Part shown: piece after piece, positions 1 through 51,863 of the stretch
Position numbering within the stretch: position 1 is the first letter of the stretch
Layout of the letters: each line of letters begins with the position of its first letter
NCBI GenBank assembly: GCA_030649025.1
Contig: JAUSGO010000024.1
Coordinates: forward strand, 1-51,863
Reading direction: 5' to 3'
DNA from: a bacterium
GTDB taxonomy: Bacteria; Patescibacteriota; Minisyncoccia; JAUYLV01
Length of the DNA: 51,863 nt
Notes under the pieces: generated by a model
What the model was told of the DNA's origin: nothing
The model's input: only the letters and a program-made list of their open reading frames with translations
The model's database searches: none
Made by a program: the position numbers and the translations under genes

Positions 1-109
1 AAAATTCAAAATGCAAATCTCAAAATGCAAAATTTTGGAGTATCGTGAAAGTTTTTTGAAGAAAAACTTTCACTCCTTAATTTTGATTTCTGATCTCTGA
101 TTTTTGATT
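1..109. repeat. Palindromic spacer with covarying stem, copy 1
   Basis: Seen: degenerate A-rich repeats on the left, T-rich repeats on the right, and a central 12-bp stem formed by 45-56 (GTGAAAGTTTTT) and 62-73. It begins directly after the rny stop codon when read on the minus strand. Copies at 21436-21547 and 25715-25831 share the flanking words and the same orientation relative to the upstream stop codon. A role as a 3' end or processing structure is inference. Confidence 0.75.
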
Positions 110-1642
110 TTATCTTGCGTATTCTATCGCCCGAAGTTCTCGTATGACGTTCACCTTGATCTCTCCGGGATACTTGAGATCTTCTTGAATACGATGGGCA
201 ATATTTTTTGCCAGAATGTGTGCTTCCGCATCACTGATCCGATCAGGTGTTACAAAAACCCTCACTTCTCTGCCCGCCTGTATGGCATATGCTTTCTCCA
301 CGCCTTCGAATGAAGTTGCGATTTTCTCAAGCTCTTCCAGGCGTTTCAGATAGATTTCTACCGTGTCTCGTCTTGCGCCGGGCCGGGCACCCGAGAGCGC
401 ATCGGCGATCTGCACAATGATCGATTCAATGGTCTCGTAGGGATATTCTTCATGATGGGCCTGCATGGCCTTGACCACCGTTTCCTCAACGCCGAATTTC
501 TGCAAAATTTTCCTGCCGATCTCCACATGGGTGCCCGGCACTTCATGATCAACGGCTTTGCCGATATCATGGAGCAGTGCACCTTTTTTGGATACTTGCA
601 CGTCCGCGCTAAGCTCACTTGCGAGCATTCCGGCGATATGCGCCATTTCCACCGAGTGTGCGAGCACGTTCTGCCCATAACTTGTGCGATAATGGAGCCT
701 CCCTATGATTGGCAGGAGGCGCGGATCAAGGCCGGTGATGCCCGCGTCATACACGGCCTGCTCCGCGGCTTCACGCATTTTTTGATTTATGGCAGTCTTT
801 GCCCATTCTACGGTATCCTCAATGCGTGCCGGTTGAATCCGTCCGTCGGCAATAAGTTTTTCGATAGCCGCCTTGGCGATGGCGCGGCGAACCGGATCAA
901 ACGACGAGAGAATGACGGCTTCGGGCGTATCGTCAATAATAATATCCACGCCCGTCAGGCGCTCCAGAGCTTTAATGTTGCGGCCTTCTTTCCCAATGAT
1001 CCGTCCCTTCAGGTCGTCGGAGGGAAGATTGACAACGGTTGTAGTGGCGTCAGCCACATGGCTTGAGGCGTAGCGCTGGATCACCGTAGCCATGATGTCT
1101 TTGGCTTTGCGCTCAATGGCTTCGCTTCCTTCGCGCTCAAGACGTCTTAGGCGTTCCGAGATGTTATCCGCCGCTTCTTTTTCTGCTTTTGCCACAAGCT
1201 CGGATCGTGCTTGTTCCTGGCTCATCCCGCTGACGCGTTCCAATTCTTTGAATTCCTTTTCTTTCAGCGCCTCAAGCTCATCCTTCACCTGCTTGACCTT
1301 TACAATACGCGCCTTCAGAGCCTCATCGGCCTGTTCGAGTTCTCCGCTTTTCCGATCCAGCTGGTCCTCGCGGCGGAGCAGGCGGTCTTCAAGACGTTTT
1401 AACTCCTGCCTTCCTTCACGCTCTTCCCGCTTTGCTTCTTCGAGGAGTTTTTGCGCATCGTTCTTCGCTTTCAGCAGTATATCCTGCTCTTTTACATGCG
1501 CATCGCTAAGCAGTTTTCCTATACGCGCTTCCGCGGTATCTATTTGACGCTTGGCTATGGATTGGCGGGCCAGATACCCCAACACCGCTCCGACGCACAG
1601 AAATCCTGCGCCCGCCAGCACAAAGTAAATGCTGATGATCAT
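110..1642 (-). CDS. rny: Ribonuclease Y
   Basis: Membrane-anchored endoribonuclease that starts mRNA decay. The protein opens with one hydrophobic membrane segment (about residues 2-25), followed by a long charged coiled coil to about residue 180. A KH RNA-binding domain follows, with its GKEG loop near 217-220, and then an HD phosphohydrolase domain with a conserved His near 329 and the HD pair near 358 (LLHDIGK). Length of about 510 aa fits the family. An ATG 42 bases upstream (1684) is also in frame and would add a short basic N-terminus; neither start has a clear ribosome binding site. I chose 1642 because the membrane segment then starts at once, as in known RNase Y proteins. The gene ends at a palindromic spacer. 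Confidence 0.95.
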   Translation of the reverse strand: MIISIYFVLAGAGFLCVGAVLGYLARQSIAKRQIDTAEARIGKLLSDAHVKEQDILLKAKNDAQKLLEEAKREEREGRQELKRLEDRLLRREDQLDRKSGELEQADEALKARIVKVKQVKDELEALKEKEFKELERVSGMSQEQARSELVAKAEKEAADNISERLRRLEREGSEAIERKAKDIMATVIQRYASSHVADATTTVVNLPSDDLKGRIIGKEGRNIKALERLTGVDIIIDDTPEAVILSSFDPVRRAIAKAAIEKLIADGRIQPARIEDTVEWAKTAINQKMREAAEQAVYDAGITGLDPRLLPIIGRLHYRTSYGQNVLAHSVEMAHIAGMLASELSADVQVSKKGALLHDIGKAVDHEVPGTHVEIGRKILQKFGVEETVVKAMQAHHEEYPYETIESIIVQIADALSGARPGARRDTVEIYLKRLEELEKIATSFEGVEKAYAIQAGREVRVFVTPDRISDAEAHILAKNIAHRIQEDLKYPGEIKVNVIRELRAIEYAR

Positions 1643-1870
1643 AAGGTAGTAAGATCGCCCCAAAACCTTCGCGCGTACGAGCATTCAAGTTCTTTTTTTC
1701 GTGCGACTGCCGAAGAACCTCGGAATTGTTTTTTCCAAAAGCTCCCCAAAATCCAAATACAGTGTCTTTGCGAAAAAAGACCGAAAGAAAACTCGGACGA
1801 CGGTAAGGGTGATCTACGGATAATTCCTGCATAATTAACGAGGTAAGCACTCTTATAATTCTTTATCTGA

Positions 1871-1900
1871 ACATTAGCAAATACGCCATACATCTGTCAA
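1871..1900 (-). promoter_or_regulatory. Candidate sigma-70 promoter for rny
   Basis: Read on the minus strand: TTGACA (1900-1895), an 18-base spacer and TAATGT (1876-1871). It would give a leader of roughly 180-220 bases before rny, unusually long for this window, where several genes look nearly leaderless. No known riboswitch was recognised in that leader. Confidence 0.5.
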
Positions 1901-1951
1901 CCCCATCATTTTTTACGATTGGACACGGGAGCTCTAATATTTTAAAGTAAA

Positions 1952-1982
1952 GAAAAATCCCGAGATATAAATATCGCGGGAT
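1952..1982 (-). terminator. Rho-independent terminator of the zinc-ribbon gene
   Basis: The arms ATCCCG and CGGGAT, continued by GATAT/ATATC, close a small loop just after the stop codon at 1990. On the minus strand the hairpin is followed by TTTTTC. It separates the zinc-ribbon/comM unit from rny. Confidence 0.8.
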
Positions 1983-1989
1983 AGAGAAA

Positions 1990-2361
1990 CTAGCGGATCC
2001 GTCGCATGTCTATCGTTTGTATATACGCCATAAATTTTTTTGGGTCTTTGTAGTTACAGCTCCGCATCCATTCCCGGAACCGTTTTTCTTTGGTCGGGTC
2101 AGTTCCGCTGTTTAGGAGCGCTGTAACCCAGAGGGCGAGACCCGTTATGGTGGCATCTTCGTCGCAAATCTTCAGGCCGCAAAGGTCGCATTGGATGGGC
2201 ATGCGCTTGTCGATGTTCAAGTATTTCCAGCAGTGGATGTTAAAGTTGTTCTTGGCGCAATGTCCGAATTGCTCATGGGTCTCAACGGTACCACTGCTTA
2301 CGTCTTGAAAAGAACAGTAGGAACACTGATATCCTTCAACCGTCATTACAATCGATTTCAT
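1990..2361 (-). CDS. Small zinc-ribbon protein of unknown function
   Basis: A 123-residue protein starting MKSIVMTVEG. The start is fixed by an AGGAGG ribosome binding site 5 bases upstream (2366-2371); the longer reading frame to 2508 runs into comM and is not needed. Visible features: CSYC near residues 12-15, a later H and C (GHC), and CDLC near 60-63, so it can offer two pairs of zinc ligands. The C-terminal half is rich in basic and aromatic residues. I do not recognise the family. Its ribosome binding site lies inside a copy of the hairpin/pseudoknot element (2362-2436), which could modulate its translation. It follows comM on the same strand and may be co-transcribed with it. Confidence 0.7.
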   Translation of the reverse strand: MKSIVMTVEGYQCSYCSFQDVSSGTVETHEQFGHCAKNNFNIHCWKYLNIDKRMPIQCDLCGLKICDEDATITGLALWVTALLNSGTDPTKEKRFREWMRSCNYKDPKKFMAYIQTIDMRRIR

Positions 2362-2436
2362 GCTTCCTCCTGGGCAGCTAACATTTTTCAGAAATAGGGA
2401 AGCTGCTCGTGAAATCTGAAGATGCTCAGATTTCAC
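2362..2436 (-). repeat. Hairpin + pseudoknot element, copy 1 (gene leader)
   Basis: Minus-strand order: hairpin 1 with an 11-bp perfect stem (2436-2426 with 2419-2409) and a 6-base loop; stem a 2408-2402 with 2378-2372 (6 of 7 pairs); conserved loop word TTTCTGAAAAATG; then AGGAGGAAG. The word CTTCC next to stem a can pair with GGAAG after the 3' arm, giving an H-type pseudoknot. The first arm of hairpin 1 is made from the last codons and stop of comM. The ribosome binding site of the downstream gene lies in the 3' strand. Confidence 0.7.
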
Positions 2437-3964
2437 TCCTTTTCCGGTATTGTATCGCTTCGGCAATGTGCTCGACGCGGATAGTTGGGCTTTGCGCAAG
2501 ATCGGCAATGGTACGCGCGACTTTAAGAATGTGATGATAGCTTCGCGCCGAAAGCTTCATGCGCGTTACTGCATCTTTCAAAAGCGCCTCGCCCTTCTCG
2601 TCTACTTTGCAGAATTCTTTGAGGTCCTTCACGCCCATCTCGGCATTGGTGAGGATGGATTTATCTTTGAAGCGCTCTTTTTGCATTGCGCGCGCTGATT
2701 CTACGCGGGCGCGAATGGCCGAAGATTCCTCCGCAACTTTTTCGCTTGCTAGCTTTTCATATTTAAGGCGTGGGACTTCAACGTGCAGGTCAATGCGGTC
2801 AAGCAAGGGCCCAGAAATTTTCCGCTGGTATTTTAGGATGCTCGTTGCGGGGCAGGCGCATTCTTTTTCGGGGTCCGACGCATTTCCGCAGGGACACGGA
2901 TTCATTGCCGCAACCAAGGTGAAACGGGCCGGAAAACTTATCGCGCCCTGCGCCCGGCTTATCGTGACTCGTCCTTCCTCAAGCGGTTGACGCAAATTTT
3001 CGAGCACCGAGCGCCCGAATTCTGGAAATTCGTCGAGAAACAAAATACCGCGGTGCGCGAGCGTGATCTCGCCCGGTCTAGGATATGTTCCTCCGCCAAC
3101 GAGCGAGATGCCGGAGGCCGTGTGGTGCGGACTGCGGAAGGGACGGTCAGAAACGACCGATGTACGCGCGTCGAGAAGCCCTGCTATGGAAAATATCTTG
3201 GTAACCTCAAGAATTTCCTCTTGAGACATCCGCGGCATAATACCCACCATTGCCTGTGCAAGAAGCGTTTTGCCCGAGCCGGGTGGTCCCTGAAAAAGCA
3301 CGTTATGTCCTCCGGAGGCCGCAATCTCCAGCGCCCGCTTTGCGTGTTCCTGTCCCTGAATGTAGGCCATGTCGAGAATTTGCCTTTCCCCCGGCATGTT
3401 TTCCTGTTCAATACGATCTTTGTCTGCTTCATATCGCTCAAGCACAACCTTTCCCAAAAGATGGTTCACGAGCTCTCCGAGCGTGCGGACGGGATAGACG
3501 ATGGCGTCTTTAATGAGGCTTGCCTCGCGCCTATTTTCATACGGCACGAATACTTCATAAAGATCGTTCTTCGCAGCCATTTCAATAATGGGAAGAATGC
3601 CTGCAACGGGGCGCAGGGCGCCGTCGAGCGCCAACTCACCGATAAAAAGTTTTTCAAGGGGATCAAAAACAATTTGCCGGGTTGCGTGCAAAAACCCCAT
3701 CGCAATAGGAAGGTCATACGCGGGACCCTCTTTTTTGATGTCCGCGGGCGCGAGGTTCACGATAACACGGTGCGCCTGGCGGTGCGGCGGATCGAAGCCG
3801 GAGTTTCGAAGCGCCGTCCCCACGCGTTCGCGCGCTTCTTCCACGGCTTTGTCGGGAAGGCCAACGATATGGAAGAGGTGAAGTCCAGGCGAAGTGTCCA
3901 CCTCAACTTGAATGGGGATGGCATCAAGTCCCCAGGTTGCGCCGCTTGATATTTTTGAAGGCAT
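2426..3964 (-). CDS. comM: ComM/YifB-family AAA+ ATPase (Mg-chelatase-like)
   Basis: A 512-residue protein of the YifB/ComM family. ComM is a branch-migration helicase that helps integrate incoming DNA during natural transformation. The N-terminal ChlI-like domain (residues 1-190) begins with SGATWGLDA, and the AAA+ core has Walker A GPPGSGKT at 226-233 and Walker B ILFLDEF at 307-313. A Cys cluster (CPCG and later CACP, about 355-370) follows, as in the family, then the C-terminal Mg_chelatase domain. Length is normal. The presence of dprA at 29 kb supports a DNA-uptake role. The stop codon forms part of the hairpin of the downstream element. The start lies about 150 bases from the divergently transcribed kinase fusion. 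Confidence 0.93.
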   Translation of the reverse strand: MPSKISSGATWGLDAIPIQVEVDTSPGLHLFHIVGLPDKAVEEARERVGTALRNSGFDPPHRQAHRVIVNLAPADIKKEGPAYDLPIAMGFLHATRQIVFDPLEKLFIGELALDGALRPVAGILPIIEMAAKNDLYEVFVPYENRREASLIKDAIVYPVRTLGELVNHLLGKVVLERYEADKDRIEQENMPGERQILDMAYIQGQEHAKRALEIAASGGHNVLFQGPPGSGKTLLAQAMVGIMPRMSQEEILEVTKIFSIAGLLDARTSVVSDRPFRSPHHTASGISLVGGGTYPRPGEITLAHRGILFLDEFPEFGRSVLENLRQPLEEGRVTISRAQGAISFPARFTLVAAMNPCPCGNASDPEKECACPATSILKYQRKISGPLLDRIDLHVEVPRLKYEKLASEKVAEESSAIRARVESARAMQKERFKDKSILTNAEMGVKDLKEFCKVDEKGEALLKDAVTRMKLSARSYHHILKVARTIADLAQSPTIRVEHIAEAIQYRKRSEI

Positions 3965-4120
3965 GAATTCGTTTAACGCGGATAATCAATGTATGTGCGT
4001 GACAGCAAAGTGTAACAATTGGTGAAAGGTTGTGTCAACTACGTGTTCTCATTGCTCTTTCTTGAAGATTTGCTATCTTTACGGAGTAATAACAGTTCAT
4101 TACCAATGGAGGATACAGAC

Positions 4121-5107
4121 ATGAAACGCGTTGTCGTAGAAAGTCCCTATGCGGGAGATGTTGAGCTTAATGTGGCTTATGCCCGAGCGTGTATGCGAGA
4201 CAGCCTTCTGCGGAGGAGAGAGGCTCCTCTCGCAAGCCATCTGTTATATACCCAGTCCGGCGTGCTGGACGACACTATTCCGGAAGAACGCGCGCTCGGC
4301 ATTGAGGCCGGACTTACGTGGGGAAATCTTGCAGAGGCGTCCGTGGTCTACACGGACCTTGGAATTTCAGGCGGCATGCAACAGGGTATCGAGCGGGCAG
4401 AGAAAGAAAAACGTCCCGTTGAGCGTCGAAGACTTTTCCAGGATGGCGAGGATATTGCCGGTCTTTTGAAATCCGGCACAAAGACGGAAACAAAAACGCC
4501 AGGTTCTTCAAAGCGTATTTTGGTGCTCACCGGGCCTACCGGAGCGGGCAAGACGGAACTTGCTACGCGTCTGAAAGAATCGGTGCCGAATGCCCGGTGG
4601 CTCGTGAGCACGACCACGCGCTCTCCCCGGGCGACCGACCGGGAATATGAGTATGTGACCGAGGAAGAATTTGACGCTTTATTTGCACAAGGAGCTTTCT
4701 TGTGGACCGAGGGGCAACGCGGCAAGCGATATGGTACCAAAAGGCTCTATGTGGAGCAGGCGATATCATCTCCACAGGCTTTCATGCTTGCGATTCTTAC
4801 TCCCAAAACGGCGAAAATACTCAAGACGTTGTATCCAGAGAATACGATGGCGTTCTACCTTCTGGTGCCGGAGGACATACGCCGGGCGCGTCTTCAAAAA
4901 CGCGGCGATAGCGCCGAGAACATTGCCAAGGGCATCAAAGACTCTTGTCAGTGGGATACTGAAATCTCTTCACAAACCGACAAGGGTGTTCCGGTCTTTG
5001 ATGACGTTATTAGGAACGACCGGGACGGAGACCTTTCGCTTCCGTTCTCCTATCTTTACGGAGCGGTCATGGTGCGGAGCGGCAAGGTTCCTGCAATTGC
5101 AATTTAA
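4121..5107 (+). CDS. DUF7768-like domain fused to guanylate kinase
   Basis: A 328-residue protein; the start is supported by GGAGGA 8 bases upstream (4108-4113). Residues 1-100 (beginning MKRVVVESPYAGDVE) resemble the DUF4406/DUF7768 group, small Rossmann-like domains related to nucleoside deoxyribosyltransferases and often found in phages. After a basic linker, residues 130-328 look like guanylate kinase (ATP + GMP to ADP + GDP): P-loop GPTGAGKT at 138-145, STTTRSPR at 163-170, YEYVTEEEF and YGTKR. The usual Ser of the P-loop (GPSG) is Thr. This may be the only GMP kinase of the cell, or a phage-derived nucleotide-salvage enzyme. The fusion itself is seen in one uninterrupted frame; its meaning is inference. 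Confidence 0.8.
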   Translation: MKRVVVESPYAGDVELNVAYARACMRDSLLRRREAPLASHLLYTQSGVLDDTIPEERALGIEAGLTWGNLAEASVVYTDLGISGGMQQGIERAEKEKRPVERRRLFQDGEDIAGLLKSGTKTETKTPGSSKRILVLTGPTGAGKTELATRLKESVPNARWLVSTTTRSPRATDREYEYVTEEEFDALFAQGAFLWTEGQRGKRYGTKRLYVEQAISSPQAFMLAILTPKTAKILKTLYPENTMAFYLLVPEDIRRARLQKRGDSAENIAKGIKDSCQWDTEISSQTDKGVPVFDDVIRNDRDGDLSLPFSYLYGAVMVRSGKVPAIAI

Positions 5108-5110
5108 AAC

Positions 5111-5145
5111 AAAACTTGCTCCGTGCACGGAGCAAGTTTTTCTTT
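5111..5145 (+). terminator. Rho-independent terminator, probably bidirectional
   Basis: A perfect 24-base palindrome (5114-5137, ACTTGCTCCGTG plus its complement) extended by AA/TT, followed by TTTTTCTTTT on plus and by an A/T-rich run on minus. It lies between the convergent kinase fusion and dksA-like gene and can serve both. Confidence 0.85.
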
Positions 5146-5164
5146 TACAAAGTTTTTATACTAC

Positions 5165-5521
5165 TCATTCCTCGGCTTCCTTTGCATGCTCCAGACAATA
5201 TTCCGCTTCGGGAACTGCGCGAAGTCTCTCGGGCGCGATGTCCTGCCCGCATTTCTCGCATACGCCGTATACACCCTTCTCCATCTTATTGAGCGCGTGT
5301 TCAATGCGCGCAAGCATCGGCTCAAGTGCTTCTTCCGTTGAGGCATTGATAATATATTGCTCGGCTTCATCCTGCCCCGCTTCTTCATCCTCGCCCATTT
5401 CAACGAATGTGGGCGCGTAGGACTTTCCCTCTTTTTTTGCAACCGTCCCAATGACCGCACGCAAACGAGCCTGTTCCCGTTTAAGTTTTTGTTGAAGTTC
5501 TTGAATGAGTACCGCATCCAT
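5165..5521 (-). CDS. DksA/TraR-type zinc-finger transcription regulator
   Basis: A 118-residue protein with an N-terminal coiled coil (about 1-85) and a C-terminal DksA/TraR zinc finger: CEKCG near residue 88, then C and H at the end (YCLEH), so one of the usual four Cys ligands is replaced by His or by an alternative spacing. Family members bind the RNA polymerase secondary channel and alter promoter response. Whether this one acts with ppGpp cannot be read from the sequence, and the acidic tip residues of true DksA are not clear to me. The start codon lies a few bases after a good promoter, so the mRNA is probably leaderless. Confidence 0.85.
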   Translation of the reverse strand: MDAVLIQELQQKLKREQARLRAVIGTVAKKEGKSYAPTFVEMGEDEEAGQDEAEQYIINASTEEALEPMLARIEHALNKMEKGVYGVCEKCGQDIAPERLRAVPEAEYCLEHAKEAEE

Positions 5522-5529
5522 ATAGAAAC

Positions 5530-5557
5530 AGTATACTACAATTCCTTTTACTTACAA
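5530..5557 (-). promoter_or_regulatory. Promoter of the dksA-like gene
   Basis: Minus strand: TTGTAA (5557-5552), a 16-base spacer and TATACT (5535-5530). The expected transcription start falls within about two bases of the ATG at 5521, so a leaderless message is predicted. Confidence 0.65.
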
Positions 5558-5585
5558 GGGATTGTAGACAGGCGTCAAGCGATAG

Positions 5586-5594
5586 TGATATACT
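5586..5594 (+). promoter_or_regulatory. Extended -10 promoter of trigger factor
   Basis: TGATATACT, an extended -10 box, ends 12 bases before the ATG at 5607. No clear -35 box at the right distance and no Shine-Dalgarno sequence are seen, so a very short leader is predicted. Confidence 0.5.
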
Positions 5595-5606
5595 GCACCT
5601 TGCGTT

Positions 5607-6914
5607 ATGATAGAAAAATATACTACAGCGATAAAAAAGCTTTCTGGGCCGGGGATGCATGAGATAACGGTGGAAGTTGCCCCTCCGGATGTTGAGACGT
5701 GTTTTCAGAAAGCTCTGCGCCGTCTCGCCCAGACATTGGAGATCGAGGGGTTTCGTAAGGGCAAGATACCTCCTGCTATGGCCGAGAAATATATCCGCAC
5801 CGATGCTCTATTTAACGAAGCAGCGCATATTGCTATAGAGAACACATATCCGGATGTGGTGAAGCACCACCAGATTGAAGCAATCGGCAAACCCGAAATT
5901 GAGGTGGTAAAGATCGCCCGGGGAGATTCCTTGCAATACAAAGTGCGCGTTGCGGCACTTGGCGACGTTAAACTGCCCGACTGGAAAAAGACACGCATGC
6001 ATCGCAAAGAGATTGCTATGACCGAACCGGAGCTTGAAAAAGCACTGGAATATTTGCAAAAATCACGGGTTCGCTATGTTGCCAGCACTCATCCTGCCCG
6101 AAAAGGAGATTTTGCGGAGATTGATTTTACCATACGACTCGGGGGTGTTATTATAGAAGGTGGAAGCGCCCAAAAACATCCTTTTGTGCTTGGAGAGGGG
6201 AGATTTATTCCGGGATTTGAGGAGCAGATAGAGGGGATGAATGTGAGTGAAGAAAAGACGTTCTTGCTGACATTCCCCGACAGCTATCACGAGAAAGCAT
6301 ACGCGGGACGCGAAGTGGCCTGTACGGTGAAGCTTATAAGCCTTCTTGACCGCATTATTCCCCAGAGAGACGATGCTTTTGCCCAGAGCCTCGGAGATTT
6401 TAAAACTTTTGAAGAACTTAAAAAAAGCGTTGAAGGCGGTATTCGGAGAGAGAAAGAGGAGCATGAAACATCCCGCGTTCGCCTAGAGGCAATAAGCGAG
6501 ATAGCGCGTAACGCGAAAATGGAAATTCCCGATGTACTGATAGAGCGTGAAATTGAAAAGATGTTCCAGGATCTTGAAGAACGGGTCGGAGGAATGAGCC
6601 TTTCTTTCGAAGCGTATCTCGATCATCTCAAAAAATCACGCAAGGAGCTCGAAGCTGACTGGCGGCCGGAGGCCCAAAAGCGCGTACGCATTGCGTTGGC
6701 GCTCCGCGCCATCGCAAAAAGCGAGCGCCTTGTCATCCCTGCAGAAAAAGTGGAAGAACGCGTACAGGAAATCATGAAAAATCGCTCATCGGAGAAAGAG
6801 GCGAAAAAGCGGTATGACAAAGAGGTGTTGCGGGAGTATGCCGAAAGCGTGTTGATGAACGAAGAAGTGTTCAATCTTTTGGAGAAAGAATGCATTATAG
6901 AAACTAATGTCTAA
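5607..6914 (+). CDS. tig: Trigger factor (ribosome-associated chaperone)
   Basis: A 435-residue protein with all three trigger-factor parts. The N-terminal ribosome-binding domain has the signature GFRKGKIP near residues 48-55. A central FKBP-type peptidyl-prolyl isomerase domain covers about 155-245 (GDFAEIDF, then FIPGFEEQIEGM). A helical C-terminal chaperone domain runs to the end. It binds nascent chains at the ribosome exit. Length matches the family. It is followed by clpP, the common tig-clpP order in bacteria, separated by a palindromic low-complexity spacer. The stop codon lies inside the first repeat unit of that spacer. Confidence 0.96.
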   Translation: MIEKYTTAIKKLSGPGMHEITVEVAPPDVETCFQKALRRLAQTLEIEGFRKGKIPPAMAEKYIRTDALFNEAAHIAIENTYPDVVKHHQIEAIGKPEIEVVKIARGDSLQYKVRVAALGDVKLPDWKKTRMHRKEIAMTEPELEKALEYLQKSRVRYVASTHPARKGDFAEIDFTIRLGGVIIEGGSAQKHPFVLGEGRFIPGFEEQIEGMNVSEEKTFLLTFPDSYHEKAYAGREVACTVKLISLLDRIIPQRDDAFAQSLGDFKTFEELKKSVEGGIRREKEEHETSRVRLEAISEIARNAKMEIPDVLIEREIEKMFQDLEERVGGMSLSFEAYLDHLKKSRKELEADWRPEAQKRVRIALALRAIAKSERLVIPAEKVEERVQEIMKNRSSEKEAKKRYDKEVLREYAESVLMNEEVFNLLEKECIIETNV

Positions 6915-7003
6915 TATCTAATGCCTAATTTTCAATAAAATCTTCGACTGTTCTACTCACCCTTTCTTTTATTGGATATTAGAAATTAGAAATTGGAGAT
7001 TCT
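6904..7003. repeat. Low-complexity palindromic spacer between tig and clpP
   Basis: The left half has repeated CTAATGT/CTAATAT/CTAATGC words and the right half has GGATATTAG/AAATTAG/AAATTGG, close to the reverse complement of the left. Together they form a long imperfect hairpin. It ends at the GGAG ribosome binding site of clpP. Confidence 0.6.
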
Positions 7004-7007
7004 TTGT

Positions 7008-7592
7008 ATGGAACTCATCCCCATGGTCATCGAAAAAAGCCCCACCGGAGAGCGGGCGTATGATATTTATTCTCGATTGCTTAAGGACCGCATCATTTTT
7101 CTTGGCAGTCCCGTGCATGACGTGGTGGCAAACAGCATCATCGCGCAATTGCTCTTTTTGGACAACCAAGACGGTAAAAAAGATATCAAACTTTACATCA
7201 ACAGTCCCGGAGGCTCGGTAACTTCGGCGCTTGCCATCTACGACACCATGCAGTACGTGAAAGCGCCCGTTTCAACCATCTGCATTGGGCTGGCAGCTTC
7301 TGCTGCGGCCATATTGCTTGCCGCAGGAGCCGACGGGAAGCGATACGCGTTGCCGAATGCCGAAGTGCTTATTCATCAAGTTATGGGGGGCGCAGAAGGA
7401 CAGGCAACGGAAATCGAAATTTCTGCCCGGCATATTTTGAAGGTGAGAGAGCGGCTGAATGCCATCCTGGCTATGCACACGGGCCAAAAAATAGAGAAGA
7501 TCAATCAGGATACCGATCGTGACTTCTTCATGACCGCCCAGGAAGCGAAGGTTTATGGTATTGTGGATAAAGTTTTGTCCAAAATTTCATAA
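7008..7592 (+). CDS. clpP: ATP-dependent Clp protease proteolytic subunit
   Basis: A 194-residue serine peptidase that assembles into a 14-mer and degrades proteins fed by Clp ATPases. The catalytic triad is visible: Ser98 in GLAASAAA, His123 in LIHQ, and an Asp near 172 (TDRDFF). The oxyanion motif SPGGSV is at 66-71. The residue after the nucleophile is Ala where most ClpPs have Met (AASMG), a mild oddity. The ATG at 7008 is preferred because GGAG lies 9 bases upstream; a TTG at 6993 is also in frame. No Clp ATPase gene is in the window. Confidence 0.96.
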
Positions 7593-7694
7593 AATTTTCT
7601 GAACAGAACGGCATTCCACCCCCGCTTGTTCGGCAAGACGTGGCGCGAGGATGGGATTGTCGAACAGCAGAAGAAGGAATCATTCGCTTTGTAT

Positions 7695-7728
7695 CAAAAA
7701 ACCGCCGGTTAAAACCGGCGGTTTTTCT
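7695..7728. terminator. Bidirectional terminator between clpP and gpmI
   Basis: AACCGCCGGTT and AACCGGCGGTT form a perfect stem, with A-runs before and TTTTTC after, so it can end both clpP (+) and gpmI (-). The 100 bases between clpP and this hairpin hold an open but unassigned frame. Confidence 0.85.
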
Positions 7729-7732
7729 TAGA

Positions 7733-9310
7733 TCAAAGCAGTCCCATTAGGCTTCTCCCGGTGATTTCGGGAGGCTTTTTCACGCCGAGAAGTTCCAGGA
7801 TCGTAGGCGCAATGTCCGCGAGCACTCCCATCGGCTGGCCGAATCGGCGTTCAAGTTCTTTTTCCTCTCTTAGGGCCCGGAAGCGGTTTCGGCTCGTTAT
7901 AAAATAGAGGGGGACAAGATTTTCGCTGTGTCCTGTTTTTACGTTCCCTGTTCTGGTGTTAAAAAGTTCCTCGGCGCTTCCATGGTCGCTCGTGATGATA
8001 AGCGCGCCGCGCCGGTGCGCGATAGATTTATAAATACGTTCCACGGCGCGGTCAACGGCCTCTGCCGCCCTCATCGTCGTCTGGTAGTTTCCGGTGTGCG
8101 CGGCCGCGTCTGCATTTGCCAGATTTGCGATGATGCATTCGTATCCCGTACGCTCCACTGCCCGTACGATCTCTTGGCTGATATCGTCTGCGCGCATTTC
8201 CGGATGTAGCGCAAGATTTTCCGCAGGGTCTGACGGAAGGACAGAGCGGCTTTCAAAAGCGAACGGCTCCTCTCTCCCACCGCTGAAAAAGTATGTAAGA
8301 TGGGCAATCTTTTGGGATTCGGCAATCTTCAATTGTTTTATGCCGTGTCTTGAGATAACTTCGGAAAGAGGATTTAAGATGTCCGGTTCCGAGAAAGCAA
8401 CACCGACCGGAAGATTTTTTTCATATTGCGTAAAAGTTGCAATGTACAGGTTTTGCAGGAAAGGACGCGAGAAACCGTCGAAATCAGGCAGGGCAAACGC
8501 GGAGACCAGCTCCCGCATGCCGTCTTTGCGAAAGTTAAAAAAGATAACGGCATCGTTGGGCCGGATGTATCCTTCCCCGTTCGCTCCGCCAAGGATGCTT
8601 GCGGCGGGCGTGATAAATTCATCCGTGACGCCCCTCACGTATTCTCCGCTCACGTGCTCCAGAAGGTCTCCGACTTTCATGCCCGCCTCTCCCGTAAGGG
8701 TTTTGTAGGCAGACTCTACTCTATCCCATGCTCCCGAGTGATCCATCGCATAGTATCGTCCCATGATCGTTGCGTATTGCACCGGGTAGGAATTTTCCGA
8801 AATACGGTAACGGACGCTTTCAAGTATGCTAAGCGCTTGTCCCGGCGGGCTATCCTTGCCGTCGGTGAAGACATGCAGCAAGGTTGGCGTTTTGGTTCTT
8901 TGTGCAAGTTCAAAAAGCGCGTAGAGATGTTCGAGATAACTGTGGACGGCCGCTCCGGAGACAAGCCCCACAATATGGAGCCGAGAATGATATTTTTTGG
9001 TATGCGCTATAGCGCCAACCAGGACCGGGTTTTCAAAAAAAATCCCATTACGGATCTCTTGCAAAATACGAGGCAAATGATGGTATACGATCCTGCCGGT
9101 ACCAATTGCAGTGTGCCCGGCTTCAGAATTACCCGGCTCCCCCCACAGCAAGCCTACGGAAAAACCGGAAGCCCGCAGGGCCAGCGAGGGATGAAACGCG
9201 GCAATGTAGTCTAGTGCCGGAGTATACGCCTCCCTGATCGCGTTACCCCGAAGATTGCGCGTTATTCCCCACCCGTCCAAAACCAACAGCACAACGGGAC
9301 TGATAATCAT
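7733..9310 (-). CDS. gpmI: Phosphoglycerate mutase, cofactor-independent
   Basis: About 525 residues, the normal size for iPGM, which interconverts 3- and 2-phosphoglycerate using two Mn ions. The metal motif DGWG is at residues 12-15, the catalytic phospho-Ser62 lies in GNSEAGH, and HTGNYQ and SDHGSAEE supply further metal ligands. The ATG at 9310 puts the conserved DGWG at its usual distance; a longer frame to 9400 overlaps the divergent PBP gene and adds non-conserved residues. The N-terminus has RNLRGNAI where most enzymes have a shorter linker. This is a glycolytic enzyme with no neighbouring glycolysis genes here. Confidence 0.95.
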   Translation of the reverse strand: MIISPVVLLVLDGWGITRNLRGNAIREAYTPALDYIAAFHPSLALRASGFSVGLLWGEPGNSEAGHTAIGTGRIVYHHLPRILQEIRNGIFFENPVLVGAIAHTKKYHSRLHIVGLVSGAAVHSYLEHLYALFELAQRTKTPTLLHVFTDGKDSPPGQALSILESVRYRISENSYPVQYATIMGRYYAMDHSGAWDRVESAYKTLTGEAGMKVGDLLEHVSGEYVRGVTDEFITPAASILGGANGEGYIRPNDAVIFFNFRKDGMRELVSAFALPDFDGFSRPFLQNLYIATFTQYEKNLPVGVAFSEPDILNPLSEVISRHGIKQLKIAESQKIAHLTYFFSGGREEPFAFESRSVLPSDPAENLALHPEMRADDISQEIVRAVERTGYECIIANLANADAAAHTGNYQTTMRAAEAVDRAVERIYKSIAHRRGALIITSDHGSAEELFNTRTGNVKTGHSENLVPLYFITSRNRFRALREEKELERRFGQPMGVLADIAPTILELLGVKKPPEITGRSLMGLL

Positions 9311-9400
9311 GATCTCAGTATACCCTTCGTGGTCTATCGCGACAACGTATTTTTTTTTAAACTTGAATTTTGTCTTATCCGAGACTACACTAAAGGACAC

Positions 9401-11995
9401 ATGCGCCGCAACAGATTTATCGGAAGGAGATCGTCTCGCGCCCTACGCTTCTTTAGGTTTTTAACGTTCTTTGGTTTGGGGCTCTTTGTTTTCGGGATGC
9501 TTTTTCTCGGCGGTTTTTTCATTTATGCCGCGAAGGATCTTCCGAGCCCAGGAAAATTCGCCGAGCGGCAGGTAGCCGAATCCACGAAAATATTCGATCG
9601 TACCGGCACGGTGCTTTTGTATGATATTCACGGTGAGGAAAAACGCACGGTGATAGCCTCGCAGGATATCCCCGACACGGTGAAAAAAGCAACTGTGGCC
9701 GTGGAGGATGACAATTTTTACCACCATATCGGCATAGAGCCAAAGGCCATGTTGCGCGCAGCTTGGGCGAATGTGCGCCGGTACAGCATTCGCCAGGGAG
9801 GGAGCACCATCACCCAACAGCTTATCGGCAACACGCTTACCAATCGCCGTGAGCGAACCATCTTCCGTAAGGTCAAAGACATAATTCTTGCGATCGAGCT
9901 CGAACGCAAATATTCCAAAGACGAGATTCTTACGTTTTACCTGAATCAAATTCCTTACGGCGCGAACGCTTATGGAATTGAAGCGGCTGCGCAAACCTAT
10001 TTTGGCACCTCGGCTCGTACCATGTCGCTTGCGCAAACCGCATCACTTGTAGCGCTTCCCAAAGCCCCTACGCGCTACTCGCCGTACGGCTCTCACCTCG
10101 ACGAATTGCTGCAGAGGAAAGATTTTGTGCTAAAGCGCATGCAAACATTGGGATATATCACAAAAGAACAGGAAGAAGCCGCAAAGAACGAGGAACTTGT
10201 TTTTGCTCCCAATCGCCAGAATATTCTCGCTCCCCATTTCGTATTCCATGTTCGAGAAATTCTGGAGAGTTTATACGGAGACAGGTATCTTGAAGAAGGG
10301 GGGCTTCACATCGTCACGTCGCTCGATTGGGACCTCCAGCAAAAAGCCGAGGAATTGGTGAAAAAACATGCGCTCAAAAATGAAAAACAATATAAAGCTG
10401 AAAACGCGGCCTTGGTTGCCATTGACCCGGGAACGGGAGACGTGCTTGCCATGGTCGGTTCTCGCGATTACTTCGATCCGGAGATCGACGGCAATGTGAA
10501 TGTCGCAACGCGCCTTCGGCAACCGGGCTCCTCTTTCAAACCGTTTGCCTACGCCACGGCTTTCGCTAAAGGCTTTACTCCAAACACCGTACTTTTTGAC
10601 CTTGAGACGAACTTCGGTTCGGATGGAGCGAAGGAGTACGTTCCGAGGAATTATGACAACAAGTTCCGAGGACCGGTCACGATGCGGCAGGCTCTTGCGC
10701 AGTCTCTCAACATACCGTCGGTGAAAACGTTATATCTTGCCGGAGTGGAACAAACTATTCAGATGGCAGAATCGATGGGCATCACGACCTTATCCGATCG
10801 TGGGCGTTTTGGACTCTCATTGGTGCTTGGAGGAGGAGAGTTGACGCTCCTGCAAGAGACCGGGGCCTATGCGACATTTGCCGCCGATGGTATTTTTCAT
10901 GAGATTCGCCCCATTCTTTCCATAGTAGATATATCGGGAGACATTCTTCGCGCATATACGTCCGAAGAAAGGCGCGTAATAACAGAACAATCCTCTCGCC
11001 AGGTTACGGATATTCTTTCCGATAATGAAGCGCGAGCTCCCGTTTTTGGAGCAGAGAGCGCTTTGTATCTTGGTCCTGATATTAAGGCTGCGGCAAAGAC
11101 AGGAACCACGCAAGACAACAGGGATGCGTGGGTACTGGGCTATACTACGGGTCTTGCGGCCGGTGTTTGGGTGGGCAACAATGATAATAGCAGCATGAGT
11201 GAAAAGGGCGCCGGAATTTCCGCCGCAGGGCCTCTATGGAACGAATTTATGAAATTTGCCGCGCGTACGTATGCCGCTGAGGATTTTCCCGCTCCCGACA
11301 CTGCGCCCGCCGGAAAGGCGGTGCTTGACGGAAAACTTGGCGGCGAGGCCATTGTCCCCATTGATAAGCTAAGCGGAAAGCGCGCAACCGAATTTACCCC
11401 AAAGCACTTAATCGAACAGCGCGCCTATCCCCAAGTGCACACTATTCTCGCGTTTGTCGATAAAAATGATCCGCGAGGGCCGATTCCGCAAAACCCAGAA
11501 GAAGATTCTCAATATTGGAATTGGGAGCATACGATCGAGCAGTGGGTACTCACTGAAAATGCGCAAGGCGGCCACTATAACGAACTGCCGCCGGAATCAT
11601 ACGACGATATCCACACGGAAAGTTCTATTCCGCGTGTCATGCTCCGTGCACCGTACGCGGGAGAAATTATCCGGTCAAGAGCCGTACATATTGCAGCCGA
11701 TGTGGCATCTTTTCGGCCCGTTACGCGCGTGGAGTTCTATTTTGATTCGCTCTTTATTTCAAGCGACTTCACGTCGCCTTACACCTATACCTATATACTT
11801 CCCCAGCGTATTACAGGCGCTCTGCACACATTCAGCGTGCGCGTGTATGATGACGTAGAAAACATGGCTAAGGATACGCGCGAGGTAACTATTGACCCTT
11901 CTTCGGGCGTAACTATCGAAAATCCGGAACCGTCGGATATCTCGGCAGAGACACCGCTTCCGTCGGTATTCCAAGAGCTATCTCCGGATATCTAA
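9401..11995 (+). CDS. Class A penicillin-binding protein (PBP1A-like)
   Basis: An 864-residue bifunctional peptidoglycan synthase. It has an N-terminal membrane anchor (about 17-43) and a GT51 glycosyltransferase domain with catalytic Glu102 in EDDNFYHH and QGGSTITQQ at 132-140. The transpeptidase domain has SSFK at 377-380 (nucleophile Ser377), SLN at 435-437 and KTG at 566-568. A C-terminal extension (about 690-864) includes an Ig-like stretch with VEFYFDS that may bind wall or partners. The start is supported by AAAGGA just upstream; the longer frame from 9329 lacks a signal. It polymerises and crosslinks glycan strands outside the membrane. It is divergent from gpmI. Confidence 0.95.
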   Translation: MRRNRFIGRRSSRALRFFRFLTFFGLGLFVFGMLFLGGFFIYAAKDLPSPGKFAERQVAESTKIFDRTGTVLLYDIHGEEKRTVIASQDIPDTVKKATVAVEDDNFYHHIGIEPKAMLRAAWANVRRYSIRQGGSTITQQLIGNTLTNRRERTIFRKVKDIILAIELERKYSKDEILTFYLNQIPYGANAYGIEAAAQTYFGTSARTMSLAQTASLVALPKAPTRYSPYGSHLDELLQRKDFVLKRMQTLGYITKEQEEAAKNEELVFAPNRQNILAPHFVFHVREILESLYGDRYLEEGGLHIVTSLDWDLQQKAEELVKKHALKNEKQYKAENAALVAIDPGTGDVLAMVGSRDYFDPEIDGNVNVATRLRQPGSSFKPFAYATAFAKGFTPNTVLFDLETNFGSDGAKEYVPRNYDNKFRGPVTMRQALAQSLNIPSVKTLYLAGVEQTIQMAESMGITTLSDRGRFGLSLVLGGGELTLLQETGAYATFAADGIFHEIRPILSIVDISGDILRAYTSEERRVITEQSSRQVTDILSDNEARAPVFGAESALYLGPDIKAAAKTGTTQDNRDAWVLGYTTGLAAGVWVGNNDNSSMSEKGAGISAAGPLWNEFMKFAARTYAAEDFPAPDTAPAGKAVLDGKLGGEAIVPIDKLSGKRATEFTPKHLIEQRAYPQVHTILAFVDKNDPRGPIPQNPEEDSQYWNWEHTIEQWVLTENAQGGHYNELPPESYDDIHTESSIPRVMLRAPYAGEIIRSRAVHIAADVASFRPVTRVEFYFDSLFISSDFTSPYTYTYILPQRITGALHTFSVRVYDDVENMAKDTREVTIDPSSGVTIENPEPSDISAETPLPSVFQELSPDI

Positions 11996-12069
11996 TACGT
12001 GCAGTCTTGTGCAAACTCCGGTTCTTTGGTAGGATATTGTCGTTTTGTAATTCACGATTTTTAGAATCG

Positions 12070-13545
12070 ATGCCAATCCCATTACCCCATCGAAAACCCA
12101 TAAAAAGAGTCTCACCCATCTCGTCCCGTCTCACACTGCCTCTTACGGCCGTTCTTGTTTTCTTGGCGGCCTGCTACGCCCATCCCAAGCTTTGGGATAG
12201 GCCGGCTGATTTTTTGAACGCCAGAGTGTTCAAAAAAATTTCCTGGGAGCTCCCGCATTTTAAAAAAACTCCTTTCCGGCTGGGTCTTGACCTACAGGGA
12301 GGAACGCATCTGGTGTACGAAGCCGATGTTTCAAGTATCGTCGGAAGCGCGGGAGATGCCCTTGAGGGCGTGCGGGATGTCATAGAGCGGCGGGTGAACC
12401 TTTTCGGCGTGGCAGAGCCGGTAGTTGAAGTGAACCGAGTGGGTGATCGCTGGAGACTTATCGTGGAGCTTGCCGGTGTACAGGATGTGGAAGAGGCCAT
12501 CAAACAGATCGGAGAGACGCCATTTTTGGAATTCCGCAAACCGCGTCCGGAGGAGGAAACGACAACACTGCTTGAGGAACTGAAAAGCCCGACTTCTGCC
12601 GCAAGCATTGCGCGTACCGATCCCTATTTCGTCCCCACGGAACTTAACGGAAGATTTTTAGAGCGCACCGAGGTAACGTTCGATCCCAATACATCCGCGC
12701 CAACCGTATCCCTGCAGTTCGATGACGAAGGGGCGCGTCTTTTTGAGAATCTCACGAAAGAATTTCTGCAAAAACCCATAGCAGTGTATCTCGACGGCGC
12801 AGCAATTTCTGTTCCTACGGTACAAAGTGTAATCACCGGGGGGCAAGCGATTATTTCCGGGAACTTCACGGTACGCGAGGCCCGGCAGCTTGCCGACCGC
12901 ATGAATGCCGGAGCCTTGCCCGTTCCCATCAAGATTGTCTCGCAGGAGACGGTGGGCGCGGCTCTCGGCTCGGAGTCTGTTGCAAAGAGCCTTAAAGCGG
13001 GCATGGTAGGTTTCTTGCTCGTCGCGCTTTTTATGATCGTCTGGTACCGCCTGCCCGGACTTTTTGCCGCTCTTGCCCTTGTCTGCTATGTCGTATTGGT
13101 TCTTTTTGTATTCAAGCTTGTGCCGGTAACGCTAACCCTTTCGGGTATTGCGGGGTTCATTCTTTCCATGGGTATTGCGGTTGATGCCAACGTCCTTATT
13201 TTTGAGCGCATGAAGGAAGAATTCAAAAAAGGATTCGGATTTTCCCAGGGTATTACCGAGGGATTCGGAAGAGCATGGCCCTCCATTCGCGACTCCAATG
13301 TTTCCTCGCTGATTACCGCATTCATACTTTTTTGGGTCGGTTCGGGCGTGGTGAAGGGATTCGCGCTTACGCTCATTATCGGTATCATCGTGAGCCTTTT
13401 TTCGGCAATATTCATCACCCGCTCGCTTCTGTTGATATTCGCGGGAACGCGCGCGGAGGGATGGCGATGGCTGTTTCTCCAAAGCCCAAATGTCCAAACT
13501 CAAATGTCAAATCAAACCCAAAGTCCAAATGTCAGAGGTATTTGA
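12070..13545 (+). CDS. secD: Protein translocase subunit SecD
   Basis: About 491 residues. SecD with SecF uses the proton gradient to help release proteins exported through SecYEG. Visible parts are an N-terminal membrane segment, the signature LGLDLQGGTHLVYE, a periplasmic P1 domain, and a C-terminal block of five membrane helices with GIAVDANVLIFERMKEE, the RND-type motif. The ATG at 12070 is chosen because the first helix follows soon after; an earlier in-frame start at 12007 is possible. The last 20 or so residues are rich in Ser, Asn, Gln and Pro and are encoded by the repeats of the palindromic spacer that separates secD from secF. Confidence 0.96.
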   Translation: MPIPLPHRKPIKRVSPISSRLTLPLTAVLVFLAACYAHPKLWDRPADFLNARVFKKISWELPHFKKTPFRLGLDLQGGTHLVYEADVSSIVGSAGDALEGVRDVIERRVNLFGVAEPVVEVNRVGDRWRLIVELAGVQDVEEAIKQIGETPFLEFRKPRPEEETTTLLEELKSPTSAASIARTDPYFVPTELNGRFLERTEVTFDPNTSAPTVSLQFDDEGARLFENLTKEFLQKPIAVYLDGAAISVPTVQSVITGGQAIISGNFTVREARQLADRMNAGALPVPIKIVSQETVGAALGSESVAKSLKAGMVGFLLVALFMIVWYRLPGLFAALALVCYVVLVLFVFKLVPVTLTLSGIAGFILSMGIAVDANVLIFERMKEEFKKGFGFSQGITEGFGRAWPSIRDSNVSSLITAFILFWVGSGVVKGFALTLIIGIIVSLFSAIFITRSLLLIFAGTRAEGWRWLFLQSPNVQTQMSNQTQSPNVRGI

Positions 13546-13596
13546 AAACGATTTCTATTTGGCATTTGAAATTTGATATTTGGATTTTCTGCAATT
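13482..13596. repeat. Low-complexity palindromic spacer at the secD/secF junction
   Basis: CCAAATGTC-like words are repeated in the left half and GGCATTTG/GATATTTGG words in the right half, an imperfect palindrome. The left half lies inside the secD frame and the right half ends at the secF start. No Shine-Dalgarno sequence is seen before secF. Confidence 0.6.
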
Positions 13597-14490
13597 ATGC
13601 TCCCCATCATCCAAAAATCGAAAATATGGTATGCGATTTCCGGAACGAGTGTTGTTGTGTGTATTATCGTGCTCTTTTTGTGGAGGCTGAATTTTAGCAT
13701 CGATTTTACGGGCGGGAGCTTTCTTGCGATTGAATTCTCCCAAGGACGGCCGGAAGCGCAAAATGTTCTTGAGACTTTGAAATCTCTTGATTTCGGAGAA
13801 GCGATTCTCCAAAACGCCGGCGAGAAAGGCATAAATATGAGATTTCGCGAAATTGACGATGTAAAGCACAAAGAAGTCATTCGAGTTCTGAAAGAAAAAT
13901 TTCCCGGTGCCGAAGAGCGGCGGTTTGAAACCATCGGGAGCGTTATCGGCAAAGAGCTTAAAACGCGCTCGCTTTGGGCGCTTGGAGCGGTATTGCTGTT
14001 CGTTCTGTTATTTATCGCCTGGTCGTTCCGCAAGGTGTCGCGTCCCGTGCCAAGCTGGCAATACGGAATAAGCGCAGTCATCACTCTTTTCCATGATGTG
14101 ATCATCACTCTCGGAGCATTCTCCGCGCTCGGCCACTATTTGCACATTGAAGTCGGAGCTTCTTTCATCGCCGCAATTCTCACAGTCCTCGCATATTCCG
14201 TTAGCGACACCATCGTGGTATTCGATCGTATCCGGGAAAATCTTTTCAAAATGCGGAATGTCCAATTTTCCGACGTGGTTAATGCATCCGTAAACCAGAC
14301 GATGCACCGCTCCATCAATACATCGCTCACCATCCTGCTGTCGCTTGCAGCCATCTTCTTCTTTGGCGGCGAGTCAATCAAATACTTCGCCCTCACGCTC
14401 ATCATCGGTATTTCCATCGGCACGTACTCCTCGATCTTTCTCGCATCTCCTATTTTGGTCACCTGGCAAGAACGCCGGAAGAAGAGCTAG
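13597..14490 (+). CDS. secF: Protein translocase subunit SecF
   Basis: About 297 residues, partner of SecD. It has a first membrane helix, the signature FSIDFTGGSFLAIEF, a short periplasmic domain and five further helices. Helix 4 carries YSVSDTIVVFDRIREN, the conserved SecF motif. Separate secD and secF genes in this order are usual. The ATG at 13597 follows the palindromic spacer directly; a start 24 bases upstream would add residues coded by the spacer. About 90 bases downstream lies the promoter of the next gene, so the unit probably ends here, though no strong terminator is seen. Confidence 0.96.
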   Translation: MLPIIQKSKIWYAISGTSVVVCIIVLFLWRLNFSIDFTGGSFLAIEFSQGRPEAQNVLETLKSLDFGEAILQNAGEKGINMRFREIDDVKHKEVIRVLKEKFPGAEERRFETIGSVIGKELKTRSLWALGAVLLFVLLFIAWSFRKVSRPVPSWQYGISAVITLFHDVIITLGAFSALGHYLHIEVGASFIAAILTVLAYSVSDTIVVFDRIRENLFKMRNVQFSDVVNASVNQTMHRSINTSLTILLSLAAIFFFGGESIKYFALTLIIGISIGTYSSIFLASPILVTWQERRKKS

Positions 14491-14579
14491 TTTTTTCTGG
14501 GACTGGACAGGATTTCGTGTTGGTGGTATGGTCTGGATGTTCTTGAGAAGTAAGTTGGCACGAAGTTGGCATGAGGAAC

Positions 14580-14608
14580 TTGACGTATTATATACTTCAT
14601 GCTAAACT
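14580..14608 (+). promoter_or_regulatory. Sigma-70 promoter of the sigma4/HARE gene
   Basis: TTGACG (14580-14585), a 17-base spacer and TAAACT (14603-14608). The predicted start near 14615 gives a leader of about 45 bases that is almost entirely the hairpin listed next. Confidence 0.7.
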
Positions 14609-14617
14609 AAATTGTGG

Positions 14618-14659
14618 AGGGCTTTTAAGAATAAATAATAGCTAATTTAAGCCCTTTTT
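14618..14659 (+). promoter_or_regulatory. Terminator-like leader hairpin abutting the start codon
   Basis: AGGGCTT (14618-14624) pairs with AAGCCCT (14649-14655) and is followed by T residues that run up to the ATG at 14660. The shape is that of an intrinsic terminator or attenuator with the start codon where the U-tract ends. No Shine-Dalgarno sequence is seen. A regulatory role is inference. Confidence 0.45.
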
Positions 14660-15697
14660 ATGAGCATTATTTCTCCGATAAAATTCGATACCCTTGTAAA
14701 TGAAGCCGTGGATACGCTTCCTAAGCGCACGAAAATCGTTGTAGCGCGTCGTTTTGGTTTGAAGAACGGCAAGCGGGAAACCCTTGAAGCTATCGGTAGA
14801 GATTATGATATTACGCGTGAACGCGTCCGCCAGATAGAGAACGATGCGTTGCGTCAGCTTTCGCGCGAAGAAGTGCTCTCGCAGCTTTCCCCGGCCTTTA
14901 CATATCTGGAAGATCATTTTAAGGAATATGGCAATGTGCGGGCGGAGGAAAAGATACTTGAACATCTCTCGGGTGAGGCGCATCCGCATCCGCGAAGGCA
15001 GGCAATCTTGTTTGTTCTTACTCTCGGCGACAAGTTCGTCCACGAGTCCGAATCGGATGCCTATCATGCGCACTGGGTTACCGACGAGGCCTCGCGCCGA
15101 AAGATGACGGACATGGTTACGCACCTGATCGCAAAACTTCAAGAGACGCAATATCGCACCTGGGAAGAAGAAGAATTGCTTAATGCGGCGAAAGCTTATG
15201 TTGGCATGGACGATCGGACGGCGCGCTCGTACCTCGAGATCTCAAAAGAGATCGGTAGCAACGTATTCGGTCAGTTCGGACTTACCCAGTGGCCGGAGAT
15301 AACACCCGCAGGCGTTCGTGATAAGGCGTATCTCGTGATGCGGAGAGAAGGCAAACCCCTGCACTTTTCCGGAATTACCGAACGCATCAACCAGGCAAAG
15401 TTTTCTGATCGTAAGGCATATGTGCAGACCGTGCACAACGAACTTATTAAAGACAAGCGTTTCGTGCTGGTTGGCAGAGGATTGTACGCGCTTTCCGAGT
15501 GGGGCTATACCCCCGGTACGGTCCGTGACGTATTGGCGGAAGTTCTAAAAGAAAAGGGGCCGCTTACCAAAGAAGAAGTAGTGGAGGAAACGCTGAAGCG
15601 CCGCATGGTCCGTCCTAATACCATCGTGCTCAATCTCCAGAATCCGAAATTTTTCATCAGGGTTGAAGGCGGGAAATATGCCCTCGCAAACAGCTAA
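14660..15697 (+). CDS. Sigma region 4 / HARE-HTH transcription regulator
   Basis: A 345-residue protein. Residues 15-75 match sigma-70 region 4, the helix-turn-helix that reads the -35 box (RRFGLKNGKRETLEAIG, then RERVRQIE). No region 2 is present, so it is not a full sigma factor. The C-terminal half (about 215-345) contains a HARE-HTH winged helix (GKPLHFSGITERI) as in RNA polymerase delta subunit, and a second similar winged-helix copy (EKGPLTKEEVVEETL). The middle is helical and unassigned. It could redirect or stabilise RNA polymerase at selected promoters. Proteins of this layout are frequent in CPR genomes (family knowledge). It has its own promoter and a leader hairpin. Confidence 0.8.
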   Translation: MSIISPIKFDTLVNEAVDTLPKRTKIVVARRFGLKNGKRETLEAIGRDYDITRERVRQIENDALRQLSREEVLSQLSPAFTYLEDHFKEYGNVRAEEKILEHLSGEAHPHPRRQAILFVLTLGDKFVHESESDAYHAHWVTDEASRRKMTDMVTHLIAKLQETQYRTWEEEELLNAAKAYVGMDDRTARSYLEISKEIGSNVFGQFGLTQWPEITPAGVRDKAYLVMRREGKPLHFSGITERINQAKFSDRKAYVQTVHNELIKDKRFVLVGRGLYALSEWGYTPGTVRDVLAEVLKEKGPLTKEEVVEETLKRRMVRPNTIVLNLQNPKFFIRVEGGKYALANS

Positions 15698-15721
15698 GTA
15701 CGCAGTAACACAGATTTTGAG

Positions 15722-15750
15722 AACATCGCGGGTTTTCCCCGCGATGTTTT
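15722..15750 (+). terminator. Rho-independent terminator
   Basis: AACATCGCGGG and CCCGCGATGTT form an 11-bp stem around TTTTC, followed by TTTT. It ends the sigma4/HARE gene 25 bases after its stop. Confidence 0.85.
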
Positions 15751-15769
15751 AGTGTCTTTGCCGGCGCAT

Positions 15770-16207
15770 ATGGTAAAAATTTCGGCACGAAGATCTCGTA
15801 GTAGCGCGCGCACTGTTATGGTGTTTGGCGTTTTTGATCGTCTGCATCCCGGACATCTTTTCTTTTTGCGTCGGGCATCTTCATACGGCGATAGGCTCAT
15901 TGCGATCGTTGCCCGTGCGAGTGCGGTGTCCATGCTTAAGAAAAAAATTCCAAGCGACCCCGAAAAAACGCGTCTTAAGGGGCTTCGAAGGCTCGACGCT
16001 GTGTGGCGTGCGATACTCGGTGACCGGGAACAAGGAACATACACGGTTGTTAGAAAATATAAACCGGCTGTTATTTGTCTTGGTTACGACCAGCGGGCTC
16101 TTGGGAGAGATATCCGAGAAAAAATAAAATTCGGCATGCTCCCGAGAATCAGACTTATCCGCATACGCGCGTATCGGCCGGAGAAATATCATACCCGGTT
16201 GCTATAA
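15770..16207 (+). CDS. Cytidylyltransferase-like protein (FAD synthase/RibL type)
   Basis: About 145 residues of the HIGH-type nucleotidyltransferase fold. The signature is FGVFDRLHPGH near residues 18-28, followed by the KMSKS-like region IPSDPEKTRLKGL. Family members transfer AMP or CMP onto a phosphorylated alcohol (FMN to FAD, glycerol-3-phosphate to CDP-glycerol, pantetheine phosphate). A single-domain form of this size resembles archaeal RibL FAD synthase and glycerol-3-phosphate cytidylyltransferase. The substrate cannot be chosen from sequence alone. An in-frame GTG at 15752 is an alternative start. It follows a terminator, so it has its own promoter, not clearly seen. Confidence 0.75.
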   Translation: MVKISARRSRSSARTVMVFGVFDRLHPGHLFFLRRASSYGDRLIAIVARASAVSMLKKKIPSDPEKTRLKGLRRLDAVWRAILGDREQGTYTVVRKYKPAVICLGYDQRALGRDIREKIKFGMLPRIRLIRIRAYRPEKYHTRLL

Positions 16208-16357
16208 CCAGAGAGGTGGTCCAAATCGTAGTAGCAAGTTAATTGGCGCAGGCGATCTCGGGTCTTTTCAAAAAACCTCTTTCTGTTGCAGCATCGGGCG
16301 CGCATTGATCCGTCTCTAGTGCACCTATTCATTTTGTCTTATACTGGAAGGTAGTAT

Positions 16358-17668
16358 ATGTCTCCTCCAACGCTATCCGAACTTGCTCCGCAGTTTATCG
16401 CCATTGCCGGCTATTGGTGGATCTGGCTGCCTATTCTTTTAGGCTTTATTTTGGTGCAATCGTGGCTTACATATGTACGCGCGAAATTCAAAGCATCTAT
16501 CCGCTGGTCGCTGCTTGAGATCCGTGTTCCCCGCGAGCTTAAAAAAACCCCGAAGGCCATGGAGCAGATCTTTGCGGGGTTATACGGGCTTCGCAACAAG
16601 GCGGATAATATCATCGAAACATATGTGGATGGCGAAGTGACGCTCTGGTTCAGTTTTGAGATCGCAAGTTTTTCCGGCGACATTCATTTTTATGTTCGAA
16701 CGCCGACAAAACACCGGCACATCATAGAGGCTGTTTTTTACGCACACTACCCGGATCTGGAAATTTTGGAAGTTTCGGATTACATGGCTACGGTACCCAA
16801 GTCCATGCAGGAAATGGATGAAAGCGGATATAGTCTCTGGGGAAGCGAACTGAGGCTTGCCCGAGAAGACGCATATCCCATCCGCACTTATGCGGAGTTC
16901 AGTTCAACGGTCGAAGAGGAACAGATCGATCCGGTCTCGGCGCTCGTGGAGATTTTGGGTAAGGCGAAACGGGGAGAGAAAATTCTTTTACAGATACTCG
17001 TTCGTCCCGCAGACGATACTTGGCAGTTACAAGGGAAGAAGCTTCTCGATAAACTCAAGACTTCGAACATACACAAAAAGACAAAAGTGATGCCGGGCGG
17101 AGATGTTGAAGAAGTGGAAAAAATGATTGCCCGCACACCCGGGGAAGTAGACCTCCTCAAGGCCATTAATCTGAATATCTCAAAGCCCGGATTTGAGACG
17201 ATTATCCGCTATATGTACTTGGCACCCAAGGATATTTTCAGCACGAACCTTGCGCGCCGCGGCGTGTTTTCCTGCTTCAACCAGTATGCGGATTTTCGAA
17301 TGAATTTCTTCAGACAGAATTCGGGAGCTCGCACGGAAACATGGTGGGTAAAATCTCCCTATATTTTTCCCGAGATACGCCTTCGCGGGCGGAAGCGCCG
17401 CATGCTACGGAACTTCAGAGAACGGCGGATGCCCGAGGAATCATTTTTTTCAAAGATCGCCACATCGGAGGTATTCGACTGGAATGTGAAATCGAAGACC
17501 TTCGTGCTCAATACCGAAGAGCTTGCGACCATTTGGCACCTGCCATCGCATCTAGTGCTGACTGCTCCCTTTGTGCAGAGGGTTGAGTCGCGGAAAATAG
17601 GCCCGCCGGCAGGACTTCCTATCTTCGGCGGAGAAGAGGAAACGCCCTGGACAAAAAAGAAAAAATAA
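16358..17668 (+). CDS. Membrane-anchored protein, DUF8128-like
   Basis: A 436-residue protein with one N-terminal membrane helix (about 18-38, rich in Trp), then a large soluble part. It contains a pair of ferredoxin-like stretches (EIRVPRELKKTPKAMEQIF and FYAHYPDLEILEV) of the kind found before the ATPase of conjugative coupling proteins and in DUF8128 proteins of CPR genomes. No Walker motifs are present, so it is not itself an ATPase. It may be the membrane part of a DNA- or protein-transfer machine whose motor is elsewhere. The C-terminus is basic (TKKKK). The next gene, 52 bases downstream, is also a membrane protein and probably a partner. GGAAGG lies upstream of the start. Confidence 0.6.
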   Translation: MSPPTLSELAPQFIAIAGYWWIWLPILLGFILVQSWLTYVRAKFKASIRWSLLEIRVPRELKKTPKAMEQIFAGLYGLRNKADNIIETYVDGEVTLWFSFEIASFSGDIHFYVRTPTKHRHIIEAVFYAHYPDLEILEVSDYMATVPKSMQEMDESGYSLWGSELRLAREDAYPIRTYAEFSSTVEEEQIDPVSALVEILGKAKRGEKILLQILVRPADDTWQLQGKKLLDKLKTSNIHKKTKVMPGGDVEEVEKMIARTPGEVDLLKAINLNISKPGFETIIRYMYLAPKDIFSTNLARRGVFSCFNQYADFRMNFFRQNSGARTETWWVKSPYIFPEIRLRGRKRRMLRNFRERRMPEESFFSKIATSEVFDWNVKSKTFVLNTEELATIWHLPSHLVLTAPFVQRVESRKIGPPAGLPIFGGEEETPWTKKKK

Positions 17669-17720
17669 GAATAAGATAATCCGCAATACTTCTGCCGCGC
17701 TCTTGCAATAAAGACGGAAT

Positions 17721-18284
17721 ATGGAATCACACCAACTCTATCTTGCCCAAATTTTCACCGTTGGCAACGCGATCATTGATTTTTTTGTCACAACGGACTG
17801 GACTCGCGCCATCTTTTGGATAAAAATAATTTCTTTTATTATTTCAGCGGTAATGCTTGTTGGTATCGTGTGGGTGCTAAAAAAGCATCACGGAATATTC
17901 GCTGCCGCATATCAAAAAGTCATTAATACCAAGGCAGCAGAGCCGGAGATAGATCCCCAGGTCGAATATTACGAACACGAGGAATGGAGAAATGTGGTAA
18001 AACTATGGTCTTCTCATTCGCTTGCGGAGAAGCGCCTTGCCTTGATCGATGCGGACGCACTTTTTGATAACGTGCTTCGCGATCGGAGAATCCCGGGCGA
18101 GACGTTCATTGAACGCGTGGCCAGTCCGGAGATGCCGCTGTTATCCAACATGAATGACGTGCTGTTTGCACACAAGTTCAGGAACGAATTGGTGCATGAA
18201 ACCGGGGCTACATTTGATCTGATAGATGCCCAGACCGCCTTCGCGGCGTATGAACAGGCTCTCAAAGAGCTTAAAATCATCTAA
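17721..18284 (+). CDS. Membrane protein of unknown function
   Basis: A 187-residue protein with a long hydrophobic segment at about 36-58 (WIKIISFIISAVMLVGIVWV). A preceding partly hydrophobic N-terminus suggests one or two helices. The cytoplasmic C-terminal domain is helical and acidic; residues near 110-185 (ALIDADALFDNVL, then KFRNELVHETGATFDL) resemble helical-bundle domains of the HEPN/DUF4145 kind, but the match is weak. It lies directly after the DUF8128-like gene with a short gap, so the two are probably expressed together. No enzyme motif is seen. Confidence 0.55.
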   Translation: MESHQLYLAQIFTVGNAIIDFFVTTDWTRAIFWIKIISFIISAVMLVGIVWVLKKHHGIFAAAYQKVINTKAAEPEIDPQVEYYEHEEWRNVVKLWSSHSLAEKRLALIDADALFDNVLRDRRIPGETFIERVASPEMPLLSNMNDVLFAHKFRNELVHETGATFDLIDAQTAFAAYEQALKELKII

Positions 18285-18293
18285 AGACATGCG

Positions 18294-18372
18294 ATGCAAA
18301 TCAACGAATGCATTCGAATGATACGAATAAAATAACTTTCTTATTCGTTGCATTCGCATCAATTCGTATATT
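18294..18372. repeat. Low-complexity palindromic spacer
   Basis: Words related to ACGAATGCATTCGAATG on the left and TTATTCGTTGCATTCG on the right form an imperfect palindrome around AACTTTC. It is the same kind of spacer as at tig/clpP and secD/secF but with different repeat words. Confidence 0.5.
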
Positions 18373-18392
18373 GGCATCGGAGTAAGCATTCT

Positions 18393-18719
18393 ATGACCCA
18401 TAAACCTCACCCCGAGCCGTACCATGTTGGCGATTTGGCTCCTCATGAAGGCGAATATGTGTGCGTGCCCTGCGGGTTCAAAAAACTTCTCAAAACGGGT
18501 GAGTCGTTCAGTGAGTGCCTCTCCTGCATGAAAGACGAAGGGTGGCACATCTTGGGTGCCGAGCAGGACGTGGAAGACGCACTGCTCGACGATACGGATG
18601 TTGAAGAAAAAGAACATCACTACCACACCGAGGATAATGAAGAGGTCGCCGAAGGGCTTGAGCTTTGGGAATCGATCCAAAAGCCCGACGAAGGGAGTGG
18701 CGGGAAACACGAAGAGTAA
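18393..18719 (+). CDS. Small acidic zinc-ribbon protein
   Basis: A 108-residue protein. CVPC near residues 24-27 and CLSC near 44-47 can bind one zinc ion, as in rubredoxin-like ribbons. The C-terminal half is very acidic with a His-rich patch (EKEHHYHTEDNEE) that may also bind metal. The start at 18393 is the ATG after the spacer; an earlier start at 18348 would be coded by spacer repeats. The function is unknown. It follows the two membrane-protein genes and may belong to the same unit. Confidence 0.6.
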   Translation: MTHKPHPEPYHVGDLAPHEGEYVCVPCGFKKLLKTGESFSECLSCMKDEGWHILGAEQDVEDALLDDTDVEEKEHHYHTEDNEEVAEGLELWESIQKPDEGSGGKHEE

Positions 18720-18820
18720 AAACGTTGAATTTTGTTGTGGGGACTAAACTTTAATTAAAACTGAGACGAACTTCTCGGCTGTAGATCCGCTGAGCTTCAT
18801 TTCAAAGAAAGTTTTATTTT

Positions 18821-19192
18821 ATGGAAAGCAAATGGACTTCTTTGCATGGCGAGGGCTATGTGGTAGAAGATCTGGGTCGCCCAGCAGTTTTTCTTATTCC
18901 TGCAAAAAAACTGAAGCAACCCATCGGCAACACAACGGTAGAAGAAGACTTGCATAGATTTCTTATAGAGAATTTCGGCGCCTACACATGTCTGACCATT
19001 CCCAGCTTTGGCTTTTGGCGGGATATCGAAAAAGCGGCCATTTCCGATGAGTGCCGTGAATATGAGGTGTCATTTCTCGGCAAGGACCGCATTCCGCTTC
19101 TTTTAAGAAAGCTTGCAAAGATCGCATCACTGATAGGGGAAGAGTGTATTTACGTAAAAGCTGGCCAATACGCCGGCCTCGTTCATCCATGA
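18821..19192 (+). CDS. Hypothetical protein
   Basis: A 123-residue soluble protein with an alternating strand/helix pattern. The C-terminal half (YEVSFLGKDRIPLLL, then IASLIGEECIYVKAGQYAGLV) suggests a small alpha/beta sandwich. I do not recognise the family; a loose similarity to DUF3574-like proteins was considered and is not secure. No signal peptide. It ends just before a strong terminator. Confidence 0.5.
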   Translation: MESKWTSLHGEGYVVEDLGRPAVFLIPAKKLKQPIGNTTVEEDLHRFLIENFGAYTCLTIPSFGFWRDIEKAAISDECREYEVSFLGKDRIPLLLRKLAKIASLIGEECIYVKAGQYAGLVHP

Positions 19193-19213
19193 CCGCCAGA
19201 ACCCTTTAAGTTT

Positions 19214-19246
19214 ACTACCACGACCGCAAGGCCGTGGTAGTTTTTT
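19214..19246 (+). terminator. Rho-independent terminator
   Basis: ACTACCACG (19214-19222) pairs with CGTGGTAGT (19233-19241), followed by TTTTTT. It ends the plus-strand unit before the convergent DedA gene. Confidence 0.85.
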
Positions 19247-19247
19247 G

Positions 19248-19391
19248 TTATGGTAATCCACTTTCATCTTTCCGATTTTCCGGGTCTCGAAGATCTCGCA
19301 GAGAGAGCTCAAGAATTTTCTTGCCCTGATGTTTGCATAAGCGCAGGGCCTCTTCTTCGGATTCGAGAGCCTTCAGGGCTTCTTCGAACGG
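19248..19391 (-). other. Out-of-frame coding-like stretch after dedA
   Basis: A 47-codon open frame overlaps the dedA stop in another frame and ends at a TAA beside the terminator. It reads as helical, acidic protein (PFEEALKALESEEEALRL, then KKILELSLRDLRDPENRK). It has no start codon of its own. It could be the original DedA C-terminus separated by a frameshift near 19375-19395, or the tail of a lost gene. Confidence 0.35.
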
Positions 19392-20056
19392 CTACTCCCG
19401 AGCTTGACGAGAGACGTTAAACCTTCTGATATGGCGCGTAGCAAAGAAGTGCGAAAGATGGCTCGCAAAACGTACCAAAGCCCTATAGCTCCTGCCAGAA
19501 ATATAAAGAAAAAGACAACAAGGTATGTGAGGCTTTCTATATAATGCGTAAGCAATTTGAAAGAGAGGCCAAAGGTATAGCCGAAAAGTCCCGTGAGGCA
19601 CGCCCATATCGCCGATCCAAGGAGATTATACACGGCAAATTTTTTCAAACGCATCTTGAGGGTTCCTGCGAGGATAAGGGTGGCTATGGTAAAACCGACG
19701 GTGAACTTGGTGATAACAATGGCTTTTCCGCCATGCCTTTCAAAGTATGTTCGCGCCTCCTCAAGATGTTCGTTGCTGATCCGCAGATACTTTCCCCAGC
19801 GCACGACAGAGCTGGCTCCGCCGAAAAATCCGACCGCATACCATGAAAATCCGGAGAAAGAATGCCCGACAGTGATCAGAGGGATCACCAAAAAAATATT
19901 AAGCTTTCCCAGTGAAGCGATGAATCCCGCAAAAATCATGCTATTGAATCCCTCGATCCACGAAGCGCCGAAGAATATGATATACCCCCATCGGCGGATT
20001 ACCTCATCATTATGCTGCAGGATGTTGAGAAAATGATCCATGGCGAGCGAGTCCAT
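19373..20056 (-). CDS. DedA-family membrane protein
   Basis: A 227-residue protein with about six hydrophobic segments. The DedA/VTT signature is visible around residues 104-135: a YFERHGGKAIVITKF stretch, TVGFTIATLILAG, then KMRLKKFAVYNLLGS. DedA proteins act as lipid scramblases/flippases, for example recycling undecaprenyl phosphate. The conserved Arg in the usual F-x-P-x-x-R motif is not obvious here (FTVGFT), a possible loss of a key residue. The gene starts inside the end of the upstream O-antigen ligase-like gene (47-base overlap), suggesting translational coupling. The C-terminal end may be frameshifted. Confidence 0.8.
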   Translation of the reverse strand: MDSLAMDHFLNILQHNDEVIRRWGYIIFFGASWIEGFNSMIFAGFIASLGKLNIFLVIPLITVGHSFSGFSWYAVGFFGGASSVVRWGKYLRISNEHLEEARTYFERHGGKAIVITKFTVGFTIATLILAGTLKMRLKKFAVYNLLGSAIWACLTGLFGYTFGLSFKLLTHYIESLTYLVVFFFIFLAGAIGLWYVLRAIFRTSLLRAISEGLTSLVKLGSSRSKKP

Positions 20057-21452
20057 CTAAATTTTGCGTGGTAAAATTTAGGCGGGTGAACGTTAATAAA
20101 ACGCTTATGCAAAATAGTGAAAAACCCTGCTCCAGTGTGAAAAAATAGTGATCAGAAATCCCCAAGGCCAGAAAGGAGGCAAAGAGGGCAAGCGTGACGG
20201 TGTGCCATAGTGTATCCGCATCTCTGCCTTTACGATGTTGCGACCATGTGCGTAGCACGGAGCCGATAAAAAATAGAAAAACCAAAAGCCCAAAAAGTCC
20301 GAATTCCGAAGCAATAAGCAGGTAAGCGTTATGTACGGGCTGATACATCCACGGCTCCGGAAGCGCACCCGTGTGGCGTTCGATGTTCTGCACGAACTGA
20401 CCGGGCCCTACGCCAAAGAATTTATCCGCATCGATCATTTTGGCGGCCCAATAGATTCCCTCAAGGCGTATTTGAACCGCCTGGTCTTCGAGTGCGAGAT
20501 TCTTGCGGCTTTGTATTTCGTTGGAAAAGAATAGCCATGCGAAGAGAGCTGCGCTCAAAAATATTATGCACAGCGCGTAGATCCGATTTTTTTCTCCGGG
20601 AGATAAGACGTTTTTCTTTACGATGATCCACGCGCCCAGTATGGCAAGCCCGATGCCCAGTGCTATCCATCCGCTTCGTGAAAACGTGAAAAGGAGCGAC
20701 GTGAGCATAAGCGCAATACCTCCCAACCACAGACTGCTCGATACTGCGCCACTTGCGCTTTTTTGCGTGTACGCGTATGCGGACATGAAGATTGCGAATA
20801 TCAAAAACGCCGCAAGCACATTCGGATGCGGGAGCGTTCCGTAGGCGCGAACGAACGTTGTCCCCAACGCCTCAAATTTTGCAACACCGGCAATGTTTGC
20901 ACCAATCGTCTGCTCGCCTAAAAACCACAGGCCCGCGCTATGTCCGGAAAAAAATTGGAACCACGAAAGCCCGGCCTGCAGCGCGCCGCTTAAAAAAATG
21001 GGAATGAAGAACGCGGCATATGGAAGAGTTGAGAATCTTTTTGAAAGAAGGGCTATAAAAATGACAAAAAGCGCAAATCTTGCGACAAACGCAATGCCAA
21101 GTGCGGGGGATTCACTTATGAGCGCAGATACAAGGCCGATGCCAAGGAGGAGCATCGCGCTGAGTCCGGTAAGACTTTTTGGTCGTGGCATGTTGCGGTA
21201 TGCCGTCCGTACCATCCAAAACGCCACCAGAACCATCATGGAGATATCCGTTGCGTAGAGGAACACCGTGTTGTAAGGAAAATATGCCAAGCTTCCCTGC
21301 CATAAGGCCGTTCGTGTTCCGATTGGAACGGTAAAACAAAAAACCGCAATAAGCAGTTTCTCGATCTGTGCCACGGAAAGAGGATTCTTTGCTGTCAGCT
21401 CTATTGTGCGAAATACTCTGCGAATGAACACTGATGAAAATTCAAAATTCAA
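20010..21452 (-). CDS. O-antigen ligase / polymerase-like membrane protein
   Basis: About 480 residues with some 11-12 hydrophobic segments. The Wzy_C-type loop is near residues 330-385: RLEGIYWAAKMI, FFGVGPGQF, then PVHNAYLLIASEFGLFG, where the Arg and His are the conserved catalytic-type residues. Such proteins join glycan chains carried on undecaprenyl pyrophosphate to an acceptor or polymerise them at the outer face of the membrane. A CPR cell may use it for S-layer glycans or surface polysaccharide. The first codons are repeats of the palindromic spacer (TTG start at 21452); GTG at 21431 is an alternative. Coupled to DedA by overlap, which fits lipid-carrier recycling. Confidence 0.82.
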   Translation of the reverse strand: MNFEFSSVFIRRVFRTIELTAKNPLSVAQIEKLLIAVFCFTVPIGTRTALWQGSLAYFPYNTVFLYATDISMMVLVAFWMVRTAYRNMPRPKSLTGLSAMLLLGIGLVSALISESPALGIAFVARFALFVIFIALLSKRFSTLPYAAFFIPIFLSGALQAGLSWFQFFSGHSAGLWFLGEQTIGANIAGVAKFEALGTTFVRAYGTLPHPNVLAAFLIFAIFMSAYAYTQKSASGAVSSSLWLGGIALMLTSLLFTFSRSGWIALGIGLAILGAWIIVKKNVLSPGEKNRIYALCIIFLSAALFAWLFFSNEIQSRKNLALEDQAVQIRLEGIYWAAKMIDADKFFGVGPGQFVQNIERHTGALPEPWMYQPVHNAYLLIASEFGLFGLLVFLFFIGSVLRTWSQHRKGRDADTLWHTVTLALFASFLALGISDHYFFTLEQGFSLFCISVLLTFTRLNFTTQNLDGLARHGSFSQHPAA

Positions 21453-21547
21453 AAATCAAAAATCAAAATTTTGGAATCTTGCGAAGGTTTTGCGCACAAA
21501 ACCTTCGCGCCTCCATTATTTTGCATTTTGAGATTTGCATTTTGCAT
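21436..21547. repeat. Palindromic spacer with covarying stem, copy 2
   Basis: GCGAAGGTTTTG (21481-21492) pairs with 21497-21508. Compared with copies 1 and 3 the stem differs at three positions, and each change is matched on the other arm. It is flanked by AAAATTC/AAAATC words on one side and TTTGCATTTTG words on the other. It starts at the stop of the upstream zinc-ribbon gene and reaches the start of the ligase gene. Confidence 0.75.
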
Positions 21548-22066
21548 TTACTTTGTCGCAGGCCCCTCCCACGTGATGCGTACGACCTCGTCTTCTTTTG
21601 ACCAATGAATAACAAGGTCTCCCTTAAAGACGCTTTTTATTTTTTTGCCCATGCGCAATGCAAGTTGATTCTCCGATGTGGTTATACGCATGCGCTCGCC
21701 CAAGTCCTCCGTCTCCAAAATTCTGTCCATAGGATCTCGCAGGTACGCCCGCTCCCCTATATTTTTTATAAGTCTCAAAATTTCTTTTTTCTGCGTCTTT
21801 TCGAATGAGCGCATGAGTATCTCGCCCTCAAAGGTGTGGTCGTGTTTCATGCGGCAGGCGGGACATTCTGTGAATGCTATCTTCGCATCTTTTCCGGATG
21901 TTTTTTTGGTGTCTGCAGAATGGACCCAGTGTTTTTTCATGAAGCGGGCGCCGCATGTTTTGCACACACGGGTCTTATCGTCGGCTTTCCCGAACGCATC
22001 ACTTCTGCCGCCCCAGGTCGATTTGGATCCCCATGAACCCATTTTTGTTTTTATAGATTTTGGCAT
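21548..22066 (-). CDS. Zinc-ribbon protein of the BCAM0308/NMD3-related type
   Basis: A 172-residue basic protein. It has a zinc ribbon (CKTCG near 35-39 and CPAC near 68-71), then a helical stretch with FEKTQKKEILRLIKNIGE. An alpha/beta C-terminal part (TTSENQLALRMGKKIKSVFKGDL) looks like the short RNA-binding module of NMD3-type and BCAM0308-family proteins. The function in bacteria is not established; RNA or ribosome binding is inference. It starts 6 bases after the permease stop, and AGGA-like bases are absent, so it is probably translated by coupling. Confidence 0.6.
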   Translation of the reverse strand: MPKSIKTKMGSWGSKSTWGGRSDAFGKADDKTRVCKTCGARFMKKHWVHSADTKKTSGKDAKIAFTECPACRMKHDHTFEGEILMRSFEKTQKKEILRLIKNIGERAYLRDPMDRILETEDLGERMRITTSENQLALRMGKKIKSVFKGDLVIHWSKEDEVVRITWEGPATK

Positions 22067-22072
22067 ACATTT

Positions 22073-23218
22073 TTATCCTATCGTGAATACTATTTCATAT
22101 ACGATGCCGGCGGCGAATACCGTACCCAATACATAGTATACCCCAAGAGGCATGCGGAGGGAATATTCCGGTTGTCGTTGGCCCTTTGCGCGGGCTGCGC
22201 GGTGGAGCTTCAGGAGAAGGACCCCCTCTACTCCTCCCAGAACTCCCCCGACGAAACTAATGACTTTGACAAAATCATGTGTTGAGACGGCAAAAAGAAC
22301 GAGAGGAACGGTAAGTACGGTGAGTATGGCCACACTGCGGCGCATCTTAAGGTCGTAGATAAAAGCATGTTTAAGCACGAGTCCCATAACGATAAATGAT
22401 GTTGCGACGGTGAGAATACCGACAAGTCCTCCGGCAATCGACATCCATGATCCATAGCGTGAAGCAAGAGAACTTATGGAGTCTGTTGCGGTCGTATTGC
22501 CGAAAGCGCCGACGACGCTAAGGGCAAAAAGCGCATAAAGCAGGGCAGGAATCAAAGTGCCGATCGTAATGATTCTTTTCATTTTACCGTCTCCGGCAAG
22601 AATATCCCTAAGCTCCGGGACCGCAGCGCCCCCGGCCAATGAAAAAAGTATGACACCATAAGGCAAAAATATATCATGGAACGTGCTCGGCATCGAAAGA
22701 TTTGAGAAAGAGATGTCCGGAAGTGCGCGGCCGATAATCGCGACAAATATCGTAAGAAGTACTGCGCTCATTGCGACTTCCGCCGGTGCGCCGGTCTTAA
22801 AATCGGTAATGACGAAAAAGGCCATGACTGCAAAGAAAAGAATGCTCCATGTTCCGATTCCGAGGACGAAGAAATGGTCAAAGAGCAGTTTACTGAACGT
22901 TCCGCCCACAATCGTGTAGGCAAGCAATGTCCCGAATATGCCAAATATCATAAGAAGCGACGCGACGCGCTTTCCCCACGTCCCAAGATATATCTCGGCA
23001 TAACCGATAAGCCGGTGTTTTTCATGGGTGCGCAGAACAATCTCCCCATAGATAAGGTGGAGCGTCAGTACCACAAGGCTTAAAACCCCCAGATATCCCA
23101 GACCGATAAAAAATCCGGCGCGAGAGAACGCATACGGAATGCCGAAAGTTCCAACGCCCACAATGGTGCCGATGAGCACGGCCAGTGCCTGTAAAAATTT
23201 TACTGTTTCGGAACGCAT
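22073..23218 (-). CDS. Amino acid permease (aromatic / SLC38-like, APC fold)
   Basis: A 381-residue transporter with about 11 membrane helices. The first helix carries IGTIVGVGTFGIPYAF, the unwound GxGxxGIP substrate motif of the HAAAP/SLC38 branch of the APC superfamily. Helix 6 has ILFSLAGGAAVPELRD, also typical. It most likely imports an aromatic or neutral amino acid by proton or sodium symport, useful for an organism with few biosynthetic pathways. It is first in a minus-strand unit with the zinc-ribbon, ligase and DedA genes and is divergent from the histidine kinase, sharing a 28-base promoter region. Confidence 0.85.
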   Translation of the reverse strand: MRSETVKFLQALAVLIGTIVGVGTFGIPYAFSRAGFFIGLGYLGVLSLVVLTLHLIYGEIVLRTHEKHRLIGYAEIYLGTWGKRVASLLMIFGIFGTLLAYTIVGGTFSKLLFDHFFVLGIGTWSILFFAVMAFFVITDFKTGAPAEVAMSAVLLTIFVAIIGRALPDISFSNLSMPSTFHDIFLPYGVILFSLAGGAAVPELRDILAGDGKMKRIITIGTLIPALLYALFALSVVGAFGNTTATDSISSLASRYGSWMSIAGGLVGILTVATSFIVMGLVLKHAFIYDLKMRRSVAILTVLTVPLVLFAVSTHDFVKVISFVGGVLGGVEGVLLLKLHRAARAKGQRQPEYSLRMPLGVYYVLGTVFAAGIVYEIVFTIG

Positions 23219-23246
23219 AAGTATGCGTAGTATACCATACTATGGT
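23219..23246. promoter_or_regulatory. Overlapping divergent promoters (permease / histidine kinase)
   Basis: TATACT on minus (23234-23229) serves the permease start at 23218. On plus, CATACT (23236-23241) sits just before the kinase ATGs at 23247/23259. The bases between form a TATACCATACTATGGTAT near-palindrome. Both messages would be nearly leaderless, and one bound regulator could control both. Confidence 0.5.
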
Positions 23247-23258
23247 ATGATGCGAACC

Positions 23259-24473
23259 ATGAGTATTCCGCAGGCAGGATTATCCATATTTTCCAGGATA
23301 TTCAACGAACTGCCCGTTCCGGCCGTTATATTTTTCAAAAAATCGAAGAATCAAAAACCTTTGGCAAATGTGTGGGCCAGAAAACTATTCGGTGTCCAGC
23401 TCTCTCCGCTTAGGAAAAATCTTCTTTTTTATGCCGTGGGAGGAAAGCTTCGCCGGTATCCTGCCCAAGAACTTCCCTGGAATATCGCGCTTGAAAAAGG
23501 CATTGGAGCCCAGAAAGACGATCTTGTCATGCAGGGAGGAAAAAAACCGGAGGTCTTATTACAGGCATTTTCCATGCCCATACGGGAAGGAAAGGAACTT
23601 TCTGCGGCCGTTGTCACCTTTGAAGATGTGACCCTAAGAAGAAAACTTGAAGAGGATCTCTACATCCGAACAGTGAAGCTGGAAATAGCAAACGAGCATT
23701 TAAAGGACCTCGATCGGGCAAAGACGGAATTTGTTTCGCTTGCGTCGCACCAGCTAAAAACTCCTCTTACGGCCATCCGATGGTTCATGGAGCTTGTCAG
23801 GGAAGGGGACGCCGGTCCTATCAATGCGAAGCAGAAAGAATATCTGCAAGATGCAAATAAAGCGGTATTGCGTCTTGTGGAATTGATGAATTTTCTTCTG
23901 AATGTTTCACGGATCGAGACCGGTAAGCTTAGTGTTAGGCCGCAGAAGACCGATAGCGTTGAGTTCACGAAGAGCGTGATTCGGGAATCGGAAGCGCTTT
24001 TCAATGCGCGGGCGCAAACCTGCAGCTTCTCCGTTGATGTGCGTCTTCCCGCGATAGCGCTTGACGAGAAAATCATTCGGGAAGTGCTTTTGAACCTTCT
24101 TTCAAACGCCGCAAAATATACGCCAGCCGGTGGGAATGTATGGGTCCGCATATTTCGGAAAGGCGCTTTTGCGGTCTGGGAGGTTCGGGATTCCGGTTAC
24201 GGTATCCCCGAAAGGGAAAAAATCCGGATGTTCGAAAAATTTTTTCGAGCTTCGAATGTTCTAAAATATGATACGGAAGGAACGGGCCTTGGACTGTATC
24301 TCGCGCGTTCGCTTGTGGAACTTTGCGGCGGAACGTTGTGGTTCACCTCTAAAGAGCACGTAGGGTCGTCATTCTTTTTTACCATACCGCTTGAAGGAAC
24401 CAAGCCGTATCATGGAGAGAAACAGCTTTCGGAGTACCCAAAGCTTATCCCGACGTTTCACAAGCCCCGTTAG
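23259..24473 (+). CDS. Sensor histidine kinase, soluble, PAS-like N-terminus
   Basis: About 404 residues, with no membrane helix. Residues 10-125 form a PAS-like sensor (NELPVPAVIFF, then AAVVTFEDVTLRRKLEED). A coiled coil follows, then the H-box with His164 in SLASHQLKTPLTAIRW. The catalytic ATPase domain has N-box NLLSNAAKY, G1 DSGYGIP and G2 GTGLGLYLAR. It autophosphorylates on His164 and passes the phosphate to a receiver, most likely the gene 75 bases downstream. Three nearby ATGs (23247, 23250, 23259) are possible starts. Its signal is unknown; the cytosolic PAS suggests an internal cue. The stop codon lies in a strong hairpin. Confidence 0.92.
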   Translation: MSIPQAGLSIFSRIFNELPVPAVIFFKKSKNQKPLANVWARKLFGVQLSPLRKNLLFYAVGGKLRRYPAQELPWNIALEKGIGAQKDDLVMQGGKKPEVLLQAFSMPIREGKELSAAVVTFEDVTLRRKLEEDLYIRTVKLEIANEHLKDLDRAKTEFVSLASHQLKTPLTAIRWFMELVREGDAGPINAKQKEYLQDANKAVLRLVELMNFLLNVSRIETGKLSVRPQKTDSVEFTKSVIRESEALFNARAQTCSFSVDVRLPAIALDEKIIREVLLNLLSNAAKYTPAGGNVWVRIFRKGAFAVWEVRDSGYGIPEREKIRMFEKFFRASNVLKYDTEGTGLGLYLARSLVELCGGTLWFTSKEHVGSSFFFTIPLEGTKPYHGEKQLSEYPKLIPTFHKPR

Positions 24474-24512
24474 AAGCTGGGATGCTCGCATCAGTATTTT
24501 GCTTCTGACGGG
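24466..24512 (+). other. Hairpin over the kinase stop codon
   Basis: CCCGTTAGAAGC (24466-24477) pairs with GCTTCTGACGGG (24501-24512), twelve pairs including one G-U. A nested GATGC/GCATC stem sits inside. The TAG stop is in the left arm. No T-run follows, so it looks more like a processing or differential-expression structure between kinase and regulator than a terminator. Confidence 0.5.
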
Positions 24513-24547
24513 ATAAACGCGCATAACATTAACGTTAAAAATATACT

Positions 24548-24919
24548 ATGATATCACTTCTTATAGCTGAAGACGATGGACTTCTGCAAAAAGTATTTCA
24601 GACAAAATTTGAAAATGCCGGTTATCGGGTGACCATCGCCGGAGACGGTGAGGAGGCGCTCCTAAAAATGCACTCCGAGAGGCCGGATATGCTGCTTTTG
24701 GATATCCGTATGCCCAAAAAGGATGGTTTTCAGGTTCTTACCGAAATGAAGCAAGACGCGCAGCTTGCCGATATTCCCGTGCTTATACTCTCCAACCTCT
24801 CGCAAGACCCGGATATTGAGACCGGCTTGAAGCTCGGGGCGCTCGATTACATTGTAAAGTCAGATCTTTCTATTTCCGACGTGGTTAAGAAAGTAGAGGA
24901 ATATTTAAGAAAACGGTGA
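24548..24919 (+). CDS. Single-domain response regulator (CheY-like receiver)
   Basis: A 123-residue receiver domain without an output domain. The acidic pair is at 9-10 (AEDDG), the phospho-acceptor Asp52 in LLLDIRMP, the switch Ser82 in LILSN, and Lys104 in YIVKSD. It would be phosphorylated by the kinase upstream and act by protein contact, possibly on the ABC exporter that follows 6 bases later. The tight spacing to the ABC ATPase suggests one transcription unit of HK, RR and ABC genes. Confidence 0.92.
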   Translation: MISLLIAEDDGLLQKVFQTKFENAGYRVTIAGDGEEALLKMHSERPDMLLLDIRMPKKDGFQVLTEMKQDAQLADIPVLILSNLSQDPDIETGLKLGALDYIVKSDLSISDVVKKVEEYLRKR

Positions 24920-24925
24920 TCCTGC

Positions 24926-25714
24926 ATGATTAAAATCAAAAACCTCACAAAAAAGTTTGATGCGCAAAATGCGGTTACGGATCTTTCGCTTGAAATAGGC
25001 GCAGGAGAGATTTTTGCGTGCATCGGGCCGAACGGCTCGGGCAAGACCACGACAGTAAAAATGCTTGCCGGTCTTTATATGCCGACCGCGGGAAATATAG
25101 AGATTGGCGGTATATCTTTGGCGAATGAGCCGGAGAAGGCAAAAGCTCTGCTCGGCTACATTCCAGACGTGCCATTCATCTACGAAAAGATGTCCGGAAG
25201 GGAATTTCTCGGTTTCGTAGCCGCACTTTACCGCATGCCTTCCCAAGAGATGGTCCGGAGCACGCATGAGTGGATATCGATTTTTCCGGGCCTTTCGGAA
25301 GTCATTGACGGCTACGTAGAAAATTATTCGCGCGGCAACAAACAGAAGCTGGCTATTATCGCGGCATTGCTTCATAGGCCGAAGATTCTGCTCATTGACG
25401 AGCCTATGGTGGGGCTTGACCCGCAGAGCGTTCTTACGGTAAAAAAGCTTCTAAAAGATTTTTCGCAAAAGGGGCAACATTCTCCGGTGGAGAATGTTGC
25501 GGGCGGCCTCCTTGCTTCTGAAAATGGCATCCGCCCAGGAGGCGCAGTGTTTTTGTGCACGCATACGCTTCCGGTTGCCGAAGAACTTGCCACGCGCATC
25601 GGGATTTTGGAGAAAGGGAAATTGATCGCCATAGGCACGCTTGAAGAACTTCGCACGAAGACTGGCAAGCCCTCTGCCGATCTTGAAGAGGTATACCTTG
25701 CGCTCACGAGCTAG
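24926..25714 (+). CDS. ABC transporter ATPase with an in-frame repeat insertion
   Basis: A 262-residue ATP-binding subunit of an ABC-2 type exporter. Walker A GPNGSGKT is at 34-41, the signature motif YSRGNKQKL near 135-143, Walker B ILLIDEP near 154-160, the D-loop after it, and the switch His in FLCTHTL near 212. Residues 184-205 (22 aa) are an insertion between the D-loop helix and the H-loop strand, a region that in other family members is short. The inserted DNA is a copy of the hairpin/pseudoknot element and keeps the frame open. Whether the protein remains active is unknown. The partner permease follows after a palindromic spacer. Confidence 0.9.
   Translation: MIKIKNLTKKFDAQNAVTDLSLEIGAGEIFACIGPNGSGKTTTVKMLAGLYMPTAGNIEIGGISLANEPEKAKALLGYIPDVPFIYEKMSGREFLGFVAALYRMPSQEMVRSTHEWISIFPGLSEVIDGYVENYSRGNKQKLAIIAALLHRPKILLIDEPMVGLDPQSVLTVKKLLKDFSQKGQHSPVENVAGGLLASENGIRPGGAVFLCTHTLPVAEELATRIGILEKGKLIAIGTLEELRTKTGKPSADLEEVYLALTS
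25474..25542 (+). repeat. Hairpin + pseudoknot element, copy 2 (inside a CDS)
   Basis: Hairpin 1: 25474-25485 with 25489-25500, a perfect 12-bp stem and loop GGT. Stem a: GGGCGG (25501-25506) with CCGCCC (25531-25536). Pseudoknot stem b: CCTCCT (25507-25512) with AGGAGG (25537-25542), perfect. The loop word TTCTGAAAATG matches the other copies. The 66 bases from 25475 to 25540 are extra relative to ordinary family members and form 22 sense codons. Confidence 0.75.
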
Positions 25715-25831
25715 ATAAAATAAAAAATTAAATATCAAAAATCAAAATTAAGGAGTGAAAGTTTTTCCTGCAAGAAAAACTTTCACGATATTCCAAAATT
25801 TTTCATTTTGAGTTTTGCATTTTAAATTTGC
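25715..25831. repeat. Palindromic spacer with covarying stem, copy 3
   Basis: GTGAAAGTTTTTC (25755-25767) pairs with 25774-25786 (13 bp). The flanks CAAAAATC/AAATTAAGGA and TTCCAAAATTTTTCATTTTGAG match copy 1 read in the opposite orientation, so the relation to the upstream gene stop is the same. It separates the ABC ATPase from its permease. Confidence 0.75.
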
Positions 25832-25840
25832 GTGCAGAAT

Positions 25841-27493
25841 ATGTTTTTTCTTCAAAAACCTTTTTATATCGCTCGCATATTCAAAACGCGCGATTGGGCG
25901 CGCATAATGGTGTTTTTGGCATTCTGCGCAGTCTCGTTTGGTGTTGCGGCCGGGGCCTATCTCGGATTTCTCCGAGGCTTTCGTTTTTTTACAGAAGATC
26001 TCTATTTTGGGGCTGCGCTCTCCGCTTATGCGCTTGAGGCAACTTTTTTTATTATACTGATTCTTGTGTTTGCGAGTGCTACGGTATCGGGATTATGGAT
26101 GCTTTTTGGTTCTGCTGAAAATCAGTTTTTGCTTTCTACCCCGCTTTCGCGCTACAAAATTTTCTTTTTGAAATTCCTGGAAAACTTGTTTGCATCCGCA
26201 TGGCCCATACTGCTCATTGGCATACCCGCCATTGCCGCATTTTCCCGAGTATATGCGACCTCGCTTCTTTCCGCGCTATCGTTTTCTTTAATATTTGGCG
26301 TTGTGTTTGTGGGAGTTGTAGCGCTTGCCGGTATCGCCGATTTTGCCCTCATTCATTTCTTTCGCATGGTATCGGGCAAAAGAATGTCTTTGCTTATCGG
26401 GGCGTTGTTTATCGGGGGAGCTTATGTTATAGGACGCGTGCTTCTTCCCATCGATCTTAAGGCGTTGTTTTCTGCAGAGCGTTTTGACGTTCTCTCTGCT
26501 CCGGTCGGCCTTATTTTTTCTCATTTCGAAAATACTCCCACGCACGCCGCCGTAGCATTTTTATTTAAAGATTCCGGGGCGGCACTTGGCAAAAAAGCGC
26601 TAGCAGTTGTTTTTGAAACGCTTCTTTTCCTCGGAGGGCTTTTTGCGCTTGTCCGATGGTCATATTTTAAAGTGCTTTCTCGTTCGTTTGAAGGTATGTT
26701 CTTAGCCCGTCCCGAAGACAGTGCATATATTCGCGCCGGTTTCAAAAAGTTTCCTCTTCTTTGCAAAGGAGCCATCGGGGCGCTTTTGGAGAAGGATATG
26801 CTTGTATTTTTCCGCTCGCCGAGAGAGACGACGCGCGCGTTTTTTCTTCTTTTCATGCTGTTTTTGTACCTTTTTCTTTTTTGGAGGCTTAAGGCGCGCG
26901 GCATTGAACTTACCCAGGAAATACTCTCAAGAGTTCTTCTGTTTAACTTTGCCGTTATCGGCTATTTTATTACCACGCTCTCTTTGCGATTTGTGTTTCC
27001 GCTCATATCTCTTGAAGGAAAAAGTGCGTGGGCGGTTTTCGCAAGCCCCCTGAGACGTATCGGCGTATTTTGGGAGAAACTGTTTTTTGGTCTTGTGCCG
27101 ATAACGCTCGCAATTATTTTTTTGGCGCTTGGTTCGGTTCGCGTACTTGGTTTAGAGGGGCCGGAGCTTTTCGTGTTTTTGTGGATTGTTTTTGGCATGA
27201 GCACGGTTCTTGTAACCCTTTCCTTCGTTGCGGGAGTTTTATGGCCGAATTTTCACGACCGGGATCCGGATAAGCTCTCAACCACCATGCCTGGACTTTT
27301 TGTAACCGCCCTCTCTCTTGGCTACGTTGCTCTTGCCGCATTTACAGGTTTTCGTTCCATCCAGGCGTATTTTTTTCAGAGCGAGGCTCTTCTACCCGTT
27401 ATTATTCCGCTCGCCGCATTAAATCTTTTCACGCTTATTTTTTTGCTTTGGCTCGGTACGCACCGCATCAAGACGCTTGACGTTTCAGCATAA
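25841..27493 (+). CDS. ABC transporter permease (ABC-2 exporter-like)
   Basis: About 550 residues with some 12 hydrophobic segments arranged as two similar halves, separated by a soluble stretch near 285-320. A short basic amphipathic N-terminus (FKTRDWARIM) precedes the first helix, as in ABC-2 permeases. It forms the membrane channel for the ATPase upstream; the cargo is unknown (a lipid, drug or peptide is possible). A GTG at 25832 is also in frame; neither start has a ribosome binding site. HK, RR, ATPase and permease in a row suggest a sensed-stress exporter, as with BceAB-like systems, though the protein families differ. Confidence 0.8.
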   Translation: MFFLQKPFYIARIFKTRDWARIMVFLAFCAVSFGVAAGAYLGFLRGFRFFTEDLYFGAALSAYALEATFFIILILVFASATVSGLWMLFGSAENQFLLSTPLSRYKIFFLKFLENLFASAWPILLIGIPAIAAFSRVYATSLLSALSFSLIFGVVFVGVVALAGIADFALIHFFRMVSGKRMSLLIGALFIGGAYVIGRVLLPIDLKALFSAERFDVLSAPVGLIFSHFENTPTHAAVAFLFKDSGAALGKKALAVVFETLLFLGGLFALVRWSYFKVLSRSFEGMFLARPEDSAYIRAGFKKFPLLCKGAIGALLEKDMLVFFRSPRETTRAFFLLFMLFLYLFLFWRLKARGIELTQEILSRVLLFNFAVIGYFITTLSLRFVFPLISLEGKSAWAVFASPLRRIGVFWEKLFFGLVPITLAIIFLALGSVRVLGLEGPELFVFLWIVFGMSTVLVTLSFVAGVLWPNFHDRDPDKLSTTMPGLFVTALSLGYVALAAFTGFRSIQAYFFQSEALLPVIIPLAALNLFTLIFLLWLGTHRIKTLDVSA

Positions 27494-27519
27494 TACCGAG
27501 TAGCATAAACAACGTTCAT

Positions 27520-27610
27520 GCCGGAGTAGCTCAGTGGGCGAAAAGCAAATGTCTTTGCTTTTTGCGGGCAACTACATTGTTTCCAAATGAATGGGAGTTG
27601 TCCCGGAAGA
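27520..27610 (+). repeat. tRNA 5'-arm mimic plus hairpin/pseudoknot element, copy 3
   Basis: 27520-27538 matches the first 19 bases of the tRNA-Thr 119 bases downstream at 16 positions. It runs into hairpin 1 (27538-27549 with 27554-27565, loop TGTC). Stem a is GGGCAACT (27566-27573) with AGTTGTCCC (27596-27604, one bulge). Stem b is TTTCC (27580-27584) with GGAAG (27605-27609). It does not fold into a full tRNA. Confidence 0.65.
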
Positions 27611-27622
27611 GCAATGTTTTCG

Positions 27623-27726
27623 CCCCGTACCTTTTGATGCCAGCGTAGCTCAGTTGGTAGAGCAGGCGCTTCGTAAGCGTCAGGTCGTCGGTTCAAATCC
27701 GACCGCTGGCTCCAAAAGGTACGGGG
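27623..27726. repeat. 14-bp inverted repeat enclosing tRNA-Thr
   Basis: CCCCGTACCTTTTG (27623-27636) and its exact complement (27713-27726) flank the tRNA, leaving two bases before its 5' end and overlapping the last CA of the CCA end. In the transcript the pair would close a long helix around the tRNA, which could guide or block end processing. Confidence 0.7.
27639..27714 (+). tRNA. tRNA-Thr (anticodon CGT)
   Basis: 76 bases with a perfect 7-bp acceptor stem (GCCAGCG/CGCTGGC), D arm, anticodon loop TTCGTAA, T arm GTCGG-TTCAAAT-CCGAC, discriminator T and encoded CCA. It reads codon ACG. A 37-base copy of its 3' half lies 57 bases downstream. Confidence 0.95.
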
Positions 27727-27730
27727 TAAA

Positions 27731-27770
27731 TAAGCGTCAGGTCGTCGGTTCAAATCCGACCGCTGGCCCA
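27731..27770 (+). pseudogene. Duplicated 3' half of tRNA-Thr
   Basis: 27731-27767 is identical to tRNA bases 27674-27710 (anticodon loop to acceptor end) and is followed by CCA without the discriminator base. The breakpoint in the anticodon/T side and the exact match look like the scar of an element that integrates at tRNA 3' ends, or a local duplication. Confidence 0.8.
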
Positions 27771-27790
27771 AGCTTGAACAAAAGGTAAAC

Positions 27791-27828
27791 AAAAAATCGC
27801 CCCTCAATAGCATTTGGAGCGATTTTAC
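27791..27828 (+). terminator. Terminator-like hairpin after the tRNA-Thr locus
   Basis: AAAATCGC (27793-27800) pairs with GCGATTTT (27819-27826), so the T-run is the right arm itself. It probably ends the tRNA transcript. Confidence 0.5.
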
Positions 27829-27861
27829 CCACGCACTTATTTCGATAAGTACGGGGTTTCC

Positions 27862-27891
27862 TTTTGTAGCCCCGCCAAGGCGGGGACAAAA
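27862..27891 (-). terminator. Rho-independent terminator of the M48 peptidase gene
   Basis: CCCCGCC/GGCGGGG with TTTTGT/ACAAAA below it forms a strong stem directly after the stop at 27894. On minus the outer arm ends in an A/T-rich tail. Confidence 0.75.
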
Positions 27892-27893
27892 TT

Positions 27894-28841
27894 TCACTTT
27901 TCATATTTCTCAAGATAATACTTGAGCGATAATTGGAGGGCGCTGAATTTTTCGGGGCTTGCGATAATGAATTTCCTTCTCGGCGCCCCCTTAGAACGGT
28001 TTACAAAACTGTCTTCTTCCGCCCGTTTTATGCGGGATTTTTCGGTGGGGCTAAGGTTCTCTTTCAGCACCGTCGTAAATGCAAGGTCGTCGTATCCGGC
28101 TTCTCGTAAGATGACCTGGGCGAGCATATCCGCTTCTTTCTCTATGCTCCGATCGAAATCCGCAAAAACAAATGCGGTCGCGAAGGCAAGGACCATCAGG
28201 TCGTAAGAAGAAGAATTTTTTTCTGCCCTTTCCTGAAGGCGGGCGATATTTTTTTGGTAGAGGCGAGACGTGGCGGTGTGACGCAAGATGCCATGAGCTG
28301 CCTCGTGGGCCAGAACTCCGGCAATTTCAGCCTCACTCTCACTCTTCAGAAAGAGCCGGGCGCCAAAAAACACGGTTCCGCCCGGCAATGAAAATGGATA
28401 TTTGTGCTGAAGGACCACCTGGTTTTTCACGGGGATAAAACGATCGTCATAAAGGCGGATGCGATGATGATGGGGGTCGTTGCGGGCCATTGCGCCTCGT
28501 CCAAGATGTTCATCGATGCGCTTCATGTACAAAGCGCTCTCTGCGTGGTTAAAGACAAGGTGGACATCCTGCTGCAGAAGGTCTTCCGATGCATCAAGTG
28601 TCGCATCTTCTTCGATAGGTGGCAGAACGCCCGAACGGATCCGGAGTATGGTGCTCTCGATATCCGCCTCAAGGTTTTGTCCTCCAGGCATTGGTAATTC
28701 GACAACCTGCGGGATATCTGCCGGCTTGACAGCATTTTCTGAAGATATCTGCGGAGGAAACAGGATGATGCAAAACGCGATCTCATAAAGCAAAGTAAGC
28801 GCCAAAATATAGCGAATAGGCATTTTTCGGTAGGGTTTCAA
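27894..28841 (-). CDS. M48-family zinc metalloprotease, membrane anchored
   Basis: About 315 residues. An N-terminal hydrophobic segment (about 9-29) is probably an uncleaved anchor or signal. The catalytic zinc site HEAAH lies in LAHEAAHGILRHT near 177-189, and the third ligand Glu in EKEADMLAQ near 234. It resembles the M48 family (BepA/LoiP/HtpX relatives), which degrade misfolded envelope proteins. The start is TTG at 28841: GGAGGTG lies 4-5 bases before it, whereas the ATG at 28823 is too far from that site. The C-terminus is basic and helical. Confidence 0.85.
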   Translation of the reverse strand: MKPYRKMPIRYILALTLLYEIAFCIILFPPQISSENAVKPADIPQVVELPMPGGQNLEADIESTILRIRSGVLPPIEEDATLDASEDLLQQDVHLVFNHAESALYMKRIDEHLGRGAMARNDPHHHRIRLYDDRFIPVKNQVVLQHKYPFSLPGGTVFFGARLFLKSESEAEIAGVLAHEAAHGILRHTATSRLYQKNIARLQERAEKNSSSYDLMVLAFATAFVFADFDRSIEKEADMLAQVILREAGYDDLAFTTVLKENLSPTEKSRIKRAEEDSFVNRSKGAPRRKFIIASPEKFSALQLSLKYYLEKYEK

Positions 28842-28977
28842 CGGACACCTCCATTGGTGTATATAGGTATTGGTAAAGACCTATAGATAGGGTATCACCG
28901 GCAGAGCAGGCGTACAATGTATCCAGCCCCACATTTAAAATTTCTAAAAGAGGGCGGGATCCCGCTTTGGCGGGATA

Positions 28978-29007
28978 TTGCTATTTTTCTCTCTCTGTTT
29001 ATATACT
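28978..29007 (+). promoter_or_regulatory. Promoter of dprA
   Basis: TTGCTA (28978-28983), an 18-base spacer and TATACT (29002-29007), 7 bases before the ATG at 29015; the message would be leaderless. A hairpin ATCCCGC/GCGGGAT lies just upstream of the -35 box. Confidence 0.6.
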
Positions 29008-29014
29008 GTCTATC

Positions 29015-29878
29015 ATGCCCGATATTCAAGTTACTGCTCAAACAAACAAAGCCTACCCGGCTCTCCTTAGTAAGATTTCAGATTCCCCGCCACTGCTTTA
29101 TATAAATGGTTCTCTTCCCGGAAAAGATGAGAAACTGTTTGCGGTTGTGGGGACCAGAAAACCGACTGCCTATGGGAAGGAGGCCGCGATGTATCTTACC
29201 CGCGAGCTATGCCGCGCAGGGTTTAGCATTGTAAGCGGCATGGCGCTTGGCATTGACGGCATTGCGCATGAGACGGCTTTGCTTGAAGGCGCGCGCACCT
29301 ACGCGGTGCTTGGCTGTGGCGTTGATGTGGTATATCCGCAGGAGCACAAAGCACTTTCCGAACGGATTGCGCGTCAAGGCGCGATCATTTCCGAATATGA
29401 GCCGGGGACCCAGCCTCTTCCGTATCGCTTTCCCCAACGCAACCGCATTATCGCGGGTATGACATTAGGAACGCTGGTGATTGAAGCAAAAGAGCGAAGC
29501 GGGGCGCTCATCACCGGAAGGCTAGCACTCGAGTATAACCGCGAGGTGTTTGCCGTACCCGGCTCCATTTTCTCCGCGACCTCAAAAGGTCCGCACGCGC
29601 TTATTAAGGAAGGCGCGAAACTTACAGAGACCATCAATGATATTCTTGGTGAATTCGGGTTTGAAGCCGAGGGCTTGCGAACCAGGCTCTCCGCAAATAT
29701 ATCGGCAGAGGAACAGCGCATCCTTGCCATACTTGAAGGAGAATCCAGGCATCTTGATGCTATTGTCGGCGAGACCGGTCTTTCTGCCGCCCAGGTCCAT
29801 GGCGCCATCACCATGCTTGAAATAAAAGATGCTATTCAGCATCTCGGCGGCAATATATACGGGCTCCGAAGAAATTGA
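29015..29878 (+). CDS. dprA: DNA-processing protein DprA
   Basis: About 287 residues. DprA binds incoming single-stranded DNA and loads RecA during transformation. The Rossmann-like core is evident: AVVGTRKPTAYG near 45-56, GFSIVSGMALGIDGIAHETAL near 70-90, and the family motif RFPQRNRIIAGMT near 137-149, followed by SGALITG. A C-terminal winged-helix domain (about 225-287, ILEGESRHLDAIVGETGL) is present. Residues before 29015 in the longer frame come from the promoter region. With comM it supports a natural-competence pathway; a ComEC-like channel is not in the window. Confidence 0.95.
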   Translation: MPDIQVTAQTNKAYPALLSKISDSPPLLYINGSLPGKDEKLFAVVGTRKPTAYGKEAAMYLTRELCRAGFSIVSGMALGIDGIAHETALLEGARTYAVLGCGVDVVYPQEHKALSERIARQGAIISEYEPGTQPLPYRFPQRNRIIAGMTLGTLVIEAKERSGALITGRLALEYNREVFAVPGSIFSATSKGPHALIKEGAKLTETINDILGEFGFEAEGLRTRLSANISAEEQRILAILEGESRHLDAIVGETGLSAAQVHGAITMLEIKDAIQHLGGNIYGLRRN

Positions 29879-29987
29879 CATTTAAGGGACAACTTGCTAA
29901 ACTTTTTTCTCGGTTCCTTTACAATTCTCGCGCATAAATCTTGACGGCTCTCGAGGGAGCCTCGAATGCCCAAAAGGAGGTTTTACA

Positions 29988-30770
29988 ATGAAACGTATTT
30001 TCGGATTTGTTTTCGTTTTGGCGATTCTGATTTTTGTTCCGTATAGTCTGAAAGCGCAGGAGACCCCTGCCGCAGACACGTCGTTTTCTCCGGAGCTTGT
30101 GTGGCAGATTTATCTTCTGAAGAATCCGAAGGCGGAAGATGTGAGTAATTTGCTGGATGATTTAAAGATTGGTGAAGCGTATAAGGCGCTGGCTGCGGAG
30201 TGGCTATTGAGTCATGACGATTTTCTTCGAGGTCCATATGGAGAATATACGCTTCGGTCCATCATCTATTTTTCGCCGGAACCCTACAAGCAAAAGGCCT
30301 GGGAGCAGTTGAAGCTCTCAGAAGATGACGTGGAAATCGTTATACTTCTCGTGAGCGATAGGGGATCGGTCCCAGAAAGGTATAAAAATGCTGCGGCTGA
30401 AGAACTTCTGAAAAGATCTTCTAGTAGAGATGATCTTTATAGCATAATGGTAGCTGCGCCCAGAGACGGAGATCGGGAACTTGCTGCGGAGAGGCTTATA
30501 GCTGAAGGTAGCGAGAGTTCCCTGGCATGGATTGTGGTAAGAGCGCCAAGAGAAGATCAAAAATCAAGGGCGTGGAAGAAATTTATCGAGCTTCTTCCTG
30601 AAGTTATTGTCAAGGAGCATACCCGTCACATTTTTTCTTCGATGAGGGGCAATATTAGATACATCGCAGACAGTGCGACCGAACCCTACCGAACCGAAGC
30701 CCAGTTTCTTCTCAATCTCCTTAATGCCGATCCGGGTCAGTCTCTCGAACTCATGCACCAGAAACCTTGA
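29988..30770 (+). CDS. Secreted helical-repeat protein
   Basis: A 260-residue protein with a classical signal peptide (MKRIFGFVFVLAILIF, cleavage likely after LKAQ near 23). The mature part is a chain of helix pairs with related units (DDVEIVILLVSDRGSVPERYKNAAA; DDLYSIMVAAPRDGDRELAAERL; SSLAWIVVRAPREDQKSRAWKKF), so it is probably an alpha-solenoid of HEAT-like repeats used for binding. No catalytic motif is seen. A strong AAAGGAGG site lies 9 bases before the start, which is unusual here because most genes lack one and suggests high expression. A terminator follows. I do not recognise the family. Confidence 0.65.
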   Translation: MKRIFGFVFVLAILIFVPYSLKAQETPAADTSFSPELVWQIYLLKNPKAEDVSNLLDDLKIGEAYKALAAEWLLSHDDFLRGPYGEYTLRSIIYFSPEPYKQKAWEQLKLSEDDVEIVILLVSDRGSVPERYKNAAAEELLKRSSSRDDLYSIMVAAPRDGDRELAAERLIAEGSESSLAWIVVRAPREDQKSRAWKKFIELLPEVIVKEHTRHIFSSMRGNIRYIADSATEPYRTEAQFLLNLLNADPGQSLELMHQKP

Positions 30771-30789
30771 AAATTCATCAAATACCCAC

Positions 30790-30812
30790 GAGCGCCAAAA
30801 GCGCTCCTTTTT
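30790..30812 (+). terminator. Rho-independent terminator
   Basis: GAGCGC and GCGCTC around CAAAA, followed by CTTTTT. It ends the secreted helical-repeat gene. Confidence 0.8.
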
Positions 30813-30888
30813 AATATCAACTTTTCACTTTGTGTTGCGCGTGATACGCTGGAAATGGAAAGTGCTATAAATTTTAGACAACATCGGC

Positions 30889-32718
30889 ATGTGCGGCATT
30901 GTAGGATACATCGGAAAAAAACAGGCCTTTCCTATACTGATCGACGGTTTGAAGCGCCTTGAATACCGCGGATATGATTCGGCAGGAGTTTGCGTGTTGG
31001 AAAACGACACGGCTTTTTGCGTGCGCTCTCCCGGGCGCATTTTAAAATTGGAGGAAAAAATAGGAGATGTCGCCGTGTCGGGAAGCGTCGGCATCGCCCA
31101 TACACGCTGGGCAACGCATGGCCAGCCGAATGAGGCCAACGCCCATCCGCACGCCGACTGTACGGGAACTATTTTTGTGGCGCATAACGGCATCATAGAA
31201 AATTATCGGGAACTGCGCGATATGCTGGAAAAAGAAGGGCATGTTTTTTCTTCAGAAACCGATACCGAGACGCTGGCCCATCTCATTGAACGATATGACC
31301 TCACCATGGTGCTGGAAGATGCGGTGTCGCAGGCACTGGAACTGATTTCGGGAACCTTCGGCCTTGCGGTTGTATCGTTAAGCGAGCCACAGAAAATCGT
31401 CGTTGCACGAAGGTCCAGCCCCCTGCTTATTGGCATCGGGGAGGGTGAATATCTGGTTGCCTCCGACGCCTCTGCCGTTATTGCGCACACCAAGGAAGTG
31501 GTGTATTTGAATGATGATGAAATTGCCGTACTTACGCCGGACGCCTGGAAGCTACGAACGCTCGACAGACGCGCGCTCACGCGCTCCTCGGAAATTCTTG
31601 AGTGGTCGCACGAGGAAGCGGAAAGGGGCGGATATCCTTTTTTCATGGCAAAAGAGATCCATGAAGCGCCGCTTGCCGTTGAAAATGCTCTGCGCGGGCG
31701 TATTGTTTTTGAAGAAGGCAACGCAAAGCTTGGAGGCTTGGAAGATATTGCCGATACGCTCCGAGCAGTAAAGCGTCTTATCATCGTATCCTGCGGCACA
31801 AGTTACTATGCCGGTCTTTCGGGGGCCATGATGATCGAGGAATATGCGGGCATTCCCGTTGAGGTTTATAACGCGTCGGAGTTCCGTTACCGGGCGATAC
31901 CTTTTAACGAAGGAACAGTGGTGCTTGCAATTTCCCAGTCGGGCGAGACGGCCGACACTCTTGCGGCGATCCGCGAAGCAAAGAAAAAAGGGCTTTTATC
32001 GCTCGGTATCGTCAATGTTGTAGGCTCCTCCATCGCGCGCGAGACGGATGCGGGCATCTATAACCACGCAGGACCGGAAATAGGCGTGGCAAGCACCAAG
32101 GCGTTCATCTCTCAACTCACCGTGCTTGCGCTTCTTGCCGTATACCTGGGCCGCATGCGCGGAATGTCTTTTGAAACGGGACAAGAAATTCTCCGGGAGC
32201 TTAAGGGGCTTCCCGCGTGCCTCGAACGTATTCTTAAAAAAGAAAATGCGATTAAGGCGCTGGCGGAAATTTACACAGGGTTCGAAAATTTTTTCTTCAT
32301 CGGGCGGAGATATCAATATCCAACGGCGCTTGAAGGGGCGCTTAAGCTTAAGGAGATATCCTATATCCATTCGGAGGGATACGCGGCGGGGGAGATGAAG
32401 CACGGCCCCATCGCGCTTATCTCCAAGAAATTTCCTACGGTGGCCATGGCGCTTACCGACAGCATGTATGAGAAAATGATTTCCAATATTCAGGAAATAA
32501 AAGCTCGCAAAGGGCCGATCATCGCCATTGCCAATGAAGGAAATGAAAACATAAAAAATATAACGCAAGATGTTATTTACATTCCAAAAACGCTTGAGAT
32601 GTTAATGCCCATTCTTGCGGTCGTTCCTCTGCAGCTTTTTGCGTATCATGTGGCGGTACTGCGCGGATGTGACGTGGATAAGCCCCGCAACTTGGCCAAG
32701 AGTGTCACTGTTGAGTGA
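30889..32718 (+). CDS. glmS: Glutamine-fructose-6-phosphate aminotransferase (isomerising)
   Basis: 609 residues, the normal length. It makes glucosamine-6-phosphate from fructose-6-phosphate and glutamine, the first step to UDP-GlcNAc. The N-terminal glutaminase has catalytic Cys2 (MCGIVGYIG), HTRWATHG near 75-82 and AHNG. The C-terminal half has two SIS isomerase domains with SCGTSYYAG, SQSGETADT and, at the end, KPRNLAKSVTVE. Substrate amide would come from glutamine import or synthesis. The leader is about 25 bases or less, so there is no room for a glmS ribozyme. The GlmU-like gene at 33.8 kb continues the pathway. Confidence 0.97.
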   Translation: MCGIVGYIGKKQAFPILIDGLKRLEYRGYDSAGVCVLENDTAFCVRSPGRILKLEEKIGDVAVSGSVGIAHTRWATHGQPNEANAHPHADCTGTIFVAHNGIIENYRELRDMLEKEGHVFSSETDTETLAHLIERYDLTMVLEDAVSQALELISGTFGLAVVSLSEPQKIVVARRSSPLLIGIGEGEYLVASDASAVIAHTKEVVYLNDDEIAVLTPDAWKLRTLDRRALTRSSEILEWSHEEAERGGYPFFMAKEIHEAPLAVENALRGRIVFEEGNAKLGGLEDIADTLRAVKRLIIVSCGTSYYAGLSGAMMIEEYAGIPVEVYNASEFRYRAIPFNEGTVVLAISQSGETADTLAAIREAKKKGLLSLGIVNVVGSSIARETDAGIYNHAGPEIGVASTKAFISQLTVLALLAVYLGRMRGMSFETGQEILRELKGLPACLERILKKENAIKALAEIYTGFENFFFIGRRYQYPTALEGALKLKEISYIHSEGYAAGEMKHGPIALISKKFPTVAMALTDSMYEKMISNIQEIKARKGPIIAIANEGNENIKNITQDVIYIPKTLEMLMPILAVVPLQLFAYHVAVLRGCDVDKPRNLAKSVTVE

Positions 32719-32988
32719 GGCGGACAAACCCCGTAATTTCAATAAACCTTCCCCCGCTCCTAAACGGGGTACTTGATAAATACAATAAATAGGTGCATCA
32801 ATTAAGTACAAAGAGAGACCTTTGAAATTAAAGCTAATGTACTATAGAAAATAGGGTTTCGGCACAGCGGAAAGCGGCTTTTAAAATGGCTTTTTCCCGC
32901 TGCGTCGAATACTCACTGTTCGCGTAGCTCCTGCCATAACTTCGGCAGCAGATTCCATCTTCCCGAAAGGGAAAGAAAGAGGATTGCC
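32719..32988. other. Gene-free stretch after glmS with hairpins
   Basis: 270 bases without a convincing gene. A weak hairpin near 32755 (CCCCG/CGGGG) may end glmS. A second hairpin near 32868-32905 (CAGCGG with CCGCTG) has A/T-rich interior. The composition shifts to G+C-rich toward the orphan gene at 32989. Confidence 0.4.
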
Positions 32989-33678
32989 GTGGATGAGGCA
33001 ACCTTTAAGCAGGCCATAAACGCGCTCAACCTCTTCGACCAGTTGCATTTGTCGAAAGACAGAGGCGCACTGCAAGATCATTACGGAGCAGGGCTTCTTC
33101 CTGCTCTACTGAAAGTCCACCCTTCGAGAGTGAACCGGCATCTTTTCGAGCTTGCACTGCGCGGCGTCTCGGTCGCCGATCTTGCCGGTCCCCAGATCAT
33201 TTCCATCGACCGTTCCAAGGCTTTCGATCCGGCCGCTCTACTCGGCGCAGGCTGGACCATTTGGAAAGGACCGGCAGATGGCGATGGTTTGTCTGGTGCA
33301 AACGATGAAGACGAGCGTTCTTGCGCACTCACCGAAGCGGATCTCTCCAAGATTCTCTTCGCGGATGCACTCAAGGGCAAGGAAATGTTCATCACCGGCG
33401 AGGAGCGCGTCAAACGTCTTAAGAAAGCGGGGCATGTGCGCCTGGATGCCGGAATCTTCCAGTTCCTTTGGGAGAACAGGAATCGCATTCCAAAGAGCTG
33501 GGAGGAGAAGATCAATGGCAATATCCGCTACATCTTCTTTGACGGCACCATTCTTCGCGACCCGCTCGGCAACCGCTACGCATTGCATCTCTACTGCGGC
33601 GCTAGCCAGTGGGGTCGGGTCTACGACTGGCTCGGCAATAACCGGGGTGCCAGCAGTCCGTCCGTCGTGCTCGCCTAG
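32989..33678 (+). CDS. Orphan hypothetical protein, G+C-rich
   Basis: A 229-residue soluble protein starting at GTG, with AAGAGG 8 bases upstream. It reads like an alpha/beta protein with many Leu, Gly and Asp. Visible stretches include LKVHPSRVNRHLFELAL and a C-terminal strand region (NIRYIFFDGTILRDPLGNRY, RVYDWLGNNRG) rich in aromatic residues. No catalytic motif or membrane segment is seen, and I do not recognise the family. The codons are noticeably richer in C-ending triplets than those of its neighbours, which suggests recent acquisition. It is isolated between glmS and a convergent sugar nucleotidyltransferase and has its own terminator. Confidence 0.55.
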   Translation: MDEATFKQAINALNLFDQLHLSKDRGALQDHYGAGLLPALLKVHPSRVNRHLFELALRGVSVADLAGPQIISIDRSKAFDPAALLGAGWTIWKGPADGDGLSGANDEDERSCALTEADLSKILFADALKGKEMFITGEERVKRLKKAGHVRLDAGIFQFLWENRNRIPKSWEEKINGNIRYIFFDGTILRDPLGNRYALHLYCGASQWGRVYDWLGNNRGASSPSVVLA

Positions 33679-33708
33679 CTCTCTGAATTTTTTGCAAAAT
33701 ATCAAAAA

Positions 33709-33738
33709 GCTCCGCAGTATTGCGGAGCGGTTTTTTTA
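33709..33738 (+). terminator. Rho-independent terminator
   Basis: GCTCCGCA and TGCGGAGC around GTAT, followed by GG and seven T. It ends the orphan gene before the convergent nucleotidyltransferase. Confidence 0.88.
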
Positions 33739-33768
33739 ATATTTATGCAAGCACTTCTCATGGCAGAC

Positions 33769-35079
33769 CTACAGCGTGAATTCCGTCCGGATCATCCCTC
33801 GACCGTCTCTGTATTCAGTATGAAAGTTGTATAAATCTTTAGTTACGTCGAAACTTCCACCAATGAGACAGCCTCTGCCGATCTTCACTCCTGGCATGAA
33901 GTTGGCGAGCGTTGCGGTGCGCGATCCCTTTCCCATCACAATGCCAAAGTGTTTCAGACCGGTTGAGATTTTTTCTCCCCTCACAAAGCTTGTAATAGCC
34001 TTCCCATCAAAGCGCGAGTTGGAGATGTGCGTTCCGGCGCCAAGGTTGCAACCCTCGTCAATAATGGAATCAAGCACGCAGGCGTTGTGCAGTTTGGTGC
34101 CGTCGCAGATGATGCTGTTCTTCACTTCCGAGTGAGCGCCAATAACAACATTTCTGCCGATGTAGGAAGAGTCTCTTACGAGAGCAAAGTCTCCGATGCG
34201 AGCACCCTCGCGTATGACGCATGGCCCGCGTACCACGGCGCTTCGCGCGATGTAGACGGATTTCTCAATATGAACGGGCCCCTTAAGCGTTGCGCCCTCT
34301 TCAACATCAAAGGAATCCCGCATCTTTTGCTGAAGATTCTGCATAAGCAGGCGATTGAGTCCTAAAAGATGCCATGGGTATTTGAGCGTAGTCTCGGGAA
34401 TATTGTCGACGGGGACGCTCCAAACGGCGCACGTTTTCGCGTAAGCATCCAGGGCTTTTTCAAAACTTTGCGGACCTGAAGGCAGTGCCGCGAGTGTTTC
34501 AATGAATTCTTTCGTAAGCCGGTAAGCGCTCACGATTCTTCTCGGATGCGGTTCCGGCCAGACCATAGGTTTTTCAATGATGCTCTTGGCTTTCGAGATC
34601 ACACAGCCGACTTCCATCGTTTCAACGATACCGTACAGAGAAGGTGTGTCTGTTGGCGTTGTGGCGATGAGAACGCTTTCTTGGCTGCATTTACAACCCC
34701 CGACGACCCTTGCTTGGTCTTTCAGGGAGCCGATTAAAACATTAGCGTATATTTTATCCGCGGCAATGACATAGAACGCCTCTTCCGCAACATGCGCGGC
34801 CGCTTTGAGCAACGCGTCTCCCTGGCCGTCTGCCCGCTCCTGCGCGACAAAGACTACTTCCAGATCGACCGGGACTTCTTGCCGCATTCGCTCGACATCC
34901 CGGGGCTTTGCGGTGATAATAACTTTCCGAAAACCATTTTGCAAAAGTCCCCCCAGAGTCATCCGGAAAATGGTAGAGCCCTGGTATATGGGATAGAGCG
35001 TTTTGTGGCGGTCTTGCGCCAGCGGCCAGAAACGGGAACTGTCTCCCGATGCGAGTACAACCACCGTATTAGTACACAT
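33769..35079 (-). CDS. Sugar-1-phosphate nucleotidyltransferase with left-handed beta-helix (GlmU-like)
   Basis: A 436-residue protein. Residues 1-225 are an NTP-transferase domain (VVVLASGDSSRF, a variant of the usual GxGTRM loop, then HKTLYPI and QERADGQGDALL). Residues about 235-436 form hexapeptide repeats of a left-handed beta-helix (VYIARSAVVRGPCVIREGARIG), ending in a loop like the GlmU acetyltransferase active site region. It resembles bifunctional GlmU or archaeal Sugar-1-P NTase/acetyltransferases, which make UDP-GlcNAc. The first loop has lost the canonical Gly-rich pattern and Arg placement, so activity needs testing. AAGGAGG lies 7 bases before the start. GlmS nearby supports amino-sugar supply. 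Confidence 0.82.
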   Translation of the reverse strand: MCTNTVVVLASGDSSRFWPLAQDRHKTLYPIYQGSTIFRMTLGGLLQNGFRKVIITAKPRDVERMRQEVPVDLEVVFVAQERADGQGDALLKAAAHVAEEAFYVIAADKIYANVLIGSLKDQARVVGGCKCSQESVLIATTPTDTPSLYGIVETMEVGCVISKAKSIIEKPMVWPEPHPRRIVSAYRLTKEFIETLAALPSGPQSFEKALDAYAKTCAVWSVPVDNIPETTLKYPWHLLGLNRLLMQNLQQKMRDSFDVEEGATLKGPVHIEKSVYIARSAVVRGPCVIREGARIGDFALVRDSSYIGRNVVIGAHSEVKNSIICDGTKLHNACVLDSIIDEGCNLGAGTHISNSRFDGKAITSFVRGEKISTGLKHFGIVMGKGSRTATLANFMPGVKIGRGCLIGGSFDVTKDLYNFHTEYRDGRGMIRTEFTL

Positions 35080-35173
35080 TCGGCGCCTCCTTAAAGAGCC
35101 ATGCTCTCTTTGTGTTATACTGTCAAATAGCCTGTTTTAGACACTGAAGCATCATTCTATTTGCCAGTCAACT

Positions 35174-35848
35174 ATGGTGTTCGTATTCGATCTTGACCAT
35201 ACTTTGCTCGACACAGAAAAACTTCTGCGCTCTTATGTGCGGGATGCATTGCGTCCTTATGGCGTATCGTGGCAGATTTTCAAAAAAGCGCTTTCAAAGG
35301 ACAAAAGGCTTCGCTCTCGCCGCGGTTGCGCAACGCCCAGAACTATCTTCTCTTCGCTCTCCAGTATCACAAAAAGAACATATCCTATTTCATTGCAAAG
35401 GCAGTTGCTGAAGTATTTCCGAATCCATGCGCATAATTTTTTTTATCCGGATGTTTTTCGAATTCTGCCGACGCTTCACGGAAAAAAAATTCTGCTTACA
35501 AAGGGAAACCGCGTTATCCAGGCCTCCAAATTACAACACGCATCCGTTCGGTCGCTTTTCGATCGAATACAGGTAACCCCGCATGTCAAAGCAGGCCGTC
35601 TCAAGCGCATTGTCGCAACGTTTCCTCCAGGAGAGCGCATCATATTTATTGATGACTGGCACGAAGAGCATAAAGCGGCGCTTAAAGTCATGCCGCAACT
35701 TACAAGCGCGCACATGATACGGAGGGGACGCGACAGAAAGCGAGTTGCGCATAGGCGGTGTTTTATGGTACAAAATCTCAAACAGCTTAAGAGCTTGGTT
35801 ATCTCCATGAGCTTGCCGGAATATGCAGACAAAAAACATCGAAACTAA
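35174..35848 (+). CDS. HAD-family phosphatase-like protein
   Basis: About 224 residues. Motif I FDLDHTLLDT is at 5-14, with the nucleophile Asp5 and Asp7. Motif II may be LLTKGN near 107-112 (Thr), and motif IV FIDDWHEE near 157-164. The cap region (15-90) is helical and basic. The substrate is not readable. The C-terminal tail is basic and overlaps the start of yvcK by 26 bases, so the two are translationally linked. Reading frame and motif order support a real enzyme. Confidence 0.8.
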   Translation: MVFVFDLDHTLLDTEKLLRSYVRDALRPYGVSWQIFKKALSKDKRLRSRRGCATPRTIFSSLSSITKRTYPISLQRQLLKYFRIHAHNFFYPDVFRILPTLHGKKILLTKGNRVIQASKLQHASVRSLFDRIQVTPHVKAGRLKRIVATFPPGERIIFIDDWHEEHKAALKVMPQLTSAHMIRRGRDRKRVAHRRCFMVQNLKQLKSLVISMSLPEYADKKHRN

Positions 35849-36797
35849 AAAAAACATTGTGGTCATCGGCGGAGGAACCGGAACATATACGGTGCTTTCG
35901 GGTCTTAAAAAATATCCCAACGTATGGCCAACTGCCATCGTGACCATGGCCGATGATGGCGGATCTACCGGCGCGCTACGCACCAGCATGGGAGTCCTGC
36001 CGGGGGGCGATATCCGAAGAGCCTTGGTAGCGCTTTCCGAAGCCGAAGCGGAAGAATCTTTGCTTAAGCTTTTTAACTATCGCTTTCCTTCCGGCGCGGT
36101 CGAAGAGCATAGCTTCGGTAATTTATTTCTTGCTGCGCTCGAAAAAATCTACGGAGGATTCGATGATGCCGTTGATGAGGCATCGAAAATTTTGCGCGTG
36201 CGAGGCTCGGTTATTCCGGTAACGCTGGATAACGTGCGGCTGCACGCCCGCTACAAGGACGGCCTGGAGGTCCATGGCGAGACAAATATCGATATTCCCA
36301 AACATGATGCGAGCCTGCATATTGAAAAGGTATGGCTTGATCCGGCCGGCCGGCTTAATGCCAAGGCCCGCGACGCCATCACCCGGGCGCATCTTGTTGT
36401 GATAGGGCCCGGAGATCTGTACACGAGCATCGTGCCGAATCTTCTGGTAGAGGGGATGCGGGAAGCTTTGCGGGACACGAAAGCCCGGAAAGTATATATC
36501 GTGAATGTGATGACCAAGCGCGGAGAAACTCACGGATTTTTAGCGCATCATTTTGTGGAGGCCATTGAGCAGTATCTTGGGAAGGGGGTTCTGACGCATG
36601 TGCTCTACAACACTGCCGAACCGCATAAAGAGCATCTCGATCCGTATGAAAAGGAAGGAGCGGCATTTGTCCGGTGTGACGTATCTTGCCTGCCGCGCGA
36701 TGCCTACCACTGCGCTCCCCATGATGTTCTTGCCGAAGGTTCTCTTATTCGCCATGACCCGGATAAGCTGGCAAGGGCGCTGCTTTCGATTGTCTAG
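35823..36797 (+). CDS. yvcK: YvcK/CofD-family protein (UDP-sugar binding, cell-wall/gluconeogenesis factor)
   Basis: A 324-residue protein. The N-terminal nucleotide-binding loop is VVIGGGTGTYTVLSGL near 12-27, the signature MADDGGSTG near 42-50, then LPGGDIRRAL, ending with the NVMTKRGETHGF motif near 220-231. Bacillus YvcK binds UDP-GlcNAc and related sugars and is needed on gluconeogenic carbon sources for wall synthesis (family knowledge). Its presence near glmS and a GlmU-like gene fits that role. It overlaps the HAD gene upstream. Length and motifs are normal. Confidence 0.93.
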   Translation: MQTKNIETKKNIVVIGGGTGTYTVLSGLKKYPNVWPTAIVTMADDGGSTGALRTSMGVLPGGDIRRALVALSEAEAEESLLKLFNYRFPSGAVEEHSFGNLFLAALEKIYGGFDDAVDEASKILRVRGSVIPVTLDNVRLHARYKDGLEVHGETNIDIPKHDASLHIEKVWLDPAGRLNAKARDAITRAHLVVIGPGDLYTSIVPNLLVEGMREALRDTKARKVYIVNVMTKRGETHGFLAHHFVEAIEQYLGKGVLTHVLYNTAEPHKEHLDPYEKEGAAFVRCDVSCLPRDAYHCAPHDVLAEGSLIRHDPDKLARALLSIV

Positions 36798-36877
36798 GAC
36801 TTCGCCGGCGAGTTGACTTTTGGAAATCTCTGTTCTATGATGCCATCTTCATTCTTTGAAAATATTGGAGGCGCATC

Positions 36878-37678
36878 ATGCCCGAAGATGAGAAGGTCCG
36901 CGAGTGTGTAAGTCTCATCGTACATCCCAAGATCGATGAAGATTTTTTTGCCATCGGACATGTGTTGCTTTCCCGCTCTACATGTCTAAAGACCCAAACC
37001 GCCGCGCTGATTGTGCAGGACGGTAAGATCGTTTCCTATGGCTACAACATGTGCTGTCCGCAGGACCAGCTCTATGGCCTTCCGGTTGTTGAATGCCCCC
37101 GAATGCAGACGCAGACCGGTGCGGCTTATGAGCTATGCAAGCCAATCCATGCCGAGATCGTTGCGGTCATCAACGCGTTTGGCATCGGACACGTTGATCG
37201 AAAGACGTTGTGGCATTTCCCGGGATTTACCAATAAGCTCGCCGGTTACCGGGATTTTTTCAGGGGTAAAGCGATTTTGTATCTTCTGGGGCATTATTGG
37301 GCCTGCGAGGAATGTGTGGCGTTCTTGAAATACGTCGGCATCACAGAAATTAAATTTCACGACATGAGCGGCGGCGCGACGCTTCAGAAGTACCGGTCGC
37401 AGAATCTCACAGGATTGGAAAACGCCCTGGATGTCTCTGGATGCATTCTTAATGGCATCGTTTCGGTCGTAATTGAGTCTGGGCGCGTTGCAGAATTTTG
37501 TACGCGAAACAGCGTTGACAAAAAAGATGTTCATGAACTTTCGGTAGGGGAAAGCCCCAAGGAAGGCCATCTTTTGTTCATTCAGGTTGCGCATGGTACC
37601 GAGAAAGACCGTGTGACGGCGTTCGGAAAAGATGCTGTCGTGAAAGAAGCGCGCATTCTTCTCACAAAAACGGCTTAA
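36878..37678 (+). CDS. Cytidine/deoxycytidylate deaminase-fold protein with C-terminal extension
   Basis: A 266-residue protein. The zinc-deaminase signature is present: HAE in KPIHAEIVAV near 90-99 and CEEC in WACEECVAFLKYVG near 142-155. The residue before the first Cys is Ala rather than the usual Pro. This points to a (deoxy)nucleotide or base deaminase, possibly dCMP-like because of the CDA-fold length and Cys-rich insertion near 68-74. Residues about 165-266 form an unassigned second alpha/beta domain. GGAGG lies 8 bases before the start. A small terminator follows. The substrate is unknown. Confidence 0.7.
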   Translation: MPEDEKVRECVSLIVHPKIDEDFFAIGHVLLSRSTCLKTQTAALIVQDGKIVSYGYNMCCPQDQLYGLPVVECPRMQTQTGAAYELCKPIHAEIVAVINAFGIGHVDRKTLWHFPGFTNKLAGYRDFFRGKAILYLLGHYWACEECVAFLKYVGITEIKFHDMSGGATLQKYRSQNLTGLENALDVSGCILNGIVSVVIESGRVAEFCTRNSVDKKDVHELSVGESPKEGHLLFIQVAHGTEKDRVTAFGKDAVVKEARILLTKTA

Positions 37679-37687
37679 GAGCCAACT

Positions 37688-37712
37688 ACCCCTTCAGAGG
37701 GGTTTTTTAATT
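37688..37712 (+). terminator. Short rho-independent terminator
   Basis: ACCCC and GGGGT around TTCAGA, followed by TTTTT. It ends the deaminase gene 11 bases after its stop. Confidence 0.75.
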
Positions 37713-37747
37713 GTCGCAACGGGGAGAATGATATAGTATATAATGGT

Positions 37748-39103
37748 ATGCCAAACACCATACAATTTTGCGGAGGAGCGCGCCATGTGACGGGTGCCAA
37801 TTATCTTGTTACCATTGAAGGAAAAAAAATTCTGGTGGATTGCGGGATGTTCCAGGGATGCCATGACTGCGAAGGCCGGAATTTCAACAACTTTCCCTAT
37901 ATTCCCTCAAGTATTGACGCGCTCTTTATAACTCATGCGCACATTGACCACTCGGGTCGTATTCCTAAACTTGTCAAAAATGGTTTTCGCGGGAAGATTT
38001 TTTCCACGGCTCCGACGAAAGACTTTTCCGAAGTGCTTCTGCGGGACAGCATGCATATCATCGAGGAAGAGAACAAGAAGCGCGATCGTTCAATGCTGTT
38101 TGACGAAGGCGATCTCCAACAGGCGCTATCGCAATGGGAAGTGATGCCCTATAAGACCGCTGTAGATATGGGGGGAGGAGTTTCCGTTCAGCTCTATAAT
38201 GCCGGGCACATTCTTGGTTCGGCAATGGTAGAGATCCATGAGACGCGCAAAGGAGGCAAAACCATTCTTTTTACGGGAGATCTTGGAAATCCGCCATCCG
38301 CTTTTGTGCCCGATCCGGAGAAAATCACGCATACGGATATCCTGGTTATCGAGTCCGCGTACGGCAATCGTCTGCATCACGATAGCGCCGAACGCACAAT
38401 ATTGCTTGAGCGCGCGGTCGAGGATGTGGTGTCGCGCAAGGGAGTTCTTATGATACCTGCGTTTGCCATGGAACGGACGCAGGAACTTATTTTTGAGCTG
38501 AACGAGCTGGTGGAACACAAGCGCGTTCCCGTGCTTCCCGTCTTTGTGGATAGTCCTCTGGCAACCAACATCACGAAAGTATTCAAAAAATACCGCGCGT
38601 TCTATGACGGAAACGGACATGATTCCGGAGACGATGTGTTTTCGTTCCCCGGTCTGCGTTTCACCCAGAGCGTTGTGGAGTCGAGGGCCATCAACGATGT
38701 TCCTTCGCCGAAAGTCGTTATTGCGGGTTCGGGCATGTCCAACGCCGGGAGAATTTTGCATCACGAGCGACGCTATCTCTCCGATCCCAACAGCATCCTG
38801 CTCATTATCGGCTATCAGGTTGCGGGGTCTCTGGGAAGGAGACTGCTGGACGGAGAGAAGCAGGTGAAGATGTTCGGTGAAATGCTCGATGTTCGGTGCG
38901 AAGTTCGGCAAATTCAGGGGTATTCCGCACATGCCGATCAGAAGCAGTTGTTCGATTTTGTCGCAAGTCTCGAAAAGCCCGTTGAACGCGTGTTTGCGGT
39001 ACAAGGGGAGGAGCAGGCCGCACTTTCCCTGGTACAGCTTATTCGCGACCATCTGGGCATCGATGCGAAGGCGCCGATGTGGCAAGATGTGTATGGGATT
39101 TGA
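37748..39103 (+). CDS. Beta-CASP metallo-beta-lactamase ribonuclease (CPSF/Ysh1-like)
   Basis: A 451-residue protein. The metallo-beta-lactamase core has THAHIDHSG near 61-69 (zinc ligands), HILGSAMVEIHE and TGDLG, then ESAYGNR. The beta-CASP part has FVDSPLA near 268-274, SGMSNAGRILHH near 330-341 and QGYSAHAD near 388-395, giving motifs A-C. Family members are endo- or 5'-exoribonucleases of RNA decay. With RNase Y it gives the cell two main RNA-turnover enzymes. A TATAAT is four bases before the start, so leaderless transcription from the upstream TATAGT is plausible. About 260 bases of hairpin-rich DNA follow before its terminator. Confidence 0.93.
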   Translation: MPNTIQFCGGARHVTGANYLVTIEGKKILVDCGMFQGCHDCEGRNFNNFPYIPSSIDALFITHAHIDHSGRIPKLVKNGFRGKIFSTAPTKDFSEVLLRDSMHIIEEENKKRDRSMLFDEGDLQQALSQWEVMPYKTAVDMGGGVSVQLYNAGHILGSAMVEIHETRKGGKTILFTGDLGNPPSAFVPDPEKITHTDILVIESAYGNRLHHDSAERTILLERAVEDVVSRKGVLMIPAFAMERTQELIFELNELVEHKRVPVLPVFVDSPLATNITKVFKKYRAFYDGNGHDSGDDVFSFPGLRFTQSVVESRAINDVPSPKVVIAGSGMSNAGRILHHERRYLSDPNSILLIIGYQVAGSLGRRLLDGEKQVKMFGEMLDVRCEVRQIQGYSAHADQKQLFDFVASLEKPVERVFAVQGEEQAALSLVQLIRDHLGIDAKAPMWQDVYGI

Positions 39104-39150
39104 AGTTTTGCCGTGGACGGCTCGCGTATATTTCCCACCTCGTCATTTTT

Positions 39151-39219
39151 CTCCTCCTGGGTAGCCATCATTTTTCAGAAACACGGAAGCTACCCGCGAA
39201 ATGCTCCACTGGAGCATTT
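39151..39219 (-). repeat. Hairpin + pseudoknot element, copy 4
   Basis: Minus-strand order: hairpin 1 (39219-39211 with 39207-39199, loop AGT), stem a GGGTAGC (39195-39189) with GCTACCC (39165-39159), loop word TTTCTGAAAAATG, and AGGAGGAG after the 3' arm, able to pair with CTTCC beside stem a. The stem a bases differ from copy 1 with matched changes. It points back into the convergent nuclease gene; no minus-strand gene follows it. Confidence 0.7.
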
Positions 39220-39226
39220 TGCCCAA

Positions 39227-39343
39227 GGGAGGCGCACGTTTCAGCCCTCCCAAAGTTAAAGAATCGATCCCTCCCTTGAGTTCCGAAAAATTGACTCGCT
39301 GGGCAACATGGCTCGCTGACAGCAAAATTTCTGAAAAGGGAGG
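39227..39343. repeat. Nested inverted repeats, possible diverged opposite copy
   Basis: GGGAGG (39227-39232) pairs with CCTCCC (39246-39251). CCTCCCTT (39270-39277) pairs with AAGGGAGG (39336-39343), and a GAGT/ACTC hairpin lies inside. The right end reads AATTTCTGAAAAGGGAGGAAG, like the loop and tail of the element but on plus, so this may be a decayed copy facing copy 4. Confidence 0.45.
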
Positions 39344-39365
39344 AAGAATATAGGTAAACAAAAAA

Positions 39366-39394
39366 ACAACCCCGCTATGGCGGGGTCGTTTTTT
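39366..39394 (+). terminator. Rho-independent terminator of the beta-CASP gene
   Basis: CCCCGC and GCGGGG around TATG, with seven T after. It ends a transcript that would carry a 3' region of about 280 bases containing the hairpins above. Confidence 0.8.
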
Positions 39395-39473
39395 TATTTT
39401 ATCCCTTGCGTGGGAAAACACACGACGCTAGGATGCGGACAATTGCTATTGTGAAAATAAATTTTCTGGCGTA

Positions 39474-39612
39474 ATCTGTAGGCAATTGGTGCCGATGTAA
39501 AGAAATCGGCTCCAGGATATCTCCGAGGCGTACGCTCGTGGAGGGACCAACGTACCCATCATGAAAAAGTCCCGGGCATCCAAGTGTTAAAAGGAGCTAA
39601 TTGCCTACAGAT
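39474..39612 (+). ncRNA. Candidate multi-helix structured RNA before ruvB
   Basis: P1: ATCTGTAGGCAATT (39474-39487) pairs perfectly with 39599-39612. Inside are P2 (39488-39496 with 39505-39513, one mismatch), P3 (CTCCGAG 39521-39527 with CTC 39535-39537 and GGAG 39540-39543) and P4 (GGGAC 39543-39547 with GTCCC 39569-39573). AAGGAG (39591-39596) and a TTG start (39601) of a small ORF sit beside and inside P1. No Rfam class is recognised by eye. A candidate TTGTGA/TAATCT promoter (39449-39477) overlaps the left arm, which argues for caution. Confidence 0.45.
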
Positions 39613-39771
39613 GACGACAGAAAACATATTAAAGTGTCAAGTTTGGCATTTGTGAAAGCAATGTTTGCCAGAGGCCCTAGATCAGAGTGGGACGCGGAGA
39701 GAACAGTAGAGTTTAGCAGAAACTATGAAAAGTGTCAATGCTCCCACAAATCCATATCCCCAGGAGCTTGA
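39601..39771 (+). CDS. Candidate 56-aa ORF overlapping the ruvB start
   Basis: A small frame from TTG with AAGGAG 4 bases upstream. It reads [10 protein letters not shown], then [14 protein letters not shown] and [14 protein letters not shown], with a normal-looking mix of residues, and stops 47 bases inside ruvB in another frame. There is no homology I can name. Its start lies in the closing helix of the structured RNA candidate, so its translation could be folded shut. It could be a regulatory leader peptide coupled to ruvB, or only a chance frame. Confidence 0.35.
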
Positions 39772-40744
39772 CCGAGCGCTTGATCCAAGTTTGCGCCCAA
39801 AAACATTCGATCAATATGTCGGGCAGGAAAAGGTGAAGCAGAATCTCGAAATTTCCATTCATGCCGCAAAAAAACGGAAACAGCCCATTGAACACGTGCT
39901 GCTCTATGGGCCCGCCGGACTTGGTAAGACGACCCTTGCCTATCTTATTGCTCACGAAACCCATTCAAACCTGAAAGCGACGTCCGGCCCCGCCATAGAA
40001 AAAGTGGGGGACCTCGCTTCCATTCTTACAAATCTGGAGGAAGGCGATGTACTGTTCATTGACGAAGCGCACCGGCTGAATAAAACCATTGAAGAAGTGC
40101 TGTATCCGGCGATGGAAGATTATCGCATTGATATTTTGATCGGCAAAGGCCCTTCCGCGCGCACCCTGGCACTTGAAATTCCCCGTTTCACGCTGATTGC
40201 GGCAACCACGCGCATCGGACTTCTTTCCTCTCCTCTCCGAAGCCGTTTCGGCATGACGTTTCGCCTGGATTATTATAATAAAGAAGACATCAAGAAGATA
40301 TTGCGTAGGTCCGCCCAGATCCTTCAGGTGCACATTGACGAAGATGCGCTGGAGCAGATTGCAACCTGTTCGCGTTTTACTCCCCGGGTAGCCAATCGCC
40401 TGTTAAAGCGCATACGCGACTATGCGGACGTGAAGGCCGATGGGAATGTTTCCGGAGAAGTTGCTAAGGAATCTCTTTCCATGATGGAGGTTGATACGCA
40501 CGGACTTGAAGAAACGGACCGCATGATGTTGAGGGGTCTTATCGAGAAATTCGGCGGGGGACCCGTAGGGCTCAAGACTCTTGCGATTGCCTTGGGAGAA
40601 GAAGAGGATACGCTTGAAGATATTTACGAACCGTATCTTATGCAGCTTGGATTCATGGCCCGCACTCCGAGAGGCCGCGTTGCCACTCCGGCTGCCTATG
40701 CGCATCTGGGGTTGAAAGCTCCTAAGGGGAATGTGTTGTTGTGA
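39725..40744 (+). CDS. ruvB: Holliday junction branch-migration ATPase RuvB
   Basis: 339 residues, the standard length. The AAA+ core begins with [12 protein letters not shown] near 23-34, Walker [10 protein letters not shown] near 60-68, Walker B LFIDEAHR near 108-115, sensor 1 ATTRIG and the arginine finger region SPLRSRFG near 169-176. A C-terminal winged helix ends the protein. RuvB drives branch migration with RuvA and presents junctions to RuvC; neither partner gene is in the window. The start overlaps a small upstream ORF, and no strong ribosome binding site is seen, so coupling is possible. Confidence 0.97.
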
Positions 40745-40749
40745 ATGTC

Positions 40750-40857
40750 CATGCCCGCCCAATGCTCCTGCGGGTACATGACGGGTTATTATTAACGAGA
40801 GCTTATCTCTTTGCTTATGTGCATCTTGTGCGCAGGGCAAAAATTTAGGCGGGCATG
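40750..40857. repeat. Inverted-repeat-bounded spacer after ruvB
   Basis: CATGCCCGCC (40750-40759) and its exact complement (40848-40857) enclose about 88 bases with a GAGA/TCTC hairpin inside. The words AAATTTAGGCGGG also occur within the ligase gene at 20.08 kb. It could be a ruvB 3' structure or a small non-autonomous element. No ORF is inside. Confidence 0.45.
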
Positions 40858-40870
40858 TTGATAACTTGTT

Positions 40871-40899
40871 TTGAGAAGATCCCCTTATACATGTATAGT
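40871..40899 (+). promoter_or_regulatory. Promoter of the 35-aa membrane ORF
   Basis: TTGAGA (40871-40876), a 17-base spacer and TATAGT (40894-40899). The predicted start coincides with the ATG at 40906. Confidence 0.6.
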
Positions 40900-40905
40900 A
40901 TAGGC

Positions 40906-41013
40906 ATGCAAAGTCTTTATAGAGAAACAAGGGCAGGTATCTGGGCGATACTCTTGGGGGCAACGGTGGGACTTCTTATCCTGTTTGTGGGTGCGAGAAT
41001 ATTCTTACCCTAG
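40906..41013 (+). CDS. 35-aa single-helix membrane protein
   Basis: A short frame beginning MQSLYRETRAG, followed by a clean hydrophobic helix (about 12-31, WAILLGATVGLLILFVG) and ending ARIFLP. Its ATG sits at the predicted transcription start of a good promoter, which supports a leaderless gene. Its positive N-terminus predicts the N-inside orientation. The DsbA-like gene follows with its own promoter. A role as a small subunit or regulator of a membrane complex is inference. Confidence 0.5.
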   Translation: MQSLYRETRAGIWAILLGATVGLLILFVGARIFLP

Positions 41014-41021
41014 GGTCGGGA

Positions 41022-41049
41022 TTGACGTTTAGAAATAACAAGCTATACT
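41022..41049 (+). promoter_or_regulatory. Promoter of the DsbA-like gene
   Basis: TTGACG (41022-41027), a 16-base spacer and TATACT (41044-41049). The leader is about 35 bases, T-rich near the start codon; AGGAGAAG at 41052 is too far upstream to serve as the ribosome binding site. Confidence 0.65.
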
Positions 41050-41088
41050 TCAGGAGAAGCTTTTTTTATTGTCTAATTATTATTTTTT

Positions 41089-42069
41089 ATGAACAATAAG
41101 ATCGTTCGTCTTTTTGCAAGAATTTCTGCCGCATTGCTGATTCTCCACCTCTTTTTCTTCTGGGCCGCGGAACGCAGCGGGGAATTCATGGGGTTTGAAC
41201 CGGCGCATTTCAAAGATACGGCGCTTTTATTTTTCCTTATAGCTGTCTACTTACTGCTGGAGAGCCACTTTATAGCGCGCGAGCGGGAAGTGGTTGAAGA
41301 GGAGATTGTCTCCATAACCGAGGAGTCTTCTTCGGCGGATATGTCCATGGGGGTTAGTGCAGGCCAGCCCGTTTGGAAAAATCCCTACATTGTCTCCGCG
41401 CTTATTGTCGGTGCAGCACTCATCGTTGCAGGCGTTTTAATATCCGGCCCGCGAGAGGGTGCTCAAAAAGCGGGGCAAGGTTTGCCGTCACAGGCACCGA
41501 TTGCTCCCGCAGCTCCGCAGGCTCCCGCGCCCGGACAAAAAGTGGCGGTAACTTGGGGCGAGACGCCGATCCTGAACAAGAACGCAAAAGTACAATTCAT
41601 TGAATTCGGTGATTTCGAATGTCCTTTCTGCGGAAGATTTTTCACCGATTCCATGGTGCAAATAAAAAAGAAATATGTGGATACCGGAAAAATAGCATTT
41701 CAGCACCGCGACTATCCATTGCCGTTCCACCCCAATGCCCAGAAGGCTGCCGAAGCGGCCCGTTGCGCCCTGGAACAGTCCGAGAAGCAGTACTGGACCA
41801 TGCATGACTGGATGTACCAGAACCAGACCAACCTTGCCGTTGCTAGCCTGAAAAGCCAGGCCAAAACCATGGGTTTGAATGCTTCCAAGTTTGACCAATG
41901 CCTTGATTCCGGAAAATACGCGGCCGCGGTAAAGAAAGATTATGACGCAGGAAGCGGTTATGGGGTCAGCGGTACGCCATCATTCTTTGTGGATGGAGAG
42001 CTCGTGGTCGGTGCCCAGCCCTATGCTACATTCGAGCAGAAAATAGAGGCGGCGCTTGCTGCAAAGTGA
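41089..42069 (+). CDS. Membrane-anchored DsbA-like thiol oxidoreductase
   Basis: 326 residues. Two or three hydrophobic segments occur near 9-27, 41-58 and 103-120; the last precedes a Pro/Ala/Gln-rich linker (to about 160) that places the catalytic domain outside. The thioredoxin_4/DsbA domain (about 170-326) has the active site CPFC in FGDFECPFCGRFF and the cis-Pro loop GVSGTPSFFVDG. It forms or repairs disulfide bonds in exported proteins, and such fused forms are common in CPR and actinobacteria. A partner such as VKOR or DsbB is not in the window. Export by the Sec genes at 12-14 kb would supply substrates. Confidence 0.9.
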   Translation: MNNKIVRLFARISAALLILHLFFFWAAERSGEFMGFEPAHFKDTALLFFLIAVYLLLESHFIAREREVVEEEIVSITEESSSADMSMGVSAGQPVWKNPYIVSALIVGAALIVAGVLISGPREGAQKAGQGLPSQAPIAPAAPQAPAPGQKVAVTWGETPILNKNAKVQFIEFGDFECPFCGRFFTDSMVQIKKKYVDTGKIAFQHRDYPLPFHPNAQKAAEAARCALEQSEKQYWTMHDWMYQNQTNLAVASLKSQAKTMGLNASKFDQCLDSGKYAAAVKKDYDAGSGYGVSGTPSFFVDGELVVGAQPYATFEQKIEAALAAK

Positions 42070-42092
42070 TCACTTTCTAAAGCTGTAAAATA

Positions 42093-42124
42093 AAAAACGT
42101 CCTGCTACGGCGGGGCGTTTTTTT
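42093..42124 (+). terminator. Rho-independent terminator
   Basis: AAAACGTCC and the GGGGCGTTTT arm around TGCTACGG, followed by TTT. It ends the DsbA-like gene before the convergent methyltransferase. Confidence 0.7.
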
Positions 42125-42163
42125 GATGGGTTAAGAAAAAGAAAAAGCGCTGGCCGAGAGCGC

Positions 42164-43057
42164 TTACTGTTTCCGGAAAAATTGGGAGCAAAAGAGGCCG
42201 CGTTGCACCACCTTGCCGCCAATTTCAAAGTCGCTAACCGATTCTTGTATGAGGTGAAGGCCATGGTGTCGCGCAAGGTCGGCTACAACTTCCGGATTCG
42301 GCTGAGAAAAGTATTTGATGCGTCCGGTCGAGGATGCGAGAAGTTTGTCATGCGCGCCAGCAACGTTGCCATTGGTGTAACTGGCAAAGAACACGCCGCC
42401 GGATTTGAGGAATTCGGCAACAGCTCGCAAGCTCTCGTTTGCCAGCTTCTGTGGCGTATGGGTGAAAAGAGCCGTGCAAGACCAGATGCCTTCCAGCGAC
42501 CCCACGCCGAGAATCTCCGCCTGCGCGTGCAAATCGTGCATGTCGCCGAGTATAAAAAGCGGCGTATAGGCGAATACGAGATCTTCGTGCAGGGCAAGAT
42601 ACTCTAGGGCTTTCTCTAACATTCCGTCCGATCCATCGAGCGCAATGATGCGAAGCGAGGTCTGCGGCGGAGAAAACTTTTCGATGGTTTTTTTTCCGTT
42701 CTTTTCTCTCTGCATGAGAGAAGCCCGGAATAGTGTGTTGGGACAGGACATGAATAGAGCGTCCCGGCCTGTTCCACAGCCGACATCCAGTACGCACGCT
42801 CCCTCCGGCAGTAACGCCATGAACTCGATCAGCTCATCAACCACATATTGCGTGTGGGGGTTTGCGGCGTATTCGTCGGCGGTTTCGGTGTACACATCTC
42901 GGCTGTGTTGCAGGATTTCGGAGGCGGAAAGGCGCTCCAAAATGCTCGGCGTAGCCTCATCCAGCCGGGACTCAAGCTCTTTTCGGGGGATGCACTTCAT
43001 ATCTTCAAGAGAATCGAGCCTCAGATACTGCAATGCGACGCGTTCCAAAGATGTCAT
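42164..43057 (-). CDS. SAM-dependent methyltransferase
   Basis: A 297-residue class I methyltransferase. Motif I VLDVGCGTGRD is near 88-98, an acidic motif II IALDGSDGML near 137-146, and a later strand with EGIWSCTALFTH near 188-199. The N-terminal 60 residues are helical (LERVALQYLRLDSLEDM) and may be a substrate or targeting region. The first strand/loop is typical of UbiE/MenG-like or small-molecule enzymes, but the substrate cannot be assigned. AAGGAG lies 8 bases before the start. It is convergent with the DsbA-like gene. Confidence 0.85.
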   Translation of the reverse strand: MTSLERVALQYLRLDSLEDMKCIPRKELESRLDEATPSILERLSASEILQHSRDVYTETADEYAANPHTQYVVDELIEFMALLPEGACVLDVGCGTGRDALFMSCPNTLFRASLMQREKNGKKTIEKFSPPQTSLRIIALDGSDGMLEKALEYLALHEDLVFAYTPLFILGDMHDLHAQAEILGVGSLEGIWSCTALFTHTPQKLANESLRAVAEFLKSGGVFFASYTNGNVAGAHDKLLASSTGRIKYFSQPNPEVVADLARHHGLHLIQESVSDFEIGGKVVQRGLFCSQFFRKQ

Positions 43058-43175
43058 ACGCGCTCCTTTTTTGTCAGAATTAAAGTGCTGCCCCTTATGC
43101 TATAAGGGCGCCAGTTCAATGTCAATCAAGTGTTTACCAATCACTGTTTGCCGATTATACTGGGAATGACGTTTT

Positions 43176-43250
43176 GCCCTCGTAGTTCAATGGATAGAAC
43201 AGGTCCGTCCTAAGGACAAAATGGGGGTCCGATTCCCTCCGAGGGCACCA
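43176..43250 (+). tRNA. tRNA-Arg (anticodon CCT)
   Basis: 75 bases. Acceptor stem GCCCTCG/CGAGGGC, D arm, anticodon loop GTCCTAA giving CCT, T arm GGGTCC-GATT-CCCTCC and encoded ACCA. It reads AGG. A copy of the hairpin/pseudoknot element begins two bases after it. Confidence 0.93.
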
Positions 43251-43251
43251 A

Positions 43252-43320
43252 AACAAAGATCTTTGATTTGTGCGGGCGGTTACAATGTTTCTGAAAAATG
43301 AATAAACCACCCAGGAACAC
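43252..43320 (+). repeat. Hairpin + pseudoknot element, copy 5 (after tRNA-Arg)
   Basis: Hairpin 1: ACAAA-x-ATC with GATTTGT (one bulge). Stem a: GGGCGGTT (43274-43281) with AACCACCC (43305-43312), one mismatch. Loop word GTTTCTGAAAAATGAAT. Stem b: GTTTCT (43287-43292) with AGGAAC (43313-43318), five Watson-Crick pairs and one G-U. Confidence 0.65.
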
Positions 43321-43357
43321 CAAGGCGTATTTACGAGGGGCAAGTTCCATATAGTTT

Positions 43358-43966
43358 ATGAATGAATTCCAGCTTTTTGCACAACCGTGGTGGGTGAATT
43401 TTCTTATCGCTATTCCATTCGTTGTATATGGTATATGGCGCAAGAAGGGAATTCCCATCTCAAAACAGACGCTTCTCTTTACCGCTCTTTTTGCCATAGC
43501 ATTCGGATTTGTTGAATCCTCGGTAGTGGTATATTTGCGCGCCGCAGTGGGGCTTTTGCCGGGATACGGCGGAACGCTCGCGGACGTCGCAAAGCTTTCT
43601 GCCGACATCTACCAGCAGACTAAGATTCTGGGTGAGTTGCCAAGGAGTCTTATGATTGTAGAGCTTTTTCGGGAAGCGGCCACGATGGTAATGCTCGCAA
43701 GTGTGGCTCTACTTGCCTCAAGAACTCTGCGTGAGCGTTCGGCTATATTCCTTTGGGCCTTTGCTATTTGGGACATCTTCTACTATATTGGTCTATGGGC
43801 AACGGTCCGATGGCCATCTTCCTTGCTTACTCCCGACGTTCTATTCCTTATTCCGGTTCCGTGGTTCTCGCAAGTATGGTTTCCGCTTCTGGTGAGCGCC
43901 ATTACAATGCTTGCCGTTGTTATTTCAAGAAAAACCGGTGAAGTCGAGGTTATAGATAAAAAATAA
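43358..43966 (+). CDS. Polytopic membrane protein of unknown function
   Basis: 202 residues with about five hydrophobic segments (near 13-28, 39-62, 103-125, 130-150 and 165-185). A conserved-looking loop has WDIFYYIGLWATVRWP. No transporter or enzyme motif is recognised. No ribosome binding site; the upstream 60 bases hold the element after tRNA-Arg. The next gene follows by 22 bases. Confidence 0.55.
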   Translation: MNEFQLFAQPWWVNFLIAIPFVVYGIWRKKGIPISKQTLLFTALFAIAFGFVESSVVVYLRAAVGLLPGYGGTLADVAKLSADIYQQTKILGELPRSLMIVELFREAATMVMLASVALLASRTLRERSAIFLWAFAIWDIFYYIGLWATVRWPSSLLTPDVLFLIPVPWFSQVWFPLLVSAITMLAVVISRKTGEVEVIDKK

Positions 43967-43988
43967 GTCGAAATATAAAATCAAACTT

Positions 43989-44258
43989 ATGAGTGAACAA
44001 GAAGACACAAGTCGTGAGACAGAAAGCAAGATCGGTGTTTTAGGAAGCCGCGAAGAAGACAATCACTATATAGTGAGTGTGCGCTGGAAAGATGGCCTTG
44101 AGAGCGAATCTCATTTTCCTGTGAGGGGATTTGAAGTTGTGAATCCCGCGACAGGCAAGCACCTGGGATTTATAAGAGGGGAGAAGGCAGTAGATATTTT
44201 AAAGAAGCACGCGGCGGAGTTTTCGCGCGGTGAGTTTTCCTGGCAAGGTTTTGTGTGA
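43989..44258 (+). CDS. Small hypothetical protein
   Basis: 89 residues, acidic at the N-terminus, then a strand-rich part (HYIVSVRWKDGLESESHF, GFEVVNPATGKHLGFI) that looks like a small beta domain, and a helix at the end. Unknown family, no signal peptide. The tRNA-Ala 5' remnant starts 13 bases after its stop. Confidence 0.5.
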   Translation: MSEQEDTSRETESKIGVLGSREEDNHYIVSVRWKDGLESESHFPVRGFEVVNPATGKHLGFIRGEKAVDILKKHAAEFSRGEFSWQGFV

Positions 44259-44271
44259 TCTCTTCTCAAGC

Positions 44272-44317
44272 GGGCCTATAGTAAATAAGTGTTGCGTCCC
44301 GTGCACGGGAAGGGCGG
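44272..44317 (+). pseudogene. 5' half of a tRNA-Ala copy
   Basis: The first 15 bases (GGGCCTATAGTAAAT) are identical to the intact tRNA-Ala at 44577. The D arm and GGGCGG of the variable region are also alike, but the anticodon arm is replaced by the palindrome TCCCGTGCACGGGA with no 7-base loop. Similarity stops in the T arm, where the GIY-YIG leader begins. It cannot make a full tRNA. Confidence 0.7.
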
Positions 44318-44322
44318 CTTTT

Positions 44323-44586
44323 ATGGGAATTCTATATATCTTGCGAAGTAAAAAAAGTGGGAAGTATTACATAGGCAGTACGAATGATTTAGACAGAAGA
44401 ATCGCTGAGCACAATTCGGGGAAAACGAAATCTTTACGGAATCTGCGTCCTCTCGAAATAGTTTTCAAACTGGAATACCCCTCTTTGCTTATGGCCAGAC
44501 GCAAGGAACGGGCGCTGAAGCAGTTAAAGAGCAGAAGTGCTCTTGAAGTCATTGTTAAAACACAGAAGCTGATATTGGGCCTATAG
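44323..44586 (+). CDS. Small GIY-YIG domain protein
   Basis: 87 residues. The GIY-YIG signature appears as LYILRSKKSGKYYIGST near 4-20, followed by RRIAEHNSGKTKSLRN and a conserved Glu in LEIVFKLEYPS. This is the single-domain UPF0213/URI-like form, which may act as a DNA nuclease or as part of a mobile element. It sits exactly between a tRNA 5' half and an intact tRNA-Ala, and its stop codon (TAG) is formed by the first bases of that tRNA. This placement suggests a homing or integration history. The start is the ATG at 44323; the longer frame upstream is the tRNA remnant. Confidence 0.75.
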   Translation: MGILYILRSKKSGKYYIGSTNDLDRRIAEHNSGKTKSLRNLRPLEIVFKLEYPSLLMARRKERALKQLKSRSALEVIVKTQKLILGL

Positions 44587-44650
44587 TAAATCGGTATTAC
44601 GCCTCCATGGCATGGAGGAGGGCGGGGTTCGATTCCCCGTAGGTCCACCA
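44577..44650 (+). tRNA. tRNA-Ala (anticodon GGC)
   Basis: 74 bases. Acceptor GGGCCTA/TAGGTCC contains the G3-U70 pair that defines alanine tRNAs. Anticodon arm CCTCC-ATGGCAT-GGAGG gives GGC (reads GCC). T arm CGGGG-TTCGATT-CCCCG, and ACCA is encoded. The 5' end overlaps the last codons of the GIY-YIG gene. Confidence 0.92.
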
Positions 44651-44673
44651 AAGTTGTTCGCATTAGAACCATT

Positions 44674-44919
44674 ATGAAAAGTCCAGAATCAAAACCAGAG
44701 AAAAACCCAATGGAAATGCTCGCCGATAGACTCGATGTATTACAAGCTAAAAAGAACGAAGGGCGTGGAGTTTCTTGCATACGAACACTGATTGTGTACT
44801 TACGAAGAGGAGACATTGATAGCGCAAGGGCGGTTTGTTTGAATGAAAGTGATAAAATAAAGAGCTATCAAGATATTAAAGAAATACTTGAAAGAGAATT
44901 GGTTAAGGAAGATTTTTGA
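44674..44919 (+). CDS. Small helical hypothetical protein
   Basis: 81 residues, very charged, mostly helical (PMEMLADRLDVLQAKKNE, then IKSYQDIKEILERELVKEDF). No motif is recognised. It is the first gene after tRNA-Ala and starts the A+T-rich cassette that runs to 47.4 kb, so it may have arrived with it. Confidence 0.5.
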   Translation: MKSPESKPEKNPMEMLADRLDVLQAKKNEGRGVSCIRTLIVYLRRGDIDSARAVCLNESDKIKSYQDIKEILERELVKEDF

Positions 44920-45004
44920 ATCCCTGCTAAGGCCCGATTCCAATCTACGCCAATGAAGTCCACAAAATTACGGAGTCGGTGTTTAACCTGAAATCATCAT
45001 AATT

Positions 45005-46498
45005 ATGCCCACGAGGCTCAATTTTCACAGAATGTGGGAAAGTCAGAATACCTACGTCTTTGATATTGATCCCGGATCCGTCCAGTCTATTTTGCACACC
45101 GTACCGAAGATTGCCTCTTTTGCCGACAAAGATTGGCTATATTATTTTGAAAACGGTAATTCTGCCGCATATTACACAGAAGAAGGCATAGAAAAAGCCA
45201 AAGCGTCAGGATTGAAAGATTTCCTAGATACAAATTTCGAAAAAAAATATTTTTCCGGCATTAGGGAGGTTCTAAAAACCGCATCGGATTTTCTCAAAAA
45301 ATTAGCAAGTACTGATAAAACTAAGTCACAAGACAAAGATTTGGCGAACCTGATTGAGAGAGGAGCAAAAATAAATACGGACATTTTTGGCTATTATTTG
45401 GCTTGCCAACCACAATATGTGGCCGGCATAGAAGATCACGTCCAAAGGCTGCTCTCAAAAACTATGCCAACTGATAAAGTTGTTGAGACCTTTACACTAC
45501 TATCGACCCCCACAATTCCAACTAGTATAAAAAAAGAAGAAATTGACTGGCTAGAGTTGTTACTATCTGCCAAGGTCAAAACTCCCAAAGCAGACGCCGA
45601 TACGGAAAATAAAATTAGGTCGCATCTTAAAAAATATTACGCCGTAAGGGTTGAGGAGCAATGGAAATTATGGGATTTTGAATATTTGTTGTCAAAGTTT
45701 AAAGAAGATATAAAAACACCAAAAGACGAGCTATTATCCAGTTTGAAAACTATTAAGAATTTCTTAGGAAAGATAAAGACCGACCAAAATAAAGCCATTC
45801 GCAAGAATAAAATTTCAAAAGAAATAGTTTATATTTGTGGTGTTCTGGCAGAAATCGGCCATTGTCGTTTCGAAATGAGAGTGATCGGCTGGATGCCAAT
45901 CCAGTACCATTTGGAACTTTTGGCCAAAGAAGCGGCCCGAAGATTTTCATATAATCCTGAACATATTAAGTTCGCCCAAGTGTCAGACGTTTTGGGCCTA
46001 TTCAGGGGAGAACCACTTGATAAAGAAGTTCTAAAAGAGAGAAGCGGCCAGTTTCTGTATTTAATTAAGGACAGAAAAACTTACTTGTACGGAGGCAATG
46101 AAGCCAAGAATAAATTCCACGAACTTGTCGATCAAGTGGATCATTCAGCAATTAAGGAGTTTGGGGGAAAAGTGGCAATGAAGGGCAAGGTTATTGGTAC
46201 AGCGGTTGTATTCAAATGGACGGATGATTTGACCGAGAAAATGAAATTAATGAGAGAAGATTCCATTCTTATCGCCGGCCAAACCAGACCGCAACTCATG
46301 CCCCTTATTAGCAAAAGCAGGGCTATTGTAACGGACGAAGGCGGCATTACTTCTCACGCGGCTATTGTAAGCAGGGAATTAGGAATCCCGTGCGTAATAG
46401 GAACCAGGATTGCCACGCACGTTATTAAGGATGGTGATTTGGTTGAAGTAGATGCGGACAATGGTATAGTAAAAATACTAATTAAAAAAATAATATGA
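45005..46498 (+). CDS. Protein with C-terminal PEP-utilising (phosphohistidine) domain
   Basis: 497 residues. Residues about 395-497 form the mobile phosphohistidine domain of PEP synthase/PPDK enzymes: GQTRPQLMPLISKSRAIVTDEGG, then the catalytic His in GGITSHAAIVSRELGIPCVIGT. The N-terminal 390 residues are helical and charged and match neither the ATP-grasp nor the PEP-binding barrel of PEP synthase that I can see. It therefore looks like a carrier domain on a new scaffold, as in other CPR proteins. The codons are A/T-rich and unlike the neighbouring core genes. Its stop overlaps the next start by ATGA, so both proteins are made together. Confidence 0.75.
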   Translation: MPTRLNFHRMWESQNTYVFDIDPGSVQSILHTVPKIASFADKDWLYYFENGNSAAYYTEEGIEKAKASGLKDFLDTNFEKKYFSGIREVLKTASDFLKKLASTDKTKSQDKDLANLIERGAKINTDIFGYYLACQPQYVAGIEDHVQRLLSKTMPTDKVVETFTLLSTPTIPTSIKKEEIDWLELLLSAKVKTPKADADTENKIRSHLKKYYAVRVEEQWKLWDFEYLLSKFKEDIKTPKDELLSSLKTIKNFLGKIKTDQNKAIRKNKISKEIVYICGVLAEIGHCRFEMRVIGWMPIQYHLELLAKEAARRFSYNPEHIKFAQVSDVLGLFRGEPLDKEVLKERSGQFLYLIKDRKTYLYGGNEAKNKFHELVDQVDHSAIKEFGGKVAMKGKVIGTAVVFKWTDDLTEKMKLMREDSILIAGQTRPQLMPLISKSRAIVTDEGGITSHAAIVSRELGIPCVIGTRIATHVIKDGDLVEVDADNGIVKILIKKII

Positions 46499-47391
46499 AT
46501 AAATTTGAAAATATAGAGGGTGATAACTTTGAAAAAACTCCGGATAAGAAAAAAGCGGCCGACATTGATTTTATCCGCCACAGCGTCTCGTCTTACAAAA
46601 CATATGGGAAAATTGCAGCTTCTGAAAATCCCTTGCAGCAACTTAACCCCGACGAACAAGCATTGCCCGACCTGCCAGAAAAAGGGATTGAACTCGCAAA
46701 ACAGGAAGCAGAAAAGTTTTTTTGTGATTTAGATCCGAATAAAATAGTGCTTTTCTTCGCTTCAAGCAACGAAGCTAGAGCCATTGAAACCGCCAATATC
46801 TACCGACAGACCGCGCACGCGAAAGGATTCCGGGTGATAAAGCCGGAACACGTCCGGAACAAGCATGCGGAAGAAATCGGTGAAGGTGAAATTCGGGTGC
46901 TTCAGAATCTTTCCATATATCCAGACAAAACCAGCAATGTGGTTTTAGACAGCGTATTCAATTCTCCTAAGAAGCGGTCTCCAATCAATTGGGCAAATGT
47001 TCCACTTGAGACGAAGGCAAGATTTGAGGAAGCGTCTAAGATAATCGAAGCTGATGATAAAGGGTCGTTTGGCGCCAATCTTGTCGCGCATAGCGATGAG
47101 GTCAAGAAAGTGTTGCCTGAAATTTCAACGGCCGAAGAATTGCACAGGACACAATTTCAGAATCTTCTTAGATTGGCGAAATTTGGTATCAATAAAGCAG
47201 AGTCTGCGGGTATAGGGAAACAGATAAAAATTCTTGCCTTTGGTCACGAGAACTATCTAATGGACATGCTGGAAAAGACTTTTCAAGAGGAGGGAATAAA
47301 AAATTGCGAGAAAATTCATATTGAACTTAAAGGAGACGACATTGTTGGAAAATTTCGAAACAAAGAGGCCAAAATTGATACCATCGCCTGA
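46495..47391 (+). CDS. Histidine phosphatase-superfamily protein
   Basis: 298 residues. The first catalytic motif reads DFIRHSVSS near 24-32, with RHS in place of the usual RHG. SSNEARAIETANIY near 89-102 corresponds to the second Arg motif, and FGHENYLMDM near 245-254 carries the second catalytic His. Insertions (110-230) make it longer than SixA-type phosphatases. Such enzymes remove phosphate from phosphohistidine, sugars or nucleotides. Its translational coupling to a phosphohistidine-domain protein suggests a phosphorelay pair; this is inference. A/T-rich like its partner. Confidence 0.7.
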   Translation: MNKFENIEGDNFEKTPDKKKAADIDFIRHSVSSYKTYGKIAASENPLQQLNPDEQALPDLPEKGIELAKQEAEKFFCDLDPNKIVLFFASSNEARAIETANIYRQTAHAKGFRVIKPEHVRNKHAEEIGEGEIRVLQNLSIYPDKTSNVVLDSVFNSPKKRSPINWANVPLETKARFEEASKIIEADDKGSFGANLVAHSDEVKKVLPEISTAEELHRTQFQNLLRLAKFGINKAESAGIGKQIKILAFGHENYLMDMLEKTFQEEGIKNCEKIHIELKGDDIVGKFRNKEAKIDTIA

Positions 47392-47400
47392 ACATAAAGG

Positions 47401-47435
47401 AAGAATCTGCATTCAAGATTCTTCTTTCGCTTTTC
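47401..47435 (+). terminator. Rho-independent terminator of the A/T-rich cassette
   Basis: AAGAATC (47401-47407) pairs with GATTCTT (47417-47423), followed by CTTTCGCTTTT, 10 bases after the phosphatase stop. Confidence 0.65.
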
Positions 47436-47495
47436 AAATAGTGAATCAGGACGACTTTTCCAGCAGACACTAATAAGGATTGTGCGCATTTTTCT

Positions 47496-47519
47496 AAAAA
47501 CCCGCCATAAAAAGGCGGG
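47496..47519 (-). terminator. Rho-independent terminator of the HD hydrolase gene
   Basis: CCCGCC/GGCGGG hairpin (47501-47519) followed, on minus, by TTTTT. It lies about 35 bases after the HD gene stop. Confidence 0.7.
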
Positions 47520-47553
47520 CATCTTTCTTATTCCCGAATCAATAATGGATTAC

Positions 47554-48843
47554 TTAGACAAGCGACAGAATGTAGCTTCTCACAGCCTCGGCGGTCCCGG
47601 GGCTGCTTAGGGTTTCTCGGTGCTCGTCGAAAGTGCAGACGCGCATGACCAGATACGACCTGCCCTCTTCTTCAAGCGCCCGGAAGTGGTCGGCAAAATA
47701 GTCGCTAAGGTTTGCGGTCTTGTCTCCGGGAAGGCTTATCAGGATGTCTTGCGATACGAAGCGTTCAAGCGACGAAGGCGGCACCACCAGTACGGAATGC
47801 GAGGGGAGGCCTGTCAGCTCCTCAATGCCTTTTTCAAGCGTGTCCAGTTTTGCCGGAGTGGAAAAGTTTTGAGAGGCAATAATACCCTGCATGGCCTCTT
47901 CCGAAGTGCCAAGCGACGTTTGCGCCTTATCCTCACGCTTATCTATGGCGACAAATTCATCCGGGCGCAAAGCGATTGCCGTTTTGGGAAGCTCGCGAGA
48001 CATGAAGCGCCGGTAATATTCTTGAACAACAGTGTTCTGCGATGTCTCAAAATGTCCCAGAAGTCCAAAATCGGTGAGCGCCCAGAATTCTTCTTCGGTA
48101 AAAAGCTTATGCTTCATGAGTTCCGCGGTCATCTTCTGCACCATGCGCTGGGCGATGGCGGAGTTTTTGCGCAGGTACACGTTTTTGTACATTTTTACGT
48201 AGAATTCCTGAATGGCCTTTGCCTGATCTATAGCTTTTTCGTCTATCATCAGCTTCCCATTAATAAAGTATGTATGGTGCGCGAGATATTCCACGCCCGG
48301 TATTTCGCCAAGCGTGTAGTAGGCGTCGCGCGTCAGGTAGTCGAGCTTCTCGGTGCCCAGGTTCTTGTCGTGTACCGCGCGATACAAGGGATTTACGTGC
48401 GTGAACATTTTTTTGAACTCCGAAAAGTCTATACCCGTTTTCTCAACTGCGTCTTTCAGCTGATTAATAATGATGGCGCCATTCTGATCATGGTCTCTGC
48501 CGAAACGATCACGGGTCACGTCTTCAACAACGTGCGAGAACGGCCCGTGGCCAATGTCGTGCCATAAAGCAAATGCAATGATGAGTCGTGCCTCATCTTT
48601 GTTGATGAAGCCGCGGTGCAACCATCGATCGGCAAGATCCTGTGTGCGTCGGAAGGCTCCCAGAGAATGCTGTTTTCGCGTATGGGTTGCCGCGGGGAAA
48701 AGGAAATTGGTAACCCCCAGCTGGTACTTAAAACCCAAAGCCTGGAATTGGGGAACGTCGAGCATAGGTAAATAGTCGGTGATGTTCACGATCCCCCACA
48801 ACGGGTCAAAGATTATTTTCGTATTTTTTATTGCGTGCGCCAC
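47554..48843 (-). CDS. HD-domain phosphohydrolase (dGTPase/SAMHD1-like)
   Basis: 429 residues from a GTG start. HD-type metal site: His in THTRKQHSLG near 53-62, HD pair in ALWHDIGHGPFSHV near 92-105, and a later Asp in GTEKLDYLTRDAYY near 164-177. The spacing follows the dNTPase/SAMHD1-type subgroup. The N-terminus has the YLPMLDVPQFQALGFKYQLG region common to such enzymes. It probably hydrolyses a (deoxy)nucleoside triphosphate or other phosphoester and so controls pools or phage. The C-terminal third (about 310-429) is unassigned. Confidence 0.85.
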   Translation of the reverse strand: MAHAIKNTKIIFDPLWGIVNITDYLPMLDVPQFQALGFKYQLGVTNFLFPAATHTRKQHSLGAFRRTQDLADRWLHRGFINKDEARLIIAFALWHDIGHGPFSHVVEDVTRDRFGRDHDQNGAIIINQLKDAVEKTGIDFSEFKKMFTHVNPLYRAVHDKNLGTEKLDYLTRDAYYTLGEIPGVEYLAHHTYFINGKLMIDEKAIDQAKAIQEFYVKMYKNVYLRKNSAIAQRMVQKMTAELMKHKLFTEEEFWALTDFGLLGHFETSQNTVVQEYYRRFMSRELPKTAIALRPDEFVAIDKREDKAQTSLGTSEEAMQGIIASQNFSTPAKLDTLEKGIEELTGLPSHSVLVVPPSSLERFVSQDILISLPGDKTANLSDYFADHFRALEEEGRSYLVMRVCTFDEHRETLSSPGTAEAVRSYILSLV

Positions 48844-48902
48844 ATTTGCACCATAGCATTTTTCAAGAAATTATGCTAGATTCCCTAAGAACTGTCCCGC
48901 AC

Positions 48903-48960
48903 ATGGCGGAGGATTGGCTGAGTGGGCCAAAGCAAAAGTCTTTGCTTTGGCGGGATAATG
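48903..48960 (+). repeat. tRNA-Ser 5'-arm mimic plus palindromic hairpin
   Basis: 48903-48926 resembles the start of the tRNA-Ser at 48984 (GGCGGAG then a D-arm-like TGGCTGAGTGG). GCCAAAGCAAA (48926-48936) pairs with TTTGCTTTGGC (48941-48951), loop AGTC. The segment aligns with the one at 27520-27568 over nearly 50 bases. Stem a of the full element is not clear here. Confidence 0.6.
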
Positions 48961-48983
48961 CCAAATTAATTTCTTTCTAGGGC

Positions 48984-49070
48984 GGAGACGTGGCAGAGAG
49001 GTCGAATGCGCCGCACTCGAAATGCGGTATACCTTTACGGGTATCGGAGGTTCGAATCCTCCCGTCTCCG
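48984..49070 (+). tRNA. tRNA-Ser (anticodon CGA)
   Basis: 87 bases with the long variable arm of class II tRNAs (TATACC-TTTAC-GGGTATC). Acceptor GGAGACG/CGTCTCC, anticodon loop CTCGAAA giving CGA (reads TCG), T arm GGAGG-TTCGAAT-CCTCC, discriminator G. CCA is not encoded, unlike the other three tRNAs here. TTTCTTTC before it and GAAAGAAA after it can pair around the gene. Confidence 0.92.
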
Positions 49071-49215
49071 CCGTGGAAAGAAAATTTTGAAATAGTGTTC
49101 GCCCAGGAATCGGAGGAATCTTCCCTGTTTGTCTAAGAGCGAAGCGATTAGCCACAAACAGCAATCCCGATTCGGCGGGACTCCCGTCTCCGCTTTGGAT
49201 CGAATCCTCTCGCAT
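49071..49215 (+). other. Region with tRNA-Ser 3' fragments and a hairpin
   Basis: ACTCCCGTCTCCGC (49181-49194) and GGATCGAATCCTC (49197-49209) repeat pieces of the tRNA-Ser T arm and acceptor end, in scrambled order. CTGTTTGT and ACAAACAG close a hairpin between them (about 49134-49164). GCCCAGGAA near 49101 matches the 3' tail of the dispersed element. Confidence 0.45.
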
Positions 49216-49223
49216 CCGACAAT

Positions 49224-49520
49224 ATGGACTCACTGCTAAAAAAACCCAGCGCGTGGATTCCCATAGTAATTCCGCTCATCTTTTTTTCGTATATTCTTTT
49301 ATACATTGCGATACGCGGCATCCCCACTCCCGACCCGAATGCGGATGAGGGAACGCTTGCGCATCTCTTCCAGCTGTGGCTGGTACTTGAGCCGTTTATG
49401 GTTGGGTTTTTCGCCATCACATGGTTGCCGCAGAGACCAAAGGAAGCGCTTTTTGTTCTCGCGATCCAAATTGTCGCCGCGCTTGCGGCATGTGCCCCCG
49501 TGTTTCTTCTCCACCTCTAG
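49224..49520 (+). CDS. Small membrane protein
   Basis: 98 residues with three hydrophobic segments (about 11-30, 47-66 and 74-96) joined by short loops (IPTPDPNADEG outside or inside). The function is unknown. It starts close to the tRNA-Ser remnants and is followed 70 bases later by the secreted coiled-coil gene. Likely real because of composition and clean topology. Confidence 0.5.
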   Translation: MDSLLKKPSAWIPIVIPLIFFSYILLYIAIRGIPTPDPNADEGTLAHLFQLWLVLEPFMVGFFAITWLPQRPKEALFVLAIQIVAALAACAPVFLLHL

Positions 49521-49590
49521 CTTTTGCCGCCGTTTTCTTTCCCGCCCGGCTATACGTGGCGCCTCCCAAGGATTGAGCTATAATTAGCTT

Positions 49591-51267
49591 ATGAAGCACG
49601 GACCGATAAAAGGGCTGTTCATGGCCGCCATCCTGGCGGTTGTGCTCTTTATGGGCGGATCTCTCTATGCCTCGGAAAACAATTCCCCGGCCAATAGCAT
49701 AGCTACCCCGGACAGCCGTCCGTTTTTTTATAATTTTAAGATATTTGCCGAAGATTTTCAGCAGGGATTTATCCAGCTTTGGTACGGCAGGGGGAGCAAA
49801 GAGGAAAGAAACTATCTTGAAGAGCGCATCGAGGAACGCAGGGCGGAAATGGAAGAAATAAAAAAGAAGAAGGACTGGGGCGGCGAATATATCGGCGTAG
49901 CGGATCACAAGTACGACTTTGAGTTGGAGCTTGGCGACCTCAAGGCAAAAGCCGGCGAAGCGATATATCCTCACGGTGATGCTATCCGGAACGAAAGAAT
50001 GGATTATGCCCGCGCGGCAAGAATGGTAAAAATTGCCGCTTGGCGCAAACAGATCGACGAAGACAAAGGAGATGATCTCGCCATTCTTTTTGACCAGGTG
50101 GAATTGGAAAAACTGGAGAAGATGAATGAAAATGAATGGTACGACGAATTGTCCGAATTATTCGCTCCGGGGGGGCTTTTTGAAGCGGAGCGCTTTGAGA
50201 ACTACTTGCAGGGAAAAGACAGGGCCAAGATCGCTTTGGAGCGGGCAAGAGAATTTCTTAAAGACTATATAGACGATGAGATGCTGAAAGGAGTAGACGA
50301 GGTTATTGCTATCTCGGAAAAAGCCCGAAAAGAACAGCTGGTGAAAGATATAAAAGCCATTATTGATGACGAGCTTCTTAAAGGCGCCGACGAAGCGATA
50401 GAAAACTGGGAGAAGGCCCAGAAGGATGAGCAAGCCCGCGCCAACAATGAACTGAACAAGAAGGTTGATGAGGCGGCGCTAAAATTGCAAAAAGCCATAG
50501 CCGAGGCAACGCGCGTAGCGCATAAAGCCCGCATGGCCGAGAGGGCAAAGAAACAACTGCCGCCCCCCGTATTGCTTGCGCCTAAGCCGGTTGAGCCTAA
50601 ACCTACATTAAAACCCATCATCACGGAGACCGTAAAAACCAAGCCGCTCCAACTCATCAACGCCGATCCGAATCTGAATGCCGAGGTGGGTAAATATCGC
50701 GCCGTTTACTACGGTGGATATGGGGGATTGCCTCCATATCATTTTCAGCTTGATTCGGGGGTTGGCTTCCCCCCTATGGGCATGATTCTTGACTTGGAAG
50801 GTCATCTTACCGGCACGCCGCAGACTGCGGGCACCTCACGATTCGGCGTGTGCGTGGTTGATACGGCCGGCAAAAGCGATTGCAAAATCGTGGTCATGGT
50901 TGTAAGTGGCGCGCCACTGGCACCAGCACCAGAACCCGTGCCCGCGCCGGAGCCAGTAATTGATACCAGTATCGCCATAACAGGAACGGTTTGTGTCGGC
51001 GACGGCCTTCATATTGATGTCTCGGGAACGGCAAGCGGGCCGGTCGGCGCGAGTCTTGATTTCAGTTATGGCGATGACGCAATTTGCGGAGTTTGGTCCT
51101 CAACCGATAGCGGAGAATGCAGAAGGGAGGCGGGCCAGCCCGAAGCAACGCAGTGGACCCAGCGCTTTTACAAAGGACAGGTCAGTGGAGACAATCAGAC
51201 GGTAGGCATTTATGCTCCCCCGGATTACGTATCAAAAAAGGTTAGATATGAAAAAAACTGTCCATAA
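49591..51267 (+). CDS. Secreted coiled-coil protein with a putative Ig/cadherin-like domain
   Basis: 558 residues. A signal peptide covers about 1-27 (FMAAILAVVLFMGG), then a long charged helical region (about 60-325) with Ala/Glu/Lys-rich repeats such as LLKGADEAIENWEKAQ. A Pro-rich linker (PVEPKPTLKP) leads to a He_PIG-type putative Ig domain (about 350-430: GGYGGLPPYHFQLDSG, LTGTPQTAGTSRFGV). A second linker of P-A-P-E-P repeats leads to a Cys-containing C-terminal domain (5-6 Cys, about 470-558) that could form disulfides. It is a surface or secreted protein, probably for adhesion. DsbA-like activity at 41 kb could oxidise it. The next gene starts 15 bases later. Confidence 0.75.
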   Translation: MKHGPIKGLFMAAILAVVLFMGGSLYASENNSPANSIATPDSRPFFYNFKIFAEDFQQGFIQLWYGRGSKEERNYLEERIEERRAEMEEIKKKKDWGGEYIGVADHKYDFELELGDLKAKAGEAIYPHGDAIRNERMDYARAARMVKIAAWRKQIDEDKGDDLAILFDQVELEKLEKMNENEWYDELSELFAPGGLFEAERFENYLQGKDRAKIALERAREFLKDYIDDEMLKGVDEVIAISEKARKEQLVKDIKAIIDDELLKGADEAIENWEKAQKDEQARANNELNKKVDEAALKLQKAIAEATRVAHKARMAERAKKQLPPPVLLAPKPVEPKPTLKPIITETVKTKPLQLINADPNLNAEVGKYRAVYYGGYGGLPPYHFQLDSGVGFPPMGMILDLEGHLTGTPQTAGTSRFGVCVVDTAGKSDCKIVVMVVSGAPLAPAPEPVPAPEPVIDTSIAITGTVCVGDGLHIDVSGTASGPVGASLDFSYGDDAICGVWSSTDSGECRREAGQPEATQWTQRFYKGQVSGDNQTVGIYAPPDYVSKKVRYEKNCP

Positions 51268-51281
51268 CGCATGTTGATGCT

Positions 51282-51863
51282 ATGTCGGAAAAAATAAAAC
51301 AAATTCTAAAAAGGATCGCTGGGTGGCTTGTATACATTGCCGTTGTTAGCCTACTTATCATCGGCCCGAACCTTTATTGGCTGAATTCTTCTGCTCCTTG
51401 GAGTGGTCGGCAGGCGGTGTGCGGCGGAGAGAGCAAGGATGGGATACGCTCGGACCTTCAGCGCATCGTTCTGGATGCCGCGGACTTGAATTCCGGGCCG
51501 GTAGAACTCTCGGCGGAACTTTCGTATGCCCCAAGCCAGGGGATCTTCTATCTGCGCGACGGCATCTTTTCCGTTCCTCTGGATACTTCCGACTGTCAGG
51601 GTCTGGAGGGATTTCAAAACGGCGAATCTTTTGTTGCGGTAAAAGGGACTGTTGAGAAAGACGACGAGATACTTATTCTGGCGGTGAATGGTCTGCGTGA
51701 AACGGTTCCCATCTGGGTGCAGATTATGTACAACGCCGGCATATGGGGCGGTATCGCGGGTACTATCATGTTGCTGGCCATGGGGTTTGCCGGGGTCCGC
51801 GCTTTATTCCGGAAGCTTTTGGTCCGCATCGGCCGCGGAAAGCCAAAGCCCGACCCGTTGCCG
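51282..51863 (+). CDS. Membrane protein, truncated by the window end
   Basis: 194 codons remain open to the last base. An N-terminal membrane helix (about 11-31, AGWLVYIAVVSLLIIGPNL) is followed by an extracytoplasmic domain of about 110 residues with two Cys (AVCGGES and SDCQG). A second helix (about 148-170, IWGGIAGTIMLLAMGFAG) and a basic cytoplasmic tail (RIGRGKPKPDP) follow. The family is unknown. It directly follows the secreted coiled-coil gene and may be its membrane partner. Confidence 0.65.
   Translation, partial: MSEKIKQILKRIAGWLVYIAVVSLLIIGPNLYWLNSSAPWSGRQAVCGGESKDGIRSDLQRIVLDAADLNSGPVELSAELSYAPSQGIFYLRDGIFSVPLDTSDCQGLEGFQNGESFVAVKGTVEKDDEILILAVNGLRETVPIWVQIMYNAGIWGGIAGTIMLLAMGFAGVRALFRKLLVRIGRGKPKPDPLP

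Follow-up and report, generated by a model that had tools for sequence, protein, structure and literature searches.

When an ABC transporter ATPase carries 22 residues that its homologues lack, an obvious question arises: do these residues represent a peculiarity of the protein, or has a piece of mobile DNA settled in the gene, and, in the latter case, when and by what route did it arrive and how did the gene stay open? The gene in question lies in a window of 51,863 nucleotides (the whole stretch of DNA that was analysed), which is contig C24 of a patescibacterial genome, hereinafter G000 (1.226 Mb, 40 contigs). In the comparisons below, G001 denotes a genome from a different genus of the same family. 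The features of the locus are as follows:

24926-25714, plus strand: ABC transporter ATPase gene, 262 amino acids, host of the insertion (Pfam ABC_tran, E 6e-26)
25475-25540: net insertion of 66 bp, 22 sense codons (residues 184-205), missing in the G001 orthologue and 31 more aligned homologues
25473-25539, minus strand: copy of a double-hairpin element (covariance model match, 82.4 bits, E 3e-18 in the window)
25474-25500, minus strand: hairpin 2 of this element, 12-bp stem and 3-nt loop, GCAACATTCTCC-GGT-GGAGAATGTTGC
25501-25536, minus strand: hairpin 1 of this element, GGGCGG...CCGCCC stem with the large conserved loop TTTTCAGAA, from the sequence

The preliminary description of this DNA had taken the 66 bases for almost exactly one copy of a repeated element read as sense codons, and this proved correct: codons 184-205 coincide exactly with 25475-25540 and include no stop codon, and the element, which reads CCTGGGCGGATGCCATTTTCAGAAGCAAGGAGGCCGCCCGCAACATTCTCCACCGGAGAATGTTGCC on the minus strand, aligns end to end with other copies in the window and in the genome. 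The ATPase copy is itself one of the six sequences behind the covariance model that scores it at E 3e-18; blastn alone, however, also pairs it with the copy at 39153-39224 (E 1e-9). The repeat family places the element core at 25473-25539, and 25475-25540 is an equivalent cut of the same net 66 bases, that is, the 67-nt core minus one G that is common to the site and the element. These data show that the 66 bases are a single copy of a dispersed, non-autonomous DNA element consisting of two hairpins.

The empty site is found in G001. The orthologous ATPase of this genome is 69% identical and has zero residues at the position of the insert, the alignment reading KEFTGS-GGTALLCTHTL in G001 versus KDFSQKG[...]GGAVFLCTHTL in G000. 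In silico excision of the 66 bases restores AAG GGG GGC GCA GTG (K G G A V) in frame, where G001 has S G G T A. The same 22 residues are missing from 31 further homologues, drawn from other phyla and from one genome in a different family of the class, so that they are not the ancient feature common to all orthologues that would have spoken against an insertion. The absence from the G001 orthologue and the 31 other homologues thus points to an insertion that postdates the split of the two genera, its polarity resting on outgroups: G001 is the one other member of the order compared, and all 32 aligned homologues are without the residues. The comparison shows that the element entered this gene once the G000 and G001 lineages had parted. 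Given the precise empty site, the earlier claim that the element has moved holds as to the past, while present-day movement is shown by no site polymorphic between strains of one species.

How does the protein cope? In an alignment with the 32 homologues, the Walker A, signature, Walker B, D-loop and H-loop motifs of the ATPase are all intact, and the gene is followed by an ABC_tran_2 gene (Pfam PF16949) at 25832. An AlphaFold2 model based on a 33-sequence alignment has a mean pLDDT of 92.3, with residues 192-200 below 50, and places the insert between helix 166-182 (the D-loop helix) and strand 207-211 (the H-loop strand), where the preliminary description had expected an extra loop. The insert is thus predicted to be a flexible, low-confidence loop on an otherwise normal fold, and the insertion point probably codes for a surface turn. 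The gene stayed open because the net length of the insert is a multiple of three and the frame in question contains no stop. With an insert that is open and in frame, the simplest reading is that it is translated rather than spliced out, and the 22 residues most likely form a flexible loop of the protein. A separate AT-rich repeat family (AAAATTCAAAAT... with a GAAAGTTTT hairpin) is also present in the window, at 1-118, 21437-21505 and 25710-25829, the last of these copies directly following the ATPase stop codon.

The element is 67-70 nt long and comprises two hairpins side by side, in the order CC(T/C)GGG, stem 1 (about 7 bp, with a large loop containing the conserved run ATTTTTCAGAAACA), stem 2 (about 12 bp, with a loop of 3-6 nt) and CC. 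Two covariance models were built, the first from six copies and the second from 81; two divergent copies, the hairpin 2 of which was misaligned by MAFFT, were omitted from the seed model and were both recovered by the search. By these models, G000, scanned except for 8.6 kb of N and 0.6 kb of contig ends, has about 50 copies and G001 about 40; the 52 matches in G000 include about 47 strong ones and 5 that are weak or partial. In the model-fitted alignment of 78 distinct copies, 330 double-sided changes were counted versus 87 in shuffles, at 17 of the 19 stem pairs (6 of 7 in helix 1 and 11 of 12 in helix 2), with 95.8% of the cells paired; the covariation score was 0.61, as compared to 0.18 for shuffles and no more than 0.14 for slid controls, an effect that far exceeds the bias of such an alignment towards the model structure. 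Hairpin 2 is the most variable part of the element and looks like a modular, exchangeable cassette. A low share of G-U pairs in the stems was considered as a DNA-level signature and discarded, the acceptor stems of tRNAs from the same genome being likewise low (1.4-1.9% vs 2.7%). No family in Rfam 15 matches the element, and within the window only four tRNAs reach the gathering score.

The ends of the element are fixed. In the sense of the ATPase gene, it begins with GGC or GGT and finishes with CCAGG; the preceding base is G in 79 of 81 copies, and the following base is A (61) or G (20), never a pyrimidine. The ATPase site fits this G|R rule. No terminal inverted repeat was seen in the element, and, as the net insertion equals the core minus one shared G, any target duplication amounts to about one base at most. 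Some elements are nested in others, at either the 3' arm of hairpin 1 or the hairpin 2 loop (L072 12655-12775, L073 7371-7468, L083 and L119), and at several loci of G001 (L093-L096, L110 and L111) copies sit within longer dispersed repeats and were duplicated along with them, some being 100% identical.

Besides the ATPase copy, the window contains the following copies:

2369-2437, plus strand: second copy, the end of which yields AGGAGG just upstream of a minus-strand ATG
27537-27606, minus strand: third copy, which splits the D-loop of an outer tRNA, TAGCTCAGTG|element|AAGAGC (covariance model and flanks)
39156-39223, plus strand: fourth copy, with the top score (90.1 bits)
43244-43315, minus strand: fifth copy, overlapping the 3' end of tRNA-Arg(CCT) at 43176-43250 (covariance model)
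48925-48981, minus strand: weak partial copy within a truncated tRNA-Ser, in its D-loop, closely followed by tRNA-Ser(CGA) at 48984-49072 (second covariance model, R2, E 0.007)

The end of the copy at 2369-2437 may serve as a ribosome-binding site for the minus-strand open reading frame (window 2300-2470), and an element end at C35:15068 is perhaps also Shine-Dalgarno-like ahead of an ATG. A second coding copy, C36:2219-2288, lies in frame, in the orientation opposite to that in the ATPase, within a Ser/Pro-rich stretch of a surface-protein open reading frame of more than 1000 amino acids. Depending on which of the six frames is read, 16 to 47 of 81 copies are free of stops; with about half of the copies stop-free in a given frame, openness by itself argues only weakly for translation. 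The net lengths of the elements are evenly distributed over the three residues modulo 3, and an in-frame open insertion is expected by luck in roughly one case out of seven. Nothing suggests that the element is adapted to coding; there is only tolerance.

Where, then, is the element at home? Its main habitat is tRNA loci, where it occupies the D-loop, the variable loop or the 3' end of duplicated, interrupted tRNA genes; this association, absent from the preliminary description, is the more surprising part of the picture. Among the 52 copies in G000, 19 lie within 50 nt of a tRNA predicted by ARAGORN, 24 within 100 nt and 28 within 200 nt, versus 0.9%, 1.2% and 2.0% of random sites, respectively, and 26 of these 28 copies share one orientation relative to the nearest tRNA, the other 2 having the reverse. 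The flanks are often tRNA-like, as in TAGCTCAGTG|element|AAGAGC, where the element occupies the G18-G19 tip of a D-arm; other copies occupy the variable loop or the tRNA 3' end. The tRNAs that bear elements are second, interrupted tRNAs beside or around an intact tRNA of the same kind, and in the clearest cases the intact tRNA is enclosed by the interrupted outer one, as around the third copy of the window:

27520-27536, plus strand: 5' piece of the outer tRNA-Thr, with acceptor GCCGGAG, TA and D-arm GCTCAGTG, from the sequence
27607-27622, plus strand: continuation of the outer tRNA-Thr, from the D-arm to anticodon nt 35 (TTCG^TAA), from the sequence
27639-27714, plus strand: intact inner tRNA-Thr(CGT) (ARAGORN, Rfam tRNA, sequence)
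27727-27767, plus strand: 3' piece of the outer tRNA-Thr, from the sequence

Here, the anticodon loop of the outer tRNA-Thr (27520-27767) is split as TTCG^TAA, and the inner tRNA-Thr(CGT) is bordered by a 13-bp inverted repeat (27623-27635 / 27714-27726). The nested tRNAs at this locus and at L284, L286 and L287 share one design: the acceptor halves of the outer tRNA are paired, the element is in its D-loop, and an inner tRNA of the same isotype lies inside its anticodon loop, with an inverted repeat of 8-15 bp around it. Further such arrangements were noticed in G000 at C28:22240-22740 (Ser), C31:54000-54400 (Ser), C31:75290-75720 (Leu), C2:18480-18830 (Thr) and C18:12480-12780 (Pro), some of these also with elements in the variable loop of the outer tRNA. 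At C29:39430-39711 of G000, ARAGORN, with introns allowed, reports a tRNA-Thr(GGT) whose intron is 208 nt long; neither tRNA-Thr(GGT) nor tRNA-Asn(GTT) was found there in uninterrupted form.

The tRNA habitat extends beyond the order. A search of 384 genomes of the class, with 13 candidates scored per genome, so that the counts are a lower bound, yielded at least 12 matches in at least 10 genomes of other families, and 12 of 12 matches in other families adjoin tRNAs. In G113 (contig C23, L284), the acceptor stem of the outer tRNA-Ala is perfect and includes the G3:U70 identity pair, the D-loop carries an element, and the anticodon loop, TTTG^CAT, is interrupted after nt 35 by a hairpin that holds an intact tRNA-Ala(TGC), nt 36 following on its far side; with the inserts removed in silico, the outer tRNA is read by ARAGORN as tRNA-Ala(TGC). 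The same nested design is found in G091 (Pro) and G138 (Ala). Since a tRNA-Leu pair with elements in G001 matches that of G000, some tRNA-locus copies predate the genera, whereas the ATPase copy is younger than these. We infer that the element was ancestrally at home in tRNA loops and expanded to other sites in the order of G000 and G001, where it has also spread to intergenic repeats, leaders and a few protein genes.

What could have moved such an element? The ATPase copy, like almost every other, lies between a G and a purine. In the most likely mechanism, a folded single strand would be the intermediate of copying, and the enzymes would be supplied in trans; the fixed ends, the lack of a terminal inverted repeat, the duplication of about one base at most and the strongly conserved hairpins all point this way. 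The data show an element that is repeated, has inserted, retains its hairpins and favours G|R sites within or close to tRNA loops. Profile searches of both G000 and G001 gave no match to the Y1 (HUH) transposase (PF01797; control genomes were positive), to reverse transcriptase (PF00078) or to the RtcB ligase (PF01139); the REP/RAYT, reverse transcriptase and RtcB routes were rejected, as the corresponding gene was found in neither genome. The absence of the first two would suit copies that spread at hairpins through recombination, gene conversion or template switching, without a dedicated transposition system, and so would the cassette-like hairpin 2 and the many copies in tandem tRNA duplications or longer co-copied repeats (e.g. 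four identical ones in G001). Recombination between hairpins and tRNA duplicates is accordingly a serious rival for most copies, but less so for the ATPase copy, which lies in unique sequence with the usual ends and site rule of the family, an outcome that short-homology recombination seldom yields; overall, this possibility deserves attention but appears distinctly the less probable. That the extra loop is a lineage-specific or ancient feature of the protein, repeat-like by chance, is barely conceivable: loop lengths do vary among ABC ATPases, but the loop is missing in all 32 homologues, and the full-length match to the family, together with the blastn pairing, refutes this reading.

Could the element instead be an intron-like unit that is cut out of RNA, the ATPase mRNA and the interrupted tRNAs alike, once these have been transcribed? 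The fixed position of the copies in tRNA D-loops and variable loops would fit, as would the well-formed outer tRNAs that result from in silico excision in some cases, such as the tRNA-Ala(TGC) with G3:U70 at L284. Nevertheless, this seems very unlikely: intact tRNAs of the same kind adjoin the interrupted ones, genome-wide excision adds just two ARAGORN tRNAs, both second copies, both coding copies found preserve the frame, the RtcB ligase is missing from the search results for both genomes, and the double-hairpin elements of fungal mitochondria are reported to stay in transcripts (PMC2800124). The idea that elements interrupt essential single-copy tRNAs was dropped, given that the tRNAs gained when every copy was excised were just a tRNA-Gly and a tRNA-Leu, each of them a second one, and that intact tRNAs lie beside nearly all interrupted ones. 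Hardly less doubtful than removal from RNA is an undescribed system in which hairpin units, some carrying whole tRNA genes, would insert at fixed points of tRNA loops (the D-loop at G18-G19, the anticodon between nt 35 and 36, and the variable loop), with at least some outer tRNAs still matured into working tRNAs by removal of the inserts; if true, this would be a new kind of bacterial tRNA intron, and the ATPase copy would be a stray. Taken together, it is highly probable that an element whose main habitat is tRNA loci inserted into the ATPase gene after the G000/G001 split and is translated as a loop; copying in trans via a folded strand would be its likeliest route.

Short palindromic repeats of bacteria include the REP elements, which are moved in trans by RAYT (Y1) transposases; their anatomy and ends differ from those of the element described here, and no Y1 transposase was found in G000 or G001. 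The nearest known system in behaviour is that of the Rickettsia palindromic elements (RPE; Ogata et al. 2000), which are described in PMC2229807 as short, palindromic, selfish-looking sequences of many copies that are inserted in frame in conserved protein genes, where they are tolerated, and that also occur in RNA genes (tmRNA, RNase P RNA). The comparison with RPE made in the preliminary description is therefore apt for behaviour, the open reading frame being kept here in both the ATPase and the surface protein of C36, but not for membership: RPE are single long stem-loops of 105-146 bp with terminal inverted repeats (same source), whereas the element here measures 67-70 nt, consists of two separate hairpins, shows no terminal inverted repeat and clusters in tRNA loops. 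The likeness is functional, and the family is a different one. In shape, the nearest are the double-hairpin elements of fungal mitochondria and, along with them, the repetitive hairpin elements of sponge mitochondria, which, as outlined in PMC2800124, are dispersed and occur in genes where extra sequence is tolerated, the former being reported as retained in transcripts. Two adjacent hairpins, dispersal and presence in genes recur here (two covarying helices, about 50 copies), but those elements are organellar, and the description in PMC2800124, so far as available, gives no tRNA D-loop habitat; they are likened by shape alone, and no membership is claimed. The GC clusters of yeast mitochondria, described in PMC4478555 and PMC2800124 as short GC-rich hairpin elements in rRNA and in the coding sequence var1, neither removed nor edited, are, by this description, similar as short hairpins in genes but, unlike the element here, organellar.

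In the literature searched, which mostly excluded subscription papers, there was no description of interrupted or nested tRNAs in Patescibacteria or of hairpin elements in tRNA genes; tRNA loci as the main habitat of such an element are new here. The ATPase insertion is a second, independent bacterial case of short selfish hairpins in a working protein, with a clean empty site. It exposes an element family at home in the tRNA-gene loops of a small-genome bacterial class, along with interrupted tRNAs that enclose intact ones, allows a direct study of how tiny elements spread without a visible enzyme, and opens the question of tRNA gene duplication and interruption in reduced genomes.

Follow-up and report, generated by a model that had tools for sequence, protein, structure and literature searches.

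The window, the whole stretch of 51,863 nucleotides that was analyzed, is contig C24 within a 1.23-Mb genome. On its forward strand, a small GIY-YIG nuclease gene was found between a decayed 5′ remnant of tRNA-Ala(GGC) and an intact tRNA-Ala(GGC), which overlaps the 3′ end of the ORF (Table 1). Bases 1–15 of the remnant are identical to those of the intact tRNA, and its D arm has decayed. The two copies align with a score of 48, whereas 100 shuffles reached 34 at most; when 48 foreign tRNAs were compared with the remnant, not one scored as well as tRNA-Ala. Similarity ends a few bases into the T stem, in agreement with the original prediction made for this locus, which had also correctly noted the perfect palindrome formed by the remnant's anticodon arm. 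The stop codon of the nuclease gene indeed lies inside the intact tRNA; it is made not of the very first bases, as had been claimed, but of bases 8–10 (TAG), and the ORF continues across the first ten bases of the tRNA.

Table 1. Features of the tRNA-Ala locus, other tRNA regions and structured repeat copies in the window.
Feature	Positions	Strand	Remarks
5′ remnant of tRNA-Ala(GGC), decayed	44272–44317	+	aligns to positions 1–49 of the intact tRNA
Perfect palindrome TCCCGTGCACGGGA	44297–44310	+	14 bp, occupies the place of the remnant's anticodon arm
GIY-YIG nuclease ORF	44323–44586	+	87 aa, UPF0213/SLX1-like single domain; PF01541, E 2e-14
Stop codon TAG of the ORF	44584–44586	+	within the intact tRNA
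Intact tRNA-Ala(GGC)	44577–44650	+	overlaps the 3′ end of the ORF
tRNA-Thr(CGT)	27639–27714		region 27587–27770
3′ piece of tRNA-Thr	27731–27770		
tRNA-Ser(CGA)	48984–49072		region 48905–49193
Structured repeat	2350–2442	-	
Structured repeat	25467–25558	+	
Structured repeat	27532–27625	+	
Structured repeat	39137–39229	-	
Structured repeat	43240–43334	+	

We failed to find a 3′ remnant next to the window tRNA-Ala or a terminal inverted repeat at the locus (score 14, threshold 25), and RNA folding of the remnant gave no signal (z -0.89). Six proteins encoded in the window around the locus were scanned, and none was a recombinase or integrase. An intron-encoded endonuclease was rejected, since a search of the window with Rfam at gathering scores revealed four tRNAs only and no group I or II intron. 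Origin of the gene from a phage or plasmid was likewise rejected because its product had no tblastn match in the respective collections; one short match to a viral contig was the only one obtained.

A profile built from 18 relatives matched the UPF0213 structure 1zg2 (1e-16) and SLX1 (2e-8) far ahead of I-TevI, and the catalytic columns were invariant across the 18 sequences. The AlphaFold model (pLDDT 88) gave the same picture: UPF0213 and SLX1 were the top fold matches, with I-TevI and UvrC domains lower, so that by both profile and fold the closest proteins are UPF0213 and SLX1 (1zg2, 1ywl, 7cq2). A separate sequence-specific DNA-binding domain was absent from both the sequence and the model of the 87-residue protein. 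The window enzyme is a bare catalytic domain, closer to UPF0213/SLX1 than to phage SegB or I-TevI. We know of no mobile or tRNA-linked context for UPF0213/SLX1 proteins. The dN/dS values of the GIY genes were 0.06–0.16 in those pairs, 7 of 11, whose dS was not saturated; these genes are under purifying selection.

Recurrence of the arrangement beside tRNA genes

We looked for the GIY protein in 93 genomes and scanned the regions around most of the matches listed with the profile. The upper part of the matches listed, which are class relatives, yielded 106 GIY ORFs, distributed over 98 loci; L005 and L011, which duplicate L041, were dropped from the scan. Among these matches, an intact tRNA was located on the same strand within 150 bp downstream of 56 of the 106 ORFs, a same-strand tRNA upstream of eight, and an opposite-strand tRNA beside none, with a chance expectation of about 0.5% by simple arithmetic (47 tRNAs in 1.23 Mb). 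A scan of GTDB contigs with the proteins of the window and of genome G085 as queries gave 58 loci, or 57 after removal of L133 (same locus as L042, a G085 duplicate): the tRNA was downstream in 31, upstream in 13, and on neither side in 13, proportions that, like those of the first set, describe loci chosen by similarity to the window GIY protein and are not valid for all GIY genes. These loci, which we assigned to phyla by their record titles, belonged mostly to Patescibacteria, with some in Bacteroidota, Kiritimatiellales, Omnitrophota, Elusimicrobia, and several further groups; tRNA-Ala genes were the site of all four best matches (63, 61, 59, and 57% identity). In the genome of the window itself, a tRNA was directly downstream at 3 of 10 PF01541 loci. 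Repeated rounds at a single tRNA were found in L122, L129, L130, and L042.

The tRNA isotype follows the GIY lineage: mapped on 53 rows of the GIY tree, it required 25 changes, compared with a mean of 41.3 and a lowest value of 38 in 200 shuffles. The tree comprised 102 rows (the 106 ORFs less four under 55 aa) and few columns, with many forks unresolved.

Among the matches listed, the ORF stop fell inside the tRNA in 29 of the 56 cases with a downstream tRNA, 13 of them at the UAG of bases 8–10. Together with purifying selection, this is consistent with a cellular role, in which the nuclease would act, on either RNA or DNA, in the context of tRNA maturation and would be kept beside tRNAs for regulation, for example through truncation of its mRNA by RNase P processing. 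The patchy presence of the gene within genera and the tRNA remnants beside it point instead to mobility, and we regard such a role as very improbable.

Remnants, hairpins, and the mirror form

In 41 of the 56 downstream loci among the matches listed, the sequence before the GIY gene resembled the adjacent tRNA rather than foreign tRNAs, i.e., its match to the first 40 bases of the adjacent tRNA equaled or exceeded that of all but 2% of foreign tRNAs. Hairpin strength in the 100 bp preceding the GIY gene had a median of 18, compared with 11 further upstream and 11.5 in shuffles (n = 54). A perfect hairpin was flanked on either side by same-isotype tRNA sequence in 35 of 87 loci, and the corresponding test with foreign tRNAs was positive in 65 of 6966 pairs (0.9%); the 35 interruptions were in the D arm (16), the anticodon arm (15), or further along (4). 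An earlier, stricter version of this tRNA–hairpin–tRNA test was positive in 13 of 87 loci and 3 of 1740 control pairs. We rejected the idea that the palindrome is a mere product of decay because hairpins recur among the remnants. The window copy failed to pass the general test, its remnant scoring narrowly below the threshold (38 vs. 41), and this counts against the homing-like reading developed below. Among 28 other tRNA-Ala loci, an upstream repeat with a score of at least 26 was detected in one; at least 4 of the 28 are near a GIY gene or tail.

The exact replacement of the anticodon arm by a TCCCGATGNNCATCGGGA-like hairpin was evident in L132 and L144 (tRNA-Ala TGC), L139 (Asp), L141 (Gly, Elusimicrobia), and L145 (Val). 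In these fresh copies, the tRNA runs to about base 26–27, is followed by the hairpin, and resumes from about base 43–45 up to the start of the GIY gene. The Bacteroidota loci L182, L176, and L180 are mirrored: a complete tRNA-Val with its terminator precedes the GIY gene, and a 3′ tRNA-Val remnant, in which TCCCGATTTGACATCGGGA or a similar sequence replaces the anticodon arm, follows it; in L182 and L176, the terminator is copied after the remnant. In Kiritimatiellales (L147, L168), remnants with hairpins flank the GIY gene on both sides.

Tyrosine-recombinase elements at tRNA genes have a partial tRNA on one side and a restored tRNA on the other. In a Campbell-type integration of this kind, a circle with the nuclease gene and a tRNA part would recombine with the host tRNA, the nuclease being cargo. 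The direct repetition of one tRNA end across the gene, the 5′ end in Patescibacteria and the 3′ end in Bacteroidota, fits this explanation. At the same time, the elements are only about 300 bp long, far smaller than tyrosine-recombinase elements, the scanned window proteins include no recombinase, and a hairpin in place of the anticodon arm is not predicted; thus, we consider it quite improbable.

Empty sites and the form within inverted repeats

Relatives with an unbroken tRNA-Ala, which the original prediction had proposed to look for, were found, including the same-family genome G001, where the GIY protein had no match. Three same-genus pairs had the tRNA-Ala(GGC) locus with and without the GIY gene (G085/G063, G073/G052, G074/G029); these alleles represent the genus level, the window locus itself having no same-genus pair. 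At the site of the lone tRNA of G063, G085 carries a pair of 5′ remnants followed by the GIY gene, an intact tRNA, and a 3′ remnant; this 3′ remnant is closer than the intact tRNA of G085 to the tRNA end and flank of G063. The spacing between the upstream gene and the tRNA was 340 bp in G073 vs. 32 bp in G052. In G074, the insert CCCCTCACTTGGAATCATT...AATGATTCCAAGTGAG, absent from G029, lies between two copies of tRNA bases 1–10.

The comparisons strongly support a history in which the gene inserted into tRNA genes and a working tRNA was restored. The original prediction had named two routes to the layout, entry of a nuclease gene into a tRNA that it rebuilt and a duplication that trapped the gene. 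The former is partly supported and fits the comparative data much better, because the layout recurs across several phyla and with many isotypes, is strand-specific, and tracks the GIY lineage, and because three same-genus relatives have a plain tRNA. A chance tandem duplication enclosing an unrelated gene would likewise leave a partial copy on one side, but it is contradicted by the recurrence with many isotypes, the strand bias, the agreement of isotype with GIY lineage, the repeated occurrence of the hairpin, and the empty sites, and is most improbable.

Relatives with the same gene unlinked to tRNA remnants, which were to speak against the prediction, do exist in part: a related GIY branch is bounded by inverted repeats and located away from tRNAs. 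Among the matches listed, the GIY gene was inside terminal inverted repeats in 38 of 105 loci (one of the 106 was dropped for too little flank), mostly away from tRNAs, and the loci of these relatives that have no nearby tRNA mostly bear such repeats. The form is mainly confined to one branch of the GIY tree. The 37 inverted-repeat loci measured were mostly about 285–320 bp in total. Target duplications exceeded the 99% null in only 4 of these 37, and target-site duplication was therefore rejected as a rule for the class. Of 29 non-tRNA elements, 13 end at a start codon whose ORF is 50 aa or longer, compared with 212 of 1060 random windows. The elements in L065, L098, L109, L121, L124, and others abut the start codon directly; the G-run of their inverted repeats is perhaps a ribosome-binding site.

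These elements bear on another explanation, a hairpin-based transposable element, whose SLX1-like structure-specific nuclease would act on end palindromes or inverted repeats, preferring tRNA genes and G-rich gene starts; short target duplications would rebuild the tRNA by positional accident. The compact inverted-repeat loci, their ends at start codons, the inverted-repeat GIY element of G074 enclosed by two copies of tRNA bases 1–10 and absent from G029, and the similarity to UPF0213 and the branched-DNA nuclease SLX1 among solved structures all agree with it. However, the window locus lacks a terminal inverted repeat, target duplications are rare, and the isotype-specific lineages are left unaccounted for. 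We consider this explanation rather unlikely.

Proposed mechanism, known systems, and other tRNA cassettes

The reading that we prefer, and regard as fairly probable, is a mobile nuclease cassette that specializes in tRNA genes, which would spread by homing-like breakage and repair and leave a working tRNA behind. The small GIY-YIG enzyme would promote breakage of the gene for a single tRNA isotype, in the window lineage probably that for tRNA-Ala, at or near the anticodon arm. Repair templated by a cassette-bearing copy would insert the nuclease gene: one homology arm would become the dead half-tRNA, its target site destroyed and marked by the palindrome, and the other, a complete tRNA copy, would allow the host to retain a working tRNA. 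The expected product is a dead half-tRNA with a palindrome, the nuclease gene, and a complete tRNA, with the mirror image in Bacteroidota. The anatomy and its recurrence, the fidelity to isotype, the empty sites at the genus level, and the purifying selection are observed; that the enzyme cuts DNA, that a homologous template serves in repair, and what the palindrome does are inferred. A bare catalytic domain is unlike known homing endonucleases, and the complete tRNA seems to retain the presumed target, leaving self-cutting unaccounted for. Moreover, pure homing does not predict the inverted-repeat sisters, which a hairpin-processing nuclease would suit better.

A free-standing GIY-YIG homing endonuclease is known from T-even phages, SegB; according to passages of two reports, the breaks that it makes lie in tRNA genes and lead to recombination at these sites (PMC13096335, PMC2988022). 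Both SegB and the window gene encode GIY-YIG proteins next to tRNA genes, but SegB is phage-borne and placed between the tRNAs of a cluster, and those passages do not mention a dead half-tRNA with a hairpin. The window cassette shares with free-standing homing endonucleases the catalytic domain and, in the same-genus pairs of relatives, the alleles with and without the gene, and differs in having no separate DNA-binding domain. Insertions encoding GIY-YIG proteins and matching no intron class are described in rRNA genes of CPR bacteria in PMC11270868, whose authors place GIY-YIG outside spread by homing. These are in structural RNA genes, as in the window, but in rRNA rather than tRNA genes; the words "tRNA" and "palindrom" are absent from the main text of that paper. 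tRNA cassettes may bear on these unexplained non-intron insertions. We found no report of tRNA remnants with hairpins beside GIY-YIG genes in the open-licence literature, and the recurrence of the layout at many tRNA genes in many bacteria points to mobile elements of a largely unrecognized kind, which break tRNA genes and rebuild them.

A broader version of the preferred reading is possible but doubtful: isotype-tied minimal GIY-YIG nucleases of several bacterial phyla might be natural cleave-and-rescue elements, breaking an essential tRNA gene and supplying the replacement, with the anticodon-arm hairpin as a protected scar and the inverted-repeat sisters as GIY-YIG-driven transposons of about 300 bp. 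If so, minimal selfish genes would recurrently attack and replace essential tRNA genes in Patescibacteria, Bacteroidota, and others, which would explain the small GIY-YIG genes adjoining tRNAs and provide a natural case of a nuclease equipped with a rescue copy of the essential gene. The sisters would be among the smallest autonomous elements proposed, and the cassette would offer a simple system for studying how a nuclease of 87 residues selects a single tRNA gene.

Other tRNAs of the window have comparable surroundings. The inverted repeats CCCCGTACCTTTT and AAAAGGTACGGGG enclose tRNA-Thr(CGT); a 3′ piece of tRNA-Thr follows this tRNA, and a 5′ piece was recognized by eye ahead of it. The region reads as a nuclease-free tRNA cassette that split an older tRNA-Thr. 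Upstream of tRNA-Ser(CGA), a 5′ remnant with a palindrome was recognized by eye; TCCCGATTCGGCGGGA and then a tRNA-Ser 3′ end follow downstream. A structured repeat, composed of a covarying stem followed by GCGGGC..TACAATGTTTC..GCCCAGGA, occurs in five copies in the window (Table 1). It had no Rfam match that we saw; 47 matches were found in the same genome, 31 in G001, and one in each of two of the other 53 genomes. Many copies are beside tRNAs or in loops of tRNA remnants.

In the genome of the window (L190–L221 and the window), a same-isotype 3′ remnant was located downstream of 16 of 47 tRNAs; the controls gave no 3′ part upstream and three 5′ parts downstream. Several of these 3′ remnants follow a similar non-coding stretch of about 100–200 nt that contains an inverted copy of the T arm. 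In G001 (L272, about 880–1060), the D loop of a split, older tRNA-Arg(CCT) contains an intact tRNA-Arg(CCT) between inverted repeats.
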